Shown: in pieces, positions 1-64,000 of the stretch | How the letters are laid out: every line of letters begins with the position of its first letter | How positions within the stretch are numbered: the first letter of the stretch is position 1 | Assembly (NCBI RefSeq): GCF_000170755.1 | Contig: NZ_ABCK01000004.1 | Span: 1 to 64,000 of the forward strand | Reading direction: 5' to 3' | Length of the DNA: 64,000 nucleotides | Source of the DNA: Lentisphaera araneosa HTCC2155 | GTDB taxonomy: Bacteria; Verrucomicrobiota; Lentisphaeria; Lentisphaerales; Lentisphaeraceae | Notes under the pieces: model-generated | Database searches by the model: none | What the model saw: the letters and a program-made list of their open reading frames with translations, nothing else | Told to the model about the DNA's origin: nothing | Translations under genes and position numbers: made by a program

Positions 1-687
<687 letters not shown>

Positions 688-709
688 TTAAGGAATGAAA
701 AAGACTAAC

Positions 710-745
710 CTCTTTAAGGCTTCGGCCGAAAAAGAGTACTTTTTT
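710..745 (+). terminator. Hairpin with TTCG loop after 16S rRNA
   Basis: CTCTTT at 710-715 pairs with AAAGAG at 731-736, and GGC pairs with GCC around a TTCG tetraloop at 721-724, with a small internal loop. A T-run at 740-745 follows. It sits about 25 bases past the 16S end, so it is read as a rho-independent terminator or a processing stem of the rRNA transcript. Confidence 0.7.
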
Positions 746-795
746 ACAAGACTTATTACCCCGTTACTATCGTATAATTCAGCAATTAAGCATCT

Positions 796-822
796 AGACG
801 TCCTCGAGACGTCTTTTTTTTT
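796..822 (+). terminator. Second terminator after 16S rRNA
   Basis: Perfect stem AGACGTC (796-802) with GACGTCT (808-814), five-base loop, then a run of Ts to 822. Being the second such hairpin after the rRNA gene, it makes read-through to a distant 23S gene unlikely. Confidence 0.85.
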
Positions 823-861
823 GTCTACTCAGGACTTGAGCTGATTGTGGGATGCGTAACT

Positions 862-876
862 TTGCGATTAGCGCAA
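862..876. repeat. Interrupted palindrome TTGCG-N5-CGCAA
   Basis: Exact copy with N5 = ATTAG, in the non-coding gap between the 16S terminators and trkH. Nothing else is seen in 823-990 apart from the trkH leader. Confidence 0.8.
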
Positions 877-990
877 TTATATGACTCAGAATCAAGTGGC
901 TGAGTTATGAAAGACTCTACAAGCATAAGTAAAAAACTAGTTTATATCATGAGATGAAGTATATTCATGGCTAAATTTAAGGATGTGTGA

Positions 991-2439
991 ATGAAAGTCA
1001 AAGCAGTTATCAGTGTTGTGTCAGTACTGATTATGGTGATGGGCGCCGCCGTTTCTTTTGCGGGGATCGCATCTTGGATCATGCAGGATAGTTTAGCTGA
1101 TACCCAAGGGATATTTCAGTGTTCGGCTTTCTCCATACTCGGAGGGCTTATTTTACACCTTAAGACTCGTGATCGTAATCATGAAGTGAATCCCCGAGAA
1201 GTGTACGCCATTGTAACTGTTGGCTGGTTATCAGTTTGTTTAATCGCCGCTATACCCTTTGTGACTCTAACCAACATGAGTTTTACTGATAGTTATTTTG
1301 AAGTCATGAGTGGGCTGACGACAACAGGAGCCACAGTTTTAACTGATATAGAGTCACTGCCCAAGGGGCTCTTGTTTTGGCGTTGTTTCTGTAACTGGTT
1401 AGGTGGTTTAGGGATCGTTATTTTATCCATGGCTATTTTGCCTTTTTTAGGTTCTGGGGCGTATCAGCTATTTAAAGCGGAAGCCACAGGGCCTCAATCA
1501 GAACAAGTGACTTCACGAGCAATTGATACAGCGAAAATTTTGTGGGCGATCTATGTGGGCTTAACCATTTTATGTATTGTGATTTATCGCTATTTGGATA
1601 TGCCGATTTTCGAAGCGGTCTGTCACGGTTTAAGTACACTTTCTACAGGTGGTTACTCTCCTTTAAGTTCAAGTTTTGTAGGGATGCCCTCTCCAATTCT
1701 TTACGTCAGTACTTTTTTTATGATGATGGCCGCGACAAACTTTACGCTGCATATTAAAGCCTTAAAAGGTGATATTTTTTGTTACTTTCGCGATGAAGAA
1801 TTTCGTTGGTATTTAGCAACATTCCTTTTTGCTTTGACCGTGATCGCTTTTTTCTTACATACTGACGCGGGTTATACTTGGGCGCAAAGCTTTGCTCATT
1901 CGACTTTCCAGGTCGCAAGTTTAGAAACTTCTTGTGGCTTTGCTTCGGATGATTTTAATCTGTGGTCAACGCCATCAAAGATCATTTTATTCTTAATAAT
2001 GTTTATGGGAGGCTGTGGAGGTTCGACTACGGGTGGTTTAAAAGTCGCGCGAATTGTGCTTTTAGTTAAATACACATTTATAAAAATTAAACAGATGATT
2101 TTACCCCATAGTTTAATTAACTTACACTTCAACGGTAAGCGAGTGAACGATGAAATGATCCAAAAATCCTTGGCCTTCTTTTTTGCTTTTATCTTTCTCT
2201 ATGCCTTAACGGCCTTTTCATTGAGCTTTGCACCAGGGATCGATATAACGACTGCTTTGAGTGGGGCAATCGCATGCTTGGGCAATATGGGTCCAGGTTT
2301 TGCGATGTTAGGGCCTGCAGAAACTTTTGCCTGGTTGCCTGATTGGAATAAATGGATTTTATGCGGAGCCATGTTCTTGGGCCGTTTAGAGATATTTACG
2401 GTGATTATTGTATTCGTTCCCAACTTTTGGAGAAGGTGA
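991..2439 (+). CDS. trkH: TrkH-family potassium uptake protein
   Basis: Integral membrane subunit of a Trk/Ktr-type K+ uptake system in the inner membrane. The 482-residue protein has about ten hydrophobic segments and the four P-loop filters of the superfamily: TTTGAT near residue 110, STGGYSP near 218, TSCGFAS near 313 and CLGNMGPG near 430. Length fits TrkH. The ATG at 991 follows GGATGTG, a weak ribosome site. The TrkA/KtrA nucleotide-binding partner is not in this window. The next gene starts 1 base after the stop, so the two are probably cotranscribed. Confidence 0.93.
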   Translation: MKVKAVISVVSVLIMVMGAAVSFAGIASWIMQDSLADTQGIFQCSAFSILGGLILHLKTRDRNHEVNPREVYAIVTVGWLSVCLIAAIPFVTLTNMSFTDSYFEVMSGLTTTGATVLTDIESLPKGLLFWRCFCNWLGGLGIVILSMAILPFLGSGAYQLFKAEATGPQSEQVTSRAIDTAKILWAIYVGLTILCIVIYRYLDMPIFEAVCHGLSTLSTGGYSPLSSSFVGMPSPILYVSTFFMMMAATNFTLHIKALKGDIFCYFRDEEFRWYLATFLFALTVIAFFLHTDAGYTWAQSFAHSTFQVASLETSCGFASDDFNLWSTPSKIILFLIMFMGGCGGSTTGGLKVARIVLLVKYTFIKIKQMILPHSLINLHFNGKRVNDEMIQKSLAFFFAFIFLYALTAFSLSFAPGIDITTALSGAIACLGNMGPGFAMLGPAETFAWLPDWNKWILCGAMFLGRLEIFTVIIVFVPNFWRR

Positions 2440-2440
2440 A

Positions 2441-2722
2441 GTGCAGGTACCGATTTTTATCGTCTACCTCTATTTAGCGATGAGTATCATTACTTTTAGT
2501 CTTTACGGCCTCGATAAATGGAAAGCGAAAAAATCGTCTCAGCGAATCCCTGAGAAAGTTTTGCATTTGAGTGAGTTTTTCGGCGGTTGGCCAGGTGCGA
2601 TTCTCGGGCAATTGTTCTTTCGTCATAAAACATCCAAGTTTACTTACCAATTAGTTTTTTGGTTGATCGTAGCTCTCCATCTATTTCTTTTTTATTGGCA
2701 ACTGACTCATTCAGCGACTTAG
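2441..2722 (+). CDS. DUF1294 small membrane protein
   Basis: A 93-residue protein of the DUF1294 family, whose function is unknown. It shows the family pattern YGLDKWKAKK, then RIPEKVLH, GGWPGA and FRHKTSKFTY, between two or three hydrophobic segments. The longer frame could start at a TTG at 2408 inside trkH, but the GTG at 2441 is preferred because GGAGAAGG lies 5 bases upstream and the start falls just after the trkH stop. Translational coupling with trkH is likely. Confidence 0.85.
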   Translation: MQVPIFIVYLYLAMSIITFSLYGLDKWKAKKSSQRIPEKVLHLSEFFGGWPGAILGQLFFRHKTSKFTYQLVFWLIVALHLFLFYWQLTHSAT

Positions 2723-2857
2723 ATTTTATCTTGTGAAGCGAGTGACGAGGAATGAATGCTTGTTGATTTTTGTAGGTCATAAACTGTGTTTGTCGACCGT
2801 GTGTTAATGACTTAGTCTTGATTTATTTCTCGCTTGATTTAGTCTGATGTACAGAAA

Positions 2858-2872
2858 TTGCGCAGGGCGCAA
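2858..2872. repeat. Interrupted palindrome TTGCG-N5-CGCAA
   Basis: Exact copy with N5 = CAGGG, 30 bases before the phosphofructokinase start, close enough to touch its promoter or leader. Confidence 0.8.
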
Positions 2873-2901
2873 ATAATTAACGAAACACAGGAGAATAATA
2901 G

Positions 2902-4128
2902 ATGTCTGTAAAAAGAGTCGGTATTTTAACAGCAGGTGGTTTAGCACCTTGTTTATCAACGGCGATCGGTCGTTTAATTGAACGTTACACTGAGATTGCA
3001 CCCGAAATTGAAATCATCTGCTACACTAGTGGATATAAAGGTTTGCTCCTCGGTGAAAAACTTGAAGTTACACAAGATATTCGCGATAATGCAGCTGTGC
3101 TTTATGAGCATGGTGGTAGTCCAATTGGTAATAGCCGTGTAAAGCTTACTAACCTTGCTGACTGTGAAAAGCGCGGTCTTGTTCAGCCGGGTCAAAACCC
3201 CCTTGAAGTCGCAGCGCAACAACTCGTTACTGATAAAGTTGATGTTCTTCATACAATTGGTGGTGATGATACGAATACGACGGCGGCTGACCTTGCGGCT
3301 TATCTCGCGGATAATGATTATAAGCTTATTGTTGTTGGTCTTCCTAAGACGATTGACAATGATGTATTTCCCATTAAACAGTCTCTTGGTGCCTATACGG
3401 CTGCAGAAGAGGGTGCAGAATACTTTGCTAATGTTGTTTCTGAGCACAATGCTAACCCTCGCATGCTTATCGTTCACGAAGTTATGGGACGTAGCTGTGG
3501 TTGGTTAACGGGCTATACGGCGAAAGTTTACCGTGATAATCTAGCCAAGCGTAATTTTCTACCTGGACTTGGTCTTCGCAAAGAACGTCTCGATGTTCAC
3601 GGTATTTATGTACCAGAGATGTCAGTTGATATAAAAGCTGAAGCAGCACGTTTAAGTAAAGTGATGGATGAACAGGATAATGTAAATATCTTTATTTCTG
3701 AAGGTGCTGGTCTAGAAGAAATTATTGCAGAAATGGAAGCTGCCGGCGAAGAAGTTCCTCGCGATGCTTTCGGTCACGCAAAACTTGATGCAGTTAACCC
3801 AGGTAAATGGTTCGGCAGTCAATTTGCAAAGCTTCTCAACGCTGAAAAAGTACTCATTCAGAAGTCGGGTTATTATTCACGTGCCGCTGCATCAAATAGT
3901 GAAGATTTAGCATTGATTAAAGAATGTGCTGATAAAGCAGTTGAAGCAGCTCTTGCAGGTATCGGTGGCGTTGTTGGTCATGACGAAGATCAAAATGACG
4001 AGCTTCGCGCAATTGAGTTCCCACGTATTGCTGGTGGTAAGCCATTCAATATCGATGAAGCTTGGTTTGACGAAGTACTTGCGGGTATTGGTCAGACTAA
4101 AGGTGCTAAAGTTGAGGTTGCTCACTAA
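2902..4128 (+). CDS. 6-phosphofructokinase, PPi-dependent type
   Basis: Cytosolic glycolytic enzyme phosphorylating fructose-6-phosphate. The 408-residue protein carries GGDDTN at 120-125; an Asp at the second D position, in place of the Gly of ATP enzymes (GGDGS), is the known mark of pyrophosphate-dependent enzymes. PKTIDND at 148-154 supplies the second PPi-specific lysine and the catalytic Asp, and MGRSCGW at 195-201 binds the sugar phosphate. The start at 2902 has AGGAGA 10 bases upstream. It is monocistronic, with a strong terminator behind. The PPi preference is inferred from these residues; a reversible enzyme would also serve gluconeogenesis. Confidence 0.92.
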   Translation: MSVKRVGILTAGGLAPCLSTAIGRLIERYTEIAPEIEIICYTSGYKGLLLGEKLEVTQDIRDNAAVLYEHGGSPIGNSRVKLTNLADCEKRGLVQPGQNPLEVAAQQLVTDKVDVLHTIGGDDTNTTAADLAAYLADNDYKLIVVGLPKTIDNDVFPIKQSLGAYTAAEEGAEYFANVVSEHNANPRMLIVHEVMGRSCGWLTGYTAKVYRDNLAKRNFLPGLGLRKERLDVHGIYVPEMSVDIKAEAARLSKVMDEQDNVNIFISEGAGLEEIIAEMEAAGEEVPRDAFGHAKLDAVNPGKWFGSQFAKLLNAEKVLIQKSGYYSRAAASNSEDLALIKECADKAVEAALAGIGGVVGHDEDQNDELRAIEFPRIAGGKPFNIDEAWFDEVLAGIGQTKGAKVEVAH

Positions 4129-4176
4129 GCTTTTACTGAAGCCATCAGTTTATACTCTGAGTGTAAACTGAAAGAC

Positions 4177-4212
4177 AAAGGGATTAAATCAATTGATTTA
4201 ATCCCTTTTTTT
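4177..4212 (+). terminator. Strong terminator after phosphofructokinase
   Basis: Perfect 14-base stem AAAGGGATTAAATC (4177-4190) with GATTTAATCCCTTT (4195-4208), loop AATT, and a T-run to 4212. It lies between two convergent genes and may also act, less well, on the minus-strand operon that ends at 4227. Confidence 0.92.
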
Positions 4213-4226
4213 ATAAGTGTTGTGCT

Positions 4227-6485
4227 TTAACGAACAGCTGTGCCTTCGTCTTCAATATCGTCAATTATTTCACTATCAAGTTCACTTAAAAGAGCACTGA
4301 TATCTAAAACAGATTGCTTTATATTAAGCCAAGCTTCAGAATCAATGGCGACTGTAGCTATTTCTTTTGGATGATAGATATTTAATTTAGCCGAATCTTT
4401 AGTGGCTTCGAAAGGAACGTAGAGAATTGTGTCTTCATTTCGCTCAGCTGTTCGAGTAGGCACAAAATTCTCATCTGCTAGATAAAAAGTACTCGAATTA
4501 AGTATAAGCTCATCAAAGATGGCCACTGTTTTATCGCTACCCAATACAATGTTGTCAAAAACTTGCTCAAATGGTAGTTTAGCAATATATCGGCCATTGA
4601 TGTGAAAGAGGACTTCTTTATTTTCGCAAGTCAAAGCCAAGTGGTATTGAGCTTTGCCAGAACGAAAAGCTTTCGGAGCTTTGTGAGTTTCTTCTCCAAC
4701 TTTGATAGAGCATAGATTGTCTTGATCTAGTTTAAGTAATAAGACAATATCATCTTTAGATTTTAAGCTTAGAATGCGTGGGTTTCCTTCAGAGTTAGAT
4801 TCTGGTGTATTAATCCACAACTCGAGACTCCAAGCTTCCTTAATCTCATTTTTTAAATCGAACTTCAAGGAGGATGCAGTTCTGTAAGCCCATTCTCTGG
4901 TTTCGGATATATCAAAAGTTTTAAATTTTTCTTCAGCTTTTGGTGCAACCTTCTTTTCTGGTGCAGCTTTTACAGGGGCTACTTCATCTTTTTTTGCTAC
5001 TTCCGCTTCATCAGATCCGCCTAAGAGTGTTGTGACTAAGAAAGCAATTCCACCAAGAAGGAGAACTCCAATGGCAACCATAACAATTAGTGGCTTCTTT
5101 CCAGCTTTAGAGGGCTTGCCCTTTTTAAGTTTATTGAGACTCGTTGTGACGGTTTCATTGACATCTTCATGGGGAGTTTTATTTATGTCTTCTGCTGGAG
5201 AGTTGAGGGAGAGTTTTTTATCGTGACCTTCAGCTATATCTCCAGGGGAATGTAAACCTTCACCTGATTTAAGTGATAATCCACTAGGGGGAGGAGGTGG
5301 GGGAGGGGCTTGGCCACCAGGGGCTTGAAGTCCAGCGGGAGCTTTGAGTCCACCACCAGGGGCTTGAAGTCCACCCGGAGGTTTAAGTCCGCCAAAGGGG
5401 GGCTGTAGTCCTCCCGGAGCTTTGAGTCCACCAACAGAAGAGCTCGTTGGTGGTGGAGCTATGCCACTGCCTGGAGTCGTAATGCCAGGAGCTTTACTTG
5501 AAGAACCTGGTTTCGGTAATTCTAAACCTGAACCAGGTGGAGTAATCATTCCTTTGTTGCCTTTGAGAGCTAATTTAGGTTTAGTTTTAGGAGGGACAAC
5601 TTTGGGGGCTTGCTCGGAAGGTGGAGCAGGGCTTTCTTCAGTTTTTGCCGTTTCGGTGCTAGGTAAACTACTTCCTGGCTTTTTCGCATTTTGATCAGAA
5701 GATATATCTACTGCATTACCTAAGATAGCACTTTTTGACATGGTCATTGTGTTGAGGTTCATGCCAGCTAGCTCATCATTAGAGGATGTTTTATTCTCAC
5801 TTGGTTTTTTAAGTGTGTTTCCCTTGAGTTTAAACGCACTATTAGCTTCAGGGGGATTGGGAGCAGGACTTGCGTTGTTAAGAGCGGATAAACTACTGCC
5901 GGGTGTTTTTGATAAAGAACTTGAGTGATTAACTTCTTGTGCAGCGCCAGGTAAAGTAGAACGCTTAAAGCTCATTGTGGGGATACCCATATCTGCATCT
6001 TCTACAGAAGGGGGGGGGGCGGGTTTTTTTAGAGTGGAACCAGTTTTATTTAAAGTTGGTGCTGGTTTGGCAGGAGCGATATTTGAGTCAAGGAGAGACC
6101 CACCAGGTTTTTGTAGATTGATTGAAGCACCAGGCTTTTGTAATCCAGGAGAAGGGGAGACAACTCCACTTGCTTCCATGTCGAGCACTGGTTTTGAAGA
6201 GCCTGTTGCTGAATTGGCATCAACTGCAGAGCCAGGAAGAGCAGATCGTTTAAAAGTCATGGTATTGGTATCTTCATCAGAAGCACCAGGGATCGTGAGC
6301 TTATTTTTAAGGACGGCAGCTTTTTTTAAATACTGGTTGCGAAAATTACCCGCCTTTAACGCGAGCTCTGGCATAGAGAAATTACTGTAGTTCTGCTGAT
6401 CAGTGCCAGGCATTTTTTCTAGAATAGTATCGGCTTCATCGGCCTTAAATCCGATTTTAACTAAATTCTCTTTTAAGGTACTCAT
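4227..6485 (-). CDS. Pro/Gly-rich single-pass membrane protein with LamG-like domain
   Basis: A 752-residue protein of unknown role. Residues 1 to about 460 are low-complexity, rich in Pro, Gly and Lys, with many KPGSS, LKAPGG and LQAPGG units and a PPPPPPP run. A hydrophobic segment near 470-492 (LIVMVAIGVLLLGGIAFLV) is the only membrane span. The last 220 residues resemble a concanavalin/LamG fold (SLELWINTP, YHLALTCENK, LFHINGRYI). A motif like NTMTFKRSALPGSAVD appears three times in the N-terminal half. The ATG at 6485 is chosen because AAGAGGG lies 6 bases upstream; a longer frame to 6524 would overlap queE. Last gene of the ten-gene run. Confidence 0.8.
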   Translation of the reverse strand: MSTLKENLVKIGFKADEADTILEKMPGTDQQNYSNFSMPELALKAGNFRNQYLKKAAVLKNKLTIPGASDEDTNTMTFKRSALPGSAVDANSATGSSKPVLDMEASGVVSPSPGLQKPGASINLQKPGGSLLDSNIAPAKPAPTLNKTGSTLKKPAPPPSVEDADMGIPTMSFKRSTLPGAAQEVNHSSSLSKTPGSSLSALNNASPAPNPPEANSAFKLKGNTLKKPSENKTSSNDELAGMNLNTMTMSKSAILGNAVDISSDQNAKKPGSSLPSTETAKTEESPAPPSEQAPKVVPPKTKPKLALKGNKGMITPPGSGLELPKPGSSSKAPGITTPGSGIAPPPTSSSVGGLKAPGGLQPPFGGLKPPGGLQAPGGGLKAPAGLQAPGGQAPPPPPPPSGLSLKSGEGLHSPGDIAEGHDKKLSLNSPAEDINKTPHEDVNETVTTSLNKLKKGKPSKAGKKPLIVMVAIGVLLLGGIAFLVTTLLGGSDEAEVAKKDEVAPVKAAPEKKVAPKAEEKFKTFDISETREWAYRTASSLKFDLKNEIKEAWSLELWINTPESNSEGNPRILSLKSKDDIVLLLKLDQDNLCSIKVGEETHKAPKAFRSGKAQYHLALTCENKEVLFHINGRYIAKLPFEQVFDNIVLGSDKTVAIFDELILNSSTFYLADENFVPTRTAERNEDTILYVPFEATKDSAKLNIYHPKEIATVAIDSEAWLNIKQSVLDISALLSELDSEIIDDIEDEGTAVR

Positions 6486-6501
6486 GAATCCCTCTTTACT
6501 G

Positions 6502-7140
6502 TTATACGCCCTTTGTGTCTTCACTCCAAATAAGTTTGTGAAGTTGAATTTGCATACGAATATTTAGGCCAGATTGCAAAATCAAACCCGCCAGTTCCTC
6601 ACGGTCCATAAGACCAAAAACTGTGGACATGATTACTGTACATTTTTTTTCAAGTTTGTATTCTCGAATTGTTTTCTCTGCCCACAAAAAATCCTCTTTA
6701 TTTTGGATTACGAACTTCACTTCGTCTTTGGGAGTGAGTTTTGCTATGTTCTTAAGATCATTTTTATGAGACATCTTACTGGCTGGGCATTTGATGTCCA
6801 TTATGCGTATAGATTCCTTCGAAACTAAATTGATGTCCATGTGTCCGCCGGTTTCAACTAAAACTGTTTTGCCGAGATCAAGTAGTTTTTGAACGAGTTC
6901 ACCAACCTTGTCCTGTGCTAAAGGTTCGCCACCAGTAACTTCGACTAGATCACAGTTGAGTTGTTCGACGCGATCAAGGATGTTGTCGATTGAAAGTTTG
7001 TCACCACTAGTAAAGCTATACTCTGTGTCGCACCAAGAGCAACGTAAATTACATCCAGATAAACGTATAAAGATACAGGCCAAACCTGACCATGTAGATT
7101 CGCCTTGTAGACTTTTGTAAATCTCGGTGATGTAGAGCAA
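6502..7140 (-). CDS. queE: 7-carboxy-7-deazaguanine synthase (radical SAM)
   Basis: Makes 7-carboxy-7-deazaguanine from carboxy-tetrahydropterin in the queuosine pathway. The 212-residue protein has the radical SAM cluster CNLRCSWC with Cys 30, 34 and 37, preceded by the N-terminal signature SLQGES near residue 10, and the SAM-binding TGGEPL. Length is typical for QueE. The start is a TTG one base after the nadC stop, so translation is probably coupled. Other queuosine genes are not seen here, so the neighbour set is functionally mixed. Confidence 0.9.
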   Translation of the reverse strand: MLYITEIYKSLQGESTWSGLACIFIRLSGCNLRCSWCDTEYSFTSGDKLSIDNILDRVEQLNCDLVEVTGGEPLAQDKVGELVQKLLDLGKTVLVETGGHMDINLVSKESIRIMDIKCPASKMSHKNDLKNIAKLTPKDEVKFVIQNKEDFLWAEKTIREYKLEKKCTVIMSTVFGLMDREELAGLILQSGLNIRMQIQLHKLIWSEDTKGV

Positions 7141-7141
7141 T

Positions 7142-8005
7142 TTATACGCCAGGTTTAATTTCTAAAGAAATATCAATTGATCCAGCAGAGTGAGTCAATG
7201 CACCAACAGAAATGTAATCGACTCCCGTTTTTGCGATCTCCGCAACTCGGTCGATTGTAATCCCCCCGCTAGCTTCAAGCAGACACTTACTTCCAGTCAT
7301 ACTAACTGCCTGTGACATTTCGTCATTGGACATATTGTCGAGCAAGATATAGTCAGCTTCTGCATCAAGAGCTTCTTGGACTTCTTCCAAGGTGTCGGCT
7401 TCAACTTCGATTTCAATTTGAGGAAAGGCCATTCGACAAGAGCGAACGGAACGTAAAATACCTCCCGAGCCTTCTGCGGCAGCGAGCTCACGATGATTAT
7501 CTTTAATCATGATACGGTCGTAAAGGCCAAAGCGATGATTAGTTCCGCCACCACATAGTACGGCATATTTCTCGAGTGCTCTTAGGCCTGGAGTAGTTTT
7601 ACGAGTGTCAAGAACTTCTGCTTTTGTCCCTTCAGTTTCTTTCACGAAAGTCGAAGTGGTAGTTGCTATAGCACAGAGGTGTTGCAGGAAGTTGAGTGCA
7701 ACTCGTTCTCCTGTGATAATGGCTCGAGCATTGCCTTTGGCGATCGCCATGACGTCCCCTTTTTTACATGGGGAGCCATCGCCAATTAAAATTTCAAAAG
7801 TCGACTTGGGGTCTAGCTCTTTTAATACGGTTTCTGCAACAGTAAGTCCAGCAACAGTACAGTCTTGTTTAGCAAGAAAGTTAGCAGTGCATTGAAGGTC
7901 GGTTGGTATGCAACCTAGAGTTGTGGCATCACCACTACCCACATCTTCGAAAAGAGCTGTTTTAACAGCTGTCTGAATTTCAATTTTTAGCTTGTCAGTG
8001 ATCAT
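7142..8005 (-). CDS. nadC: Nicotinate-nucleotide pyrophosphorylase (carboxylating)
   Basis: Converts quinolinate and PRPP to nicotinate mononucleotide in NAD synthesis. The 287-residue protein has the family motifs EDVGSGDAT near the N terminus, DTRKTTPGLR near 134 and GGGTNHRFGLYD followed by IKDNH, which bind quinolinate and PRPP, and a C-terminal EASGGI. Length is normal. Two bases separate it from the transferase gene upstream and one from queE downstream. nadA and nadB are not in the window. Confidence 0.95.
   Translation of the reverse strand: MITDKLKIEIQTAVKTALFEDVGSGDATTLGCIPTDLQCTANFLAKQDCTVAGLTVAETVLKELDPKSTFEILIGDGSPCKKGDVMAIAKGNARAIITGERVALNFLQHLCAIATTTSTFVKETEGTKAEVLDTRKTTPGLRALEKYAVLCGGGTNHRFGLYDRIMIKDNHRELAAAEGSGGILRSVRSCRMAFPQIEIEVEADTLEEVQEALDAEADYILLDNMSNDEMSQAVSMTGSKCLLEASGGITIDRVAEIAKTGVDYISVGALTHSAGSIDISLEIKPGV
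7231..7245. repeat. Interrupted palindrome TTGCG-N5-CGCAA inside nadC
   Basis: Exact copy with N5 = ATCTC. On the coding strand it reads GCG GAG ATC GCA, encoding Ala-Glu-Ile-Ala of RVAEIAKTG. Confidence 0.8.
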
Positions 8006-8007
8006 AT

Positions 8008-9093
8008 TTATTTCCTGAATTTTTGTCTGCTGTGCAAAATAGTCATAAAAATGAGAAGCGCAATGACTTGAGTCAAAATGAGAATCATGACAGCAATGTT
8101 AGCTTTTATCAAAGCTATGCCAGAGAGGCAAATAATTAAACATAAAGAATGAACTAAAAATACTGAGGCTCGACGTGAGAAGCCCATTTTTACAAAACGA
8201 TGTGATATGTGATTGTGATCACCAATATAGATAGGTTTGCCTTGTCGTGTACGAATGACTATAACTGAAGCGAGATCAAAAAAAGGAATAGCTAAAATAA
8301 GTATAGGGATGATGAAGGGGTAACCACTTTGGTGAGCTTCACCTGATGTATAAGTGACTAAAACACCACATATACCAAGCATATAACCTACGAAATGACT
8401 TCCTGAATCTCCTAGGAATATACTTGCAGGGTTACAGTTATAAACATAGAATCCCGCACAAGCACCACATGTAACAGTGGCTAACACAGAGACTAAGTAT
8501 TGATCTTGTAAGCCTGCAGATATGGCAAATGCACCTGCACAAATGGCCCCGACACCGCAACACAGGCCATCCATATTATCTAAAAAGTTTACAGCATTAA
8601 GAATTGTTAAAAGTATGAAACCCGTGGTTATACTTGCTAAAGTTGGGTCGGCTATAAAAGAAATTCGCACTCCTGCAAAGGCAGTTCCAAAGCATAAGAG
8701 GGCTTGTAAAAACATTTTCAATTTGGCCGACATGGGTTTGCGATCATCAGCGAGTCCAAGGACGACAAAACTGACAGCGCAGAAAGCAATGACGAAAAAC
8801 TGGTTTAGAGCGGGGTTGCCTTTTGAGAATATGTCAGCATAACTTGTGGGTAGGAGATCGATTTTATTACGAGCTACAAATAAGCCTATCAGTAAAGTAC
8901 TTAACCAAGCGAGACAAACTGCGGTACCACCTAAAAGAGGCGTAGCATCACTATGCATTTTATGGCCTTCTGAATGAGGCTTATCTAGAATATTGAATTT
9001 CCATGCTAGCTTTCGGCAGATAGGCGTAAAAACAAGAGATAAGACCAATGAAAGCACCATTGCGCCAAGGTAAATCGTCCACCATTCCTGCAC
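8008..9093 (-). CDS. WecA/MraY-family sugar-phosphate:undecaprenyl-phosphate transferase
   Basis: Membrane enzyme that starts a lipid-linked glycan by moving a sugar-1-phosphate onto undecaprenyl phosphate. The 361-residue protein has about ten hydrophobic segments, the DD of GLADDRKP (near 116), the NFLDNMDG loop (near 167), FLGDSGSHFVG (near 228) and the cytoplasmic HNHISHR (near 290). These fit the WecA/TagO branch better than MraY, whose signature differs, so O-antigen or other envelope polysaccharide is more likely than peptidoglycan. It starts at GTG, two bases after the ispF stop. Confidence 0.88.
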   Translation of the reverse strand: MQEWWTIYLGAMVLSLVLSLVFTPICRKLAWKFNILDKPHSEGHKMHSDATPLLGGTAVCLAWLSTLLIGLFVARNKIDLLPTSYADIFSKGNPALNQFFVIAFCAVSFVVLGLADDRKPMSAKLKMFLQALLCFGTAFAGVRISFIADPTLASITTGFILLTILNAVNFLDNMDGLCCGVGAICAGAFAISAGLQDQYLVSVLATVTCGACAGFYVYNCNPASIFLGDSGSHFVGYMLGICGVLVTYTSGEAHQSGYPFIIPILILAIPFFDLASVIVIRTRQGKPIYIGDHNHISHRFVKMGFSRRASVFLVHSLCLIICLSGIALIKANIAVMILILTQVIALLIFMTILHSRQKFRK

Positions 9094-9095
9094 GA

Positions 9096-9584
9096 TTATT
9101 TCTCTAAAGTTGTATTTTGTAGCATAAGGTTCGCTTGAGCAGCTATCCCCTCTGAGCGTCCTAAAGAACCCATTTTTTCAAAGGTTGTGGCTTTGATCGA
9201 TACTTCATTAATTGTGACATTAAAAAGCTTTGCTATAACTTGGCGCATAGAAGGGAGGTAGGCCGCTAATTTGGGTTCTTGAGCAATTATTGTGCAATCA
9301 AGGTTAACCAAATGCCAGTCTTTCAAGTATTTAGAGTCAAGAACATGCTGTAAGAGTTTGACGCTATTTGCCCCTTTAAACTCTTCTTTTGTATCGGGAA
9401 ACCATTGTCCAATATCTCCTAGGGCTAAAGCACCTAAGACGGCGTCTGTTATCGCATGCAGCAAGACATCCGCATCAGAATGTCCAAGGAGACCTTTGTT
9501 GTGAGGAACCTTTACCCCCCCCATGATTAAATCACGCCCACTAACGAGTTGGTGAACGTCAAAGCCAGTTCCAACCCTGAGCAT
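9096..9584 (-). CDS. ispF: 2-C-methyl-D-erythritol 2,4-cyclodiphosphate synthase
   Basis: MEP-pathway enzyme forming the cyclic diphosphate on the way to isoprenoids. The 162-residue protein has the zinc ligands in GFDVH at the N terminus and the family block GLLGHSDADVLLHA, followed by GDIGQWFPD. The ATG at 9584 shares its A with the stop of the upstream lptE-like gene (TAATG), so it is preferred over a TTG six bases earlier. Isoprenoid supply and the undecaprenyl-linked transferase downstream make metabolic sense together. Confidence 0.95.
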   Translation of the reverse strand: MLRVGTGFDVHQLVSGRDLIMGGVKVPHNKGLLGHSDADVLLHAITDAVLGALALGDIGQWFPDTKEEFKGANSVKLLQHVLDSKYLKDWHLVNLDCTIIAQEPKLAAYLPSMRQVIAKLFNVTINEVSIKATTFEKMGSLGRSEGIAAQANLMLQNTTLEK

Positions 9585-10099
9585 TACCAACCTTCTGCGA
9601 GTTGAGTCACAACTTTGGTGGCCATGCTGTAGGAAGCTCTTTCCAAACCTTCTCTTCGGTTTTGTTCGATACTTACACCATCAGAGAAATCACCATTACC
9701 CGTCATGGTGAATTTTTGGATGACAAGTTTTTTTGGAGTGACAACTTCATAAGTGAATTTTACTGTAGCTCTATAGTTGTCGACACGGTATTTTTTATCA
9801 TCATCATCATTTTTAGAAAAGCCGACTTTACGAAAGGAAAACTGTGGAAGAGTACCTTGGATGATGGCATCTGCTTTACCTTCTCCAGCATTGACGAGTT
9901 CGTATGTTCCGTCTTGGCGAATAGCTTCTTTGAGTTTGTCCATGACGATTAAGGCTAGGCGAGGTTCATCACTTAAGTTTTTAATTTTGCCGACGCTGAC
10001 GCGTTTGATCTGTGGGTGGCCCATATTGCCGACTTGGTAACCGGCACAGGAAACTAGGACTAAAGCCATTAATGAACTGATGAGAAGTTTTTTGATCAT
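9584..10099 (-). CDS. LptE-like lipoprotein
   Basis: Probable outer-membrane lipoprotein of the LptE family, which plugs LptD during lipopolysaccharide export. A signal peptide ends in a lipobox LVSCAG with Cys 18. After it come the typical CAGYQVG opening, the stretch about restoring stability and repeats (IKRVSVGKIKNLSDEP), and the late region IEQNRREGLERAS. The 171-residue length is right. No lptD is in the window. It starts one base inside the stop of the TPR gene and ends one base into ispF. The family call rests on overall pattern, so it is likely but not certain. Confidence 0.75.
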   Translation of the reverse strand: MIKKLLISSLMALVLVSCAGYQVGNMGHPQIKRVSVGKIKNLSDEPRLALIVMDKLKEAIRQDGTYELVNAGEGKADAIIQGTLPQFSFRKVGFSKNDDDDKKYRVDNYRATVKFTYEVVTPKKLVIQKFTMTGNGDFSDGVSIEQNRREGLERASYSMATKVVTQLAEGW

Positions 10100-11193
10100 T
10101 ATTTTTCGCCTTCTTCTTTATTGACTGTGTCAGTATTTTCTAATGGAACCAAATCAAGTCCTAAATCTTCAACTGGGACTAGGAATTTACCTTTACTATC
10201 TTCAGGACGAACAATAATTCGACGAGTCGAACGGTCTCTTGCCTGAGGGGCTAAGGGGGTAAAAATTTGTTGTTCTAATTTCTTCTGTAGATCGTCGTTC
10301 TTCTTTTTGCTGATTTGTCGAGTTTTTATCTCGCCCTTGTAGCTTTTGTCGAGTTTTTCCAGCTTAGCTTCTGCAACTACAGCGGCTTCAGTGTCAGGGT
10401 AGTCGACAACGACTTTATAGAGGTAGCGTTTTGCTGCGGCAGGGCGGGAATGTACTGGATCGAGATAGAAGAGGGCTAAGTTATAAGTTCGTTCGGCTTC
10501 AACTTCTTCAAGGCTAGCAAGCTGATCTTTTGCTTCAGAAAGAAGGGGGTGCTTGTTGTACTGATTGATGAAAAGCCTTAATTGAGTTTTAGCTTCACGC
10601 ATTAATTCTAAATTACCGTGAATACCTCTCATACTGAAAATATTAAATTGTGCAATATAGATTCTTGCATACCCCGCTTCATCAGACTTTGGGTAGGTGG
10701 CTATGAGTTTGTGGTAAGTGCTCATTGCCGCAATATCATCATTATCATCTTGTTGAAGCATGCCAATTCTCAGCATAGATGTTGATGCACCTTTTGAATA
10801 GGGTGCTTGAGCAATGAGAGCTTCATAAAATTCAATCGCTTCCTCAGATGAACCGAAGAAATTAGAACTACCACTTTTTTCATAGCGCGCATTAGATATT
10901 TCAAATTGAAGATTTAAAACCTTTTCATAATCAATTTCAAAGTTATAATCTTCAACAAGTTCTTTAAGGATCTCAAAGGCATCTTCCAGTTCACCTTGGT
11001 GATAGAGAGCTTTTGCCTTGTAATACATGATTGAGGCTATTTGCTTTCGATTAGTCTCAGTTAACAAAGCTTGATTAGCATCAATGATGACTTGATCATA
11101 TTTTTCGAAGGCTAAGTTTTCTTCAATTTTTTTATTGACTGTGAGAGCTAAGACCGAATAGCTCATTAAGGTCAACAAGAGAAAGTGTTTCAC
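10099..11193 (-). CDS. TPR-repeat periplasmic protein
   Basis: A 364-residue protein with a signal peptide (KHFLLLTLMSYSVLA) and several tetratricopeptide-like helical pairs, such as YYKAKALYHQGELEDAFEI near 52-70, AIEFYEALIAQAPYSKGA near 128 and AMSTYHKLIATYPKSDEA near 155. The pattern resembles BamD/YfiO and other envelope scaffold proteins, but no lipobox is evident, so BamD identity is not claimed. The C-terminal 80 residues are charged. It starts at GTG and overlaps the kinase stop by four bases (GTGA), showing tight coupling with the kinase upstream. Confidence 0.75.
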   Translation of the reverse strand: MKHFLLLTLMSYSVLALTVNKKIEENLAFEKYDQVIIDANQALLTETNRKQIASIMYYKAKALYHQGELEDAFEILKELVEDYNFEIDYEKVLNLQFEISNARYEKSGSSNFFGSSEEAIEFYEALIAQAPYSKGASTSMLRIGMLQQDDNDDIAAMSTYHKLIATYPKSDEAGYARIYIAQFNIFSMRGIHGNLELMREAKTQLRLFINQYNKHPLLSEAKDQLASLEEVEAERTYNLALFYLDPVHSRPAAAKRYLYKVVVDYPDTEAAVVAEAKLEKLDKSYKGEIKTRQISKKKNDDLQKKLEQQIFTPLAPQARDRSTRRIIVRPEDSKGKFLVPVEDLGLDLVPLENTDTVNKEEGEK

Positions 11194-12509
11194 GGCAACA
11201 AGGCTCCTTTTTGCAGTATTTCTAAAGATGACTCAAACTGATGACCTCTAGATTTTAGGTCTTGCAGTCGGCCAACAATAAATTTTAAGTTCTTTTTATC
11301 AGCTTTATGTAAATCGTTTTTATGCATTTGCAACTTCAATCTCACCGCATTAAGTGCCTCTTCAGAAGGTTTTGTTCGGTTTAACATCATACAACACATT
11401 TGTATATCCTTCTTCACTACTTCAGTTTTGTAGTTATTAAGGTAAAGGAAAATAGTCACGGATGAGCAAAGCGCAAATAGACATATAAGCAGGAGGGCTT
11501 TTATCAGAGCATTCTTTTTAATTTTTTTATGAAAAGAGTCGAGTTCTTCGCTTAAATGTATCGCATCTTGATAACGTTGGTCGGGGATTTTATCTAGGCA
11601 ACGGCGACAAATTTTCACGAGCGAAGGGTGGATAAGACTTCCTCCTCTACCGCGCTTTGGAAAGTGAGGTGTGGTATTTTTTATCTCGTTAAAGATTTGT
11701 CTAAAGTTGGTGGAATCTTCCCTTGTGAAGGGGTGTGTGCCATAGAGGATTTCGTAGAGAATGATTCCCATTGCAAAAACATCTGTACCTCGACTCGTAC
11801 TTCGACCTAAACCGAGTGTTTGCTCTGGAGCCATATAAGCAGGCGTTCCACTTATTTCTCCGTTCATCGTTAAACGAATGTCGCCTTTATCCTCAAAGCG
11901 ACTCATTTCTTTTTCCTCGGGCATGGGGTCGTGCTGTGGTTCTTGTTCATTGAGGTTTCGAGCTAAGCCCCAATCGAGTAAGAGGACACGTTGATATTCA
12001 TCCATCATAATGTTTTCCGGTTTGATATCACGATGAATAATATTGTGTTCGTGGGCGTATGCCAAAGTATGACAAGTCGTTTTAAATATCTTTAAGAGGT
12101 CTTTTAGATTATGATCTTCATAGAGTTCACGCAGTGTTTTACCCGTGATAATTGGCATAGAATAAAAAACGTCGTTGTTACCGATTTTGCCCAGGTTATA
12201 GACGGGGATGATACCTGGGTGCTGCATATAGGCCATGATCAAGGCTTCATTGATAAAACGCTGAGAGACTTTGACTTTTTTTTTGTACTGATCTTTGAGG
12301 ATCTTTAAAGCAACACTACGGCCAAGTTGAAGGTCTCGGGCTTTTACAATAGTAGAATTGCCACCACGCCCAATGATTTTGCGAACGCGGTAGCGATCAT
12401 TAAGTTCAGGAAGAGTGTCAAATACATCTAAGTAGTCATGATCTTGAGAACTGCTGTGGAAGTCGTCCTCTGCAAGTTCTTTGTGATAGATGGTTTGACC
12501 TTCTTCCAT
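11190..12509 (-). CDS. Hanks-type Ser/Thr protein kinase, membrane-anchored
   Basis: Cytoplasmic kinase domain at residues 40-320, then a single membrane span near 337-357 and a short outer tail. Key residues are present: glycine loop GRGGNST (47-53), VALK with Lys 69, catalytic HRDIKPEN near 157, DWG in place of DFG, and GTPAYMAPEQ. It appears active. The tail of about 80 residues has no recognised sensor domain. Its place in an operon with envelope lipoproteins, a TPR protein and LptE suggests control of envelope assembly, which is inference only. Confidence 0.92.
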   Translation of the reverse strand: MEEGQTIYHKELAEDDFHSSSQDHDYLDVFDTLPELNDRYRVRKIIGRGGNSTIVKARDLQLGRSVALKILKDQYKKKVKVSQRFINEALIMAYMQHPGIIPVYNLGKIGNNDVFYSMPIITGKTLRELYEDHNLKDLLKIFKTTCHTLAYAHEHNIIHRDIKPENIMMDEYQRVLLLDWGLARNLNEQEPQHDPMPEEKEMSRFEDKGDIRLTMNGEISGTPAYMAPEQTLGLGRSTSRGTDVFAMGIILYEILYGTHPFTREDSTNFRQIFNEIKNTTPHFPKRGRGGSLIHPSLVKICRRCLDKIPDQRYQDAIHLSEELDSFHKKIKKNALIKALLLICLFALCSSVTIFLYLNNYKTEVVKKDIQMCCMMLNRTKPSEEALNAVRLKLQMHKNDLHKADKKNLKFIVGRLQDLKSRGHQFESSLEILQKGALLP

Positions 12510-12515
12510 TGAGTC

Positions 12516-12899
12516 CTACTGAAGGAGGGGTAAAAGCTCAGATATAACTTGATTACTTAGTATGTCGTTTGGTTTTTTATGTCGACTTGAGTAAACGCGA
12601 ACTTCGCAAACGCTCTTGAGCTTTTGTTCGAGCTCAATACTTACTTCATAGCCTTTATCAAGTTTGCCCTGCATCGCCAATTTGGTTTTAGAGCTATAAG
12701 TGATTTGTGCACCTAAATCATCCGCGAGATATTTTAGTGAAGGGTAAAATAAGTCAGTAGCTTGTTTGTCGAGGTGGACAATCACTTTGCCGTTACGGGC
12801 AACATATTGACCTTCTTCATTCTTTAAGTTGGCAGGAGTGTTAATACAACTGAAACTTAGTGCACTCAAAAGGGCGAAAATTAATATATTTTTTCTCAT
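12516..12899 (-). CDS. Small lipoprotein of unknown function
   Basis: A 127-residue protein with a type II signal peptide; the lipobox ALSFSC places the lipidated Cys at residue 18. The mature part has no family I recognise. It begins with a short polar stretch and holds the phrase KVIVHLDKQATDLFYP. It lies six bases upstream of the kinase gene and 30 bases after the membrane protein, so it belongs to the same transcript. Role unknown. Confidence 0.7.
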   Translation of the reverse strand: MRKNILIFALLSALSFSCINTPANLKNEEGQYVARNGKVIVHLDKQATDLFYPSLKYLADDLGAQITYSSKTKLAMQGKLDKGYEVSIELEQKLKSVCEVRVYSSRHKKPNDILSNQVISELLPLLQ

Positions 12900-12929
12900 C
12901 TTTGTTCCTAAATTTGTTTATCTTGAAAA

Positions 12930-13478
12930 TTAATTGTTTAACTCGTCTTCGTCCAACTCATCTTCTTCGATGTCTTGATCAAAGTTATGAATAGTTTTTT
13001 TCTCTTCTTTCACGGGATCTTCAGGAATCGTGTTGAGACCACAGATAGAGGCAACCTTATTGCCGATTTTACGAGCTTCCGAACGTTTAAGACCTTCGCG
13101 GATAATTACGTCATCGGCATCCTTAATTGATAGGAAAAGGGTGTAAGAGGAGCGTAACTGAGGAGTTTGCTGAAAGAAAACGCTTGAGCATTCATCTTTA
13201 CGAACTTTTTTAAGAAAACCAAAATGATAGGTCTCTTGATTAAAACTGTTTGAGCCTTTTTCAAAAGTTGTTTTTGACCAGGAAAAGAGGCAGTAAGCCG
13301 CTGTGATAAAGAAAAAGGCAATGACCAAGAATAAAATAAAGTCGGCACCCACTAACTCCATGTTTCTATCGCGCCAAAACTGAACTAAAATTAAACCGAG
13401 TATACAGAGCCCGAGGCCTGATACAATTCTGTTTGATGGGTTCACCAGAACCATCTGTGATTTTTCGTCTTTTTTCAT
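12930..13478 (-). CDS. Membrane protein of unknown function
   Basis: About 182 residues with two adjacent membrane segments (IVSGLGLCILGLILVQF and DFILFLVIAFFFITAAYCLF) and an acidic C-terminal tail rich in Glu and Asp. I do not recognise the family. A TTG at 13514 would give 12 more charged residues; the ATG at 13478 is preferred because MKKDEKSQ follows a purine-rich site. It appears to be the first gene of the ten-gene run, with about 80 bases separating it from the divergent gene at 13558. Confidence 0.65.
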   Translation of the reverse strand: MKKDEKSQMVLVNPSNRIVSGLGLCILGLILVQFWRDRNMELVGADFILFLVIAFFFITAAYCLFSWSKTTFEKGSNSFNQETYHFGFLKKVRKDECSSVFFQQTPQLRSSYTLFLSIKDADDVIIREGLKRSEARKIGNKVASICGLNTIPEDPVKEEKKTIHNFDQDIEEDELDEDELNN

Positions 13479-13557
13479 CTTTTCTTTTTGTTTATATGAT
13501 TTAAGCTTGCTCAAATAGCATTGAGTATATCTTAAGCAGAAAAACTGGAACTTAAAG

Positions 13558-14070
13558 ATGATCCATCTTCTTTACGCAATATTTTATCTATTATTAGTTT
13601 TTTCACCCCTGAAAAAATTGAGTAAGCGATATTTTTGTCTCTTGTTTTTTGTGACGCTCTTAATTCATCTTATTGCACCTATTGAGGGATTGCTTGTTTT
13701 AGCAATTATTTTAGTCATACCAAAATTGTTGAGTTGGAGTTTAAGGAAAGCTATAGGTCATGGCTATGATTGTCTTGCATTTAAGTTTTCTTATCTTTTG
13801 GGTTTTTTAGGCTTTGATAATAAGAGGATTCATTTTTTGCTTTCACAAGTCTTAGATGACACAAATTATGATTTGCCAGCTTTAAACTATAAGACTGATG
13901 AAGAACTCATTTTAATTAAAAAACTCTACGAGAATAATATAAATCATGGTCTTTTTATAGATGAGTATGAATTGCTAGGTTTGGATCAAAAAAATGCCTA
14001 TGAAGACTTTTATATTAAAGCCAATCAACCGTTATTGGAGCAAAAACTAAAGTGTACTGAAGAGCTTTAA
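13558..14070 (+). CDS. Hypothetical membrane protein
   Basis: A 170-residue protein with two or three hydrophobic segments in its first 60 residues and a soluble, acidic C-terminal half. No family recognised. The start ATG at 13558 has only a weak GGAAC site. The frame is open and base use matches the neighbours, so it is likely real. A gap of 53 bases precedes the methyltransferase gene, which may be cotranscribed. Confidence 0.6.
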   Translation: MIHLLYAIFYLLLVFSPLKKLSKRYFCLLFFVTLLIHLIAPIEGLLVLAIILVIPKLLSWSLRKAIGHGYDCLAFKFSYLLGFLGFDNKRIHFLLSQVLDDTNYDLPALNYKTDEELILIKKLYENNINHGLFIDEYELLGLDQKNAYEDFYIKANQPLLEQKLKCTEEL

Positions 14071-14123
14071 AGTGAAGCCTAAAGTGTTAGCTTTGATTTA
14101 ATTTTTAAAAGAGATTCCTAATT

Positions 14124-14624
14124 ATGCCCAAATTTGAACATGTACGCCACAAACCACCTACTGAACTGAAGCAAGAACGTCCGTTCATTATTGCCTGTTC
14201 ACCTTTGCGGAGTCATGTGAATTTGTCAACCATCATGAGGATGGCGGGGTGTTCGGGGGTAAGTCAAGTTATTGCAACCGGTAATGCCAAGGTCAATTCA
14301 AAGATTGCGAGAGATGGAGCCGAGCAGGTTAACTTAGTCACAAAAAACAGTCTTCCACCAGTTTTGAAAAAGCTTAAACAGGATGGTTATACACTTGTGG
14401 GCTTGGAACAAACAACCAACTCCAATAACCTTCACGATTTTGACTTCCCTCATAAATGTGTCTTGGTTGTCGGTGCTGAACGTGAGGGCCTATCCCAAGA
14501 TTGTTTAGATTGTCTAGATTATACGGTTGAAATTCCCGTATGGGGCTTGCCTTATTCATATAATGTTGCTTCAGCCACATCATTGGCGGTCTATGAATAT
14601 TGTCGACAATATCCAGAAGGTTAA
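14124..14624 (+). CDS. SpoU/TrmH-family RNA 2'-O-methyltransferase
   Basis: Cytosolic SPOUT-class methyltransferase for rRNA or tRNA ribose. The 166-residue protein shows the three motifs: N-terminal NLSTIMRMAGCSGV with the conserved Asn and Arg, central VVGAEREGLSQ, and C-terminal EIPVWGLPYSYNVASATSLAVYEY, where the knot binds SAM. It lacks the N-terminal substrate-binding extension of RlmB. The target nucleotide cannot be told from sequence. Confidence 0.88.
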   Translation: MPKFEHVRHKPPTELKQERPFIIACSPLRSHVNLSTIMRMAGCSGVSQVIATGNAKVNSKIARDGAEQVNLVTKNSLPPVLKKLKQDGYTLVGLEQTTNSNNLHDFDFPHKCVLVVGAEREGLSQDCLDCLDYTVEIPVWGLPYSYNVASATSLAVYEYCRQYPEG

Positions 14625-14920
14625 TTGAGAGCTTCAACCTTCTAAAGATATTATTTTTTGATTTAGAATTATAAAGCTATTTCCTGCGGTGATTCATGAT
14701 GAGAAAGAAAAAATCAATAGTTTTATGGTTAAGAATTTCTGTGAATACCATTGAGAGGATTCCTATAGCAACTTTAGATTAAAATAGTATTTTAAATGAA
14801 AAATACAGCCAGTCAAAAAATTAAGAAATCCCCCTCATAAAGATAAAAATTCTTATTAGTCGTAAAAATATAAGTTAATACTTTGTAACGTTAACTAAAC
14901 GAAATATGACTTGGTTTTTT
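14625..14920. other. Intergenic region, no gene seen
   Basis: AT-rich spacer of 296 bases between the convergent methyltransferase and doxX genes. Many stop codons in all frames and no clear terminator or RNA structure. Confidence 0.6.
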
Positions 14921-15412
14921 CTATGCACTATGACTGTAATCGATAGAATCTGTATCATCTAAGTGTTCATCATTATATACAGTTCTGTAGTCTATGGAGT
15001 AAGTCCCCGAACCTCTGATAGAAAAGAACAAGAGTAATATAAGACTAAAGATGGCTATGGTGGCTTCAGCGCCATTGACGATTATGGCTGAACTCAGCAG
15101 GGCGGGGAGGTGAATCAGGAAGACGGCAGAACCGACAACAGGTAGTTGGAGCATCGATGCCCAGCGAGTTCCCATGCCACCAATAAGGCAAATTCCCCCA
15201 AAGATATGAACGAGAAAAACAAAGTGAAGCCAAGCAACAGGAGCAAACCAAAATTGACCCATACTTTCAAAGTACTGTAAGAAAACGGTTTGGTTAAAAA
15301 AGAAATCTAGCGCTTTCCAGAGAAGGATAAATCCAAGATAAATTCTAAGGCCAGCGATAATGGTATCAGCGGATCTTAGGGGGCTATTTTCATAATCTTC
15401 GAGGTGTTTCAT
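14921..15412 (-). CDS. DoxX-family membrane protein
   Basis: A 163-residue inner-membrane protein with four hydrophobic segments: GLRIYLGFILLWKAL near 26-40, WLHFVFLVHIFGGICLIGG, LPVVGSAVFLIHLPAL and AEATIAIFSLILLLFF. The layout and the GxRxxxGxxxxWxxLxFF pattern fit the DoxX/DoxD-like family. Its function here is unknown; family members link to respiratory or redox roles. It stands alone, with about 120 bases before the decayed prepilin gene. Confidence 0.75.
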   Translation of the reverse strand: MKHLEDYENSPLRSADTIIAGLRIYLGFILLWKALDFFFNQTVFLQYFESMGQFWFAPVAWLHFVFLVHIFGGICLIGGMGTRWASMLQLPVVGSAVFLIHLPALLSSAIIVNGAEATIAIFSLILLLFFSIRGSGTYSIDYRTVYNDEHLDDTDSIDYSHSA

Positions 15413-15531
15413 AGTGTGCTCCTAATTTGTAGAGCTCACCAAGTTTTGACGAGCTCAAATTGAGTCTCGCCCCTCAGCCTCCTATCTTTATAGTTTAATA
15501 TAAAGCTAAGGAGCTATAAATCCAAAAAAAA

Positions 15532-16240
15532 TCAGGGAACTGTAGTAGCATTACCTCGGCCAGGTATACTACTTAAAGCATCAAGTTCAACTGTGTAACG
15601 AGCTATAAAGGTGTTTTCTGGAAGCCATTTGATCGTTTCTACATGACCATCAAAAAATGAATAATTAGACGAGGTGATTATGCTTAAACTCGCCAGTGTC
15701 AGTACCTGTAAGTTCCAGATAATTATCTTTTAAATTAAAAGCGCTACGCCCCTTAGTTTTATCACTCGCTTTATATATATCGGCTAAAAATAGGGAGTCA
15801 CTTGTGCTATTAATATCTTCAATTTTATAACCCACAAAAGTCCAAGGATTATTACCACGATTTGGTGCACCATAGTCGATGGCAAAAACCCAGCCTGCAT
15901 CATCATTTGATGTGGGACAATTATAAAATACGGATGTAGCTTCATTCTTAAATTGCGATTCTGCTGTAACACCAATCTCGGATTTGCCACCGAGGTAGGG
16001 GTTGAGTCCAAAGAGCCAATCTAAAGCAGAATGGACATTGCTTTGGTAATTGTGTAGAACGTATCCATCGTTGTCATCTTGAAACATGGTACCGGCAACC
16101 CCAATTTGTTTCAATCCATTGAGGCATGTCCTGCGTCGACTGGTTTCGCGAGCATTGCTGAGGGCTGGCAAAACGAGGGAGGCGAGCATTCAAATGATCG
16201 CGAAAACAACGAGCAATTCAATTACGCTGAATGTTTTCAT
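15532..16240 (-). pseudogene. DUF1559-type prepilin, broken by a stop and a frameshift
   Basis: The ATG at 16240 opens a perfect type IV prepilin/pseudopilin leader (MKTFSVIELLVVFAII), but codon 17, where Gly is usual, is TGA at 16192-16190. The same frame then continues as MLASLVLPALSNARETSRR and the DUF1559 body. It ends early at 15665 in KHNHLV, and one base out of frame the expected ending follows (SSNYSFFDGHVETIKWLPEN) to a TGA at 15532. So there is one nonsense change (GGA to TGA) and one single-base shift near 15670. Restored length is about 235 residues, normal for these proteins. A product starting at the internal ATG at 16189 would lack the leader. Confidence 0.85.
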
Positions 16241-16277
16241 AAAAAGTCTCCGGGTTTTAAATATATATTCGGAGACT
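16241..16277 (-). terminator. Hairpin that ends the sulfatase transcript and masks a ribosome site
   Basis: Arms CGGAGACT (16270-16277) and AGTCTCCG (16245-16252) pair perfectly across 17 AT-rich bases; on the minus strand a T-run at 16245-16241 follows. It lies just past the sulfatase gene and directly before the prepilin ATG, whose only GGAG is inside the 3' arm. Confidence 0.65.
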
Positions 16278-16307
16278 TACGACTTTTGATTTATTTTATA
16301 AAAAAAT

Positions 16308-17651
16308 CTATTTTATTTCTGAATAAGGGGCGTTTTTTGAAATTTCATTAAGAATGGTCTGATACTCTTCGGATAATTCTTTAATGAGTTCGGGCATGGA
16401 TTGAGCTAAGTTTTTACTTTCCTTGTGATCATCAGCCAAATTATAGAGCTCTTGCTTCTTTTTGTTGACGACGAGTTTCCAAGGACCTTTGCGGAGGGCG
16501 CCAGAGCCTTTACCATTTTCCCAAATGAGTGTGCGCTCATTGAGTTTTTTATTGTTGAAAACGGTTGGGTGAATATCGACTCCATCGAGTTGATGATTTG
16601 CGGGAATCGCAACACCAGCCGCTTTTATTGAGCTCGCCGTGATATCAAAAGTCATCATTGTTTGGTCGGAAACAGATCCAGCTTTGATACGCCCTGGGGC
16701 CCATACGAGTGCGGGGACTCTGTGTCCACCTTCGTACATGCTACCTTTAGCGCCACGAGTATTTTCACTATGGGAGTGATTTCCTTTGGCAGCACCATTA
16801 TCACTGAGAAACCAAACGATGGTATTTTTATCGATCTTGAGTTCAACAAGTTTATCGAGAATACGATTGACGCCTTCGTCAACGGGGAGAGTGAAGTGTT
16901 TCATCAGCCAATTATCATCGCCTGGAGTTTTGCTATATTCAATTTTTGGGGCCCAAGCGGGGACTTGCCCTTTATTAGGGCCACGTTGAATTTTTGAGCC
17001 ACGGGCTTGGAAAGGCGAGTGGGGAGTGCCGTGAGCCACATAGAGAAAAAAGGGTTTCTCTTTGTTGCGTTCAATGAAATCGAGTGAATGTTCAGTAATG
17101 AGATCGGAATGATGACCTTTCTCATCTTTGAGTTCCCTTGCTTGCCACCAGTCAAAAGTACTCATGCGATCGTAGTGGGATTGAGCATCAATATTACCAC
17201 TAATGAAGCCAACGAATTCATCAAAGCCATGATTCATTGGGTGAAACTCAGCTTTATAGCCTATATGCCATTTACCGAAGACTGCGGTTGCGTAATCCGC
17301 AGATTTCATGGCTTCGGGGAACGTCCATTCTTCGTCTCGAATACCCCGCACATGATCGGGGTGTTTTGGGTCGGCATTAATAACCACATCACATCCACTG
17401 CGCTGTTGATAACGTCCCGTCATGAGTGCGGCACGGGTAGGGCTACAGACGACGCCATTGGAGTGGAAGTCGGTGAGTTTCATTCCCTCAACTGCCATAC
17501 GGTCGATACCTGGTGTTTTATAGTACTTATTATCAAAACTACTAATTCCTGCCCAGCCCATATCGTCAACCATAATGACAATAATATTGGGTTTTGCGGA
17601 GTCCGCAAAAATTGGTAGGCAGAGTAATAAAGAGAGAAGAAATTTAGTCAT
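16308..17651 (-). CDS. Secreted sulfatase (formylglycine type)
   Basis: Hydrolyses sulfate esters, probably on marine polysaccharide, outside the cytoplasm. A short signal peptide (FLLSLLLCLPIFA) precedes the N-terminal metal site KPNIIVIMVDDMG. The active-site signature CSPTR, followed by GRYQQRSG, near residue 69 gives the Cys that is turned to formylglycine. FLSDNGAA holds the second metal-binding pair. At 447 residues it is a full family S1 sulfatase. It starts three bases after the next sulfatase's stop, forming a two-gene operon. Confidence 0.92.
   Translation of the reverse strand: MTKFLLSLLLCLPIFADSAKPNIIVIMVDDMGWAGISSFDNKYYKTPGIDRMAVEGMKLTDFHSNGVVCSPTRAALMTGRYQQRSGCDVVINADPKHPDHVRGIRDEEWTFPEAMKSADYATAVFGKWHIGYKAEFHPMNHGFDEFVGFISGNIDAQSHYDRMSTFDWWQARELKDEKGHHSDLITEHSLDFIERNKEKPFFLYVAHGTPHSPFQARGSKIQRGPNKGQVPAWAPKIEYSKTPGDDNWLMKHFTLPVDEGVNRILDKLVELKIDKNTIVWFLSDNGAAKGNHSHSENTRGAKGSMYEGGHRVPALVWAPGRIKAGSVSDQTMMTFDITASSIKAAGVAIPANHQLDGVDIHPTVFNNKKLNERTLIWENGKGSGALRKGPWKLVVNKKKQELYNLADDHKESKNLAQSMPELIKELSEEYQTILNEISKNAPYSEIK
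16598..16612. repeat. Interrupted palindrome TTGCG-N5-CGCAA in sulfatase gene
   Basis: Exact copy with N5 = GGAAT. On the coding strand GCG ATT CCC GCA encodes Ala-Ile-Pro-Ala. Confidence 0.8.
17594..17608. repeat. Interrupted palindrome TTGCG-N5-CGCAA in sulfatase signal region
   Basis: Exact copy with N5 = GAGTC. On the coding strand GCG GAC TCC GCA encodes Ala-Asp-Ser-Ala, at the end of the signal peptide. Confidence 0.8.
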
Positions 17652-17653
17652 GA

Positions 17654-19228
17654 TTAATCCTGTTTAAGTTGAGGGAACTTAGCTAAGATTGGCTTTCCAA
17701 AAGGAATGGCGCCTTCATTAGTTTGTGGAGCACCAGGAGTTGAACGACCTGCTTTAATTTCTTTAGCCAACTGATTGACGAGGTTATCGACGATTTCCGG
17801 ATGCGCGTCCTGTAAGTTGTTTTTCTCAGCTGGATCACCATCTAGGTCATAGAGTTGAATAAGGGGTAAACCTTTCGTTGCTTTTCCTGGACGTGGGGCA
17901 CTCCAACCACCAGATCCTGGGCAGAGGTTGAGCTTCCATTTCCCTTGGCGAATGGCAAAACTTCCATTTATGGAATGGTGAATAGTGAAAGGGCGTTTTG
18001 TTTTACCAGATTGAGTGAGATCAGCGTAAAAAGAGTAGCTGTCTTCAGCCATAGTGTCTTCGATTGAAGCTGATAGCTTGGCCGCATCTGCGGCGGTCGC
18101 AAAAAAGTCTGTGGTACAGATTGTGGAATCAGACTGTGTTTTCGTTTGTACTTGAGCGGGCCAGCGAACGAGGAAAGGGACGCGGTGTCCGCCTTCAAAA
18201 ATATCAGCTTTGTGACCACGCCATTGACCATTGGGACTATGACCAATTTTGATGTGTTCAGGAATACTACCCGTTGGAGAGCAACCATTATCAGCCGTAA
18301 ACACAATGAGTGTGTTATCGGCAATGCCTTGCTTGTCGAGTTCAGCCATAACTTCACCTACAACCCAGTCAGTCTCCATGACAAAGTCACCGTAGATGGT
18401 TTTTGTTGGTGATTTACCTAAGAATTTCTCCGAAGGCATAATAGGCGTATGTGGAGAAGTGAGCGGAAGGTAGAGGAAAAAGGGCTTGGATTTATCTGCC
18501 GCTTGCTGAGCAATGTACTTTCTTGATTTATCAGCAAAAGTCATGAGGCAGTAGGTGGCATCAAAACTTGGGCCTGTTGCACCAGGGCGATATGGAGTAG
18601 CAAAGCCGCGTTCGTGTGTGGCCATTTCTACGGCTTTGTCGTTTTCAATATAAACGTAAGGGGACATGTCGAGTGATGCAGCAATACCGTAGAAGTAATC
18701 AAAACCATTATGAATGGGAGTGATAGCTGGTTTACTGTAATCCACCTTCCATGATGCAGCTTGCTTATTGTTTTTCATTTTATAACCTTCTTTGAGGAAG
18801 GATTTTTCCGGTTTTTTTGCTTCATCAAGCATTTGCCAGCCAATCCCAAGATGCCATTTTCCCACCATGCCCGTATGGTAGCCTTGATCTTTGAGGAAGT
18901 TGGCGATGGTGACGCGATCTTGTGGGATGAGTGGTGCGGAAGTACCACTTAATACACCTTTCTTTTTACTCGAGCGCCAGTTGTAACGCCCCGTTAGAAT
19001 GCCGTAGCGCGTGGGAGTACAAACGGAACTAGACGTGTGTGCGTCGGTAAATTTCATACCTTCATCCGCCATGCGGTCGAGGTGTGGAGTGGGGATAAGG
19101 CCACCTTCATTGCTCATGTCGCCATAGCCCATGTCATCGGCGAGGATAAAGATTATATTGGGTTTATCCTGAGCGCTGAGCGACAGACAGAAGAGAGAAA
19201 AAATCAGTAGACTGATATGTTTAAGCAT
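17654..19228 (-). CDS. Secreted sulfatase, arylsulfatase-A-like
   Basis: First gene of the sulfatase pair. The 524-residue protein has a signal peptide (HISLLIFSLFCLSLSAQ), the metal site KPNIIFILADDMGYGD, and the formylglycine signature VCTPTRYGILTGRYNW near residue 69. A later VFTADNGC holds the second metal pair. The C-terminal region (GKWKLNLCPG, LYDLDGDPAEKNNL) is typical of the family. The substrate cannot be told. It is divergent from the sigma-factor gene, with 142 bases between them. Confidence 0.93.
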   Translation of the reverse strand: MLKHISLLIFSLFCLSLSAQDKPNIIFILADDMGYGDMSNEGGLIPTPHLDRMADEGMKFTDAHTSSSVCTPTRYGILTGRYNWRSSKKKGVLSGTSAPLIPQDRVTIANFLKDQGYHTGMVGKWHLGIGWQMLDEAKKPEKSFLKEGYKMKNNKQAASWKVDYSKPAITPIHNGFDYFYGIAASLDMSPYVYIENDKAVEMATHERGFATPYRPGATGPSFDATYCLMTFADKSRKYIAQQAADKSKPFFLYLPLTSPHTPIMPSEKFLGKSPTKTIYGDFVMETDWVVGEVMAELDKQGIADNTLIVFTADNGCSPTGSIPEHIKIGHSPNGQWRGHKADIFEGGHRVPFLVRWPAQVQTKTQSDSTICTTDFFATAADAAKLSASIEDTMAEDSYSFYADLTQSGKTKRPFTIHHSINGSFAIRQGKWKLNLCPGSGGWSAPRPGKATKGLPLIQLYDLDGDPAEKNNLQDAHPEIVDNLVNQLAKEIKAGRSTPGAPQTNEGAIPFGKPILAKFPQLKQD

Positions 19229-19370
19229 GGATTACTCCTTTGTAGTTTAATTGACTGTACAAGCTCAATACGAACAAAGAAAAAATAATTGACTCAGCTT
19301 ATAATTTTTTTGTAGAGTTTGTATTGTGTCGACTGAAAATTAGTGTGTAAATAACCATAAACGGAGTTGT

Positions 19371-19967
19371 ATGCCTGAAGATTTCAACACTCGAATGACC
19401 CTCTTAGGGCGTTTGCGAAATAAGCACGATGAGTCGGCATGGCAGGAGTTTGTCTTCTTTTACAAACAGTATATCAATGCCATTCTTTATAGGCTGGGAG
19501 TGCAGAATTCAGATATCGAAGATCAGGCCCAAAAAGTTCTTTTGGCTCTATGGGAAAAACTTCCAGATTTCGATTACCAACCTCAGAATTGTAAATTCCG
19601 CACTTGGATGAGCCGCATTATTCGCAATAAAGTGAGCCATTATTTTGAAAAACAAAAACGCTATAAAAATGATCTAGAGCGCGCGGAATTTAGCCAACGC
19701 AATGAGCAGAAAAGTAATGAAGCGGAAATCTATCAGGTCTATGAACAAGAATGGAAAATTCACGTGGCTAATTTGGCTTGGGAGAATTTGAGTAAGGAGT
19801 TTTCCATGAGTGCGCTTAAATGCTTCGAAGATTTAGCCAAGGGGAAAAAAGCTTCTGAGCTAGCCGAAGAGCTCGATTTAAAAGTGAATTCAGTATTTGT
19901 GAACCGTAAACGAGTTCAAGAAGCCTTTCACAAAGAAATTAGACGTTTGAATGAGGAACTGAGTTAG
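19371..19967 (+). CDS. ECF-like sigma-70 family factor
   Basis: A 198-residue factor expected to direct RNA polymerase to specific promoters. Region 2 is visible (SAWQEFVFFYKQYINAILYR, then DIEDQAQKVLLALWEKLPDF, then FRTWMSRIIRNKVSHYF), followed by a linker and a C-terminal helix-turn-helix (GKKASELAEELDLKVNSVFVNRKRV) for region 4. The ATG at 19371 has GGAG 6 bases upstream. Its stop overlaps the GTG of the kinase gene, so both proteins are probably made together. Pairs of ECF sigma factors and Ser/Thr kinases are known from planctomycetes. Confidence 0.88.
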   Translation: MPEDFNTRMTLLGRLRNKHDESAWQEFVFFYKQYINAILYRLGVQNSDIEDQAQKVLLALWEKLPDFDYQPQNCKFRTWMSRIIRNKVSHYFEKQKRYKNDLERAEFSQRNEQKSNEAEIYQVYEQEWKIHVANLAWENLSKEFSMSALKCFEDLAKGKKASELAEELDLKVNSVFVNRKRVQEAFHKEIRRLNEELS

Positions 19968-22006
19968 TGCCAAAGGATAGCAATAGGTCTTGGCTAATGG
20001 ACAGTTTTGATCAAGCTTTAGACGATGACCAGGCTTTGCTCAAAGATTCTGAGCTAGTGAGGAAAATCCAAAACTTGGGTGCTCGCTATGAATTGGGGGA
20101 GTCTTTAGGTGAAGGTGGACAAAAACACATATTAGCCTGCAAAGATAGCTTTACTCAAAGAAAAGTCGCTATGGCAATGCTCAAAGAATCTCAAAAGCTA
20201 TCTAATAATGAGGCCTTTATTAATGAGGCTAGAATTTCTGCTCATTTGGAACACCCAAATATAGTTCCTCTGTATGATCTAGGTTTAGACGAAGATAATA
20301 AACCTTATTTCACAATGAAATTATTGAGTGGTGAAAATCTTCAGAAAATTATTGAGGGCCAGAGTTTAAGCGTAAATGAAAGTTTAGAAATTTTTCTTAA
20401 AGTTTGTGACGCCATGGCCTATGCCCATTCCCAAGGAATTGTTCATTTAGATTTAAAACCAGAAAATATCCAAGTCGATAGTTTTGGGCAGGTTTTAGTT
20501 TGTGATTGGGGCTTGGCGCAAAACCTTAAAGAACTTCAAGCATCAGATAAAAAATCTATTCGAGGAAGTCTTGCTTACATGGCTCCTGAACAAATTAAGG
20601 GTGAAGGCATTGGGATAGAGAGTGATATTTATGCCCTGGGTGGGATTCTTTATGCCTTATTTATTGGAGAATCTTCTTATTCATCAAGCGACTGTCAGGA
20701 AAGGATGAAGGCTCCAGAGTTAAAACCTATTGACGACATGTTGGCAAAGCTTAATCAAATTCCATTGGGAATTAAAGCAGTTGTACTTAAAGCTATGGAA
20801 AGCGATATCCAAGATCGTTATAAGGTAGTGAGTGACGTATCAAAAGAAATTCGAGCTTACATTGCGGGCTTCGCAACAAGTGCAGAAAATCCGAGTGCTT
20901 TTACACTGATACAAAAAGCCGTGGCTCGACATAAAACTCTAAGTTTCGTTATGCTAAGTTCCCTGATCTTAATCTCGGTACTAGGTGTTTTGTCTTTTAT
21001 CAAAATTAATAATGAAAGAAATATAGCTCAAGAAGCGCAAGAAATAGCGGAAATATCTGAACGTAAAACCCGAGTTTTGTTTGGAGAGCTCAAACTTGAA
21101 CAAGAAATACGCCAAGCTATTTCAGAATCTTCTGCCAAGGCCTTCTTGCAGCTTGCCAAGGATGATTATCAAAGAGGGAAGTATGAAGCTTCTTTAAATG
21201 CAGTAAAAGAATCCCTAAAACTTGATGCTAAAATTAAAGAAGCTTGGGATTTGAGAGGGAAACTTGAATTTGGCTATTTACGTTTCAGTGCGGCAAAAAA
21301 AAGTTTACAGAAAGGAAGTTTAAGTCCAAAACAAGAGTGGTTAATGGAGCTTGCAGATAAAGGTTTAACCAAGGAAGGTGAAACGAAGCCGAGTGCGAAA
21401 CAAATTTATGATGTTCGTCGTGAGATAGTCCGTGGAGAATTTCGTTTTAGTGGTTTACACGCACTGATGTTCTACAACATGGTGAAAAACTATAACATTG
21501 AAGAGCGTTTAATGTTTGCGGAACAAAGCTATCGCGATAATCATAAGTTTTTCGCGGGACGTCAGGATGATGCTAATTTTAAGCTTCAAAAACTAGGGGA
21601 ATATTACAGTATAGATGCTAGTGGAAACAAAGGGACTCGTATGACAATTGTTCTTTTTGAGCTTCCCATTACTTCATTAAATTTAAGTGGGTCAGGAGTA
21701 AAACAATTAGAAGGTTTAAGAGGCATGTCTTTGAGATCTTTAGATATTTCTAATACAGCCGTTAGTTCTATTAGTTCATTAAAAGAAACTAAAATAGAAT
21801 ATTTAAATCTTTGCGATACGAATGTTTTTGATTTGTCACCTTTGCGAGATACGCAAATCAAACATTTAGTTTTAGGTGATAGCCCTTTAGATATTAAAGT
21901 ATTAAAACATTGTAAATCTTTAGAGGCATTAGAACTCCCTAATAATGTTTACTCGGAAAAGCTTCTCGAAGGTCTCAAGCTCTTAGATAAAGTTATTTAC
22001 CGTTAA
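19967..22006 (+). CDS. Ser/Thr kinase-like protein with LRR domain, ATP lysine missing
   Basis: The kinase fold runs from about residue 44 to 300. The strand that normally holds VAIK reads VAMAML, so Ala replaces the ATP-anchoring Lys. The catalytic loop is HLDLKPEN (Leu for Arg, Asp and Asn kept), then DWG and GSLAYMAPEQ. A membrane span lies near 325-347 (LSFVMLSSLILISVLGVLSF), then a coiled coil, TPR-like helices, and about four leucine-rich repeats (SLNLSGSGVKQL, SLDISNTAVSSI, YLNLCDTNVFDL, HLVLGDSPLD) outside the membrane. The GTG start shares a base with the sigma stop. It may be a pseudokinase sensor or an atypical kinase; partner control of the sigma factor is inferred. Confidence 0.88.
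   Translation: MPKDSNRSWLMDSFDQALDDDQALLKDSELVRKIQNLGARYELGESLGEGGQKHILACKDSFTQRKVAMAMLKESQKLSNNEAFINEARISAHLEHPNIVPLYDLGLDEDNKPYFTMKLLSGENLQKIIEGQSLSVNESLEIFLKVCDAMAYAHSQGIVHLDLKPENIQVDSFGQVLVCDWGLAQNLKELQASDKKSIRGSLAYMAPEQIKGEGIGIESDIYALGGILYALFIGESSYSSSDCQERMKAPELKPIDDMLAKLNQIPLGIKAVVLKAMESDIQDRYKVVSDVSKEIRAYIAGFATSAENPSAFTLIQKAVARHKTLSFVMLSSLILISVLGVLSFIKINNERNIAQEAQEIAEISERKTRVLFGELKLEQEIRQAISESSAKAFLQLAKDDYQRGKYEASLNAVKESLKLDAKIKEAWDLRGKLEFGYLRFSAAKKSLQKGSLSPKQEWLMELADKGLTKEGETKPSAKQIYDVRREIVRGEFRFSGLHALMFYNMVKNYNIEERLMFAEQSYRDNHKFFAGRQDDANFKLQKLGEYYSIDASGNKGTRMTIVLFELPITSLNLSGSGVKQLEGLRGMSLRSLDISNTAVSSISSLKETKIEYLNLCDTNVFDLSPLRDTQIKHLVLGDSPLDIKVLKHCKSLEALELPNNVYSEKLLEGLKLLDKVIYR
20862..20876. 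repeat. Interrupted palindrome TTGCG-N5-CGCAA in kinase-LRR gene
   Basis: Exact copy with N5 = GGCTT; GCG GGC TTC GCA encodes Ala-Gly-Phe-Ala just after the kinase domain. Confidence 0.8.
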
Positions 22007-22437
22007 GATTCCTCGCTCATCATGATACTGTAAGCTTCTTTATTCGTTTTATAAACTTTGAGTAAATTGAATAGGACAACTCCAACAATTAAACAAAGAA
22101 TAATGAAGGGACGAGCAAAGGCACTCATGGTAGCTGTAAAAAAGATAAAAAGACTCAACATGAAAGGAGCAAAACCAAGTTTGGGTTGATCACTTTGCCA
22201 AGAATTGCTCAAGTTTTTGTAAACAATAGCTTTGAAGTCACCAGCATCGGGTAGACCGACGATTTTTATCCTATCGCCATTCTGCATATTGGCTTCGGAA
22301 GTGGTCTTTAGCAAAATTCTCTCATCCCCGACTTTAAATCGCGCTTTATGCGTAAGGCCTGAACGTCTATCAGTACCGCTCACTTGGGTGCTTTTATCCA
22401 GTTCAATTATGACGCCTTCGAGCGTTTCTAGTTTCAT
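22003..22437 (-). CDS. Hypothetical two-span membrane protein
   Basis: A 144-residue protein of no recognised family. The first 85 residues look like a small beta-rich domain (ETLEGVIIELDKSTQVSG, GDRIKIVGLPDAGDFKAIVY) and are followed by two membrane spans (LGFAPFMLSLFIFFTATM and PFIILCLIVGVVLFNLL). The ATG at 22437 has GGAG upstream; a TTG at 22452 is less likely. Its end overlaps the end of the kinase-LRR gene by four bases on the other strand. Confidence 0.65.
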   Translation of the reverse strand: MKLETLEGVIIELDKSTQVSGTDRRSGLTHKARFKVGDERILLKTTSEANMQNGDRIKIVGLPDAGDFKAIVYKNLSNSWQSDQPKLGFAPFMLSLFIFFTATMSAFARPFIILCLIVGVVLFNLLKVYKTNKEAYSIMMSEES

Positions 22438-22563
22438 TGTTGTCTCCGTCAATTATCTAATGAATTCTAATCAATAAAGCAGAAAAATCAAGTAGTTAAA
22501 AAGCGAAGAAATTTTATAAGCGTAAGTTAATTAAATGATAAAATAATATTTCCAATTAATAAA

Positions 22564-24111
22564 TTATTGTTCACTTAAGTTTCGGCTACAATGCGAATCA
22601 ATAAAATCTTCAGAGTCCTTATTGATTTGCTCAAGCTTTGTTGTATCCATTCTTTCTAGATTTCTGTATGGCATTGATAGTCGATGGTTTTTGGATAGTT
22701 TGTTTTTATTTCGATATAAAAAATTCCAGTAAAGATAATTAAAAGGACAAGCATCTGGGCCTGTTTTTACTGAGACTTTATATTGACAATTCTTGCAAAA
22801 ATTTGACATTTTGTTAATATAATTCCCACTAGCTGCGTAGGGTTTTGTAGCCAAGATGCCACCGTCGGCATATATGCCCATGCCGTATGTATTGGGTAAC
22901 TCAACCCATTCATAAGCATCATCGTAAACAGCTAAATACCATTCATGGATCTCTTTTGGTTCTATACCCATTAATAGGGCTAAGTTACCAGTTATCATTA
23001 AGCGTTGTATGTGATGTGAATAGGCATATTTCTGGGTGTCTTTAATGACCTTGCTGACACAATTCATTTTGCAGTCACCAGTCCAATAAAAGTTCGGTAA
23101 AGATTGATGAGCGTCAAGAGCATTGCTCTCTAAGTAGTCGGGCATTTTTAACCAATAAATCCCACGAATAAACTCTCTCCAACCAATGATTTGACGTATA
23201 AAAGCTTCTATTGAATTAAGGTCTTCTTGATTATTAACTTTAAAATTTTCAAGAGCGTATTCACAAACTTCTTTTGGATTGAGTAAACCGGAATTAATCA
23301 GGTGGGATAGACGACTATGGAAGAGCAAATGATGATCATCTAACATAGCGTCTTGATATTTACCATAATTTTCTAGGCTTGTCTCTATGAAGTGTTTTAA
23401 ACACTTCAAGGCATCTTCTCGAGTACAGGCTTCGGTAAATTTTTCCATCGAACCAAAACGATTTGGGAACCATTGTTCAATTAGTTCTTTTATGTTTAGG
23501 GTAATTGAGTCTGGAGGGAATTCTAAGCGCTTAGGAATCTCAGTTTTATAATCATATTTTGAACGATTATTTTTATCATAATTCCATTTACCCCCAGTTG
23601 GTTTATTATTTTCCATAAGATAGGAATAGCGCTTTCTCATCATGTGATAAAAATCTTCCATAAGCAATGATTTACGGCCGTGAGCATAGTTTTTGAACTC
23701 TTGTCGACTCATTAAGAAACGATCATCTTCAGTTATAACTACAGGTATCTCTAGTTTTTCCTCCCAATGATACATTTCATTTTCTAGCCGCCATTCACCG
23801 GGTTCACATACGATAAGGGTGTTAATATTTTTTTCATTAATGATGATTCTAAGGTTTTCTTGGAAGTTTTGCTGATTATCTGGCGCATCTAAAGTAATAT
23901 ATATAGATCTGTAGCCTTTTTGTAGGAGCGTTTTATGAAAGTGACGCATAGCGGAAAACAAAAACAGCATTTTTCTTGAGTGATGTTGGACATAGTTAGT
24001 TTCGCTACATACCTCCATCATTACAACCCAATCCGAATCTTTATTGAGTTGCCGCAATGAGCTGAGTTGAAGATCTAATTGATCACCTAATAATAAACAG
24101 AGTTTAGACAT
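22564..24111 (-). CDS. FeS-BCP type photolyase / cryptochrome-related protein
   Basis: A 515-residue flavoprotein of the bacterial iron-sulfur photolyase branch (FeS-BCP, PhrB/CryB-like), whose studied members repair (6-4) photoproducts. Seen: the N-terminal antenna domain (LLLGDQLDL), the FAD region with QIIGWREFIRGIYW, YSHHIQRLMITGN and YGMGIYADGG, and the C-terminal Cys set MSNFCKNCQY with DACPFN; these with an earlier Cys (MNCVSK) can hold a 4Fe-4S cluster. It follows the class I photolyase gene with no gap, so the two form a repair operon. Confidence 0.9.
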   Translation of the reverse strand: MSKLCLLLGDQLDLQLSSLRQLNKDSDWVVMMEVCSETNYVQHHSRKMLFLFSAMRHFHKTLLQKGYRSIYITLDAPDNQQNFQENLRIIINEKNINTLIVCEPGEWRLENEMYHWEEKLEIPVVITEDDRFLMSRQEFKNYAHGRKSLLMEDFYHMMRKRYSYLMENNKPTGGKWNYDKNNRSKYDYKTEIPKRLEFPPDSITLNIKELIEQWFPNRFGSMEKFTEACTREDALKCLKHFIETSLENYGKYQDAMLDDHHLLFHSRLSHLINSGLLNPKEVCEYALENFKVNNQEDLNSIEAFIRQIIGWREFIRGIYWLKMPDYLESNALDAHQSLPNFYWTGDCKMNCVSKVIKDTQKYAYSHHIQRLMITGNLALLMGIEPKEIHEWYLAVYDDAYEWVELPNTYGMGIYADGGILATKPYAASGNYINKMSNFCKNCQYKVSVKTGPDACPFNYLYWNFLYRNKNKLSKNHRLSMPYRNLERMDTTKLEQINKDSEDFIDSHCSRNLSEQ

Positions 24112-25401
24112 TTATTTGAGAGCTTTTTTATAAGTTTCAATGGCGCGTTCACGAGCGAATTTGTGATCAATCATGGGTTCAGGGTAAAGCATTGTGTTGT
24201 ACTCGGGTATCCATTTTTTTATATATTCTTCTTGTTTATCAAAACGCTCTTTCTGTGCTGTTGGATTAAAAACTCTAAAGTAGGGGGCTGCATCACAACC
24301 ACAACCAGCTGCCCATTGCCAATTGCCCACATTGGCGGACATATCATAATCCATTAATTTACGAGCAAAATATTCTTCGCCCCAACGCCAATCAATGAGA
24401 AGGTGTTTGACGAGAAAACTAGCAGTGACCATGCGGACACGGTTGTGCATATAGCCAGTTTCATTGAGTTCGCGCATCCCGGCATCAACCAAGGGATACC
24501 CCGTTTTACCGAAACACCATCTTTTAAAGTCTTCATGATCATAACGCCATGGAACTCGAGAGTACTGTTCCTTAAATTCTTGCTTTGCCGAGTGTGGGAA
24601 ATGATATAGAATCATCATAAAAAATTCGCGCCAGATCAACTCGTGAAGGTAAGTCGAGTCTAAGTTTAGGGCTTGTTTAGCTAAATGGCGAATACTAATT
24701 GCACCAAACCTTAATTGAACTGAGAGTAAACTTGTGGCATTGAGCGCAGGAAAATCGCGATCGACACTATAGTTGAGAAGTAATTGAGTGTTAAGATTTT
24801 TATTTCCCTCATGAGCTTTTTTCTCTTCGAAGCCCATTTCTTCTAAAGACGGAATAGCTTTCGAAGGACTTGTATCGTAATTGTTTTTAAGGTCCGACGG
24901 AAAAGGCTTTAACATTTCTGGTGAGAACTTAAGCTCCCATGCCTTGCGGTAAGGAGTGTAAACTGTGTAGGGCGTACCATCTTTTTTGAGGACCTCATCT
25001 TCTTCGAAAATGACTTGGTCTTTAAAGGAGTGCAGGTTTTGACCATGAGAGCGTAGGATTTGTTCCACTTCATGATCACGATCAATCGCAGCGGGTTCGT
25101 AATCTCTGTTGCAGTAGACGTCACCAGTTTGGCTTTGTAGTATTTCTTTCCAGGTTTCTTTGACGTCACCATAATAAACCCAAATTCCAGAGCCACCTTT
25201 AGCTTTAATTTGGTGGTCGAGTTCTTTGATTTTTTGATGAATAAAGCTCACTCGAGGGTCATTTTTCGATGTCAACTTTTTGAGTATCTTCGTATCAAAA
25301 ATAAAAATTGGACGAACTTTTTCGCCAGCTTCTAGTGCGGCGTATAAACCGCAGTTGTCTTCAAGCCTCAAATCGCGCCTGAACCAAAAGTAATTGATCA
25401 T
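24112..25401 (-). CDS. phr: Deoxyribodipyrimidine photo-lyase (class I CPD)
   Basis: Light-driven repair of cyclobutane pyrimidine dimers. The 429-residue protein opens with YFWFRRDLRLEDN, the antenna-domain start, and has the FAD-binding half with LIWREFFMMILYHFP, YPLVDAGMRELNETGYMHNRVRMVTASFL and the C-terminal signature WQWAAGCGCDAAPYFRVFNP. All are family hallmarks at the right spacing, and length is a little short but normal. First gene of the photolyase pair, divergent from the kinase gene at 25553. Confidence 0.96.
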   Translation of the reverse strand: MINYFWFRRDLRLEDNCGLYAALEAGEKVRPIFIFDTKILKKLTSKNDPRVSFIHQKIKELDHQIKAKGGSGIWVYYGDVKETWKEILQSQTGDVYCNRDYEPAAIDRDHEVEQILRSHGQNLHSFKDQVIFEEDEVLKKDGTPYTVYTPYRKAWELKFSPEMLKPFPSDLKNNYDTSPSKAIPSLEEMGFEEKKAHEGNKNLNTQLLLNYSVDRDFPALNATSLLSVQLRFGAISIRHLAKQALNLDSTYLHELIWREFFMMILYHFPHSAKQEFKEQYSRVPWRYDHEDFKRWCFGKTGYPLVDAGMRELNETGYMHNRVRMVTASFLVKHLLIDWRWGEEYFARKLMDYDMSANVGNWQWAAGCGCDAAPYFRVFNPTAQKERFDKQEEYIKKWIPEYNTMLYPEPMIDHKFARERAIETYKKALK

Positions 25402-25552
25402 TATGCTTCCTTTATTAAACTTAAAATATGCTTATGATCTTCTATAGAAAATGATTTACTTAAATTTATGAAGAATTCTTTGCCTCTTGCGCAATTTTTT
25501 TATTTTTATTTGAAGGCAAAGCGTATATTGAAGGAATTATTAGAGGCACTTT

Positions 25553-27808
25553 GTGAACGAAGAGAGAAATAAAACAATAGTTGAGAGTCCGACCATACAA
25601 ATGGAACGTGAGTCTATAAAGGTTTCAGTCAAGCTATTACCAAACTCACTTCCTAAGACGGCAACAAGTTCAGTAAAGAACGAGGATAAAGTTGATACAC
25701 ATGTGTTCGCTCAGCAAATTACAACGTGTAAGCTCGCATTTACTGAATTAGATCCTTATTCAGCTGATGATGAAGATCACGTTGATGTTACTTTGATATA
25801 TGAAGTTAAAGAAGCTTTTGCCGAAGGAGCGCAAGGTGCTATTCACAAGGCAAGAGATAAGCACTTGCTGCGTGATGTAGTAGTTAAAAAACTCAAAGAA
25901 AACACAATGCGCCGACCTTTCATCAAGGAAGCACAACTCACAGCCCAACTGGACCATCCGGCCATTATTCCTATTTATAGTCTCAATTCTTCAAATCAGA
26001 ACGACATTTACTTCGCCATGAAAAAAGTAAATGGCATAACTTTGCGTGAATATTTAGATCGAGTGAGTGATCATTATTATTTTAAAGGCTTTGATCAAAA
26101 AGTAGAAAAATCCTCACTCAACACACGACTTGAACACTTTATAAAAATATGTGAAGCAGTTCAGTACGCGCATTTAAAGAAGGTAATTCATCGCGATTTA
26201 AAACCAGATAATGTCATGATTGGGGAATCGCGAGAAGTGTACGTGATGGATTGGGGGATTGCCTATTGTTTCGATGATCCCGAAAATCAACGACCAGAAG
26301 TCATTGAACACATGAAACATAATATATGTGGGTCTCCAGGTTATATAGATCCTCAGCTTGTTTGTAATCCATTTCCAGATGAACCCACAGATGTTTATTC
26401 ACTTGGAATGATTTTGCATGAAGTTTGCACTCTCCAGCGAGGATTTAGTGGTTTTAATACGAATGAACTCTTTGAGCAAGCAATTCGTAATCAGTTTCCA
26501 GAGGTAAAGCACCGTTTCTCTAAAGGTGTGATTGCGCCAGAATTAAAGTCGATTATTGAGAAAGCTAGAAATCCTAATTTACTCTTTCGCTATAGGTCCG
26601 TGGAAGAACTTTCCGAGGATATTCGTCGCTATTTACGCAATGATGAAGTTTCGAGTTTACCCGATAAACCAGCGCGAAAGGTTATGCGATGGGCGCAAAA
26701 AAACCCCTATCCTATGACAGTGATAATGCTGACGATAATCATCAGTTTATCCTCTACAGCTATTTTTAGTTTAGTTCAACAGAATAAGGTTATAACTGAA
26801 GCTAGAGCCCGAGAAAATACCTTTGCAGACATCCAGAGTCGTGTGGCAAATAAGGCTCACATTATCGATAATCAATTGACGAAACTAGAGCAGCTTTTGA
26901 GCCGTTTAAGTGCCAGTATACTGAGTGTACCCGAAATGCGAAATGAAGGTGTAAAACTTTATTCATCAGCAGATTTTTTGAACTCCAATACCAAGCCTAA
27001 AGATACGATATACTCATCGATATTTGGTAAAGAGGTTAGTGTGAATTCAATAGTCTATCATTTAGCTCCAAAGACAGATTTTGATGAAGTTGAAAACTAC
27101 CTATCTTATTTGTTTTCTTTCAAAGATGAATTTCTACAGATTATGCTCAAGAGTGAACTCAATAGTCCGAGTCATATAAGTAAAAAAGATATTAATGAAG
27201 AAAAGGTATTGCTTAAACCTTTACCAGTAAGATGGATTTACTGTGGTTTAGAAAACGGTGTCTTTGTTTCTTACCCAGGTAAAGGCGGTTATCCAGATAA
27301 ATATGATCATCGCAAACGGCCTTGGTATAAAGAATCAAAAGGAAGACGAGGCATTGTTTGGGCAAAGCCTTATTATGATATAAATGGACTAGGTCTCGTT
27401 ATGCCATGTACAATAAGCCTATACAATCAAGAAGATGAATTTCGAGGAGTTTTAGCCTTTGATTTAACCATCGATTATATAGCCAGCCAAATGATGCTGA
27501 CTGATTCAGAATATCGACACAAAGCATTACTTGAGTCAGTAATTCTCAATGATGTGGGTGAAGTCATGGTGAGTAGTTCTCTTTTGAAAAAGAATAAAAA
27601 AACAAGCGCAATGATTAACTCATCGATAAAGCGTGTTCATTACTCAAATAAAGAAGTCTTAGCAGTGATTAAGAAAAAGAAGAGTACTGTTTTTTCCGTA
27701 GAGGAAAACACAGGACATTATATTTATGCCGTTAATCATATACCGACTTTAAATTGGTATTATGTAGAAAAGTACGACGCAAACAAATGCTTATTAAATG
27801 AACACTAA
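25553..27808 (+). CDS. Ser/Thr kinase with periplasmic Cache sensor
   Basis: Cytoplasmic kinase domain at residues 85-365, one membrane span near 385-405 (YPMTVIMLTIIISLSSTAIF) and a periplasmic dCache-like domain to the end. The kinase has VVVK, HRDLKPDN, DWG and GSPGYIDPQ, so it looks active, though the glycine loop is unusual (AEGAQGAI). The Cache part has DHRKRPWYKES, PYYD and VLAFDLT, which resemble the ligand-contact residues of amino-acid-sensing dCache_1 domains. The start is a GTG with AGAGG about 9 bases upstream. A paralogue lies at 29687. Confidence 0.9.
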   Translation: MNEERNKTIVESPTIQMERESIKVSVKLLPNSLPKTATSSVKNEDKVDTHVFAQQITTCKLAFTELDPYSADDEDHVDVTLIYEVKEAFAEGAQGAIHKARDKHLLRDVVVKKLKENTMRRPFIKEAQLTAQLDHPAIIPIYSLNSSNQNDIYFAMKKVNGITLREYLDRVSDHYYFKGFDQKVEKSSLNTRLEHFIKICEAVQYAHLKKVIHRDLKPDNVMIGESREVYVMDWGIAYCFDDPENQRPEVIEHMKHNICGSPGYIDPQLVCNPFPDEPTDVYSLGMILHEVCTLQRGFSGFNTNELFEQAIRNQFPEVKHRFSKGVIAPELKSIIEKARNPNLLFRYRSVEELSEDIRRYLRNDEVSSLPDKPARKVMRWAQKNPYPMTVIMLTIIISLSSTAIFSLVQQNKVITEARARENTFADIQSRVANKAHIIDNQLTKLEQLLSRLSASILSVPEMRNEGVKLYSSADFLNSNTKPKDTIYSSIFGKEVSVNSIVYHLAPKTDFDEVENYLSYLFSFKDEFLQIMLKSELNSPSHISKKDINEEKVLLKPLPVRWIYCGLENGVFVSYPGKGGYPDKYDHRKRPWYKESKGRRGIVWAKPYYDINGLGLVMPCTISLYNQEDEFRGVLAFDLTIDYIASQMMLTDSEYRHKALLESVILNDVGEVMVSSSLLKKNKKTSAMINSSIKRVHYSNKEVLAVIKKKKSTVFSVEENTGHYIYAVNHIPTLNWYYVEKYDANKCLLNEH

Positions 27809-28305
27809 TTGATCTTACAGCGTTTCTTGTACCAATCCTGATGATCGTCTTCAGCTGTGTAGAACTCTTGAGCAGCTAGGATGACTGTAATAGTTTCTTC
27901 ATCATCATACTGTGCACTCAACTTCGCTAAAAGTTTTTTTTGTTTATCATCAAAATAATAAATCCTCGCACGAAACATTTTTCCATGCATCTCATTTTTT
28001 GCTTTTATGCGCTTGGCGGGAAAATTTTCAAAAAAGTGTTTTAACACACTCTCGTAATCAGCTTCCTTTATTTGAATTCTTACGGCTTCCACATGACCAT
28101 TCTTTTTGGCATTTTCATAAGTGGGGTTTTGGCTTTTACCGCCGGTATATCCACAGGTCGATGAAATTACATTTTTATTTTCATCAAAGAAACCCTGCAC
28201 CTTCCAGAAACAACCAGAAGAAACCATGAGCGTCGTTTCATCTTTAGGTGTACAGCCGCATATCAACAAAGAGATGAGTATAAAAGTAAATCTTGGATAA
28301 GTCAT
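27805..28305 (-). CDS. MsrA-like peptide methionine sulfoxide reductase, lipoprotein
   Basis: Reduces methionine-S-sulfoxide in proteins, here outside the cytoplasm: the lipobox LLICGC marks a lipoprotein with Cys 17. The catalytic Cys sits in SSGCFW, then CGYTGG, NPTYENAKKNGHVEAVRI and AEDDHQDWYKK follow as in MsrA. One key change: the Glu of GCFWxxE is Gln (GCFWKVQ). The usual C-terminal resolving Cys region is short, with a single Cys in KKRCKIN. At 166 residues it is near the lower end for the family. It overlaps the end of the kinase gene by four bases. Confidence 0.85.
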   Translation of the reverse strand: MTYPRFTFILISLLICGCTPKDETTLMVSSGCFWKVQGFFDENKNVISSTCGYTGGKSQNPTYENAKKNGHVEAVRIQIKEADYESVLKHFFENFPAKRIKAKNEMHGKMFRARIYYFDDKQKKLLAKLSAQYDDEETITVILAAQEFYTAEDDHQDWYKKRCKIN

Positions 28306-28574
28306 AATTAGATTGTATGGCGTTTTAGCTGAAAATCAAAAACACCGACTCCTAGAGTCGTCTATATCCACAAGTCATTAATTATCATGACTTATCGCTT
28401 TTATGTCACAGCTTGTATTAAAAACATATTAATTAAAAGCATTAATCCAATGAAGGGTGTTAAGAACTAGTTTTTGTCTGTGGATAATAATTAATGTAAT
28501 AGGATGGCCAATTTAGAATGGCTGTTTTTAAACATAAAGTAATTTAAATATATAAAATTATAAGGAGTAATAGT

Positions 28575-29528
28575 TTGAATAAAATTAAATATCTATTTTT
28601 CGTGTCTGTACTATTAATTGGGGCTCTCTATGCAGAGCAGAAAAAAGTTAAAGCGTTAACGCAAGATGGTGAACAATATCCCATAGAAAACTTACCTAAT
28701 ATGCTAGTGACAGAGTTTGTTTTTGGACAAGTTAAATTTTTGAAAAAAGGTATTGTTGATCAAACTTGGGCTTCTTATGGCAAATGCCAAGATGCGTGGA
28801 AACTTGATGATAACAGTATGTTGGTATCCGGTGTCAATGGTGTTTGGCATTATGATAAAAATAATACACGAAAGTTATTATTCGAACCAAAAAAACGCCC
28901 CCTAGAAATTCATTCATGCCAACCATTAGATGACGGTTATGTACTCATTGCAGTTAACGGACCAAAAGTGATTTTAGAAATAAGTTCTGAGGGAAAAATC
29001 AGAAAAATGATAAAACTTCCTTACCTCAAATCTCAGGTCCGTAGTCAAATGAAAATGGTGAGGAAGTTAGAGGATGGAGGCTATATTATATCTGCATCTG
29101 GTGAAAATAAAGTTTACATCCTCAATGCAAAAGGTGCCGTAAAAAGAACTATTGATTTAAATACACTTGAAGCACCCCTCAAGGCAGATCGTATACACGG
29201 TGTTAAAATGCTTGCCAATGGCAATGTTTTAATTGGTACGGGATATGGAGCTTGCCTAATTGAAGTCGACACTAAAGATCAAGTCGTTTGGTCTTTGAAT
29301 CCAGCTGATATTCCTGATGTTAATTTGAAATATGTGGGAGGTTTTCAAGTAAAAGAAAATGGCAATATGGTCGTCGCAGCCTACCACAGTTCCTATCCTC
29401 TCTTTGAGATTAATAGAGATAAAGAAATCATTTGGAAACTTGAGCGTAGTCAAGAAAGTGATATCAAAAAACCGACGAATGTTGTCTTATTAGGTGAAGA
29501 TATTGAGGGCTTTGCCGCGAACTACTAA
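28575..29528 (+). CDS. Secreted beta-propeller-like protein
   Basis: A 317-residue protein with a signal peptide (YLFFVSVLLIGALYA) and repeated units of about 45 residues such as DDGYVLIAVNGPKVILEI, EDGGYIISASGENKVYIL, ANGNVLIGTGYGACLIEV and ENGNMVVAAYHSSYPLFEI, as in a beta-propeller. Related folds occur in PQQ-like and arylsulfotransferase-like proteins, but no catalytic residues were identified. The start is a TTG at 28575 with AAGGAG 7 bases upstream. It sits between the two Cache kinases and could present a ligand to them, which is speculation. Confidence 0.7.
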   Translation: MNKIKYLFFVSVLLIGALYAEQKKVKALTQDGEQYPIENLPNMLVTEFVFGQVKFLKKGIVDQTWASYGKCQDAWKLDDNSMLVSGVNGVWHYDKNNTRKLLFEPKKRPLEIHSCQPLDDGYVLIAVNGPKVILEISSEGKIRKMIKLPYLKSQVRSQMKMVRKLEDGGYIISASGENKVYILNAKGAVKRTIDLNTLEAPLKADRIHGVKMLANGNVLIGTGYGACLIEVDTKDQVVWSLNPADIPDVNLKYVGGFQVKENGNMVVAAYHSSYPLFEINRDKEIIWKLERSQESDIKKPTNVVLLGEDIEGFAANY

Positions 29529-29686
29529 TAAGTATTGTTTTCAGTAGCGTTAATTTTCTATTATAATTTGAGGTAAATGTGACTTTATGAGTTTATTTTT
29601 ACTAGGAACTTTGAATCGCGTGGTATCTTAGCGAAGAGTTCATTTATTGAGTGTTTTTTGAACTCGGTAATTTTATGGGAGTTATC

Positions 29687-31888
29687 ATGCTACAGAAAAC
29701 AATTGTATCTGAAGATGATTTAAATCAGAATGATCAGGGGCTGATTAAATCAAAGTTTAATAGTCGCTTCAATACGATTGTTTCAAACACAGAGTACCTA
29801 GATGATCATGATGATGGAAGCTTAGAATTTTACGATGAGCTAGAATCATTATTTGAAGAAATCGAAAAATTCAGTGAAGGTGGTCAAGGAGAAATCAAAA
29901 CGGCCAAAGATAAAAAACTTCATCGTTATGTCGCCTTAAAATCCCTGAAAAAAGATTTTTTATCCAATCAGTCCATCGTCAATAACTTCATTATGGAAGC
30001 CCGCATAACGGCGCAGTTGGATCACCCGTCAATTATTCCCATGTATGGAATCATTCGTGAGCAAAATTCTTATGTCCATATGGCAATGAAATTAGTTCAG
30101 GGCATGACTCTACAAGAAATTATTGATGATCACATTTTAGAGTGCAAAAAATTACGTGGCAAAGCTCTGTTTCTCTTTGAACAAAAATCTTTAAGTGAAC
30201 GTTTGTCCTATTTTATCAAGATTTGTGAGGCAATATCTTATGCCCATGACCGTCGCGTCATTCATCGTGATTTAAAACCCGAGAACATCATGGTGGGGTC
30301 CTTTCGCGAAGTTTATTTAATGGACTGGGGGATTGCGAAGATCATGACTGAAGAGCAAGAGAATCAGCAAATGGAGAGTTATGATAGTAGTAAGAAAAAA
30401 TCAATATCAGGCACGCCAGGATTTGTAGCTCCCGAATACATCCTAACTGGTAATGTGCAGTTTGCATCGGATCAGTATGCCTTGGGAGCCATCCTCTTTC
30501 AGCTGGTTACTCTACAAGGGCATATTTCAGGAGATAATGAAAAAGTACTTTTACAGAAGACACTGAAGGGACAACTGGAGTGTATTCAACACTTGAAAAA
30601 TGCAATCAAAATCCCTAAATCCCTAAGAGCCATAATCGCAAAATCAATGTCTCATGACCCCAAAGATCGTTATGATGATGTGGCTTTACTTGCAGAAGAT
30701 ATTAATAATTTTTTACAAGGTCGAGAAACAATTGCATACAAGGATAACTTAACGCGCGCAGTCATTCGATCTTTGTATAAATACAAGGTAGCAACTGTTC
30801 TTTCTATATTAAGTGTTTTGCTGATTTTTGCGTCAATTACAATTACTTCTTTAGTCAAACAACAGCAGACTTCTGAATTAGCAAAAGAAAGAGAATTAAC
30901 GCTTATAAACTTTCAAAGTGGTTTGGAGCAGAGAGCCAATCAGATTGATAGTCACTTCTCTAAGCTGTCCAATGTATTACAACGTTATGCAGATAAAGTC
31001 TCTTACTTATTGCAGGCGCCGTTAAACAATAAACAGGAGCAGCGTTTTTTTGATTATAAAGATTTTAAAAATGAAGCGGAATATGTGAAGGGCTTAGTTC
31101 CATCAGATTTATACGGTCATAAAGTCAGTGTGAAATCTGGTAATTATAAATTGGCGCCAGGTTTGAGATTAGAGGAGACAAAAAACGAGCTTTTAGCTTT
31201 ATCACCAATCATTGATGATACGCTCATCTATATGGCCGAGAGTAGTTCAAATTATGACAATTCCTTAAATCAAGAAGAACTTGAAGGGTTGGCCTTAAAT
31301 CAAGGTTTTGCTATTCGATGGGTATACTCAGGCTTGAAAAATGGACTGCTGGTTAACTATCCAGGGATGGGGAAGTTAACAGAAGATTATGATGTTCGAA
31401 CTCGTTTTTGGTTTAAGCACTCTCAAACTCAAAAAGACTTGTTTTGGAGTTCACCCTATATCGATTTATTTGGACAGGGCTTAGTTGTTTCTGCTGTTCA
31501 ACCCTTATACACAAAAGAAGGTGATTTCTTAGGTGTGTCCGCAATCGATATCACTTTTGATTATGCCTATAATACCATTATGGCTGCTGCAGAAGATAAA
31601 AAAGCCGGCATTATAAAAAACCGTTACTTAATTAACAATGATGGGAAAGTGATTCTGAGTAATATTAAAGCCATGTCAAATTTAGAAGAAGCAAAGAAGT
31701 TAAAGTCAGAAATTCTGTTTAAGGAATTCCCTTATCCACAGTTATTGCAAACGATTAGAACTCAAAAATCGGGACAAGTTAAAATAGAAAGTAATGAGCA
31801 GACAAAACTCATTGGTTTTAGTCAAATCCCGACTTTGTCTTGGTACTATGTAGAAGAGTTGAATTTTGAGAGTTTACTCAATAAGTAA
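29687..31888 (+). CDS. Ser/Thr kinase with periplasmic Cache sensor (paralogue)
   Basis: Same build as the protein at 25553: kinase domain at about residues 60-340, membrane span near 362-384 (VATVLSILSVLLIFASITI) and a C-terminal dCache-like domain. Kinase residues are intact: VALK, HRDLKPEN, DWG, GTPGFVAPE. The sensor has DVRTRFWFKHS, PYID and GVSAIDIT in the same places. The ATG at 29687 is preferred because GGGAG lies 6 bases upstream; a GTG at 29651 would add 12 residues. Likely a duplication with the earlier gene, but clearly diverged. Confidence 0.9.
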   Translation: MLQKTIVSEDDLNQNDQGLIKSKFNSRFNTIVSNTEYLDDHDDGSLEFYDELESLFEEIEKFSEGGQGEIKTAKDKKLHRYVALKSLKKDFLSNQSIVNNFIMEARITAQLDHPSIIPMYGIIREQNSYVHMAMKLVQGMTLQEIIDDHILECKKLRGKALFLFEQKSLSERLSYFIKICEAISYAHDRRVIHRDLKPENIMVGSFREVYLMDWGIAKIMTEEQENQQMESYDSSKKKSISGTPGFVAPEYILTGNVQFASDQYALGAILFQLVTLQGHISGDNEKVLLQKTLKGQLECIQHLKNAIKIPKSLRAIIAKSMSHDPKDRYDDVALLAEDINNFLQGRETIAYKDNLTRAVIRSLYKYKVATVLSILSVLLIFASITITSLVKQQQTSELAKERELTLINFQSGLEQRANQIDSHFSKLSNVLQRYADKVSYLLQAPLNNKQEQRFFDYKDFKNEAEYVKGLVPSDLYGHKVSVKSGNYKLAPGLRLEETKNELLALSPIIDDTLIYMAESSSNYDNSLNQEELEGLALNQGFAIRWVYSGLKNGLLVNYPGMGKLTEDYDVRTRFWFKHSQTQKDLFWSSPYIDLFGQGLVVSAVQPLYTKEGDFLGVSAIDITFDYAYNTIMAAAEDKKAGIIKNRYLINNDGKVILSNIKAMSNLEEAKKLKSEILFKEFPYPQLLQTIRTQKSGQVKIESNEQTKLIGFSQIPTLSWYYVEELNFESLLNK

Positions 31889-31968
31889 TCAAAAATTCAT
31901 ACAAACTTCATCACTATCAGAAATAAATGTGTTTTAATAAGTAAACTTAAACAAAAATCGAGAAAATC

Positions 31969-33060
31969 ATGAATGATGATACGGCACCATTAAATAAAAA
32001 AACGATGATGGATCTCCTGATTCGTATGACTTTAATTCTTTATTTATCTTATCTCTGCCTTAAGGTCTTTGCTCCTTTTGCCTTACTCATGTTATGGGCT
32101 TTAATAATTGCTATTGTGCTTTTTCCTTTACACCAAAAATTAGCAAAAAAATTTAATGGAAAACAAGGGCGTGCCGCTACGGTCATCGTCTTGTTGGGCT
32201 GTTTAATTATAGGTACACCTGTAGTCGTTTTAGGTTTCTCTATGGTTGATCATGTTCAAGATCTTTACAGAGCTTACGAATCGGGCAATGTACAGATAAA
32301 AGAGCCAAAAGAAAGTGTAAAAGAATGGCCGATTATTGGTAGAAAAGCGCATCAGCTTTGGACTGATGCTTCGGCAGACTTCTCGGCTTTTCTTGTTGAT
32401 TACAAAGAACCCATAACATCTTTTTTTAAGAAAATGCTTGGCGCCGCAGGCGGGGCTATGGGCTCAGTGGCCATGTTTATGGGCGCTCTAGTAATCTCTG
32501 GCTTTATGATGGCTTTTGGAGATAGGGGAAGTGTGGCAATGCTAAAGATTGCTAATCGTATAACTGGACCAGAAAGAGGTGAAAAGTTAACTAAGCTTTC
32601 AGTTATGACCGTACGCTCAGTTACAACGGGAGTTATTGGCGTAGCCTTCATTCAAGCTCTAATTATTGGCGTTGGTCTGATATTGGCGGATATACCTGCA
32701 GCAGCAATACTATCTTTAGTGGTCATGTTTTTAGGAATCCTGCAATTGCCTGCAGTCATTATCTTACTACCAGTTATTATTTATATGTGGTCCAGTACAG
32801 GTTCATCCTTAGCGGCTAATATTTTCTTTACGATTTACTTTATCGTGGGTAGCCTGTCTGACAATATTCTCAAACCCATGCTCTTGGGTCGTGGAGTTGA
32901 CGCTCCAATGCCAGTCGTGCTAATAGGTGCTTTAGGTGGGATGATGGCAAGTGGATTAATAGGTTTATTTCTTGGGGCGACACTTCTAGCGGTGGCCTAT
33001 CGTATCTTCATGGATTGGGTTGATGATCCGGAAGGGAACCAGAAAATTAATGCTGAATAG
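31969..33060 (+). CDS. AI-2E family transporter (PF01594)
   Basis: A 363-residue inner-membrane permease with about eight hydrophobic segments. The pattern of an N-terminal pair (LYLSYLCLKVFAPFALLML), a middle cytoplasmic region and a C-terminal set (VAFIQALIIGVGLILADIPAA, FIVGSLSDNILKPMLLGRG, LGGMMASGLIGLFLG) fits this family. Members include exporters of autoinducer-2 and Na+/H+ antiporters, so the substrate is open. The last 14 bases overlap the end of the opposite gene. Confidence 0.85.
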   Translation: MNDDTAPLNKKTMMDLLIRMTLILYLSYLCLKVFAPFALLMLWALIIAIVLFPLHQKLAKKFNGKQGRAATVIVLLGCLIIGTPVVVLGFSMVDHVQDLYRAYESGNVQIKEPKESVKEWPIIGRKAHQLWTDASADFSAFLVDYKEPITSFFKKMLGAAGGAMGSVAMFMGALVISGFMMAFGDRGSVAMLKIANRITGPERGEKLTKLSVMTVRSVTTGVIGVAFIQALIIGVGLILADIPAAAILSLVVMFLGILQLPAVIILLPVIIYMWSSTGSSLAANIFFTIYFIVGSLSDNILKPMLLGRGVDAPMPVVLIGALGGMMASGLIGLFLGATLLAVAYRIFMDWVDDPEGNQKINAE

Positions 33061-34033
33061 TGAGTTTTTTAACTTTCCATTCAGCCTTATCTATTATGGG
33101 GCGTAGTTCTGCTTTCGCAACTAAGCTCCAACTGCGATCGACATCCATTTTTATACGGATTTGACTTTGACCCTCTTTTTTCCAGATTTTTAAGACTTCA
33201 TCAGTATCAAAAACCTCAGTTCCTTTTGGTCGTAAATTTTCTTCTGGACATTGTTCTAAACAGGCAAGAAGGCCACTACTAAGGTCATCAAACTGCCAAG
33301 CTGACAGTTGGTTGCCATGAAACCAAGGTGAATCCTCTTGGACTTGCTCATTTAAGGCCATAAAGTGAATGCTCATTGCAGTGGCTTGTGCCCATCGACC
33401 TATAGCTGTTTTAGCAGCTTCAAATTCATAAGTGCATTTATAGTGAACGCGAAAACGCATTGGAGTTACCCAGCCATCACTCAAGCTGATTTCTTTTTTA
33501 TTGTCTTCTAAGGCATGTGAGATTTTTTTGAAGTGATCTGGGCGATAATGGATTTTATCTACCCAACCCCAATTCTCTTTGTAGTACATAAGGCCCTTGG
33601 CAATATGCTTCTTTTTATATTGAAAAAGCATCTCGTGAGTCACGGGCTTATAATTCACTAAGGTAAGGGAAATGACACAGAAAATATAAAGGAAAAACAC
33701 CAAGCAATCACTCAAGAAATAGGACCATGAATTTGGCTTGTATTTAAATGAATACTTCTTTTTAAGTAGAGAGGTTAAGAAAAATAGGGGGAAGCCGAAC
33801 CCTGTCCAAAGCCAAAATAAACTTCTTTTCAATGCGTTATCTTCATCCTTTTTTAAAAGGTGGAGATGGAAAAGATATAAAGTGATTAGACTTAAAGGTA
33901 TGAGAGTAAAGAGCCGAGGGAAACTCACTAAATATGCCGTTGGCTGCCATGTAAAATTGATAGACAAAGCAAATATTAAACAGGCAGGCAAATAGATGAC
34001 TGAGCTTTTTAGGGTGACGAGGACTTTTTTCAT
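33047..34033 (-). CDS. Hypothetical membrane protein
   Basis: About 328 residues: four hydrophobic segments in the first 130 (SVIYLPACLIFALSINF, LFTLIPLSLITLYLF, LFWLWTGFGFPLFFLT, DCLVFFLYIFCVISLTL), then a soluble C-terminal domain of 200 residues with no family I recognise. The ATG at 34033 has GGAG 5 bases upstream; the frame extends further to 34066 without such a site. It probably stands alone. Confidence 0.65.
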   Translation of the reverse strand: MKKVLVTLKSSVIYLPACLIFALSINFTWQPTAYLVSFPRLFTLIPLSLITLYLFHLHLLKKDEDNALKRSLFWLWTGFGFPLFFLTSLLKKKYSFKYKPNSWSYFLSDCLVFFLYIFCVISLTLVNYKPVTHEMLFQYKKKHIAKGLMYYKENWGWVDKIHYRPDHFKKISHALEDNKKEISLSDGWVTPMRFRVHYKCTYEFEAAKTAIGRWAQATAMSIHFMALNEQVQEDSPWFHGNQLSAWQFDDLSSGLLACLEQCPEENLRPKGTEVFDTDEVLKIWKKEGQSQIRIKMDVDRSWSLVAKAELRPIIDKAEWKVKKLTIQH

Positions 34034-34126
34034 GGGACTCCAAATTTTCAGTCCCGACTTTAGCATAATCTGAGTCAGCGTAAAGTAATCGGCTAATTAT
34101 TGCATCCATTAATCACTTACAAACAC

Positions 34127-34154
34127 AAAAAAGCGACTCTCATAAGAGAGTCGC
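34127..34154 (-). terminator. Terminator after the gene at 34179
   Basis: Perfect stem GCGACTCTC (34133-34141) with GAGAGTCGC (34146-34154), four-base loop, and six As at 34127-34132 that read as Ts on the minus strand. Confidence 0.88.
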
Positions 34155-34178
34155 GTAGATAAAAGAAATAAGGTTTGG

Positions 34179-34586
34179 CTATTTCTTACTGTAAACGCGA
34201 GGGTCTTGATCCTCGAAGCTCGACTTAATATTAATTATCGAGGGGCTTTTGAGGTGGATTTCAAAGGCAACTTGACCACTACGTCCATAGAGGTAGTAGG
34301 TGTTATGATTGATTTTGCGATAATCAAGATAATTATTGAGCGTTTCACAAACACCATTGGAGTAGAATGTAACAGGGTGGTAAGCACGTTTTTCATTAAC
34401 CCATTGGCCTACTAAGGGGTCTTCTACGTAGAGCGTTTCATCAACTTGCTCTTCTTGAGTTCCGTAGGAAACAACTGCAAACTTGAGCAGTGATAAAAAA
34501 AGAAGTAGCACGAGAAGAGAGAATCGTCTTCCATCTTTTTTCTCTGGAATGAGAGGGATTTTCGTTTTGATTCTAGCTTTTTTCAT
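34179..34586 (-). CDS. Small anchored protein of unknown function
   Basis: A 135-residue protein with a basic N terminus, one membrane segment (FSLLVLLLFLSLLKFAVV) and a periplasmic part. The latter holds DPLVGQWVNEKRAYHPVTFYSNG, partly resembling small lipocalin-like domains that begin with a GxW motif, but this is too short to assign. A clear terminator follows, which supports it as a real transcription unit. Confidence 0.6.
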   Translation of the reverse strand: MKKARIKTKIPLIPEKKDGRRFSLLVLLLFLSLLKFAVVSYGTQEEQVDETLYVEDPLVGQWVNEKRAYHPVTFYSNGVCETLNNYLDYRKINHNTYYLYGRSGQVAFEIHLKSPSIINIKSSFEDQDPRVYSKK

Positions 34587-34793
34587 TACTTGTATCCGAA
34601 AAGTTAAAGATTACACACTAATTAATACTCTTTAATATAACGATACAATCCCTAACATATTGTTCTATCTATAAATTAAATTTTCAATTAATTTAATCCT
34701 CATAGAAAAAGTAAGGTTTAAAGGCTTTACTCAAGTCCTCCATTGAACTACTTTGCAGGCATCTTTTTATTATCACCCTCACTCCCTTAATTC

Positions 34794-37257
34794 ATGGCAC
34801 TTAGAAAAAATATGACTCTGACAAAATACTTCTTAATATGTTTGAGTTTTTTGATGAGTTACCTTGGGGCGGTCGAAATAAAAAGTGGGGTGGATTCCAG
34901 CGGTGTAAGTCATGTTCGAGTTTGGGGCTTGCCACAAGGACCGGGAAGCACAACGGCTGAAAGAGCTGACTGGCGAATTCTCAAAGCTTTTGAACAAAAC
35001 TATCCTAAAATACGTTTACATAGTGCGAATGGGCTCAATTTACCTGGTGTCGGCAACGAAAATGATGTGGGCCCCTTATTAGCTATTTCGGGTGGTGTGG
35101 CTCCCGATATTCTTTATGTGAATTTCAGGAAATCGGCTTCGTATATAGATAATGAATTTCTCTACCCTTTAGACGAATATATTGCGGACTTCGCAAAAGA
35201 GCAGGGTGAGGAGCTTGTTAAAGACCTGATTCACCCAGCCTTAAAAAAAGTCGTGTACAGGCCTGGTCCAGTTGATGGAGAAAGGCAGGTGAGAACTTGG
35301 ATGATCCCCGCAGACCCACTAGTGATGACCATGATTTACCGTAAAGATATCTTTGCGCGAGCGGGGCTCGATCCTCGAAAACCGCCAAGCAATTGGGAGG
35401 AGATGAAAGAAATTAGCCGTAAAATTGTCGAACATCAACCATCAAATTTTGCGGTGCTCGCAACGGCACGTGATGGGACGTCTTGGAATTTCATGCCTTA
35501 CCTCAGTAGCAGCGGCAGCTCAGTTCTCGAGCAACAAGCGGATGATTCTTGGCGGGCGGTCTTCGCAAATCAAAATGCAGCAAAGGCATTGAGCTTTTAT
35601 TCGTGGTTACATGCGGGTTTGCGTCCCGATGGCAAAACGCGTGGTTATGCAACGGGGAATAAAAATTATTTAGCCGAGGGTAGGGTTGCCATGGCCATGA
35701 CTTACCTTGGTGGTGAAGAAATGGCAAAAGTCGATACTTCGGGCTCGAAATGGGGCTTTGCTCCCGTGCCAGCCGGACCCGATGGCATTAGTAGTGCGGA
35801 AATCAATGCTCGTATGTGGGGCATTTTTCGAGGTCAAAAAGACAAGCGTGTTCGTGATGCGGCTTTTCAGTGGTTGGCCTTTCGCAAATCCCAAGAAGCG
35901 GTTAAAATCCGTGTTGATACCTACATAGAATCCAATGAAATCTCAGCGCTCAACCCCACGCTTTTGGATCGCTTGGGGCCAGGGTATCATAAGTATGCGG
36001 CCTTTATTAATGATGATCTAAAGAAACTCTATGGGCAGTTGATCCAAACAGCAAAGCCAGAACCCTATGGAACTAACTGTGACCTCGTTTATGATTACCT
36101 AGATAAGCCAGTCCAAGAAGCCATTCTCTGGGCACGTGAAGGTCATTTGGAAACTCAATCACCCGCTGAAATTGAAAAACAAATGAAATACTTTCTAGAT
36201 GAGGGACAGAAAAATTTAGAAAAAGAGATGCTTAAGATTCTTCCTCCAGAAGAACGCCAGACGAGAAGGCGAGTGGCTATGCTGGCAACGATTTGTTTGT
36301 TTTCGCTTTTTGGCTGGGCCTTTTATCGTGTCTACAAAGTGCTTAGTCCGCAAAACACGCTAAGGAAAGGCTGGGATTTAAAGCGTTATTGGCAAGCTTA
36401 CTTAGTTTTGATTCCCGCAGTTTTAACGATTGCCGTATGGCAGTATTACCCCTTGTTAAGAGGCTCGGCGATGGCTTTCCAAGATTACAAAGTGGCCGTT
36501 CCCGTGGTCAATTGGGTAGGGTTTGATAACTTTGCGGACGTCCTTTATAACTCGGATTTTTGGTACTCTCTATGGCTCTCTTTCTATTATTCCTTTTTGG
36601 TGATTTTACTCACCTGGCTACCGCCCTTGTTATTGGCATTGATGTTGGATGAAGTTCCCCGTTTTTCTGTCTTATTTCGAGTTCTGTTTTATCTTCCCGC
36701 ACTCATTTCTGGACTTGTGGTGATTTTTCTTTGGAAACAGTTTTTTGATCCTGGGCCAGAAGGCTTAATGAATCAGGCTATGAATTTCTTAGGTTTTGGT
36801 CAACAGTATTGGTTTGAGGATCCGCATTTGGCGATGATCTGCCTAATCATTCCCTTGGCTTGGGCGAGTTAGGCCCTGGTGTTTGATTTATTTGGCGGCC
36901 TTAAAAGGTGTAGCCCCAGATCTTTACGAAGCAGCTGATATCGATGGGGCAGGTTATTGGCATAAAGTCCGTTTTATTGTGATTCCAAAATTGTGGCCAT
37001 TGCTGATTATTAACCTCGTTGGTCAGGTGATTTTAAGTTTTAATGCAGCAGAAAATGTTTTAGCAATGACGGGTGGAGGACCTCGTGGTGCCACCACTGT
37101 GACGGGTTTATTGATCTTTAAAAAAGCTTTTGTTTACACGGAGTTTGGTCCTGCTACCGCTATGGCTTGGCTCATGAGTTTACTGCTCATTGGCTTTACG
37201 ATTTATCAACTGAAAATGCTATCTCGTTTAGAGTTTAAAACCGCGGGAGATGACTGA
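34794..37257 (+). pseudogene. ABC sugar transporter: binding protein fused to permease, frame broken
   Basis: The first frame (34794-36872) codes a signal peptide, a family 1 sugar-binding domain (about 30-470), a linker span near 500 and most of a MalF-like permease, then hits TAG. The rest (36883-37257) continues in another frame with LIYLAALKGVAPDLYEAADIDGAG, the EAA loop that contacts the ATPase, and the last spans. Adding back one T at about 36870 and one at about 36881 restores ASLGPGCLIYLAAL, so two single-T losses explain the break. Intact length would be about 821 residues. Loss of function or sequence error are both possible. No ATPase gene is nearby. Confidence 0.8.
35182..35196. 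repeat. Interrupted palindrome TTGCG-N5-CGCAA in binding-protein region
   Basis: Exact copy with N5 = GACTT; GCG GAC TTC GCA encodes Ala-Asp-Phe-Ala. Confidence 0.8.
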
Positions 37258-39125
37258 TGCCCATACTTAATGAAATCGCTCAAAAAAGTTCGAAAGGTAA
37301 GGGCTTGCTTTTAATGTTTTATTCCTGTCTCTCTATTGGCGCTTTGGTGATGCTCTTACCTTTTGTCTTCATGACTTCAGGAGCGATGAAAGGTCAGTAT
37401 AATTCGGGACGTTTCAATCTGCTTCCTCGTTACCTCTATGATGATTTAGAACTCTACAGGGCGTGGTCAGAGAGTAAGTACATCCGAGTTGATAAATATA
37501 ACTCTATTGCAGAAGTCGCAATCAGTGATTTTTCTGAATTAGATAAGCCAATAATTAATGATCATGCGATTATAGATTATGAAGTTTTCCTAGCTTCGCA
37601 GCAAAGGAAGGTGCATGAAAGAGTCTTGGGACATGTGACAACTTCCAATCAAAATCTCCCAGAGAATAACCTTGCCTTTATCCAATACCTCGATGAGAAA
37701 TTTGCAGGTTTGGAGAATGCCAACCGTGAACTTGAGCTGAATATGCCTAACTGGCAATCCCTTGCCGGCGCAGTTCTCCAACAACGAGTCTTTCAGCGCA
37801 GCTTTGTAAAAAATGAATCCAAGCTTATGGATGAATTTTATGCCTTTGCGAATTCCGCAAATACCTTAGACTTTTATTACCCAGGAGTTCACGGTCAATT
37901 TCGCAGTCGAATGATTTTACCCTTTAGCTCACCTGATTTGTCTTCATTGAGTGAGCTCACAGGATTGAAATTGAATAAATTGTCAGAAGTTCATTTGGGG
38001 CGTAAAGATGGAAATGCTTGGTTTCAACAACAGCGAAGTTCTTTTATCAAAGACTTTGTTAACGCTCGCTATCTCAAACTAAAAGATTCTGATCAGCAAA
38101 GAACGAAGTTTAGAGATTTTCTAAAAGAAAACTTTAAAGGTGAGCTCAAAGCAGCGCAAGAAATTTATGGACTCATCGACAATTTTGATGAGATAAGTTT
38201 TGTAAGTTCAATACCCAAAGAGCCTGCACAAGCGGTGCTTTACTCAGCATATATTGAACAAGTTGCGGCTATAAAAGACTTAAACTTATTAGGCCCCGAC
38301 ATAGCGTTTCAGAATTTTTTAGAACAAAAATATGGCAAGCTAAGTGCTTTAAATGATTCTTGGTCGACGGACTATCGTTCGTTTGCGGAGATCGCAATGC
38401 CTCAAAGCTCTATGGATTACCAGTATGTTTTAACTAACAAAACAAGACTTCGCTGGGATCTCGGCACAATTAATGTTCGTTTCATTTTTAATTATCTCAC
38501 GACTCAGGGGCGAGCAGGCTGGGTAACGTTTGTCTTCTGCTTTTTGACTATTGTCAGTTCATTGCTGATTAATCCACTTGCTGCTTATGCTTTGAGTCGC
38601 TATCAACTGCCATCCACTTATAAAGTACTGATGTTTTTTATGGCAACAATGGCCTTTCCTGCAGCTGTGACTCAAATCCCTTCTTTTCTTCTTCTCAAAG
38701 ACTTGGGAATGTTGAATACTTTTTGGGCCTTGGTCTTGCCTGGCATGGCCAATGGTTACTCAATTTTTATCCTAAAAGGATTTTTCGACTCTCTTCCTTC
38801 TGAACTTTATGAAGCGGCTCAAATTGATGGAGCAGGTGAGTTTAAGATGTTCTGGCAGCTGACCCTCAACCTTTCAAAACCCGTGTTGGCCCTCATTGCC
38901 CTCAATAGTTTTACTGCGGCCTATGGCAATTTTATGTACGCTCTTTTGATTTGCCAAGATGAATCGATGTGGACGATTATGGTCTACCTTTTTAAATTGC
39001 AGACTGAAGCCTCGCAACCAGTTATTTTTGCAAGCTTACTCGTGGCAGCTATCCCCACCTTGATTATTTTTATGAGTTGTCAAAAAATAATCATGAAGGG
39101 GATAGTGATACCTTCCGAAAAATAG
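37257..39125 (+). CDS. MalG-type ABC sugar permease with large periplasmic insertion
   Basis: Second inner-membrane permease of the sugar transporter. The 622-residue protein is more than twice the usual 280. The first span (MFYSCLSIGALVMLLPFVF) and the following MTSGAMKG are normal; then about 340 extra residues follow, mostly helical and charged, before the remaining five spans start near 420 (AGWVTFVFCFLTIVSSLL). The EAA loop is intact (SELYEAAQIDGAGEFKMFWQLTLNLSKP). The ATG overlaps the stop of the preceding gene (TGATG). The role of the insertion is unknown; it may dock the tethered binding domain. Confidence 0.9.
   Translation: MPILNEIAQKSSKGKGLLLMFYSCLSIGALVMLLPFVFMTSGAMKGQYNSGRFNLLPRYLYDDLELYRAWSESKYIRVDKYNSIAEVAISDFSELDKPIINDHAIIDYEVFLASQQRKVHERVLGHVTTSNQNLPENNLAFIQYLDEKFAGLENANRELELNMPNWQSLAGAVLQQRVFQRSFVKNESKLMDEFYAFANSANTLDFYYPGVHGQFRSRMILPFSSPDLSSLSELTGLKLNKLSEVHLGRKDGNAWFQQQRSSFIKDFVNARYLKLKDSDQQRTKFRDFLKENFKGELKAAQEIYGLIDNFDEISFVSSIPKEPAQAVLYSAYIEQVAAIKDLNLLGPDIAFQNFLEQKYGKLSALNDSWSTDYRSFAEIAMPQSSMDYQYVLTNKTRLRWDLGTINVRFIFNYLTTQGRAGWVTFVFCFLTIVSSLLINPLAAYALSRYQLPSTYKVLMFFMATMAFPAAVTQIPSFLLLKDLGMLNTFWALVLPGMANGYSIFILKGFFDSLPSELYEAAQIDGAGEFKMFWQLTLNLSKPVLALIALNSFTAAYGNFMYALLICQDESMWTIMVYLFKLQTEASQPVIFASLLVAAIPTLIIFMSCQKIIMKGIVIPSEK
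37846..37860. repeat. Interrupted palindrome TTGCG-N5-CGCAA in permease insertion
   Basis: Exact copy with N5 = AATTC; GCG AAT TCC GCA encodes Ala-Asn-Ser-Ala. Confidence 0.8.
38383..38397. repeat. Interrupted palindrome TTGCG-N5-CGCAA in permease gene
   Basis: Exact copy with N5 = GAGAT, the reverse complement of the nadC copy; GCG GAG ATC GCA encodes Ala-Glu-Ile-Ala. Confidence 0.8.
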
Positions 39126-39131
39126 ATCTTT

Positions 39132-41069
39132 TTATGCTGGTGTCTTGGCGCTAACTACGCGACTTTTTACGGGAGCGTAAACAGTGCATTCACCACATTT
39201 TGCAGGAATGAGGCAGGTTTGCCCGTGTTTAACGGCGTATGATTTGCCACCACATTCAATACGCAGATCAGAATCTACCGCATACACCGTCTGGAAAGTT
39301 CCCGTATTAACTGGAAGTGTAATGGCACCTTCAAACTCAATTTCTTCTACGTGGAAATGTTCACATAGAGCAAGCTGACGACGTTTGAGTTCAGAGTTAT
39401 GAGTGAGCGGTGTGAAAGCCAAAGGCATGATTCTGTGGGCACCTGGCTTCTTATTACCTAAAGTATGCTCTAGACAAGCCATGGCTTGATCGACGTGAAG
39501 CTCACGAGGATTGCCTTCTTTATCAACTCGGCCCCAATCACTGACGCGATAAGTAGTGTCGCTGTTTTGCTGCACCTCGTAAATGAGGTTTCCACCACCG
39601 ATAGCGTGCATGGTCGTTGCCTTAATGAAAAAAGATTGTCCTTGTTCAGAAGTATAGGAGTGCATCAAATCTTTAATATTTGGATCGTTAACGCTCTTGC
39701 GAAATTGCTCTGCTGAAACGCCTTCTTGTATTCCTGTGAGGATCTCCGCTTCGGGTTTGTGATCCAAAACGTACCACATTTCAGTTTTTGGTTCTGCACC
39801 CTCAATATATTTACAAGTCTCTTCGTCAGGGTGAACCTGTAGGGAAAGATCCTGGCCGGCGTCAATGATTTTCATGAGCAGTGGGAAGGGCTGATTGGCT
39901 TGGTGACCATCACCGACAATGCCTTCAGGATCTGATTGGATAAGCTCGCGAAGTGATTTTCCTGCAAGCTCACCTGTTACTACACGACTTTGATCATCAG
40001 GGCGATCAACGATTTCCCAACTCTCTCCAATTGGCATAGAGCTTTCAGGTAGAGTTCTTGGTAATTTTTGCAAGAGTTCACCACCCCAAATAGTGGGTTT
40101 ATAAACTTGTTCGAAAGTGAGGGGGTAATAAGCTTTGTCTTCATTTTTAAATAGAGCCGCTGCACCAAGGATTCCCGCATTGTCAGGATGTTCAGCTTTG
40201 ACTAACTGGAGTCCCTTACCTTGACTCCAGGCCATTTCTTTAATCGTTTTTTCAAAGAGAGGTAAGACTAAGTCTGCAGAGTTCATTAGGCCACCACCAA
40301 GAATAATTCGTTCAGGGTCAAATAAATGAATATAGGAAACGATAGCTTCTCCCCAAATTTGGAAACAATGACGGCGTATATCAATAGCACACTCATCACC
40401 TTTCTCGGCGTGCTCAAGCATTTCTTTGAAGCCAATAACTGTTTCATTCTTTAATGAACTACTGCTAAATAGTGGGTGTTCCTTGGCAATAATCGGAAGA
40501 GCCCAGCCAGAGGCTTCTGCTTCAAGGCAGCCTCTAGCACCGCAAGTGCACTTGCGACCTCCAGTTTTAACAATCATATGGCCGCCTAAATTGCCGCCAA
40601 AGAAATTTGAGCCAGTTAAAAGCTGCCCTTCAGAGATAACAGCAGTGCCAATACCAGTCCCAAAAGTAATCATCATTACATTATCGCTACCTTGGCCTGC
40701 GCCATAATGATATTCACCGAGAAGTGCGCCTTTGGCATCATTTTCTATACGCAATTCGAGCCCGGTCTTTTCAAGTGCCCAATTCTTAAAGTTAAAACCT
40801 TTGGCATCGTCGTACTTTTCATTGGTAGAGAGAACTAGCATATCTTTGCTATTGACGGTACCTGTACTCAAAAGGCCTATGCCTTGACAATTACTGATTT
40901 TTTTACCAAAATCTTTGCAAAGATCATTAATTAATTTAACCACTTTATTAAGGTGTTTTTCTAAACCATCTTGAGGTTCAGCGGGAGTGCTATTTGCTAC
41001 AATTATTTTTCCACTCTCAACGAGGCCATACTTTGTGTTTGTGCCACCAAGATCAATTACTGCAATCAT
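39132..41069 (-). CDS. ROK sugar kinase fused to mannose-6-phosphate isomerase
   Basis: One 645-residue chain with two enzymes. Residues 1-300 are a ROK kinase: ATP site IDLGGTNTKYG, GTGIGTAV, and the zinc motif KCTCGARGCLE with Cys 174, 176 and 181. Residues from about 315 are a class I phosphomannose isomerase: YKPTIWGGELL, the metal ligands in SLQVHPDEE and KTEMWYVL, and MHAIGGGNLIYEVQQ. Together they could turn mannose into mannose-6-P and then fructose-6-P. The ATG at 41069 is chosen because GGAG lies 8 bases upstream and ROK starts there; the longer frame has no domain. Divergent from the AraC gene and convergent with the permease gene. Confidence 0.9.
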   Translation of the reverse strand: MIAVIDLGGTNTKYGLVESGKIIVANSTPAEPQDGLEKHLNKVVKLINDLCKDFGKKISNCQGIGLLSTGTVNSKDMLVLSTNEKYDDAKGFNFKNWALEKTGLELRIENDAKGALLGEYHYGAGQGSDNVMMITFGTGIGTAVISEGQLLTGSNFFGGNLGGHMIVKTGGRKCTCGARGCLEAEASGWALPIIAKEHPLFSSSSLKNETVIGFKEMLEHAEKGDECAIDIRRHCFQIWGEAIVSYIHLFDPERIILGGGLMNSADLVLPLFEKTIKEMAWSQGKGLQLVKAEHPDNAGILGAAALFKNEDKAYYPLTFEQVYKPTIWGGELLQKLPRTLPESSMPIGESWEIVDRPDDQSRVVTGELAGKSLRELIQSDPEGIVGDGHQANQPFPLLMKIIDAGQDLSLQVHPDEETCKYIEGAEPKTEMWYVLDHKPEAEILTGIQEGVSAEQFRKSVNDPNIKDLMHSYTSEQGQSFFIKATTMHAIGGGNLIYEVQQNSDTTYRVSDWGRVDKEGNPRELHVDQAMACLEHTLGNKKPGAHRIMPLAFTPLTHNSELKRRQLALCEHFHVEEIEFEGAITLPVNTGTFQTVYAVDSDLRIECGGKSYAVKHGQTCLIPAKCGECTVYAPVKSRVVSAKTPA

Positions 41070-41107
41070 ACTTTGTCTCCAAAATGAATTATTATATTTT
41101 TTAGTCA

Positions 41108-41205
41108 TGGTAAATATAATGGCTTTGTTTATAGCTTCCAATGTGATATAATTACTTATTTGGTATATTTTAACTGGTATAAAATAATAGTTTATGGTAT
41201 AAAAT
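41108..41205. promoter_or_regulatory. Repeated TGGTATA boxes between the sugar kinase and araC-type genes
   Basis: TGGTATAAAAT occurs exactly at 41175-41185 and 41195-41205, with TGGTATATTTT at 41161-41171 and TGGTAAATATA at 41108-41118. Direct repeats of this kind in the divergent gap fit operator half-sites for the AraC-family protein; the last one covers its own start codon, suggesting autoregulation. Confidence 0.55.
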
Positions 41206-42058
41206 GAATGTTTCTTATCCTCTGGTATCACTTCCTGAAATAGATCGCGCAGGTGAATACCCTCTCTTGAATGCGGGATTTGATTTTACTTACACGCAGC
41301 AGACTTATTCCCTGCATTTTTATGAGTATGATGCACATATGAAGTTGGCAGAAGAAGAATTTATTATTCATCATGGCGATTTAACTTTAGAGCCTCCTGA
41401 AACGATTTATTCCTTTGCCGCAGACGAACCGGGTCGCCATTGGTGCATACATTTTTATTGGGCAGCTTATGGCGATAGTTTTGATGTAAATTGCTTTCAT
41501 AAATTGGGTACAAATAAGCTGGTAGTTCTCGAGCAAATCAAATTAATCAGTCGCTTATTTAATACGGCACTTGGGCCGCAGGATAAAATTGAAGCTTCAT
41601 TTCGTCTTCAAGCTTTACTACTTTCATTGGCTCGTTTAAGTCGGCCCAAATCTCAGAGTCGAAGTGCGAGTAACTTTCATTGGACTGAACTTATCAAACT
41701 CATTGATGATAATCTAAATAACTATATGACCACATCTTGGTTAGCAGGTCGACTCAATATTACTTCTGTTACATTGGCGAAGAAGTTTAAAAAAGAATTT
41801 GGCTGTACAGTAGCTCAATATATTTTGAAAAAACGAATCGATGCAGCTAAATCTATGCTCACCACTAGTAATATGACCATTAGTGAAGTCGGGGAACTGG
41901 CGGGTATTGATGATCCTCAGTACTTCAATAAACAATTTCGTAAAATGACGGGCATGAGCCCCAGTTTATACCGCGATAAAAATAAATCCTATCTCGTTCA
42001 CCCTAGTAATGATATCGCTGTCTTGGGGGGAAGTTGGAAAGGTGTTGAGTCATTATAG
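41204..42058 (+). CDS. AraC-family transcriptional regulator
   Basis: A 284-residue DNA-binding regulator. The N-terminal part is a cupin-like sugar-binding domain (FIIHHGDLTLEPPE, then HWCIHFYWA). The last 100 residues hold the two helix-turn-helix units: TTSWLAGRLNITSVTLAKKF and ISEVGELAGIDDPQYFNKQF, ending in the family phrase KMTGMSPSLYR. It is divergent from the ROK-isomerase gene and probably controls it and perhaps the transporter. No ribosome site is seen before the ATG; a TGGTATAAAAT box overlaps the start instead. Confidence 0.93.
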   Translation: MNVSYPLVSLPEIDRAGEYPLLNAGFDFTYTQQTYSLHFYEYDAHMKLAEEEFIIHHGDLTLEPPETIYSFAADEPGRHWCIHFYWAAYGDSFDVNCFHKLGTNKLVVLEQIKLISRLFNTALGPQDKIEASFRLQALLLSLARLSRPKSQSRSASNFHWTELIKLIDDNLNNYMTTSWLAGRLNITSVTLAKKFKKEFGCTVAQYILKKRIDAAKSMLTTSNMTISEVGELAGIDDPQYFNKQFRKMTGMSPSLYRDKNKSYLVHPSNDIAVLGGSWKGVESL

Positions 42059-42181
42059 ACCCTTCAAATTTGGTATTCTTTAATATTAGAATTAAGAAGT
42101 CTTAGAAAAATTTTCTTCAGACCGTGCAAGAGATGCTTTTTAGCTTACTTTGTGCGAATTAAATTTATATGGAATGAAAAC

Positions 42182-43765
42182 ATGGACCTCAAGAACGAAA
42201 TTACTCGACGTCGAACTTTCGCAATTATTTCTCACCCGGATGCGGGTAAAACGACCCTGACAGAGAAGCTTTTGCTTTATTCAGGTATGATCCGTACCGC
42301 AGGTATGGTGGGCTCACGTAAGGGGCAAAAAGCAGCATCATCTGACTGGATGAGTATGGAACAAGAGCGTGGTATTTCAATTACCGCATCTGCGATGCAG
42401 TTTGAATACAAAGATTGCAAGATCAACATCCTGGATACACCCGGTCACCAAGATTTCTCTGAAGATACTTATCGTACACTCACAGCAGCTGACTCAGTGA
42501 TCATGGTTATTGACTGCGCGAAAGGTGTGGAAGCCCAAACTCGCAAACTTTTCGAAGCTTGTCGCCTTCGCGGCATTCCCGTCATTACTTTTGTGAATAA
42601 GATGGATGCTTACGGTAAAGGCCCCATCGAACTCATGGAAGAAGTTGAAAGTGTTTTAGGTATTCCAGCTTCAGCTCAAAACTGGCCTGTGGGTGCAGGT
42701 AAAGAATTTAAAGGGATTGCTGATCGCGCAAAAAATGAACTCAACCTTTATACCAAGTCAGAAGCGGGTGGAGCAGCCAAGCCACATGTGGACTACATTG
42801 ATGTAGCAACCGGAACGGGTAACGAAAAAATCTCAGATCAAGAACTCGATGATTTACGTGAAGACCTCGAACTTTTAGAAATGGCGGGCAATGAATTTTC
42901 TCGTGAACTTTACCTCGATTGTAAAGTAACCCCCGTTTATTTTGGCTCGGCAATATACAACTATGGTGTAGAACCACTCTTTGATGCCTTGGTAGAACTG
43001 GCTCCTTCACCAGCACCTCGTCCAGCCGATGCCAATTCTGGCGACGAAATCGAAATCGACCCAAGTGATGAGTTCTCAGCTTACGTATTTAAACTTCAAG
43101 CTAATATGAACCCGAAGCACCGCGACTGTATTGCGTTTATGCGCGTTAACTCTGGCGTTTACGAAAAAGATATGTCTGTTCTTCACCATAGAACAAAGAA
43201 AAAAGTTCGTTTGGCAGCTCCACAGGTTTTGATGGCGGCGAGCCGTGAAACACTTGAGAATGCTTATCCTGGTGATGTTATAGGTATCGTGAATACTGCG
43301 GGACTCGCAATCGGCGATACCGTATCACATAAGGGTGGTTTTGAATATAAAAAACTCCCTTACTTCCAGCCCGAACTCTTTGCTCGTGTAGTACCAAAAG
43401 ACTTGGGTAAACGTAAAGCCATTGATAAAGGTCTCGCACAACTTTCGGCCGAGGGTACTATTCAGCTCATGTATGAATTCAATGATACCTTCTCTTACCC
43501 TTTCCTCGCGGCTGTGGGTCGTTTGCAGTTCGAAGTTCTCCAACACCGTTTACGCGACGAATATAAAGTGGATACGCGTTTAGATACACTTCCTTATACT
43601 TGTTCGGCGTGGATTAAAGGTGATGCTTCTACTTTTAAAGTTCCCTTTAACTCCAAACTCGTTCAAGATTGTTTTGATCGTCCCATGATACTTTTTTCCA
43701 ATCCTTGGGAAAAAGACTATGCGCGTAAAGAAAACCCTGATCACGAACTCTTAGATTATGCCTAA
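42182..43765 (+). CDS. prfC: Peptide chain release factor 3
   Basis: GTPase that recycles RF1 and RF2 from the ribosome. The 527-residue protein has all GTP motifs: HPDAGKTT, the switch ERGISITASAMQF, DTPGHQDFSED and NKMD, followed by the RF3-type domains II and III (FARVVPKDLGKRK, QFEVLQHRL). The ATG at 42182 is preferred over a GTG at 42152 because family members begin a few residues before the TRRRTFAIISHPD block. The next gene overlaps its end by eight bases. Confidence 0.96.
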   Translation: MDLKNEITRRRTFAIISHPDAGKTTLTEKLLLYSGMIRTAGMVGSRKGQKAASSDWMSMEQERGISITASAMQFEYKDCKINILDTPGHQDFSEDTYRTLTAADSVIMVIDCAKGVEAQTRKLFEACRLRGIPVITFVNKMDAYGKGPIELMEEVESVLGIPASAQNWPVGAGKEFKGIADRAKNELNLYTKSEAGGAAKPHVDYIDVATGTGNEKISDQELDDLREDLELLEMAGNEFSRELYLDCKVTPVYFGSAIYNYGVEPLFDALVELAPSPAPRPADANSGDEIEIDPSDEFSAYVFKLQANMNPKHRDCIAFMRVNSGVYEKDMSVLHHRTKKKVRLAAPQVLMAASRETLENAYPGDVIGIVNTAGLAIGDTVSHKGGFEYKKLPYFQPELFARVVPKDLGKRKAIDKGLAQLSAEGTIQLMYEFNDTFSYPFLAAVGRLQFEVLQHRLRDEYKVDTRLDTLPYTCSAWIKGDASTFKVPFNSKLVQDCFDRPMILFSNPWEKDYARKENPDHELLDYA

Positions 43766-44243
43766 TATTCTTGAACTCGAACTGAGGAAAGCCCTTGATC
43801 AAGTGGCACTCCTCAGTATTCCAGAATTAAAAGAACTTATTTTGACCGCTTCTGCTGAGGCGATAGATCTGAATAACTCCCAAAATGATCCCGAGCGCCT
43901 CAATTATTTACTTGAGTTACTTGTACAGAGTTTACTTTATTATGGTGAGGCCGTTTTAGATAAAATTAATGTTCTAGAGGGGGAAGACCGTCAGATTCTC
44001 TTTCAAGAATGGAATAATAAAACCAAAAGCTTTGTGAAATACATTCGCATGCCTCATGATTTTGAAGATACATTAATCGACGCTCACGAATCCTTACTAT
44101 GGGACTGGGCGATTATTGCGGCTCAATCTTTTGTGGGAGCCAATCCCTCGATAGAAATGAATCCCGAACAAGCTGAGTATCGCCGAATTGAAGCTTTTGA
44201 CCTGATGATGAGGGTTTTAGCTAGGCTGCTAAATTTGCGCTGA
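43758..44243 (+). CDS. Hypothetical helical protein
   Basis: A 161-residue acidic, Leu-rich, mostly helical protein without signal peptide or membrane span. No family recognised. It overlaps the end of prfC by eight bases, so it is likely translationally coupled. A copy of the TTGCG palindrome covers its stop codon. Confidence 0.65.
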   Translation: MPNILELELRKALDQVALLSIPELKELILTASAEAIDLNNSQNDPERLNYLLELLVQSLLYYGEAVLDKINVLEGEDRQILFQEWNNKTKSFVKYIRMPHDFEDTLIDAHESLLWDWAIIAAQSFVGANPSIEMNPEQAEYRRIEAFDLMMRVLARLLNLR

Positions 44244-44249
44244 GCGCAA
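44235..44249. repeat. Interrupted palindrome TTGCG-N5-CGCAA over a stop codon
   Basis: Exact copy with N5 = CTGAG; the TGA at 44241-44243 that ends the hypothetical gene lies in its centre. Confidence 0.8.
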
Positions 44250-44368
44250 AAGTAGAAATGCTCTCCTAAGCTTCTGTCATAAAAATAGTCTTTAATCAGC
44301 TCGTGTGAACTTTCTTTTTAGCAAGGCTTTGCTAGCTTAGGAAAAACTTAATTGACTAAAGAGAGACC

Positions 44369-45340
44369 ATGGATTATCTACCCCAAGCTCGACAAGTTTT
44401 AGATATTGAATCTAAAGGGATCCAAAGCATTGCGGATCAACTCGATGAACGCTTCAACCAATTTATCAGTATTTGCTTAAAAGCATTAAAAAATAAAAAT
44501 AAACTCGTTTTGTCAGGTATTGGCAAGAGTGGCCAAATCGCTCAGAAAATGGCTTCGACACTCTCGAGTACAGGTTCACGTGCCGTATTTATTCACCCAG
44601 TGGAAGCCATGCATGGCGACTTGGGCATGATGTATGACGATGATGTTTTTATTGGCCTAAGTTATAGCGGTGAAACAGATGAACTTCTCAAAGTGATTCC
44701 TGCTGTCAAACGCTTGGGCTTAGAGGTACTCTCTTTAACGGGCAATGTAGATTCGAGTTTAGGTAAGAGTTCATCTATTTCTCTGCCCTGTAAAATTGAC
44801 TCAGAGGCATGCCCCTTCAATTTAGCCCCCACAACCACGACCACAGCAATGTTGGCCTTAGGCGATGCCATTGCCATGGTTTTGATGGATATCCATGAAT
44901 TTAAAATCAATGATTACGGTAAATTGCACCCTTCAGGTGCCATCGGTCGTGCGATTACTTTAACAGTGGATGATCTCATGAGAACAGGTGACCGCGTTGC
45001 GGTGATCGAGCCCGATACTTTGGTGCAAGAAGCTGTTTTAGCGATGTGCAAAAGCAAAGGAGGTATGTCAATTATCTCCAATCAGGACAAAGATCTTTTA
45101 GGGATTTTTACCACGGGCGATTTGAAGCGCGGCATCGCGAAAGATTTAGATTTCCTCAAACGAAAAGTCTCAGAAATCATGGTGAAAAGTCCAATAAAGC
45201 TCAATAAAAGCCAAATGGCAGTAGATATTTTAGATATTTTACGAGAAAAAAATATTAATGCTATACCCGTTGTTGATCAAGATGATAAAGTATGTGGAGT
45301 GATAGATATTCAAGATCTACCGAAATTTAAAGTGATGTAA
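44369..45340 (+). CDS. kdsD: KpsF/GutQ-type arabinose-5-phosphate isomerase
   Basis: Converts ribulose-5-phosphate to arabinose-5-phosphate, the first step to Kdo for lipopolysaccharide. The 323-residue protein has a SIS domain (LSGIGKSGQIAQKMASTLSSTG, HPVEAMHGDLGM, SYSGETDELL, APTTTTTAMLALGDA) and two CBS domains from about residue 210. All catalytic positions of the family are visible. It ends 21 bases before the zinc-ribbon kinase gene. Confidence 0.93.
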   Translation: MDYLPQARQVLDIESKGIQSIADQLDERFNQFISICLKALKNKNKLVLSGIGKSGQIAQKMASTLSSTGSRAVFIHPVEAMHGDLGMMYDDDVFIGLSYSGETDELLKVIPAVKRLGLEVLSLTGNVDSSLGKSSSISLPCKIDSEACPFNLAPTTTTTAMLALGDAIAMVLMDIHEFKINDYGKLHPSGAIGRAITLTVDDLMRTGDRVAVIEPDTLVQEAVLAMCKSKGGMSIISNQDKDLLGIFTTGDLKRGIAKDLDFLKRKVSEIMVKSPIKLNKSQMAVDILDILREKNINAIPVVDQDDKVCGVIDIQDLPKFKVM

Positions 45341-45361
45341 ACCGACGCTAAGGATTGACTT

Positions 45362-46414
45362 ATGGGCCTAATGGGAATGTTTGGACTGGGAGATGATGAA
45401 AAATCAAACATGGCTAAGTTTGAGAAAGGCTACTTACCCTGTGGTAAATGTCATAAAAAAATCCCATTAGCAGAACACATCCCTTTGAACATGGTTAACT
45501 GCCCTAAATGCGACGATTTAAACCTTATTCCACTCAAGCTCGACCAATGGTGGGTTTACAAACCCATAGGTGGCGGCGGCATGGGAGCTGTTTACCAAGC
45601 CCGTCATATTGAAGACCCAGACGTTAAAGGCGCAGTTAAAGTCCTGCAAGCCAATGAAACCCGTCAAAATATTATTGATTTACTTTTAGCTGAAGCCAAA
45701 ATTGGTTATCAATTTGGTGAACACTCCAATCTTGCTCAAGTTTTTGCCTACGGCCGTGATGATGGTAATGTATACATGGTTATGGAAATGGTTGAGGGTA
45801 TTCGTCTCGATCAGCTTATTGGTGTTCCTGGTGGCTTTAACGTTGAATTAGCTATGTATTACGCATTAGATATACTGATCGGCCTTCAACACATGTATAC
45901 TAAGGGCTATCTTTATAGAGATCTTAAACCTGAGAATATAATCGTTTCACCAGATAACCGTATTGTCTTGGTTGACTACGGTCTTTGCATGGAGCTAATT
46001 GAAGCTTGGCAGTTTGATGGGGACCAGATTCTAGGTTCACCACTCTATATGCCACCCGAGAGAATTAAGGGGCAGGGCGAAGACATTCGAGCGGACATGT
46101 ATTCCTTAGGTATGGTTCTTTACCACCTCATCAAAGGTGAGGCTTACTTTAGTGCCAAAGATATTATGAATATTGTAAAAAGTCAGATTAAAAACATGCG
46201 TTTGCAAACGAGTAGTAAAATGTCAGGTATACCTGAAGATGTTCAAGTTTTTGTCGATACACTCATTCGTATTGAAAGAGATGAACGCTATGATTATTAC
46301 ACGACAGCCATGGGAAAAGCAGTAGAAATTTTAGAGAATATGAAACAGACTAAATCGACTGATCCACGCGTCTTACAAAGAAGAAAAACACTTTCAACAT
46401 TAAACATTAGTTAG
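45362..46414 (+). CDS. Cytosolic Ser/Thr kinase with N-terminal zinc ribbon
   Basis: A 350-residue kinase without membrane span. Residues 27-50 hold two CxxC knuckles (CGKC and CPKC) as in a zinc ribbon. The kinase domain has a good glycine loop GGGGMGAVYQ, AVKV with the ATP lysine, the catalytic loop YRDLKPEN (Tyr for His), DYG for DFG and GSPLYMPPERIKG. The catalytic Asp, Asn and Lys are all present, so activity is plausible. The start ATG has AAGGA upstream. kpsF lies before and a nucleotide pyrophosphohydrolase-like gene follows by seven bases. Confidence 0.9.
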   Translation: MGLMGMFGLGDDEKSNMAKFEKGYLPCGKCHKKIPLAEHIPLNMVNCPKCDDLNLIPLKLDQWWVYKPIGGGGMGAVYQARHIEDPDVKGAVKVLQANETRQNIIDLLLAEAKIGYQFGEHSNLAQVFAYGRDDGNVYMVMEMVEGIRLDQLIGVPGGFNVELAMYYALDILIGLQHMYTKGYLYRDLKPENIIVSPDNRIVLVDYGLCMELIEAWQFDGDQILGSPLYMPPERIKGQGEDIRADMYSLGMVLYHLIKGEAYFSAKDIMNIVKSQIKNMRLQTSSKMSGIPEDVQVFVDTLIRIERDERYDYYTTAMGKAVEILENMKQTKSTDPRVLQRRKTLSTLNIS

Positions 46415-46421
46415 GAAAAAA

Positions 46422-46808
46422 ATGTACTGTACAAAAGTTAAAGAATTTTCAGATGCCTGTAACGAGGCAAATCCTGCAAAGCCAATTGAAATGACTAAGG
46501 ATGCGATCGCCTTTATTCGTAGCATGGTAAACGACGAGTTAGATGAACTCGAAGAAGCGACAAATATCACAGAACAATCTGACGCCCTAGTAGATGCAAT
46601 CTATTATATCTGCGACACCGCAGTACGTCACGGTATGAATTTAGATCCGCTTTTCGATATTGTGCACCGAGCCAATATGCAAAAAGTTGTTGATGGTAAA
46701 GTGATTCGTCGTGATGACGGAAAAATCATGAAACCTGAATGCTGGCAAGATCCCGCACCTTTCTTAGATAAGGAAGTCGATCGTCAGCAAACTGACGGTA
46801 GCTGGTAG
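46422..46808 (+). CDS. HisE/MazG-like nucleotide pyrophosphohydrolase
   Basis: A 128-residue all-alpha protein resembling the phosphoribosyl-ATP pyrophosphohydrolase / MazG superfamily. The metal-binding acidic residues appear in MVNDELDELEEA (about 39-50) and in DALVDAIYY (about 58-66), followed by PLFDIVHRANMQKV and the C-terminal KPECWQDPAP. Such proteins remove PPi from NTP-like substrates; the substrate here is unknown. A clear terminator follows. Confidence 0.8.
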   Translation: MYCTKVKEFSDACNEANPAKPIEMTKDAIAFIRSMVNDELDELEEATNITEQSDALVDAIYYICDTAVRHGMNLDPLFDIVHRANMQKVVDGKVIRRDDGKIMKPECWQDPAPFLDKEVDRQQTDGSW

Positions 46809-46832
46809 TTTCACCACAGAGTTTTTAAAAAC

Positions 46833-46862
46833 GGCAGTCTTATTAAGGCTGCCATTTTTTTT
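46833..46862 (+). terminator. Terminator after the kpsF-kinase-HisE-like genes
   Basis: Stem GGCAGTCTT (46833-46841) with AAGGCTGCC (46845-46853), one wobble pair, loop ATT, then eight Ts to 46862. Confidence 0.92.
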
Positions 46863-46880
46863 GAAATTAGTAATTGTCTC

Positions 46881-48260
46881 TTAGAGCTTTTCCCAATTAG
46901 GATAAGTTGGGCGTTCACTAGCTGACCTTCCCAATATTTCATTTTGCGGTGCTGGAGGGCAACGGTCTAAGAAAGATTTGAGTTTTTTATGTGCCGTCAT
47001 CATTTCTTCAGAAGTGATATTTTTACTAAGGTCATTTTTTTCTTCTAGATCATTCTTTGTTTCATAAAAACGACCATCGCGGTAGAGTTTATACTTAGCG
47101 CTTCTCGCAAATTGTCCAGGTTTCTTGTTCCAATAAGGTTGGTAATGACAAAAGGCGAATTCGCGACCTTGAGTTGAATTCCCTAATAGATGGGGGAGAA
47201 GACTGTAACCATCAACAGGGTCAGTTTCATTTAATGAAATCTTTGCAAGGTCCGCAAAAGTTGGATAAAAATCCGTGAAGTCGACGAGGGAATTACTTTT
47301 GAGTCCTTTTGAAATTTTTCCTGGCCACGAAACGATAAGTGGGACATGAGTTCCTGCATCGAGCATGCTACCTTTGGCTCCTTTGACGCTCTGACCGTTC
47401 CAATTCGAGGTGATTTTTGGGTGAGTGCCATTATCCGCAGTAAAAAGTATGATGGTGTTTTCGAGCTGACCAATTTCTTTGAGCTTCGCTTGGATTCGTC
47501 CCACTAATTTATCTGTATACTCAACCATCGAGAAGAAGTTCTCTTTTTTAATATTTTTATCCTTGGGTTCTTTGTTTCTTTCTGAACCACGACTCGCATC
47601 TCCTACACTAGCAGGCGAGGGGATAAAGGGATCATGAACGAGAACCATGGGGTAATAAACAAAAAAGGGCTCGTTTTTATTTTTATCCATGAAGTCGCAA
47701 ATGAAGTCCATAAACAAGTCGGGACCAAAAAGATCTTTATTGGTTCCTTGGTCGATGACTTCACCATTTTTTTCAATCATAGGACTCCAGAAACGTTCAC
47801 CACCCTGACTTTTTTGTTTTGTGAGCTGCCACAAGCAGTATTCATCAAAGCCAGCTTTGTGAGGTCGACTGTTATCATCATGGCCTGGGAGTTTATTATA
47901 GAGTCCATTGAGTTGCCACTTTCCTGCGATAGCGGTTTTATAACCGTTTTCCTGCATCAGATGACCAAAGGTTTTTTCTTTTGGCTTGAGGTAACCAAAG
48001 TGAGTGTAGTTACGAAAGTTATATTTACCGGTCATAATCATCACTCGAGAAGTTGTACAAATTGGTGTTGAGTAACAATGATTAAACTGCACACCTTCCT
48101 TAGCCATTTTGTCTAAGACGGGCGTTTTATAATCTTCAGCACCATAGGAGCCAAAGGCTTCCCAGCTGACATCATCAGCCATGATGAGAACAATGTTTGG
48201 TTTATCATTCGCACAGATAAATAGGGGTAAACTGCAGATGAACAAGCTAAAAATTTTCAT
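46881..48260 (-). CDS. Secreted sulfatase with CTTSR active-site motif
   Basis: A 459-residue sulfatase with a signal peptide (FSLFICSLPLFICA), the metal site KPNIVLIMADDVSW and a later LFTADNGTHPK. Its formylglycine signature reads CTTSRVMIMTGKYNFRN near residue 67: the Pro of CxPxR is Thr. Most maturases prefer Pro there, but variants exist, so activity is plausible and not proven. The gene stands alone, divergent from the sulfatase pair that follows, and ends 19 bases after a terminator of the opposite genes. Confidence 0.9.
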   Translation of the reverse strand: MKIFSLFICSLPLFICANDKPNIVLIMADDVSWEAFGSYGAEDYKTPVLDKMAKEGVQFNHCYSTPICTTSRVMIMTGKYNFRNYTHFGYLKPKEKTFGHLMQENGYKTAIAGKWQLNGLYNKLPGHDDNSRPHKAGFDEYCLWQLTKQKSQGGERFWSPMIEKNGEVIDQGTNKDLFGPDLFMDFICDFMDKNKNEPFFVYYPMVLVHDPFIPSPASVGDASRGSERNKEPKDKNIKKENFFSMVEYTDKLVGRIQAKLKEIGQLENTIILFTADNGTHPKITSNWNGQSVKGAKGSMLDAGTHVPLIVSWPGKISKGLKSNSLVDFTDFYPTFADLAKISLNETDPVDGYSLLPHLLGNSTQGREFAFCHYQPYWNKKPGQFARSAKYKLYRDGRFYETKNDLEEKNDLSKNITSEEMMTAHKKLKSFLDRCPPAPQNEILGRSASERPTYPNWEKL

Positions 48261-48412
48261 TAAAAACCTTTTTTTCTTTACACTACACCACAGTTTATCA
48301 GAAATTCTGCCACTTAGAATTTATTTTTTCTTAAAAATTGTATAAAAGAGTAATTTTATCATTTTGGCGCAGTAGTTCATATTAACTACAATTAAATTCT
48401 ACGGAGAACTCA

Positions 48413-49906
48413 ATGACAAAATTAATCTACACTTTAATACTAGGGCTTTTAGTAAGTCCTATTTTTGCTCAAAGTGCTAAGCCTAATATCTTATGGCTTT
48501 TTTCAGATGATCATGCCTTTCAAGCTATTGGAGCTTACGGAGGGCGTTTTGAAAACATTAATTTAACCCCGAACCTCGATAGCATTGCCAAAGAAGGTTT
48601 AGTATTCGACCGTGCTTATGTAGGGAATTCAATCTGTGCCCCTAGCCGAGCTACGTTACTCACAGGTAAGCATAGTCACCTCAATGGGAAAATTGATAAC
48701 CGTGGCCCTTTTAACCACGATCAACAGCAGTTTCAGAAAATCTTACAAAAGAGCGGTTACGAAACAGCAATGATCGGTAAAATTCACCTTAGTGGTAATA
48801 TGCAGGGCTTTGATTATTGGGAAGTATTGCCTGGTCAAGGGGAATATTGGAATCCTTCTTTTGTTACCGAAGAGGGAAAAACTATTTATAAAGATGAACA
48901 TTCGACTGATGTAATTACAAAACGGGCTTTAAGCTGGTTAAAAAATGATCGCTCGGCAGACAAACCCTTTATGCTCATGGTTCACTATAAAGCACCTCAT
49001 AGAGCGTGGCAACCCACCACTCGCTGGAAAGAAAAATTCAAACACATGACTTTCCCCGAACCAGATACTTTGTTTGATGACTACAAGGGACGCGGTGCTG
49101 CGGCCAACGAACAAGATATGAGTATAGATATTACTATGCGCATGAAGCAAGACGTGAAAGCTGAGCAACCCGAACGTCAAGTAGAACTCGCTAAACTCGA
49201 TCCCAATGATAAAAAAGGTCTTATCCGTTTAAAATATCAATGGTACATGCGCGATTATTTGGCTTGCATTGCAGGAGTTGATGAAAATATTGGTTTCATT
49301 CTAGATCACTTAAAAGCAAGGGGTCTCGATAAAAATACGATAGTGATGTACTCATCGGATCAAGGATTTTACTTAGGTGAACATGGTTGGTTTGATAAAC
49401 GTCTCATGTATGAAGAGAGTTTTCGAACACCCTTATTGGTGAATTGGCCAGGAGTCACTCAAGCTGGAACGCGTAATTCAGACTTGGTCCAAAACATTGA
49501 CTTTGCAGAAACCTTTTTAGATATTGCGGGTGTTGAAGCTCCGGACGATATGCAGGGAGAAAGTTTAGTTCCTTTATTTAAAGGTAAAACACCTGAAGAT
49601 TGGAGAAAGCATCTCTATTACCACTATTATGAATACCCAGGTGCCCATAGTGTTCGTCGTCATGAAGGTGTTTCAGGCAAGCGTTTTAAACTCATTCGTT
49701 TCTACGGTAAAGATGTTCCTAATGGTGAAGAATGGGAATTTTTTGATCTTAAGAATGATCCTAAAGAAATGACGAGTCAGTACAATAACCCCGAGTACGC
49801 TGTGGAAATAGCAAAGCTTAAAAATGAGCTTCAAAACTTAAGAGATAAGTATGAAGTTGTCGACGTCCCGCAAAACTTGGGCAGTCGTAAAAAGAAGAAG
49901 AAATAA
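48413..49906 (+). CDS. Secreted sulfatase (tandem copy 1)
   Basis: A 497-residue sulfatase with a signal peptide (IYTLILGLLVSPIFA), metal site NILWLFSDDHAFQ, signature CAPSRATLLTGKHSH near residue 73, and YSSDQGFYLGEHGWFDKR, a block typical of iduronate-2-sulfatase-like and heparan-type enzymes. The chain ends in a run of basic residues (SRKKKKK). It is a close paralogue of the gene at 50085. The start has GGAG 7 bases upstream. Confidence 0.94.
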   Translation: MTKLIYTLILGLLVSPIFAQSAKPNILWLFSDDHAFQAIGAYGGRFENINLTPNLDSIAKEGLVFDRAYVGNSICAPSRATLLTGKHSHLNGKIDNRGPFNHDQQQFQKILQKSGYETAMIGKIHLSGNMQGFDYWEVLPGQGEYWNPSFVTEEGKTIYKDEHSTDVITKRALSWLKNDRSADKPFMLMVHYKAPHRAWQPTTRWKEKFKHMTFPEPDTLFDDYKGRGAAANEQDMSIDITMRMKQDVKAEQPERQVELAKLDPNDKKGLIRLKYQWYMRDYLACIAGVDENIGFILDHLKARGLDKNTIVMYSSDQGFYLGEHGWFDKRLMYEESFRTPLLVNWPGVTQAGTRNSDLVQNIDFAETFLDIAGVEAPDDMQGESLVPLFKGKTPEDWRKHLYYHYYEYPGAHSVRRHEGVSGKRFKLIRFYGKDVPNGEEWEFFDLKNDPKEMTSQYNNPEYAVEIAKLKNELQNLRDKYEVVDVPQNLGSRKKKKK

Positions 49907-49917
49907 TAAAACACTTA

Positions 49918-49937
49918 GTGTCGAGATAATTCTCGGC
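49918..49937 (+). terminator. Possible hairpin after sulfatase copy 1
   Basis: GTGTCGAG (49918-49925) pairs with CTCGGCAC (49932-49939) with one wobble, but no clean T-run follows, so termination is uncertain. Confidence 0.4.
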
Positions 49938-50084
49938 ACAAGAGTTTCTTCTTAGATCATTTTCGCAAACTTTTTAAGTTCTATTACCTTAATTTATTTA
50001 CTTAGCTGCTTTGCTCATGTAACTTTTAGGCTTTCATAGCGTAGTTCTTTGGAACACTAATAATCAACTATAAAGGAGTCCTGA

Positions 50085-51692
50085 ATGTCGAAACTTTTAA
50101 ATGCCTTAATCTTTTTATTTATTTTCAGCCCACTTTGGGCTGAAAACTCAAGTCCTAATATTGTTTGGATCTTTTCGGACGATCACACCCAAAAAGCTAT
50201 TGGTGCTTATGGAAGTATTTTAAAATCAGTCAATCCCACGCCTAATCTAGATCGTTTGGCAAAAGAAGGTATGCTTTTTGAACGAAGCTATGTGGCGAAT
50301 TCAATTTGCGCTCCATCACGAGCTACTTTGCTCACGGGCAAGCACAGCCATATCAATGGCAAAGTTGATAATATGGGCCCCTTTAATCACGATCAACAAC
50401 AGTTTCAAAAGATCCTTCAGAAGAATGGTTATCAAACGGCAATGATCGGCAAAATTCACTTAGCAGGAAAAATGCAGGGCTTTGATTATTGGGAAGTCTT
50501 GCCCGGGCAGGGGAGCTATTATAATCCAGATTTCATTACTGAGAATGGCAAGACCAGTTACACTGGGTATGTGGCGGATATTGTCACAGAAAAATCTATT
50601 GATTGGCTAAAGAATAAGCGTGATAAAGAAAAGCCCTTTATGCTCATGGTTCATCACAAAGGTACACACCGTACTTGGATGGGAGCTCCACGTCATGTGG
50701 GACTTTATGATGATGTGACTCTGCCACAACCGAGTAATTTATTTGATGACTACAAAGGCCGTGGTACAGCGGCTAATAAGCAGGATATGTCACTCAAGAT
50801 AACCATGAGGCATGCTGGAGATTTAAAAATTCGCAATGAAGCCGAAAAGAAAGAGTGGACTGAGAAATTTTCAAAAATGAAAGGCAAACCACGTGGTGAG
50901 CATGGTGCCTATTACCGCATGAATGATGAGCAAAGAAAAATCTGGGATGCCTCTTATGATCCTCGTAATGATAAGTTCTACGCACAAAATATTGAAAAGG
51001 GTTCAGATGAATGGATTCGTTGGGCTTATCAGCGTTATGTGAAGGATTACCTCAGAACCGCGAAAAGTATCGATGATTGTGTGGGTGAAGTCATGGATTA
51101 CCTAGAAAAAGCGGGGCTCGAAGAAAATACGATTGTAATCTACGGTTCTGACCAGGGTTTTTACTTAGGCGAGCATGGTTGGTTTGATAAACGCTTTATG
51201 TATGAAGAATCCTTTAGTACACCACTCATAGCAAAATGGCCTGGACAAACCAAGCCTGGTTCACGTAACTCAGACCTCGTACAGAACATTGATTATGCCG
51301 AGACTTTCTTAGATATGGCGGGGGTTGAAGCTCCAAAAGATATGCAGGGCGAAAGTCTAGTTCCTTTACTCAAGGGAGAAAATCCTGCAAACTGGAGAAA
51401 GCACCTCTATTATCATTATTATGAATACCCGCACGGATCACATAGTGTTCGTCGTCATGAAGGTGTGACTGGCAAACGTTTTAAACTCATCCGTTTTTAT
51501 GGAATCGACGTCCCAAATGGTGAGGAATGGGAGTTTTTTGACCTAAAAAATGACCCTGATGAAATGCAAAGTCAGTACAGTAACCCTGAGTACGCTGCGG
51601 AAATCGCAAAGCTTAAAAAAGAACTTCAAAATTTAAGAGACAAGTATGAAGTTGTCGAAGTGCCTCAAAAGCCCAAAAAAAAGAGAAAGTAA
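50085..51692 (+). CDS. Secreted sulfatase (tandem copy 2)
   Basis: A 535-residue paralogue of the previous gene with the same order: signal peptide (LIFLFIFSPLWA), SPNIVWIFSDDHTQ, CAPSRATLLTGKHSH, YGSDQGFYLGEHGWFDKR and the same C-terminal block (RRHEGVTGKRFKLIRFYG). It has about 40 extra residues in the middle (KGKPRGEHGAYYRMNDEQR region) and ends in KPKKKRK. AAAGGAG lies upstream of the ATG. The pair probably acts on related sulfated glycans with different side groups. Confidence 0.94.
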   Translation: MSKLLNALIFLFIFSPLWAENSSPNIVWIFSDDHTQKAIGAYGSILKSVNPTPNLDRLAKEGMLFERSYVANSICAPSRATLLTGKHSHINGKVDNMGPFNHDQQQFQKILQKNGYQTAMIGKIHLAGKMQGFDYWEVLPGQGSYYNPDFITENGKTSYTGYVADIVTEKSIDWLKNKRDKEKPFMLMVHHKGTHRTWMGAPRHVGLYDDVTLPQPSNLFDDYKGRGTAANKQDMSLKITMRHAGDLKIRNEAEKKEWTEKFSKMKGKPRGEHGAYYRMNDEQRKIWDASYDPRNDKFYAQNIEKGSDEWIRWAYQRYVKDYLRTAKSIDDCVGEVMDYLEKAGLEENTIVIYGSDQGFYLGEHGWFDKRFMYEESFSTPLIAKWPGQTKPGSRNSDLVQNIDYAETFLDMAGVEAPKDMQGESLVPLLKGENPANWRKHLYYHYYEYPHGSHSVRRHEGVTGKRFKLIRFYGIDVPNGEEWEFFDLKNDPDEMQSQYSNPEYAAEIAKLKKELQNLRDKYEVVEVPQKPKKKRK

Positions 51693-51722
51693 TAATGTTA
51701 ATGATGTGAGGCAAAGCCCCTA

Positions 51723-51821
51723 GTCGCCTGGTCAAGGGTCTTGCCAGACAGGCGGACAAAAAGTATTAGCCCATACGGCAGTATCTTGCAGGGAGAGCTT
51801 GAGAGGGACAGCGTCCTTCTC
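51723..51821. other. Structured intergenic element with two hairpins
   Basis: Between the sulfatase and the helicase terminator. CGCCTG (51725-51730) pairs with CAGGCG (51749-51754) around an inner CAAG/CTTG stem, and GAGAGGGAC (51801-51809) pairs with GTCCTTCTC (51813-51821) around AGC. The stretch is richer in G and C than the rest of the gap and has no convincing frame. It could be a small RNA or a short repeat element. Confidence 0.45.
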
Positions 51822-51880
51822 GTATGAGTCGCATCGTGCATCTTGTTATGTGGTGATTATGAAAAAATAAAAGATCTCAA

Positions 51881-51906
51881 TGCCGACTTATATGTCGGCA
51901 TTTTTT
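51881..51906 (+). terminator. Terminator between convergent genes
   Basis: Stem TGCCGAC (51881-51887) with GTCGGCA (51894-51900), six-base loop, then six Ts to 51906. It ends the sulfatase pair; the helicase gene ends from the other side at 51906. Confidence 0.85.
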
Positions 51907-53144
51907 CATGATGAGGACTTATCTTTCTTCTCTCTGAGTTTATCTTTTTTGCTTTTGCGTTTACCCTTAATAGGACCTTTAGCTTGCTTCACTTCAACAG
52001 GAGTGATTTGATCAAATCCTTCAATGCGTTCTTTCTCTAATTTAATTCCAGCTTGCTTCTGGATAGTTTTAAAGTGATCTTCAGTTGCTGGATTAATAAA
52101 TGAAATCGCCACGCCTTTTTGCCCAGCGCGTCCCGTACGACCAATACGGTGAACATAATCCATGGGTGAACGCGGCAAATCGTAATTAATCACGTGGCTC
52201 AATTTGCTGATATCAATACCTCTAGCAGCAATATCAGTGGCAATGAGAATAGGGAAGTCCTTGTTTTGAAAACGTTTCAAGACTTTGATGCGCTCATCCT
52301 GAGTGAGGTCACCATGAAAGTCTTGCGCTTGGATACCCGCTTTTTTGAGTTTGTTGGCCAAGTTAAAAGCCGAGCGTTTACTCGAAACAAAAATGATGGT
52401 GTGTTTCCATTGCTCATCTTTAAAGAGTTTCTGTAAAACTTGACGACGTAAATTGGCATCCACTTCAATGACGCGTTGTTCAATATTATCACCAGTGATC
52501 TGATCTCGACTTATGCGAAGTTCTACAGCTGCGTTAAGAAATTCTTCGGCGAGCTGCTGAACCTTTTGCGGTAGTGTTGCAGAAAAAAGTAAGTTTTGAC
52601 GCTTTTTCGGTAGGGCCTCTAAGAGTTCTTTTAATTCATCTGCAAAGCCCAAGTCAAGCATTTTATCGGCTTCATCGAGAATGAGCATCTCGAGTTCAAC
52701 GAGTCTAACTTCGCCTAAGTTAATCAATTCAATAATGCGACCTGGAGTCGCAATGAGAACATCTAAGCCCATGCGCAACTTGCGGATTTGACCATCAATA
52801 TTCTCACCACCAATCAGCGTGGCAGTTTTAATGGGACGCAGAGAAAATTCAGCATAGTTCGTGAAAGCTTTTTCCACTTGAAGTGCTAGTTCACGCGTCG
52901 GAACTAAAACTAAACCTAAAATGGAGATCTTTTTCTTTTTGGGAGGAAGCGTATTGATGCGTTCGATTAAAGGAAAAGAGAAGGCCAATGTTTTGCCTGT
53001 ACCTGTTTGAGATTCAGCTAAAAGATCCTTGCCTTCTTGAATGAGAGGTATGGCTTTCGCCTGTATATCAGTAGCTTCACTAAAATTAAGATTGTCGACT
53101 GCTCGGCTTAGGTAGTCAGGGAAATTCAGTTGCTCGAAGGACAT
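51906..53144 (-). CDS. DEAD-box RNA helicase, RhlE-like
   Basis: ATP-dependent RNA remodelling enzyme of the cytosol. The 412-residue protein has every motif in order: FPDYLSRAVDNLNF with the Q motif, AESQTGTGKT, PTRELALQV, TPGRI, DEAD, SAT, ATDIAARGID and HRIGRTGRAG. A basic tail (KGPIKGKRKSKKDKLREKK) probably binds RNA. The RhlE branch is the best fit from length and tail. Only RBS-free AT-rich DNA is seen upstream; a terminator of lexA separates it from that gene. Confidence 0.94.
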   Translation of the reverse strand: MSFEQLNFPDYLSRAVDNLNFSEATDIQAKAIPLIQEGKDLLAESQTGTGKTLAFSFPLIERINTLPPKKKKISILGLVLVPTRELALQVEKAFTNYAEFSLRPIKTATLIGGENIDGQIRKLRMGLDVLIATPGRIIELINLGEVRLVELEMLILDEADKMLDLGFADELKELLEALPKKRQNLLFSATLPQKVQQLAEEFLNAAVELRISRDQITGDNIEQRVIEVDANLRRQVLQKLFKDEQWKHTIIFVSSKRSAFNLANKLKKAGIQAQDFHGDLTQDERIKVLKRFQNKDFPILIATDIAARGIDISKLSHVINYDLPRSPMDYVHRIGRTGRAGQKGVAISFINPATEDHFKTIQKQAGIKLEKERIEGFDQITPVEVKQAKGPIKGKRKSKKDKLREKKDKSSS

Positions 53145-53260
53145 GTAAAACTCTTTATCTATTATTAAATTAGAGAGATTAATAATACTTTTTAAATGTT
53201 TTACAAAATTGTTTCAATCATAGTTTCCTCTAGTTTTTAAATTAACGAGGCTAGGGAACA

Positions 53261-53285
53261 AAAAAAGGGACTCGGTTTGAGTCCC
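53261..53285 (-). terminator. Terminator of lexA
   Basis: Stem GGGACTC (53267-53273) with GAGTCCC (53279-53285) extended by A/T pairs; on the minus strand a run of six or more Ts follows at 53266-53261. Confidence 0.88.
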
Positions 53286-53309
53286 TTTTAAAATGACAAT
53301 CAATAAAGC

Positions 53310-53933
53310 TTATAGCGTGCGTTGTAGCGCCACAACTTTACCTTGGATATAAACTTCTGCAGGCTCATAGAACTGCGTTTGGAACTCATCGTTGCAAGGA
53401 CGTAATTCAATTTTACCATTGGTGAAAAAGAGTTGCTTTACAGTGGTATCACCATGAACCATAGCAACCACTATGTCACCTGCATTGGCATTGTCCTGCT
53501 GTTTGACAATAATTGAGTCACCATCGAGAATGCCCGCATCGCGCATACTCTCGCCATTGACCAAGAGAGCAAAAAGGCGACCATCTGCACGTAAGCCCTG
53601 GAAGGAGGCGGGGTCAATTTGGATTTCTCTTTCCACATTCTCTTCTGCCATAAGTGGCATGCCTGCAGAAATGCGACCGAGCATGGGAATGCTCAGCATA
53701 AAAGATAAGTTGCGCGGACGAGTAGTTGTATTAGTCACGGTCATGCTTCGTGCTTTACTACTACGAGTTAAATAACCCTTTCTTTGCAGTGCACGCACGT
53801 GAGCAAAACTCGTTGCGGATTTAATATTGAAGCGTTCAGCAATTTCATATATTGTCGGTGCCATGCCTTCGCGAGCAGTGAAGTCTTCGATGAAGTCGAG
53901 TGTTTCTTGTTGACGATCAGTTAAGCCTTTCAT
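53310..53933 (-). CDS. lexA: LexA repressor
   Basis: Repressor of the SOS response that cuts itself when RecA is activated. The 207-residue protein has the N-terminal winged helix (LTDRQQETLDFIEDF, APTIYEIAERFNIKSATS), the cleavage site Ala 90-Gly 91 in GRISAGMP, the catalytic Ser 129 in GESMRDAGILDGD and Lys 166 in GDTTVKQL. All are intact. Expected to repress itself; I could not pick a convincing operator in the AT-rich upstream gap, where TTAGTT (53950) and AACTAA (53981) form only a loose inverted pair. Confidence 0.96.
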   Translation of the reverse strand: MKGLTDRQQETLDFIEDFTAREGMAPTIYEIAERFNIKSATSFAHVRALQRKGYLTRSSKARSMTVTNTTTRPRNLSFMLSIPMLGRISAGMPLMAEENVEREIQIDPASFQGLRADGRLFALLVNGESMRDAGILDGDSIIVKQQDNANAGDIVVAMVHGDTTVKQLFFTNGKIELRPCNDEFQTQFYEPAEVYIQGKVVALQRTL

Positions 53934-54100
53934 AGTAAAGTACCTTATATTAGTTAGTTAAAATAAGTTATTGACTAAAAAACTAAATTACAAGTATAAA
54001 ATAGCTGTTTTTATAAAGAAAGACTTATTTTTATTAGCTACTGCTTTATCTAGTGTAAGGAAATATTTTATGTTTTAATCTTTTCACCCGCTTGTTAAGC

Positions 54101-54175
54101 ATTTTGGAACAGCCTGTGTGGCAGCGCTACACCTTGCCGGGAAGGGTGCGGAGCCCCATAAGCGCTAACCAAAAT
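54101..54175. repeat. Nested inverted repeats, 75 bp
   Basis: Outer arms ATTTTGG (54101-54107) and CCAAAAT (54169-54175) enclose AGCGCT (54123-54128) with AGCGCT (54161-54166), which in turn enclose CACCTT (54130-54135) with AGGGTG (54143-54148). The core is GC-rich inside AT-rich DNA. It may be a small mobile element remnant or a structured RNA. Confidence 0.5.
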
Positions 54176-54195
54176 TGACATTTAAAAATCCTAAA

Positions 54196-54610
54196 TCATA
54201 TTTGAATAATGTTGTTTTCATTAAATATAGTGACACCATAGCGCATTTTGACGAGCAAGTCGTAATTGATCACACCTTTGTTATCTTCATGATCGTGAAG
54301 GTGATTAGAAATAATACAGGCGTTCTCAAAAGCTTCTTCCATAGTCACTTTACTCACATCGTACTTTGCGCAGCCCGTTTCGCTGAGTGAGCGAGAAACA
54401 GCCACTTTATTTAAGTTGAATGGAGCGAGGAGGTCCATCGTCATTTTTGTGATAGCGATAAGCTTAAACCAAGCAATTGTAGACGATAACGGGTGTGCCA
54501 CCAATAGCTAAGCCAAGATTCGAGTCAGCTTTCTTGCTCAATTATTGTATAAATAAATCAGAACAGGCTTTTTCAGCCATTGTTTTATTGTCGCAAATGT
54601 TAATTTTCAA
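54196..54610 (-). pseudogene. Decayed NagB-like gene
   Basis: A TTG at 54610 with AAGGAG 9 bases upstream opens MKINICDNKTMAEKACSDL, followed after a TAA by LSKKADSNLGLAIGGTPVIVYN and another TAA. This resembles the start of glucosamine-6-phosphate deaminases, which have a phosphate loop like GLATGSTP. The rest of the open stretch, in another frame (54196-54504), reads FNLNKVAVSRSLSETG and NACIISNHLHDHEDNKGV and is not recognised. At least two stops and one shift interrupt it. NagB identity is tentative. Confidence 0.5.
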
Positions 54611-54876
54611 CTTAATAATCTCCTTGATATTTGTAAGGGAATACCGCTGAAACAAAGAAGATGTGACAATGAATTTCTGATTTATGTAAATAATAAATAA
54701 AAGTTTGATGAATCAAGACGAAACTTTGCCGAAGTCATTAAGAATTAAAAACTGTTGTGAGAAGTATATAATTCTGTCCTTTTTAAAAAAAAATCAGATT
54801 ATTTCTAAATAAGGATGGGAAAAAGCTGGGGGATTGGGGAAGTAGTGTAAAAGCCTATTTAATTAGGGCTCATTGA

Positions 54877-54888
54877 TTTTTTTTTTTT
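54877..54888 (+). repeat. Run of twelve Ts upstream of the sigma gene
   Basis: Homopolymer T12 about 57 bases before the sigma-factor ATG at 54945. Nothing else is recognised in 54611-54944. Confidence 0.7.
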
Positions 54889-54944
54889 GAAAAATGGCAA
54901 TGGGGTAGTTAAATAGGCTGAAATTGAAAAAGGCGCAGGTGTTT

Positions 54945-55466
54945 ATGGATAATGATAGTCAAGAGAGATTTGTTATACTGCTCGGCCAGGTACAGCCCGA
55001 CTTGAGGCGGTATATCTATTCACTCTGCCATAATACGGGGGATACGGAAGATATTTTTCAAGAAACCTCATTAGCTCTATGGCGAAAGTTTGATAGCTAT
55101 GACAAATCTCAGCCTTTTCTCAATTGGGCCTTTCGTTTTGCCTATTTTGAAGTGATGAAATTTAGAGAAAAGGCAAAAAAACGACAGATTTTATCCGAAG
55201 AAACTCTTAAGCTCTTGTCAGAAGAATGTCAGAAAGATCAAGATATCAAAAAAGATCACGAACGCTTTTTGAGTGGCTGTGTGGCTAAACTAGATGACAA
55301 AGAAAAAAAGCTCGTCAAAATGCGCTATTCGCAAAAAATGACTGTGGTCAAAATAAATCAGTACTTTGGAGAAACGGGTAAGAAGATTTACCGAGCTTTA
55401 GAAAGAATCCGTTTTAAACTTTATGCCTGTATTGATAAGCATCTTGAAACAGAGGGCTTAAAATGA
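54945..55466 (+). CDS. ECF sigma factor, Rhodopirellula/Verrucomicrobium type
   Basis: A sigma factor of about 173 residues. Region 2 reads RFVILLGQVQPDLRRYIYSL, then GDTEDIFQETSLALWRKFDSY and PFLNWAFRFAYFEVMKFR; region 4 near the end has LVKMRYSQKMTVVKINQYFG. This pattern fits the TIGR02989 group that in planctomycetes and relatives sits beside FecR-like proteins. The ATG at 54945 is chosen over a TTG at 54924, as it lies closer to the conserved start; neither has a strong ribosome site. It overlaps the FecR gene by four bases (ATGA). Confidence 0.88.
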   Translation: MDNDSQERFVILLGQVQPDLRRYIYSLCHNTGDTEDIFQETSLALWRKFDSYDKSQPFLNWAFRFAYFEVMKFREKAKKRQILSEETLKLLSEECQKDQDIKKDHERFLSGCVAKLDDKEKKLVKMRYSQKMTVVKINQYFGETGKKIYRALERIRFKLYACIDKHLETEGLK

Positions 55467-57028
55467 ATTTCGAAACAAAAGTTAAACATCTAGTTTCAGC
55501 CCTTCTGGATGATAAGATCACAAGAGAAGAGGGCGAGCAACTGGATAAACTCCTTCAGGAAAGCGAAGAAGCTAGGAAGATTTATCGTCGCATGGTGGAT
55601 ATGGATATCGCCCTTCAGGAAACATCTGAATTTGAAGCTCCATTTAAGGACTTACCTCAGCCAGAAGAAATGCCGGAAAAATTCAGAGCCACACGCTTTC
55701 AGTTGCATGTTTTTCAGGCTATTGCAGCCAGTTTGCTCATAGCTTTAGTCATTACCTTTACTGAATCATCACCAGAAGTGGATAAAAGAGAAGTAGCTAA
55801 AAGCATTCCACAAACAGTAAAAACTGAAGAAATTGTTTTGGCACGAATTATTGAAATGAGTTCTAATGTGAATTGGCAGAGCGAGCCGTACTTAATTGGC
55901 GATGACTTATTTGCTGAGAAACTTGTTTTGACTGAAGGTTCAGTACTTATAAAATATGAGAATGGTGCAGAAATCAAACTTGAGGCACCCGTAAGTTATG
56001 AGCTTAGGTCATTGAGCTATGCAAAGATTGACTATGGTGATTTAGCTGCCAGGATTCCGCAAGCTGCTCAGGGCTTTACAGTTGATTCTCCGCGAGCATC
56101 AGTTGTTGATTTAGGAACTGAATTCTCAATGAAAGTGGATAAAAATGGCGAAACCCAAGTTTTTGTTTTTGAGGGAGAAGTTGAAACATCCCTCATTGGC
56201 GAAGATGGCAACACTTTTAAAAATGCGCGACTTAGTGCAAACGAAGGTGTCGTGATAAATGATGATTTGAGTTTGATAAAAGATCAGTCAAAAACTTCAA
56301 GTTTTGTGCGAATTAATACTGGAGAAAACCCCACTATTGGGATTTTAGATAAATATGTGGAAGAGGTAAAAAATGATCAACCTGTAGCTTACTGGCGTTT
56401 TGAAGAAGGAAGAGAGCATGTGAACGAAGCTAGTGAATTATTTCCCCTAAGTTTTGAAAATAGTCTGGCTCCAGAAAATGGCGTCTTGAGTTTTAAAGAG
56501 GGTTCTGATCATTACTTCCAGGTAAATTCTCCCATTCATGGCATCAATGCAAATGGCTATACGGTTGAATTTTGGCTTAACCCAGATGAGTACAGAAGTC
56601 AAATGTCATTATTATCTTTTGTTCTCCCTGATCAACCTACCTGGCATTTACTTTACACCTCTCTGACGGGTGAAAAAGACGGCTTGAAACACTCACCTTT
56701 TAATGTTCGAATGTCCAGCCGCTTCCCAGCTAATAATGGTTCCGGGGTGAATTGTTTTTCTAATCAAGCTTTTATGACTCGGCAGTGGAGTCATTATGTT
56801 TTTGTGAAAGACTCTCAAAACCTTTCAATTTATATAAACGGTGAATTAGCTAATACGGTTAAAACAAGCTTGGGTTCAGATAATCAAGCTTACCAACTAT
56901 GTTTTGGGCGAATCGACTCTGAAAGAAGTATGAGATATTATATTGGGCAATTGGATGAACTGGCTATTTACAACTACCCCTTGGAAGCTGATCAAATTAA
57001 GGGGCATTTTGAAGCTCAGGTGAAATAG
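55463..57028 (+). CDS. FecR-like membrane protein with LamG domain
   Basis: A 521-residue protein and probable partner of the sigma factor. Residues 1-75 resemble a cytoplasmic anti-sigma start (LVSALLDDKITREEGEQLDKLLQE); one membrane span follows near 85-103 (IAASLLIALVITF). A FecR-like part (TEGSVLIKYENGAEIKLEAPV, SPRASVVDLGTEFSMKV) comes next, and the last 190 residues form a LamG-like domain (VEFWLNPDEYRSQMSLLS, WSHYVFVKDSQNLSIYINGE, DELAIYNYPL). It may sense an outer ligand, such as a glycan, and release the sigma factor; this is inference. Confidence 0.85.
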   Translation: MNFETKVKHLVSALLDDKITREEGEQLDKLLQESEEARKIYRRMVDMDIALQETSEFEAPFKDLPQPEEMPEKFRATRFQLHVFQAIAASLLIALVITFTESSPEVDKREVAKSIPQTVKTEEIVLARIIEMSSNVNWQSEPYLIGDDLFAEKLVLTEGSVLIKYENGAEIKLEAPVSYELRSLSYAKIDYGDLAARIPQAAQGFTVDSPRASVVDLGTEFSMKVDKNGETQVFVFEGEVETSLIGEDGNTFKNARLSANEGVVINDDLSLIKDQSKTSSFVRINTGENPTIGILDKYVEEVKNDQPVAYWRFEEGREHVNEASELFPLSFENSLAPENGVLSFKEGSDHYFQVNSPIHGINANGYTVEFWLNPDEYRSQMSLLSFVLPDQPTWHLLYTSLTGEKDGLKHSPFNVRMSSRFPANNGSGVNCFSNQAFMTRQWSHYVFVKDSQNLSIYINGELANTVKTSLGSDNQAYQLCFGRIDSERSMRYYIGQLDELAIYNYPLEADQIKGHFEAQVK

Positions 57029-57107
57029 TTTCAAAAAATAATGTTTTTCACTGGGAAAAAACTTCAAGTTTGGGGAGATAGGGTAAAGAATAATTACGGA
57101 GCCCTTA

Positions 57108-59447
57108 ATGCTTAAGAAAAATACACTTGTTATTGCCGTGCTGTCTTCGACGGCGATTTTCGCTGGCGACAAACTGCCTGAAAAAGTTTCCTTTAATGAA
57201 CACATCCGTCCCATCTTTTCGAGTACTTGCTTCAATTGTCATGGGCCAGACGAACATGAAGCTAAAGCCCATTTACAGTTGCACAGTTTTGAAGCCGCTA
57301 CTCAAGAACGGCATTATACCTCACGCTCAGGAAAGAAGAAATCTGCGTACCCCGCAATCATTCCGGGTAAACCTGACGAATCTATGGTTTGGGAGCGGAT
57401 CATTTCAGATGATGAAGATGAAGTTATGCCTCCTGCAGACTTTCATCATACTTTAACTGATCGTGACAAAGCATTGGTGAAAAAATGGATTGAGCAGGGC
57501 GCAGAATATCAAGATCATTGGGCCTATGAAGCTGTGGAAAAGACAGAAGGCGAAATTGAGCCATCTCATATAGATAAATTAGTTGTCAAAAAGATCCATG
57601 AAAAAGGTTTTGCCAAGCGCAATGAAATGGATGAGAAAAACGTCCTTATCCGTCGTTTGAGTCTCGATTTGCGTGGGATGCTTCCGACTGTTGCAGAATT
57701 AAAAGCTTTTGAAAATGATCAATCAGCTAATGCATGGGGAAAATTAGTTGAGAGTTTTTTAGCCTCATCAGCTTATGGTGAACGTTTAGCTGTTCACTGG
57801 TTTGATTTAGTGCGCTACTCGAATTCAGTGGGTTTTCATGGTGACCAAGAACTTAAATCCGCACCCTATCGCGACTATGTGATCAAAGCTTTAAACGATA
57901 ATATGCCTTACGATCAATTTACTCGTGAACAATTAGCAGGTGATTTACTGCCCAATCCCAGTCAAGATCAATTAATTGCCTCAGCTTATAATCGCCTCAA
58001 TAAAGTCACAAAAGAAGGAGGTGCACAAGCAGGTGAATATCTTGCGAAGTACGCAGCAGATCGCGTCAGTAATTTATCCGCTGTTTGGTTGGGCTCAACT
58101 TTAGAATGTGCGGAATGCCATAACCATAAATACGATCCTTTTACGGCTAAAGATTTTTATACCATGTCAGCCTTTTTCGCTGATATTAAGCAAGAGGGTG
58201 TCTATTCGGGAGGGAATAACAATAAGTTTAAACCCGAAATCATACTTTTTAATGGTGAGGATGAGGGTAATTACAAGAAAGCTTTAGCTCAGCTTAAAAA
58301 GTTCAAAAAGAAGTCGCCAGAATATAAGAAACAGGAAAAGCTAGTAAAAGAACTTAAAGCTAAGGGGACTGTTTGTGTTATTACCGAAAGACAGAAGCCT
58401 CGTGTCACACGTGTCTTTCCAAGAGGTAATTGGATGGATACTTCAGGTGAGGTTGTTCAGCCCGCCGTACCACACTTCTTAAAGCAGATTGATAAGGAAG
58501 GCCGTGCGAATCGTTTGGATTTAGCAAATTGGCTCTGTTCTGATGCGAACCCCATGGCAGCACGAGCTTTTGTGAATCGCATTTGGGAACTTTACTTTGG
58601 CCGAGGTATTTCTGGCAATACCCATGACTTGGGCTCGCAGGGCGAATTCCCAGATAACCCCGAATTATTAGATTACTTAGCGAGTCACTTTGCCAAAGAT
58701 TGGGATATTAAGAAAGTGATTAAAGCAATTGTCATGAGTGAGACTTATAGCTTAAGTACCAAAAGTTCTGAACAAATGAAAGAGCAAGACCCCTATAATC
58801 GCTACTTAGCGCGACAGTCTATCTTGCGATTGGATGCAGAGTTTATTCGTGATTCTAGCTTACAAATCAGTGGTTTATTGAATACGAAAATAGGGGGGCG
58901 TAACATTATGCCATACCAACCCCAAGGTTATTATTCCTCTATGAATCACAATCCTTTTAGGTACAAAGCTGAAAAAGGGGAAGAGCAGTATAGAAAAGCC
59001 GTTTACATGCATTTTCAGAGAACCTTTCTTCATCCTTTTCTCTTAAATTTTGATACGCCTAGTCGTGAGATTGCCCAGTGTTCGAGAACTCCTTCAAACA
59101 CGCCACTTCAAGCTTTAACACTCCTCAATGATCCTACTTTTGTGGAAGCCGCAAAAATATTAGCTCAACGATTAATTAAAGAAGGTGGCAAGAGTTCAAA
59201 AGAAAAAATCACGTGGCTTTACCTTAATGCCTTGAGTCGTGAGGCTGATGCAGAGGAAATCGCCACTTTAGTCAGCTTCTATGAGCAACAGCTGAAGTTT
59301 TATCAATCGAGCCCTGAACAAGCTAAGAGTCTTTTAAATGTAGGCAACAAAAAAGTAGCGCCTCATTTAAATGCGGCGGAATTGGCTGCTTGGACTCAAG
59401 TAGCTCGCGGAGTTTTAAATATGCACGAATTTATTGTAAGGAGATAA
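57108..59447 (+). CDS. PSCyt1 / DUF1549 / DUF1553 protein
   Basis: A 779-residue exported protein of the planctomycete-type cytochrome family. After a signal peptide comes a single haem site CFNCHGPDE (Cys 41, Cys 44, His 45), then DUF1549 (LIRRLSLDLRGMLPTVAE, YGERLAVHWFDLVRYSNSVG, TLECAECHNHKYDPF with a second CxxCH at about 330) and DUF1553 (FVNRIWELYFGRGI, LRLDAEFIRDSSL, SRTPSNTPLQALTLLNDP). The role is unknown but redox or degradation is likely. GGAG precedes the ATG. Paired with the DUF1501 gene, 2 bases on. Confidence 0.93.
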   Translation: MLKKNTLVIAVLSSTAIFAGDKLPEKVSFNEHIRPIFSSTCFNCHGPDEHEAKAHLQLHSFEAATQERHYTSRSGKKKSAYPAIIPGKPDESMVWERIISDDEDEVMPPADFHHTLTDRDKALVKKWIEQGAEYQDHWAYEAVEKTEGEIEPSHIDKLVVKKIHEKGFAKRNEMDEKNVLIRRLSLDLRGMLPTVAELKAFENDQSANAWGKLVESFLASSAYGERLAVHWFDLVRYSNSVGFHGDQELKSAPYRDYVIKALNDNMPYDQFTREQLAGDLLPNPSQDQLIASAYNRLNKVTKEGGAQAGEYLAKYAADRVSNLSAVWLGSTLECAECHNHKYDPFTAKDFYTMSAFFADIKQEGVYSGGNNNKFKPEIILFNGEDEGNYKKALAQLKKFKKKSPEYKKQEKLVKELKAKGTVCVITERQKPRVTRVFPRGNWMDTSGEVVQPAVPHFLKQIDKEGRANRLDLANWLCSDANPMAARAFVNRIWELYFGRGISGNTHDLGSQGEFPDNPELLDYLASHFAKDWDIKKVIKAIVMSETYSLSTKSSEQMKEQDPYNRYLARQSILRLDAEFIRDSSLQISGLLNTKIGGRNIMPYQPQGYYSSMNHNPFRYKAEKGEEQYRKAVYMHFQRTFLHPFLLNFDTPSREIAQCSRTPSNTPLQALTLLNDPTFVEAAKILAQRLIKEGGKSSKEKITWLYLNALSREADAEEIATLVSFYEQQLKFYQSSPEQAKSLLNVGNKKVAPHLNAAELAAWTQVARGVLNMHEFIVRR

Positions 59448-59449
59448 TC

Positions 59450-60838
59450 ATGGATAGAAGACAGTTTTTAAAATATACCGGCTTTGCTGGAGCCACGATG
59501 ATGAGTTCACCTTTGACTGCAGCAGGAACTCCTAATCCAGAATTTTTACTGAAGAGTGCGAAAGCCAAAAGAGTAATTTTCCTGACGATGTCCGGTGGCA
59601 TGTCTCAATTTGAAAGTTTTGATAATAAACCCGTTCTCAAAAAATATGATGGCAAAAAAATGCCTATGGAGTACTTAAAAGGGCAGCAATTAGCTCAGCT
59701 TCAGGCGCAGAAAGAAATCCTCTGCTATGGACCTCAGTTCAAATTCAATAAGCACGGCCAATCGGGCCTAGAAATCTCTGAGCTCTTTCCTCATTTGGGT
59801 TCTGTTGCCGATGAATTAGCCATTGTAAAATCAGCGTATACAGAACAAATCAATCACGATCCTGCCATTAGTATGCTCAATGCGGGGACTTTTCTCAATG
59901 GTCGTCCGAGCATGGGCGCTTGGGTTAATTATGCTTTAGGAAGTGGGTCCAAAGATCTTCCAGGTTTTGTCGTTCTTGAATCAGTCAAAGGACGTAACCC
60001 ACAACCCCTCTATGCTCGTCTGTGGAACAATGGCTTCCTCGATAGCGTTTTTCAGGGGGTGAAGTTCAACTCAAAAGGAGATACGGTTTATTACGTTAAG
60101 AATCCCAATGGAGTCGATCGCGTGCGTCAGGGACAATTGATTAAAACGATTAATAAACTCAATCGTTTTTCTTCAAGTCACATGGATGACGACGAAATCT
60201 CCACTCGAATCCAACAATACGAAATGGCTCATAGAATGCAAAGTAGTATTCCCGATCTCATGGACATGAGTAAAGAGCCTGCTCAAATTGCCGATATTTA
60301 CGGTTGCAAGCCAGGTGATGGTTCCTTCGCTTCGAATTGCCTCATGGCTCGCAAGCTCGCCGAACGTGGGGTTCGTTTTATACAGCTCTACCACCGTGGT
60401 TGGGATCATCATGATGGCATTCGCAAGTATATGCCAATTTGTGCAGAAGCAGTGGATCAGGGTACAGCCGCATTAATTAAAGACCTCAAACAGAGAGATA
60501 TGTTGAAAGATACACTCATTGTCTTTGCGGGAGAATTTGGGCGTACGCCCATGTCGCAAACGACAAAAAAGACGGGTCATGCTGGTCGTGATCACCACAT
60601 GAAATCAATGTCATACTTTATGTGTGGTGGCGGGATTAAAGGCGGGGTTTCTGTTGGTGAAACAGATGAACTCGGTTACAAGCCAGTTGAGGATGCTCAT
60701 CATATTCGCGATATGCATGCCACAATGCTTCATCTACTCGGTATCAACCACAAAAAGCTCACGGTACGTTTCCAAGGTCTCGATAATCGCCTCACAGGTG
60801 TGGAAGAAGCTCACCTGATTAAGAAAGTTCTTGCGTAG
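59450..60838 (+). CDS. DUF1501 protein with Tat signal
   Basis: A 462-residue protein of the DUF1501 family. It opens with a twin-arginine signal (MDRRQFLKYTGFAGA), so it is likely folded before export. Family blocks are seen: RVIFLTMSGGMSQFESFDNKP, a central NHDPAISMLNAGTFLNGRPSMG, and the C-terminal LIVFAGEFGRTPMSQ with HAGRDHHMKSMSYFMCGGGIKGG, which resemble the metal site of the alkaline phosphatase/sulfatase superfamily. The ATG at 59450 directly follows the DUF1553 stop; a longer frame from 59390 has no start support. Confidence 0.92.
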   Translation: MDRRQFLKYTGFAGATMMSSPLTAAGTPNPEFLLKSAKAKRVIFLTMSGGMSQFESFDNKPVLKKYDGKKMPMEYLKGQQLAQLQAQKEILCYGPQFKFNKHGQSGLEISELFPHLGSVADELAIVKSAYTEQINHDPAISMLNAGTFLNGRPSMGAWVNYALGSGSKDLPGFVVLESVKGRNPQPLYARLWNNGFLDSVFQGVKFNSKGDTVYYVKNPNGVDRVRQGQLIKTINKLNRFSSSHMDDDEISTRIQQYEMAHRMQSSIPDLMDMSKEPAQIADIYGCKPGDGSFASNCLMARKLAERGVRFIQLYHRGWDHHDGIRKYMPICAEAVDQGTAALIKDLKQRDMLKDTLIVFAGEFGRTPMSQTTKKTGHAGRDHHMKSMSYFMCGGGIKGGVSVGETDELGYKPVEDAHHIRDMHATMLHLLGINHKKLTVRFQGLDNRLTGVEEAHLIKKVLA

Positions 60839-60903
60839 CTATGATTAAGGGGGGAGTTTAATTCCCCGCACTTTCTAAATAGACAGGGTTGTTCACCGGT
60901 CTT

Positions 60904-62607
60904 TTACGATGAGCAGCTGTAGTGCGAGACTCCACCGGTATTGAAGAATTCTTTCGGTTTGAGGCGGTAGTACTTCTCTTCAATTTCTTTAGATTGCTCT
61001 TCATAAGGCTTGAGCAAGACTTCTTGAAGCTCTTTAACTAAGGAGTAATCCCCTTTCGCCGCTTGTTCGTAGGCTGGCACGACTAACCATTCACGCCAAG
61101 CGTACTTGGGGTTCACTCCTTTCATTTGTTCGGAGATTTCACTTAGGTCACCATTCTCAGAAACAAGTTCACGCCAAGTTTTGAGCCAAGTCTGCCATTG
61201 CTCAAGAAGATCTTTAGACGCGGGAATATAGAAGCTTTTTTCTAAGGCAGAAACGTCCTCGGGGATATGGGAGAGTTCTCTGAAAAAGATTGTGTAATCG
61301 ACTTTAGTATTCATCATCAGTGCCATTAACTGGCTAAACAATTCAGCATTGAAGGTCTTAAGGCCGAGTTTGGCTTCCCACATCTTCTTGATCTCATTTT
61401 TAATGAGTTCCGAGAAGTCGGCACGGACTTGTTCGAGTTTCTCGAGTGCTTGGGGATCATCGCCAAGAAGGGTACAAAGAGCCGTGTAAAACATGTGGAA
61501 ATTCTTTTCTGCAGCGGCGTGTTGGTTGAAGAATTCAAAGTGATTACCACCACCAGTCCAAGGCTGGAATTCGGGATCAAAAACTTCACAAAAACCAAAG
61601 GGACCATAGTCGAGTGTGTAGCCACCAGCGGGGCAATTATCACTATTGAAATTGCCCTGGCAAAAACCAATGCGGAGCCAATGGGCCACTAAGGAGCTGA
61701 GACGAAGGCTAAAGAGTTTGGCTAATTCAAGAACTTGATCTGCAAAGGGGTCTGATTGATCGATTTCTTGCTTATATTCTCTGTCAATCAAATGAGTGAC
61801 AATCATGCGTAACTCTTCGAGGACCTCGGGATGGGCATGGCTTCGAGCACGACGGGCAAAGAGTTCCACTTGACCAACGCGTAGAAAAGAGGGTGCCACA
61901 CGAGTAGAAATCGCTACTGGATTATCCACATGTATATCGGGGTTGATGGAACCAGAATCCTCGGAATACCAAGGACGACTAACCGTTTCTGATTTCGATA
62001 CATAGAGGCTTAAAGAACGGGATGTGGGAATGCCTAGTGCATGCATGTATTCTTGGGCGAGGAACTCGCGTACACTTGAACGCAAGACCGCACGACCATC
62101 ACCACCACGGCAATAAGGTGTCGTTCCACTGCCTTTTAACTGCATTTCCCAGCGCTTGCCCTTAGAAACTAACTCAATGATTGAGATGGCTCGCCCATCG
62201 CCATAGCCATTGCCAGTACGAAAGGGGCATTGATGTGTGTATTCTCTGCCATAGATCGAAAGGGCATAGCCCGTTGCCCAGCCATATGGACGCATAGGTT
62301 CACGAGCTACAGATAGATCACCAGAAAACATTTGACAGAACTCTTTATTGTGGGCCATGTCATTACTGAGTCCGAGTTCTTCAAACAAAGTAGAACTATG
62401 ACTTATATATTCGGGGTTTGGGAGTGGGGTAGGAGTGACCGGTACATAGTGTCCTGAAAAGACTTCACGAGCATGGTGGTTTTCGCCATTTGGCTTGGCA
62501 TCAGGATCGGCATTTAACTTATCCATGAGGGAGTAGTCTGCTAAACGAATAAAGTCGTCGAAGGATGTGATATTTTCTTTGCTAGACGATGTTAATGGGT
62601 CTGTCAT
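60904..62607 (-). CDS. selO: SelO protein adenylyltransferase (YdiU/UPF0061)
   Basis: A pseudokinase-fold enzyme that transfers AMP to protein hydroxyl groups. The 567-residue chain has the family blocks [72 protein letters not shown] and the C-terminal [12 protein letters not shown]. The Cys at the third position from the end replaces the selenocysteine of animal SelO and is normal in bacteria. The gene is convergent with DUF1501. A GC-rich hairpin at about 60849-60869 lies between them. Confidence 0.95.
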
Positions 62608-63012
62608 TCTCGTGAAACCTATGATTGTTATGAAACTTCGTGGAAGTATGGATTTGCTAAATTTTCTTGAGGAAGTTTATATCTTAGGTTCTGTAAGTTC
62701 AATGTGCTTTTTTATTATCCATGAATAAGTAGAGAAAGGTATTTAGTCAAATGAATAGTAAATATAGTTTGTTTTACAAAGAGCATGTTATTTTATAGGA
62801 TGAATTTACTACAAAATAAGCGTATGGGAGCTCAATAATTATGTAAGTTTATAGCAACTATGATAAGGGAGTTAGTTAAGTCTTTTGAAAAATTCCAATA
62901 TCATATTCCATACAAAATACATCAGCGAGTAATCTTAATAATTAATCCTTATACATTAACTAAGCTAAAGTAAAAAATGGAGTTTAAGAATAAACTATAC
63001 TTTATTGGTGAC
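62608..63012. other. Intergenic region, no gene seen
   Basis: AT-rich spacer of 405 bases between selO (start) and the DUF4114 gene (end). It must hold the selO promoter and the end of the other transcript, but I see no clear hairpin, repeat or frame. Confidence 0.6.
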
Positions 63013-63861
63013 TTAGGAGTATTGCATATTTTTAAATAAAATGTCTCTATGGTTTTGAATTAAATACTTCCCAAGAAAAATCAAGAATATGCACATGATT
63101 AAAACCTCTTCTGGCTCAGGAACTAAAGCAGAGTTTTCAATTAATTCTTGTACGTTAGCGGTACCAATATCAACGGCAAAAAGTAAATCATCATAATCTT
63201 TGTCACCACCATTATATAGATCTTCAAAACCAAGAAAAAGATAGGACGAATCTTCTAATGCAAAACTTACAACATGTTGTAATCCATCTGGATTAGTGTC
63301 CGTATCTGTTGAGTAGATGTGAGAACCACCATTTGCACCATTACCAATCAAGAAAAAATCCAAATCTGTACCTGCGCTAAAATTACCTAATTCTACATAG
63401 TCACCTACATTTAATGGATAAGCTTCGCTATTATGCCAATTTAAGCTACTAGCATCTGGGAATATGAGTTGTGGATTACCTGTATTTATTCCATTGCCAT
63501 CAGGGTTATAACCTAGACTATTATGGTATCCAGCACCTTCACTAACAAAATAAACACGTATGTCGGAATCATAATTCAAATTAAGTTTTGTCGGATCCAG
63601 AGCCAAGCTTGTAACTGCGTCTGTACTTAAAGCAACACCGGAAGCTAGGTTGTTTTGTACTATTTCCTGGATTTCAGGCAAATAATTAGTTTGAAAATCA
63701 ATTGAGTCGGTATCTGAAGCAGCAGTATATACTTGACCCACAATATCTAAGCCAAAAGGTCTGTCAATTGATTGATAGGGAGATATAGTTCCCTCTGCTT
63801 GGGCGTTTCCAGCTATAATTGATGATAAGATAAGTAAGCTTACCTTTATTTTATTTTGCAT
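63013..63861 (-). CDS. DUF4114 protein with PEP-CTERM-like anchor
   Basis: A 282-residue exported protein with a signal peptide (VSLLILSSIIAGNAQA). The domain near 135-230 fits DUF4114, with its closing FGFEDLYNGGDKDYDDLLF. The C terminus has VPEP then a hydrophobic stretch (VLIMCIFLIFLGKYL) and a basic tail, as in PEP-CTERM proteins sorted by exosortase. The tail beyond the span is about 20 residues, longer than usual. AAGGA precedes the ATG. A second gene with a similar C terminus lies upstream. Confidence 0.85.
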   Translation of the reverse strand: MQNKIKVSLLILSSIIAGNAQAEGTISPYQSIDRPFGLDIVGQVYTAASDTDSIDFQTNYLPEIQEIVQNNLASGVALSTDAVTSLALDPTKLNLNYDSDIRVYFVSEGAGYHNSLGYNPDGNGINTGNPQLIFPDASSLNWHNSEAYPLNVGDYVELGNFSAGTDLDFFLIGNGANGGSHIYSTDTDTNPDGLQHVVSFALEDSSYLFLGFEDLYNGGDKDYDDLLFAVDIGTANVQELIENSALVPEPEEVLIMCIFLIFLGKYLIQNHRDILFKNMQYS

Positions 63862-63885
63862 TTTTCCTTCTCCAAAACTACTTTC

Positions 63886-64000
63886 TCAGTAATTTATTTG
63901 TTTTTTGTTTTCTTGAAATGAAAGGGCAAGGTGCCGAATCAAAAATAATAAAAATATCACAATAAGAACTATTTCTTGAGCTTCGGGAACCAAAGCAGAG
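63886..64000 (-). CDS. C terminus of a second PEP-CTERM-like protein (partial)
   Basis: Minus-strand frame running in from the window edge to a TGA at 63888-63886. The readable end is SALVPEAQEIVLIVIFLLF, then LIRHLALSFQENKKQINY. It parallels the ending of the DUF4114 gene next door (SALVPEPEEVLIM), so it is likely a tandem paralogue. The motif reads VPEA and not VPEP. Only 38 codons are visible. Confidence 0.8.
   Translation of the reverse strand, partial: SALVPEAQEIVLIVIFLLFLIRHLALSFQENKKQINY

Follow-up and report, generated by a model that had tools for sequence, protein, structure and literature searches.

A sigma factor gene and a membrane kinase gene

Two adjoining genes on the plus strand were analysed in the first 64,000 nt of contig NZ_ABCK01000004.1 of Lentisphaera araneosa HTCC2155 (hereafter the window), which belongs to a genome of 6.0 Mb. 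The features of the two genes are as follows.

19371..19967, plus strand: ECF-type sigma factor gene, 198 aa; sigma2.2 motif DIEDQ intact, N-terminal TRxTLL (Thr7, Thr10)
19967..22006, plus strand: membrane Ser/Thr kinase gene, 679 aa, GTG start
20069..20896, plus strand: cytoplasmic protein kinase domain, aa 35-310 (Pfam, AlphaFold; closest solved fold PknB)
20123..20125, plus strand: codon of Lys53, the proposed relocated catalytic lysine, which begins beta2 at the site of the third Gly in the Gly-rich loop (GEGGQK)
20174..20176, plus strand: codon of Ala70 at the VAIK lysine site in beta3 (VAMA in place of VAIK)
20225..20227, plus strand: codon of Glu87, the invariant alphaC glutamate (alignment, AlphaFold)
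20444..20467, plus strand: catalytic loop HLDLKPEN with Asp162, Lys164 and Asn167 (alignment); Leu161 makes HLD of HRD
20504..20512, plus strand: metal-binding DWG with Asp180 (alignment)
20933..21001, plus strand: single transmembrane helix, about aa 323-345 (AlphaFold)
21020..21370, plus strand: outer part with a long coiled-coil-like helix and TPR-like helices (AlphaFold, structural matches)
21575..22003, plus strand: C-terminal leucine-rich repeats (LRR) with a period of about 21 residues (AlphaFold, structural matches)

The sigma protein was matched by Pfam Sigma70_r2 (E 1.9e-11) and by the ECF profile TIGR02937 (45.2 bits vs a cut-off of 42.9), and the kinase by Pfam Pkinase (E 9.6e-45; 153.5 bits vs a cut-off of 31.7). 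The overlap of the sigma stop and the kinase start noted in the initial annotation was borne out by the ORF coordinates, TAG and GTG having 1 nt in common. In the congeneric orthologues L145 and L146, the ORF coordinates imply the same 1-nt overlap, with ATG instead of GTG. Kinase orthologues in two Lentisphaera genomes were 67% and 61% identical, and the closest one in the named genome collection was that of Lentisphaera marina (67%).

In the structural comparison the kinase domain was closest to PknB (Z 32.0 over 255 residues, rmsd 2.3). The coiled coil, TPR-like helices and LRR previously proposed for the outer part were all recovered in the AlphaFold model and the fold matches: a long helix (aa 352-402) is followed by TPR-like helices to about aa 466 and later by LRR strands at aa 568, 591, 612, 633 and 654, and the outer part matched LRR proteins (Z 15.0 over 157 residues) and a designed TPR (Z 12.6 over 82 residues). 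Elsewhere in the window (25553-27808, plus strand) lies a second membrane kinase that has HRD and the ordinary lysine (VVVKKLK) and bears a dCache/MCP-like sensor domain in its outer part; L. marina has a close counterpart of it at a comparable distance (L005).

The catalytic lysine in the kinase family

The window kinase has most features of active Hanks-type kinases, i.e., the fold, the Pkinase profile, the alphaC Glu, the Asp and Asn of HxD and the Asp of DxG, and it has Ala70 where the beta3 lysine of VAIK is expected. The initial annotation was thus correct on Ala for the VAIK lysine, on Leu for the HRD arginine (L161) and on the retention of Asp162 and Asn167, and overlooked Lys53 in GEGGQK. 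The spacing between Lys53 and Ala70 is 17 residues, equal to that between G55 and K72 of PKA. In the AlphaFold model, with mostly high-pLDDT blocks, Lys53 is the first residue of beta2, Ala70 lies in beta3 and Glu87 in alphaC. Position 55 of PKA, the third Gly, is where WNK kinases carry the lysine needed for catalysis (PMC1821047; PMC10211241; PMC4718504). Since Lys53 occupies the same position, it may work as in WNK and could compensate for Ala70; judged from sequence, it is very probably the functional ATP-positioning lysine of this kinase.

The exchange is not confined to the window. Among 97 aligned kinase-like ORFs of the source genome, 61 had a Lys at the third Gly and all 61 of them had Ala at the VAIK site, and the loop Lys was absent from every ordinary (VAxK) kinase in this alignment. 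Three sets of loci from outside this genome gave 27 vs 103, 61 vs 19 and 2 vs 30 swap and canonical kinases, the window protein being the reference in each set and counted in each. In the non-redundant merged set of 319 non-identical kinase domains, 138 (swap kinases) combined a loop Lys with beta3 Ala, Thr or Gly, 179 had the beta3 Lys, none had both and two had neither. One of these two (L253) reflects a one-residue alignment slip (AMKVVHQ) and does possess the Lys, and the other (L209) is decayed in every motif. In canonical kinases the loop position was Gly, Ala, Ser or, once, Ile. All 138 swap kinases, the window protein included, lacked the VAIK lysine and carried the third-Gly Lys; the alphaC Glu and the Asp and Asn of HxD were present in 138/138 and the Asp of DWG in 137/138. 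A chance or one-off substitution is excluded by these 138 relatives.

The proposal that the protein is a pseudokinase lacking the ATP lysine is therefore unsupported: the Ala at the VAIK site is indeed conserved in orthologues and paralogues, but the kinases of the clade with beta3 Ala, Thr or Gly all carry the loop Lys and show little or no variation in the remaining catalytic residues. A nearby lysine in place of the VAIK lysine, which by the initial annotation's own account would speak against that proposal, was found at the sequence level in Lys53.

Two aberrant copies were observed. L209 (G000 C5:194691-196604; L209:2351-4264) is a decayed pseudokinase within the swap clade that has lost the Gly-loop, VAIK, HRD and DFG residues. 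Another swap kinase (G000 C7:243434-245602; L186:2486-4654) is split by an in-frame TAA while its adjacent sigma partner is intact, which could be caused either by a decaying gene or by an assembly error.

A TM-like segment follows the kinase domain in 59/61 swap kinases of the source genome. The outer parts of these proteins vary, with LRR in 18/59, TPR in at least 13, and an EF-hand and a CBM6 in one each.

Coupling with the sigma factor and possible mode of action

A sigma paralogue was found within 400 nt of 51/61 swap kinases of the source genome vs 5/32 ordinary kinases (Fisher p=1.6e-10). In 35 of the 51 pairs the sigma gene lies upstream on the same strand, and 12 pairs are in a non-operon, convergent order. 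Over 48 pairs the sigma and kinase distances were correlated (Mantel r=0.69; 0/5000 permutations). From this correlated divergence it follows that the partners are inherited as a unit; binding between them would be consistent with it but is not proved by it. The coupling anticipated in the initial annotation is thus real and family-wide. No sigma gene lies within 400 nt of 10/61 swap kinases, and nine close sigma paralogues have no swap kinase within that distance (L206, L210, L213, L219, L188, L221, L201, L230 and L232); several of the latter, e.g., L210, adjoin sulfatase-like genes.

The paired sigma factors have retained the acidic sigma2.2 motif. Asp or Glu was present at its three acidic positions in 36, 42 and 51 of the 51, the Gln was kept as well, and the window sigma reads DIED. 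Since this RNA polymerase-binding motif is kept, the sigma factor should bind RNA polymerase unphosphorylated, and any phosphorylation must act elsewhere. Activation of the EcfP type, in which phosphate replaces the acidic motif, was rejected given the presence of that motif. The only invariant hydroxyl residues of the paired sigmas were the Thr of the N-terminal TRxTLL, which are common to most unpaired paralogues too; no phosphosite specific to the 51 paired sigmas was found in comparison with the unpaired paralogues, and the N-terminal Thr was rejected as such a site.

These data are best explained by an active receptor kinase whose lysine has been relocated as in WNK and which controls the co-encoded sigma factor; we regard this reading as reasonably probable. 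The ATP-positioning lysine would have moved from beta3 (Ala70) to the Gly-loop (Lys53), where it would pair with Glu87 and the ATP phosphates like Lys233 of WNK1. The outer TPR/LRR part may serve as the sensor, and a signal perceived there would switch the cytoplasmic kinase, which would phosphorylate the sigma factor or release it by phosphorylation. The sigma factor would then transcribe the genes under its own control, among which the nearby sulfatase genes may be found. That the kinase acts on its partner sigma in some way is likely; whether it phosphorylates the sigma factor directly is evenly balanced.

Alternatively, the kinase could be active on a substrate other than the sigma factor, e.g., a second regulator or itself, and be linked with the sigma factor through a sigma-driven kinase operon or a shared stress response. 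The intact sigma2.2 motif, the lack of a phosphosite specific to the paired sigmas and the ten swap kinases and about nine sigma paralogues without a nearby partner are consistent with this explanation. However, the correlated divergence and the 12 convergent pairs favour a functional link, and we consider this explanation rather unlikely. In the model of the initial annotation, a true pseudokinase that transfers no phosphate would tether the sigma factor to the membrane and release it when a ligand binds. This model would fit the Ala at the VAIK site of the window kinase and its orthologues, and the intact polymerase-binding motif of the sigma factor suits an anti-sigma-like sequestration. 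On the other hand, the conserved loop Lys, alphaC Glu, HxD and DWG residues would be needless for a non-catalytic tether, and the sole decayed copy in the genome (L209) lost HxD, DWG and the Gly-loop together; this model appears improbable. A further possibility, which is very unlikely, is that the loop Lys has a neutral or structural role and that another lysine replaces that of VAIK. One such lysine would be Lys73 in VAMAMLK, three residues after Ala70 in the window protein; it was rejected as a substitute because its position varies among relatives (Arg, Ile, Leu, Pro and others), unlike that of the invariant loop Lys.

With regard to the possible regulon of the sigma factor, 28/61 swap kinases have a sulfatase gene at a distance of up to 2.5 kb, vs 1/30 ordinary ones (p=2.4e-5). 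The enrichment was modest against randomly rotated positions (about 1-7%, with a partial sulfatase list): 18 cases were observed and 11.5 expected, and 47/2000 rotations reached the observed number. The genome has at least 151 sulfatase matches, and the association is considered here as a lead only. In the window, the sigma gene is immediately preceded by two divergently oriented sulfatase genes (16308-19228, minus strand).

Relationship with known kinases and significance

Several known systems resemble the window kinase in part. Like WNK1 and the other eukaryotic WNKs, it has the VAIK Lys replaced and a Lys at the third Gly at the start of beta2, and it retains the Glu of alphaC and the Asp of both HxD and DxG. 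However, beta3 has Ala here vs Cys in WNK, HLD and DWG are found rather than HRD and DLG, and the window kinase combines a membrane receptor architecture and a sigma partner with a sequence and fold closest to the PknB type. The halide site of WNK1 is at Leu369/Leu371 of DLG, whereas the window kinase reads DWGL, with Trp for the first Leu. The Hanks-type kinases of the PknB/StkP type are the closest solved relatives and share the single TM after the kinase domain; they differ from the window kinase, which has the relocated lysine, HLD, a TPR/LRR instead of a PASTA outer part and an adjacent sigma gene. An ECF sigma factor adjoins a membrane Hanks-type kinase also in the ECF43/STK pairs (EcfP-PknT of Vibrio, EcfK-PknS of Xanthomonas), but ECF43 has QTTA or STTA in place of DAED, and the kinase supplies the negative charge of sigma2.2 (PMC13147305; PMC8999054), whereas the window sigma keeps DIED and its kinase carries the loop Lys. 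The bacterial pseudokinases ActPs1-3, GLW, CP1, DYD and DLHK likewise have an altered VAIK motif; in the parts of the source consulted no loop Lys is described for them, several have lost HRD or DFG residues that the window kinase retains, and the parts consulted of the review of bacterial pseudokinase families make no mention of Lentisphaerae. In CAK-chloro and POMK the positive charge has moved to the Gly-loop/beta2 as well, but these are not PknB-type Ser/Thr kinases, CAK-chloro has Arg55/Met72, and the alphaC Glu or HRD/DFG is changed.

In trees built without the two swap columns, the swap kinases formed one clade (support 0.94 in the first tree and 0.85 in the larger set). Its other members were the decayed L209, two fragments (first tree) and HLD kinases with VAMK, of which the first tree had one and the larger tree three. 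Since the swap kinases form one clade, the ratio of 138:0 represents long conservation and not repeated independent origin, and the lysine swap is most simply explained by a single evolutionary event. The HLD kinases with a VAMK lysine that group with the swap clade (L167, L321 and L333) are possible intermediates of the lysine move; their grouping suggests that the change from HRD to HLD preceded the relocation.

The nearest solved relatives of the window kinase are PknB and StkP by sequence and PknB by fold, and the resemblance to WNK is thus best interpreted as probable convergence, although the trees contained no WNK sequence. No WNK was among the 50 fold matches listed, which by itself proves nothing on descent. 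Gene transfer from a eukaryotic WNK was rejected on the PknB-type nearest structures, the trees holding no WNK sequence.

Within Verrucomicrobiota the family has a wide distribution, with swap kinases read from many families. The initial comparison with planctomycete sigma/kinase pairs was loosely right, but 29/30 Planctomycetota genomes (chosen by best score in a sample of 294, the best kinase of each being read) gave a canonical kinase. This distribution is that of the best-scoring loci, and rarer swap kinases elsewhere are possible. In one genome counted as Planctomycetota (G432, L354), a swap kinase adjoins a sigma gene; this could be caused by transfer, contamination or wrong placement.

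No earlier description of the family was found in the literature searched, and existing kinase or ECF surveys may list its members under other labels. According to a 2007 survey, no functional ePK family other than the WNKs lacks the VAIK lysine (PMC1821047). A bacterial clade with the same relocation would offer a second, independent case for testing the effect of the lysine move, with the HLD/VAMK relatives as a possible intermediate for such tests. Moreover, surveys that count kinases by their motifs would class these proteins as dead; in this genome, pseudokinases would then make up 61 of about 97 kinase-like ORFs. The results also suggest that there are many sigma/receptor-kinase pairs that have apparently gone undescribed. 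More speculatively, an active site of the WNK type might have arisen independently in Verrucomicrobiota and been elaborated there into a main sensory transcription system, in which each genome would have dozens of receptor kinases paired with individual sigma factors in place of two-component or anti-sigma systems, e.g., for sulfated-polysaccharide genes, and the emptied beta3 pocket might add ion or osmolyte sensing as in WNK; we put this forward tentatively, as a doubtful but conceivable scenario for the phylum.
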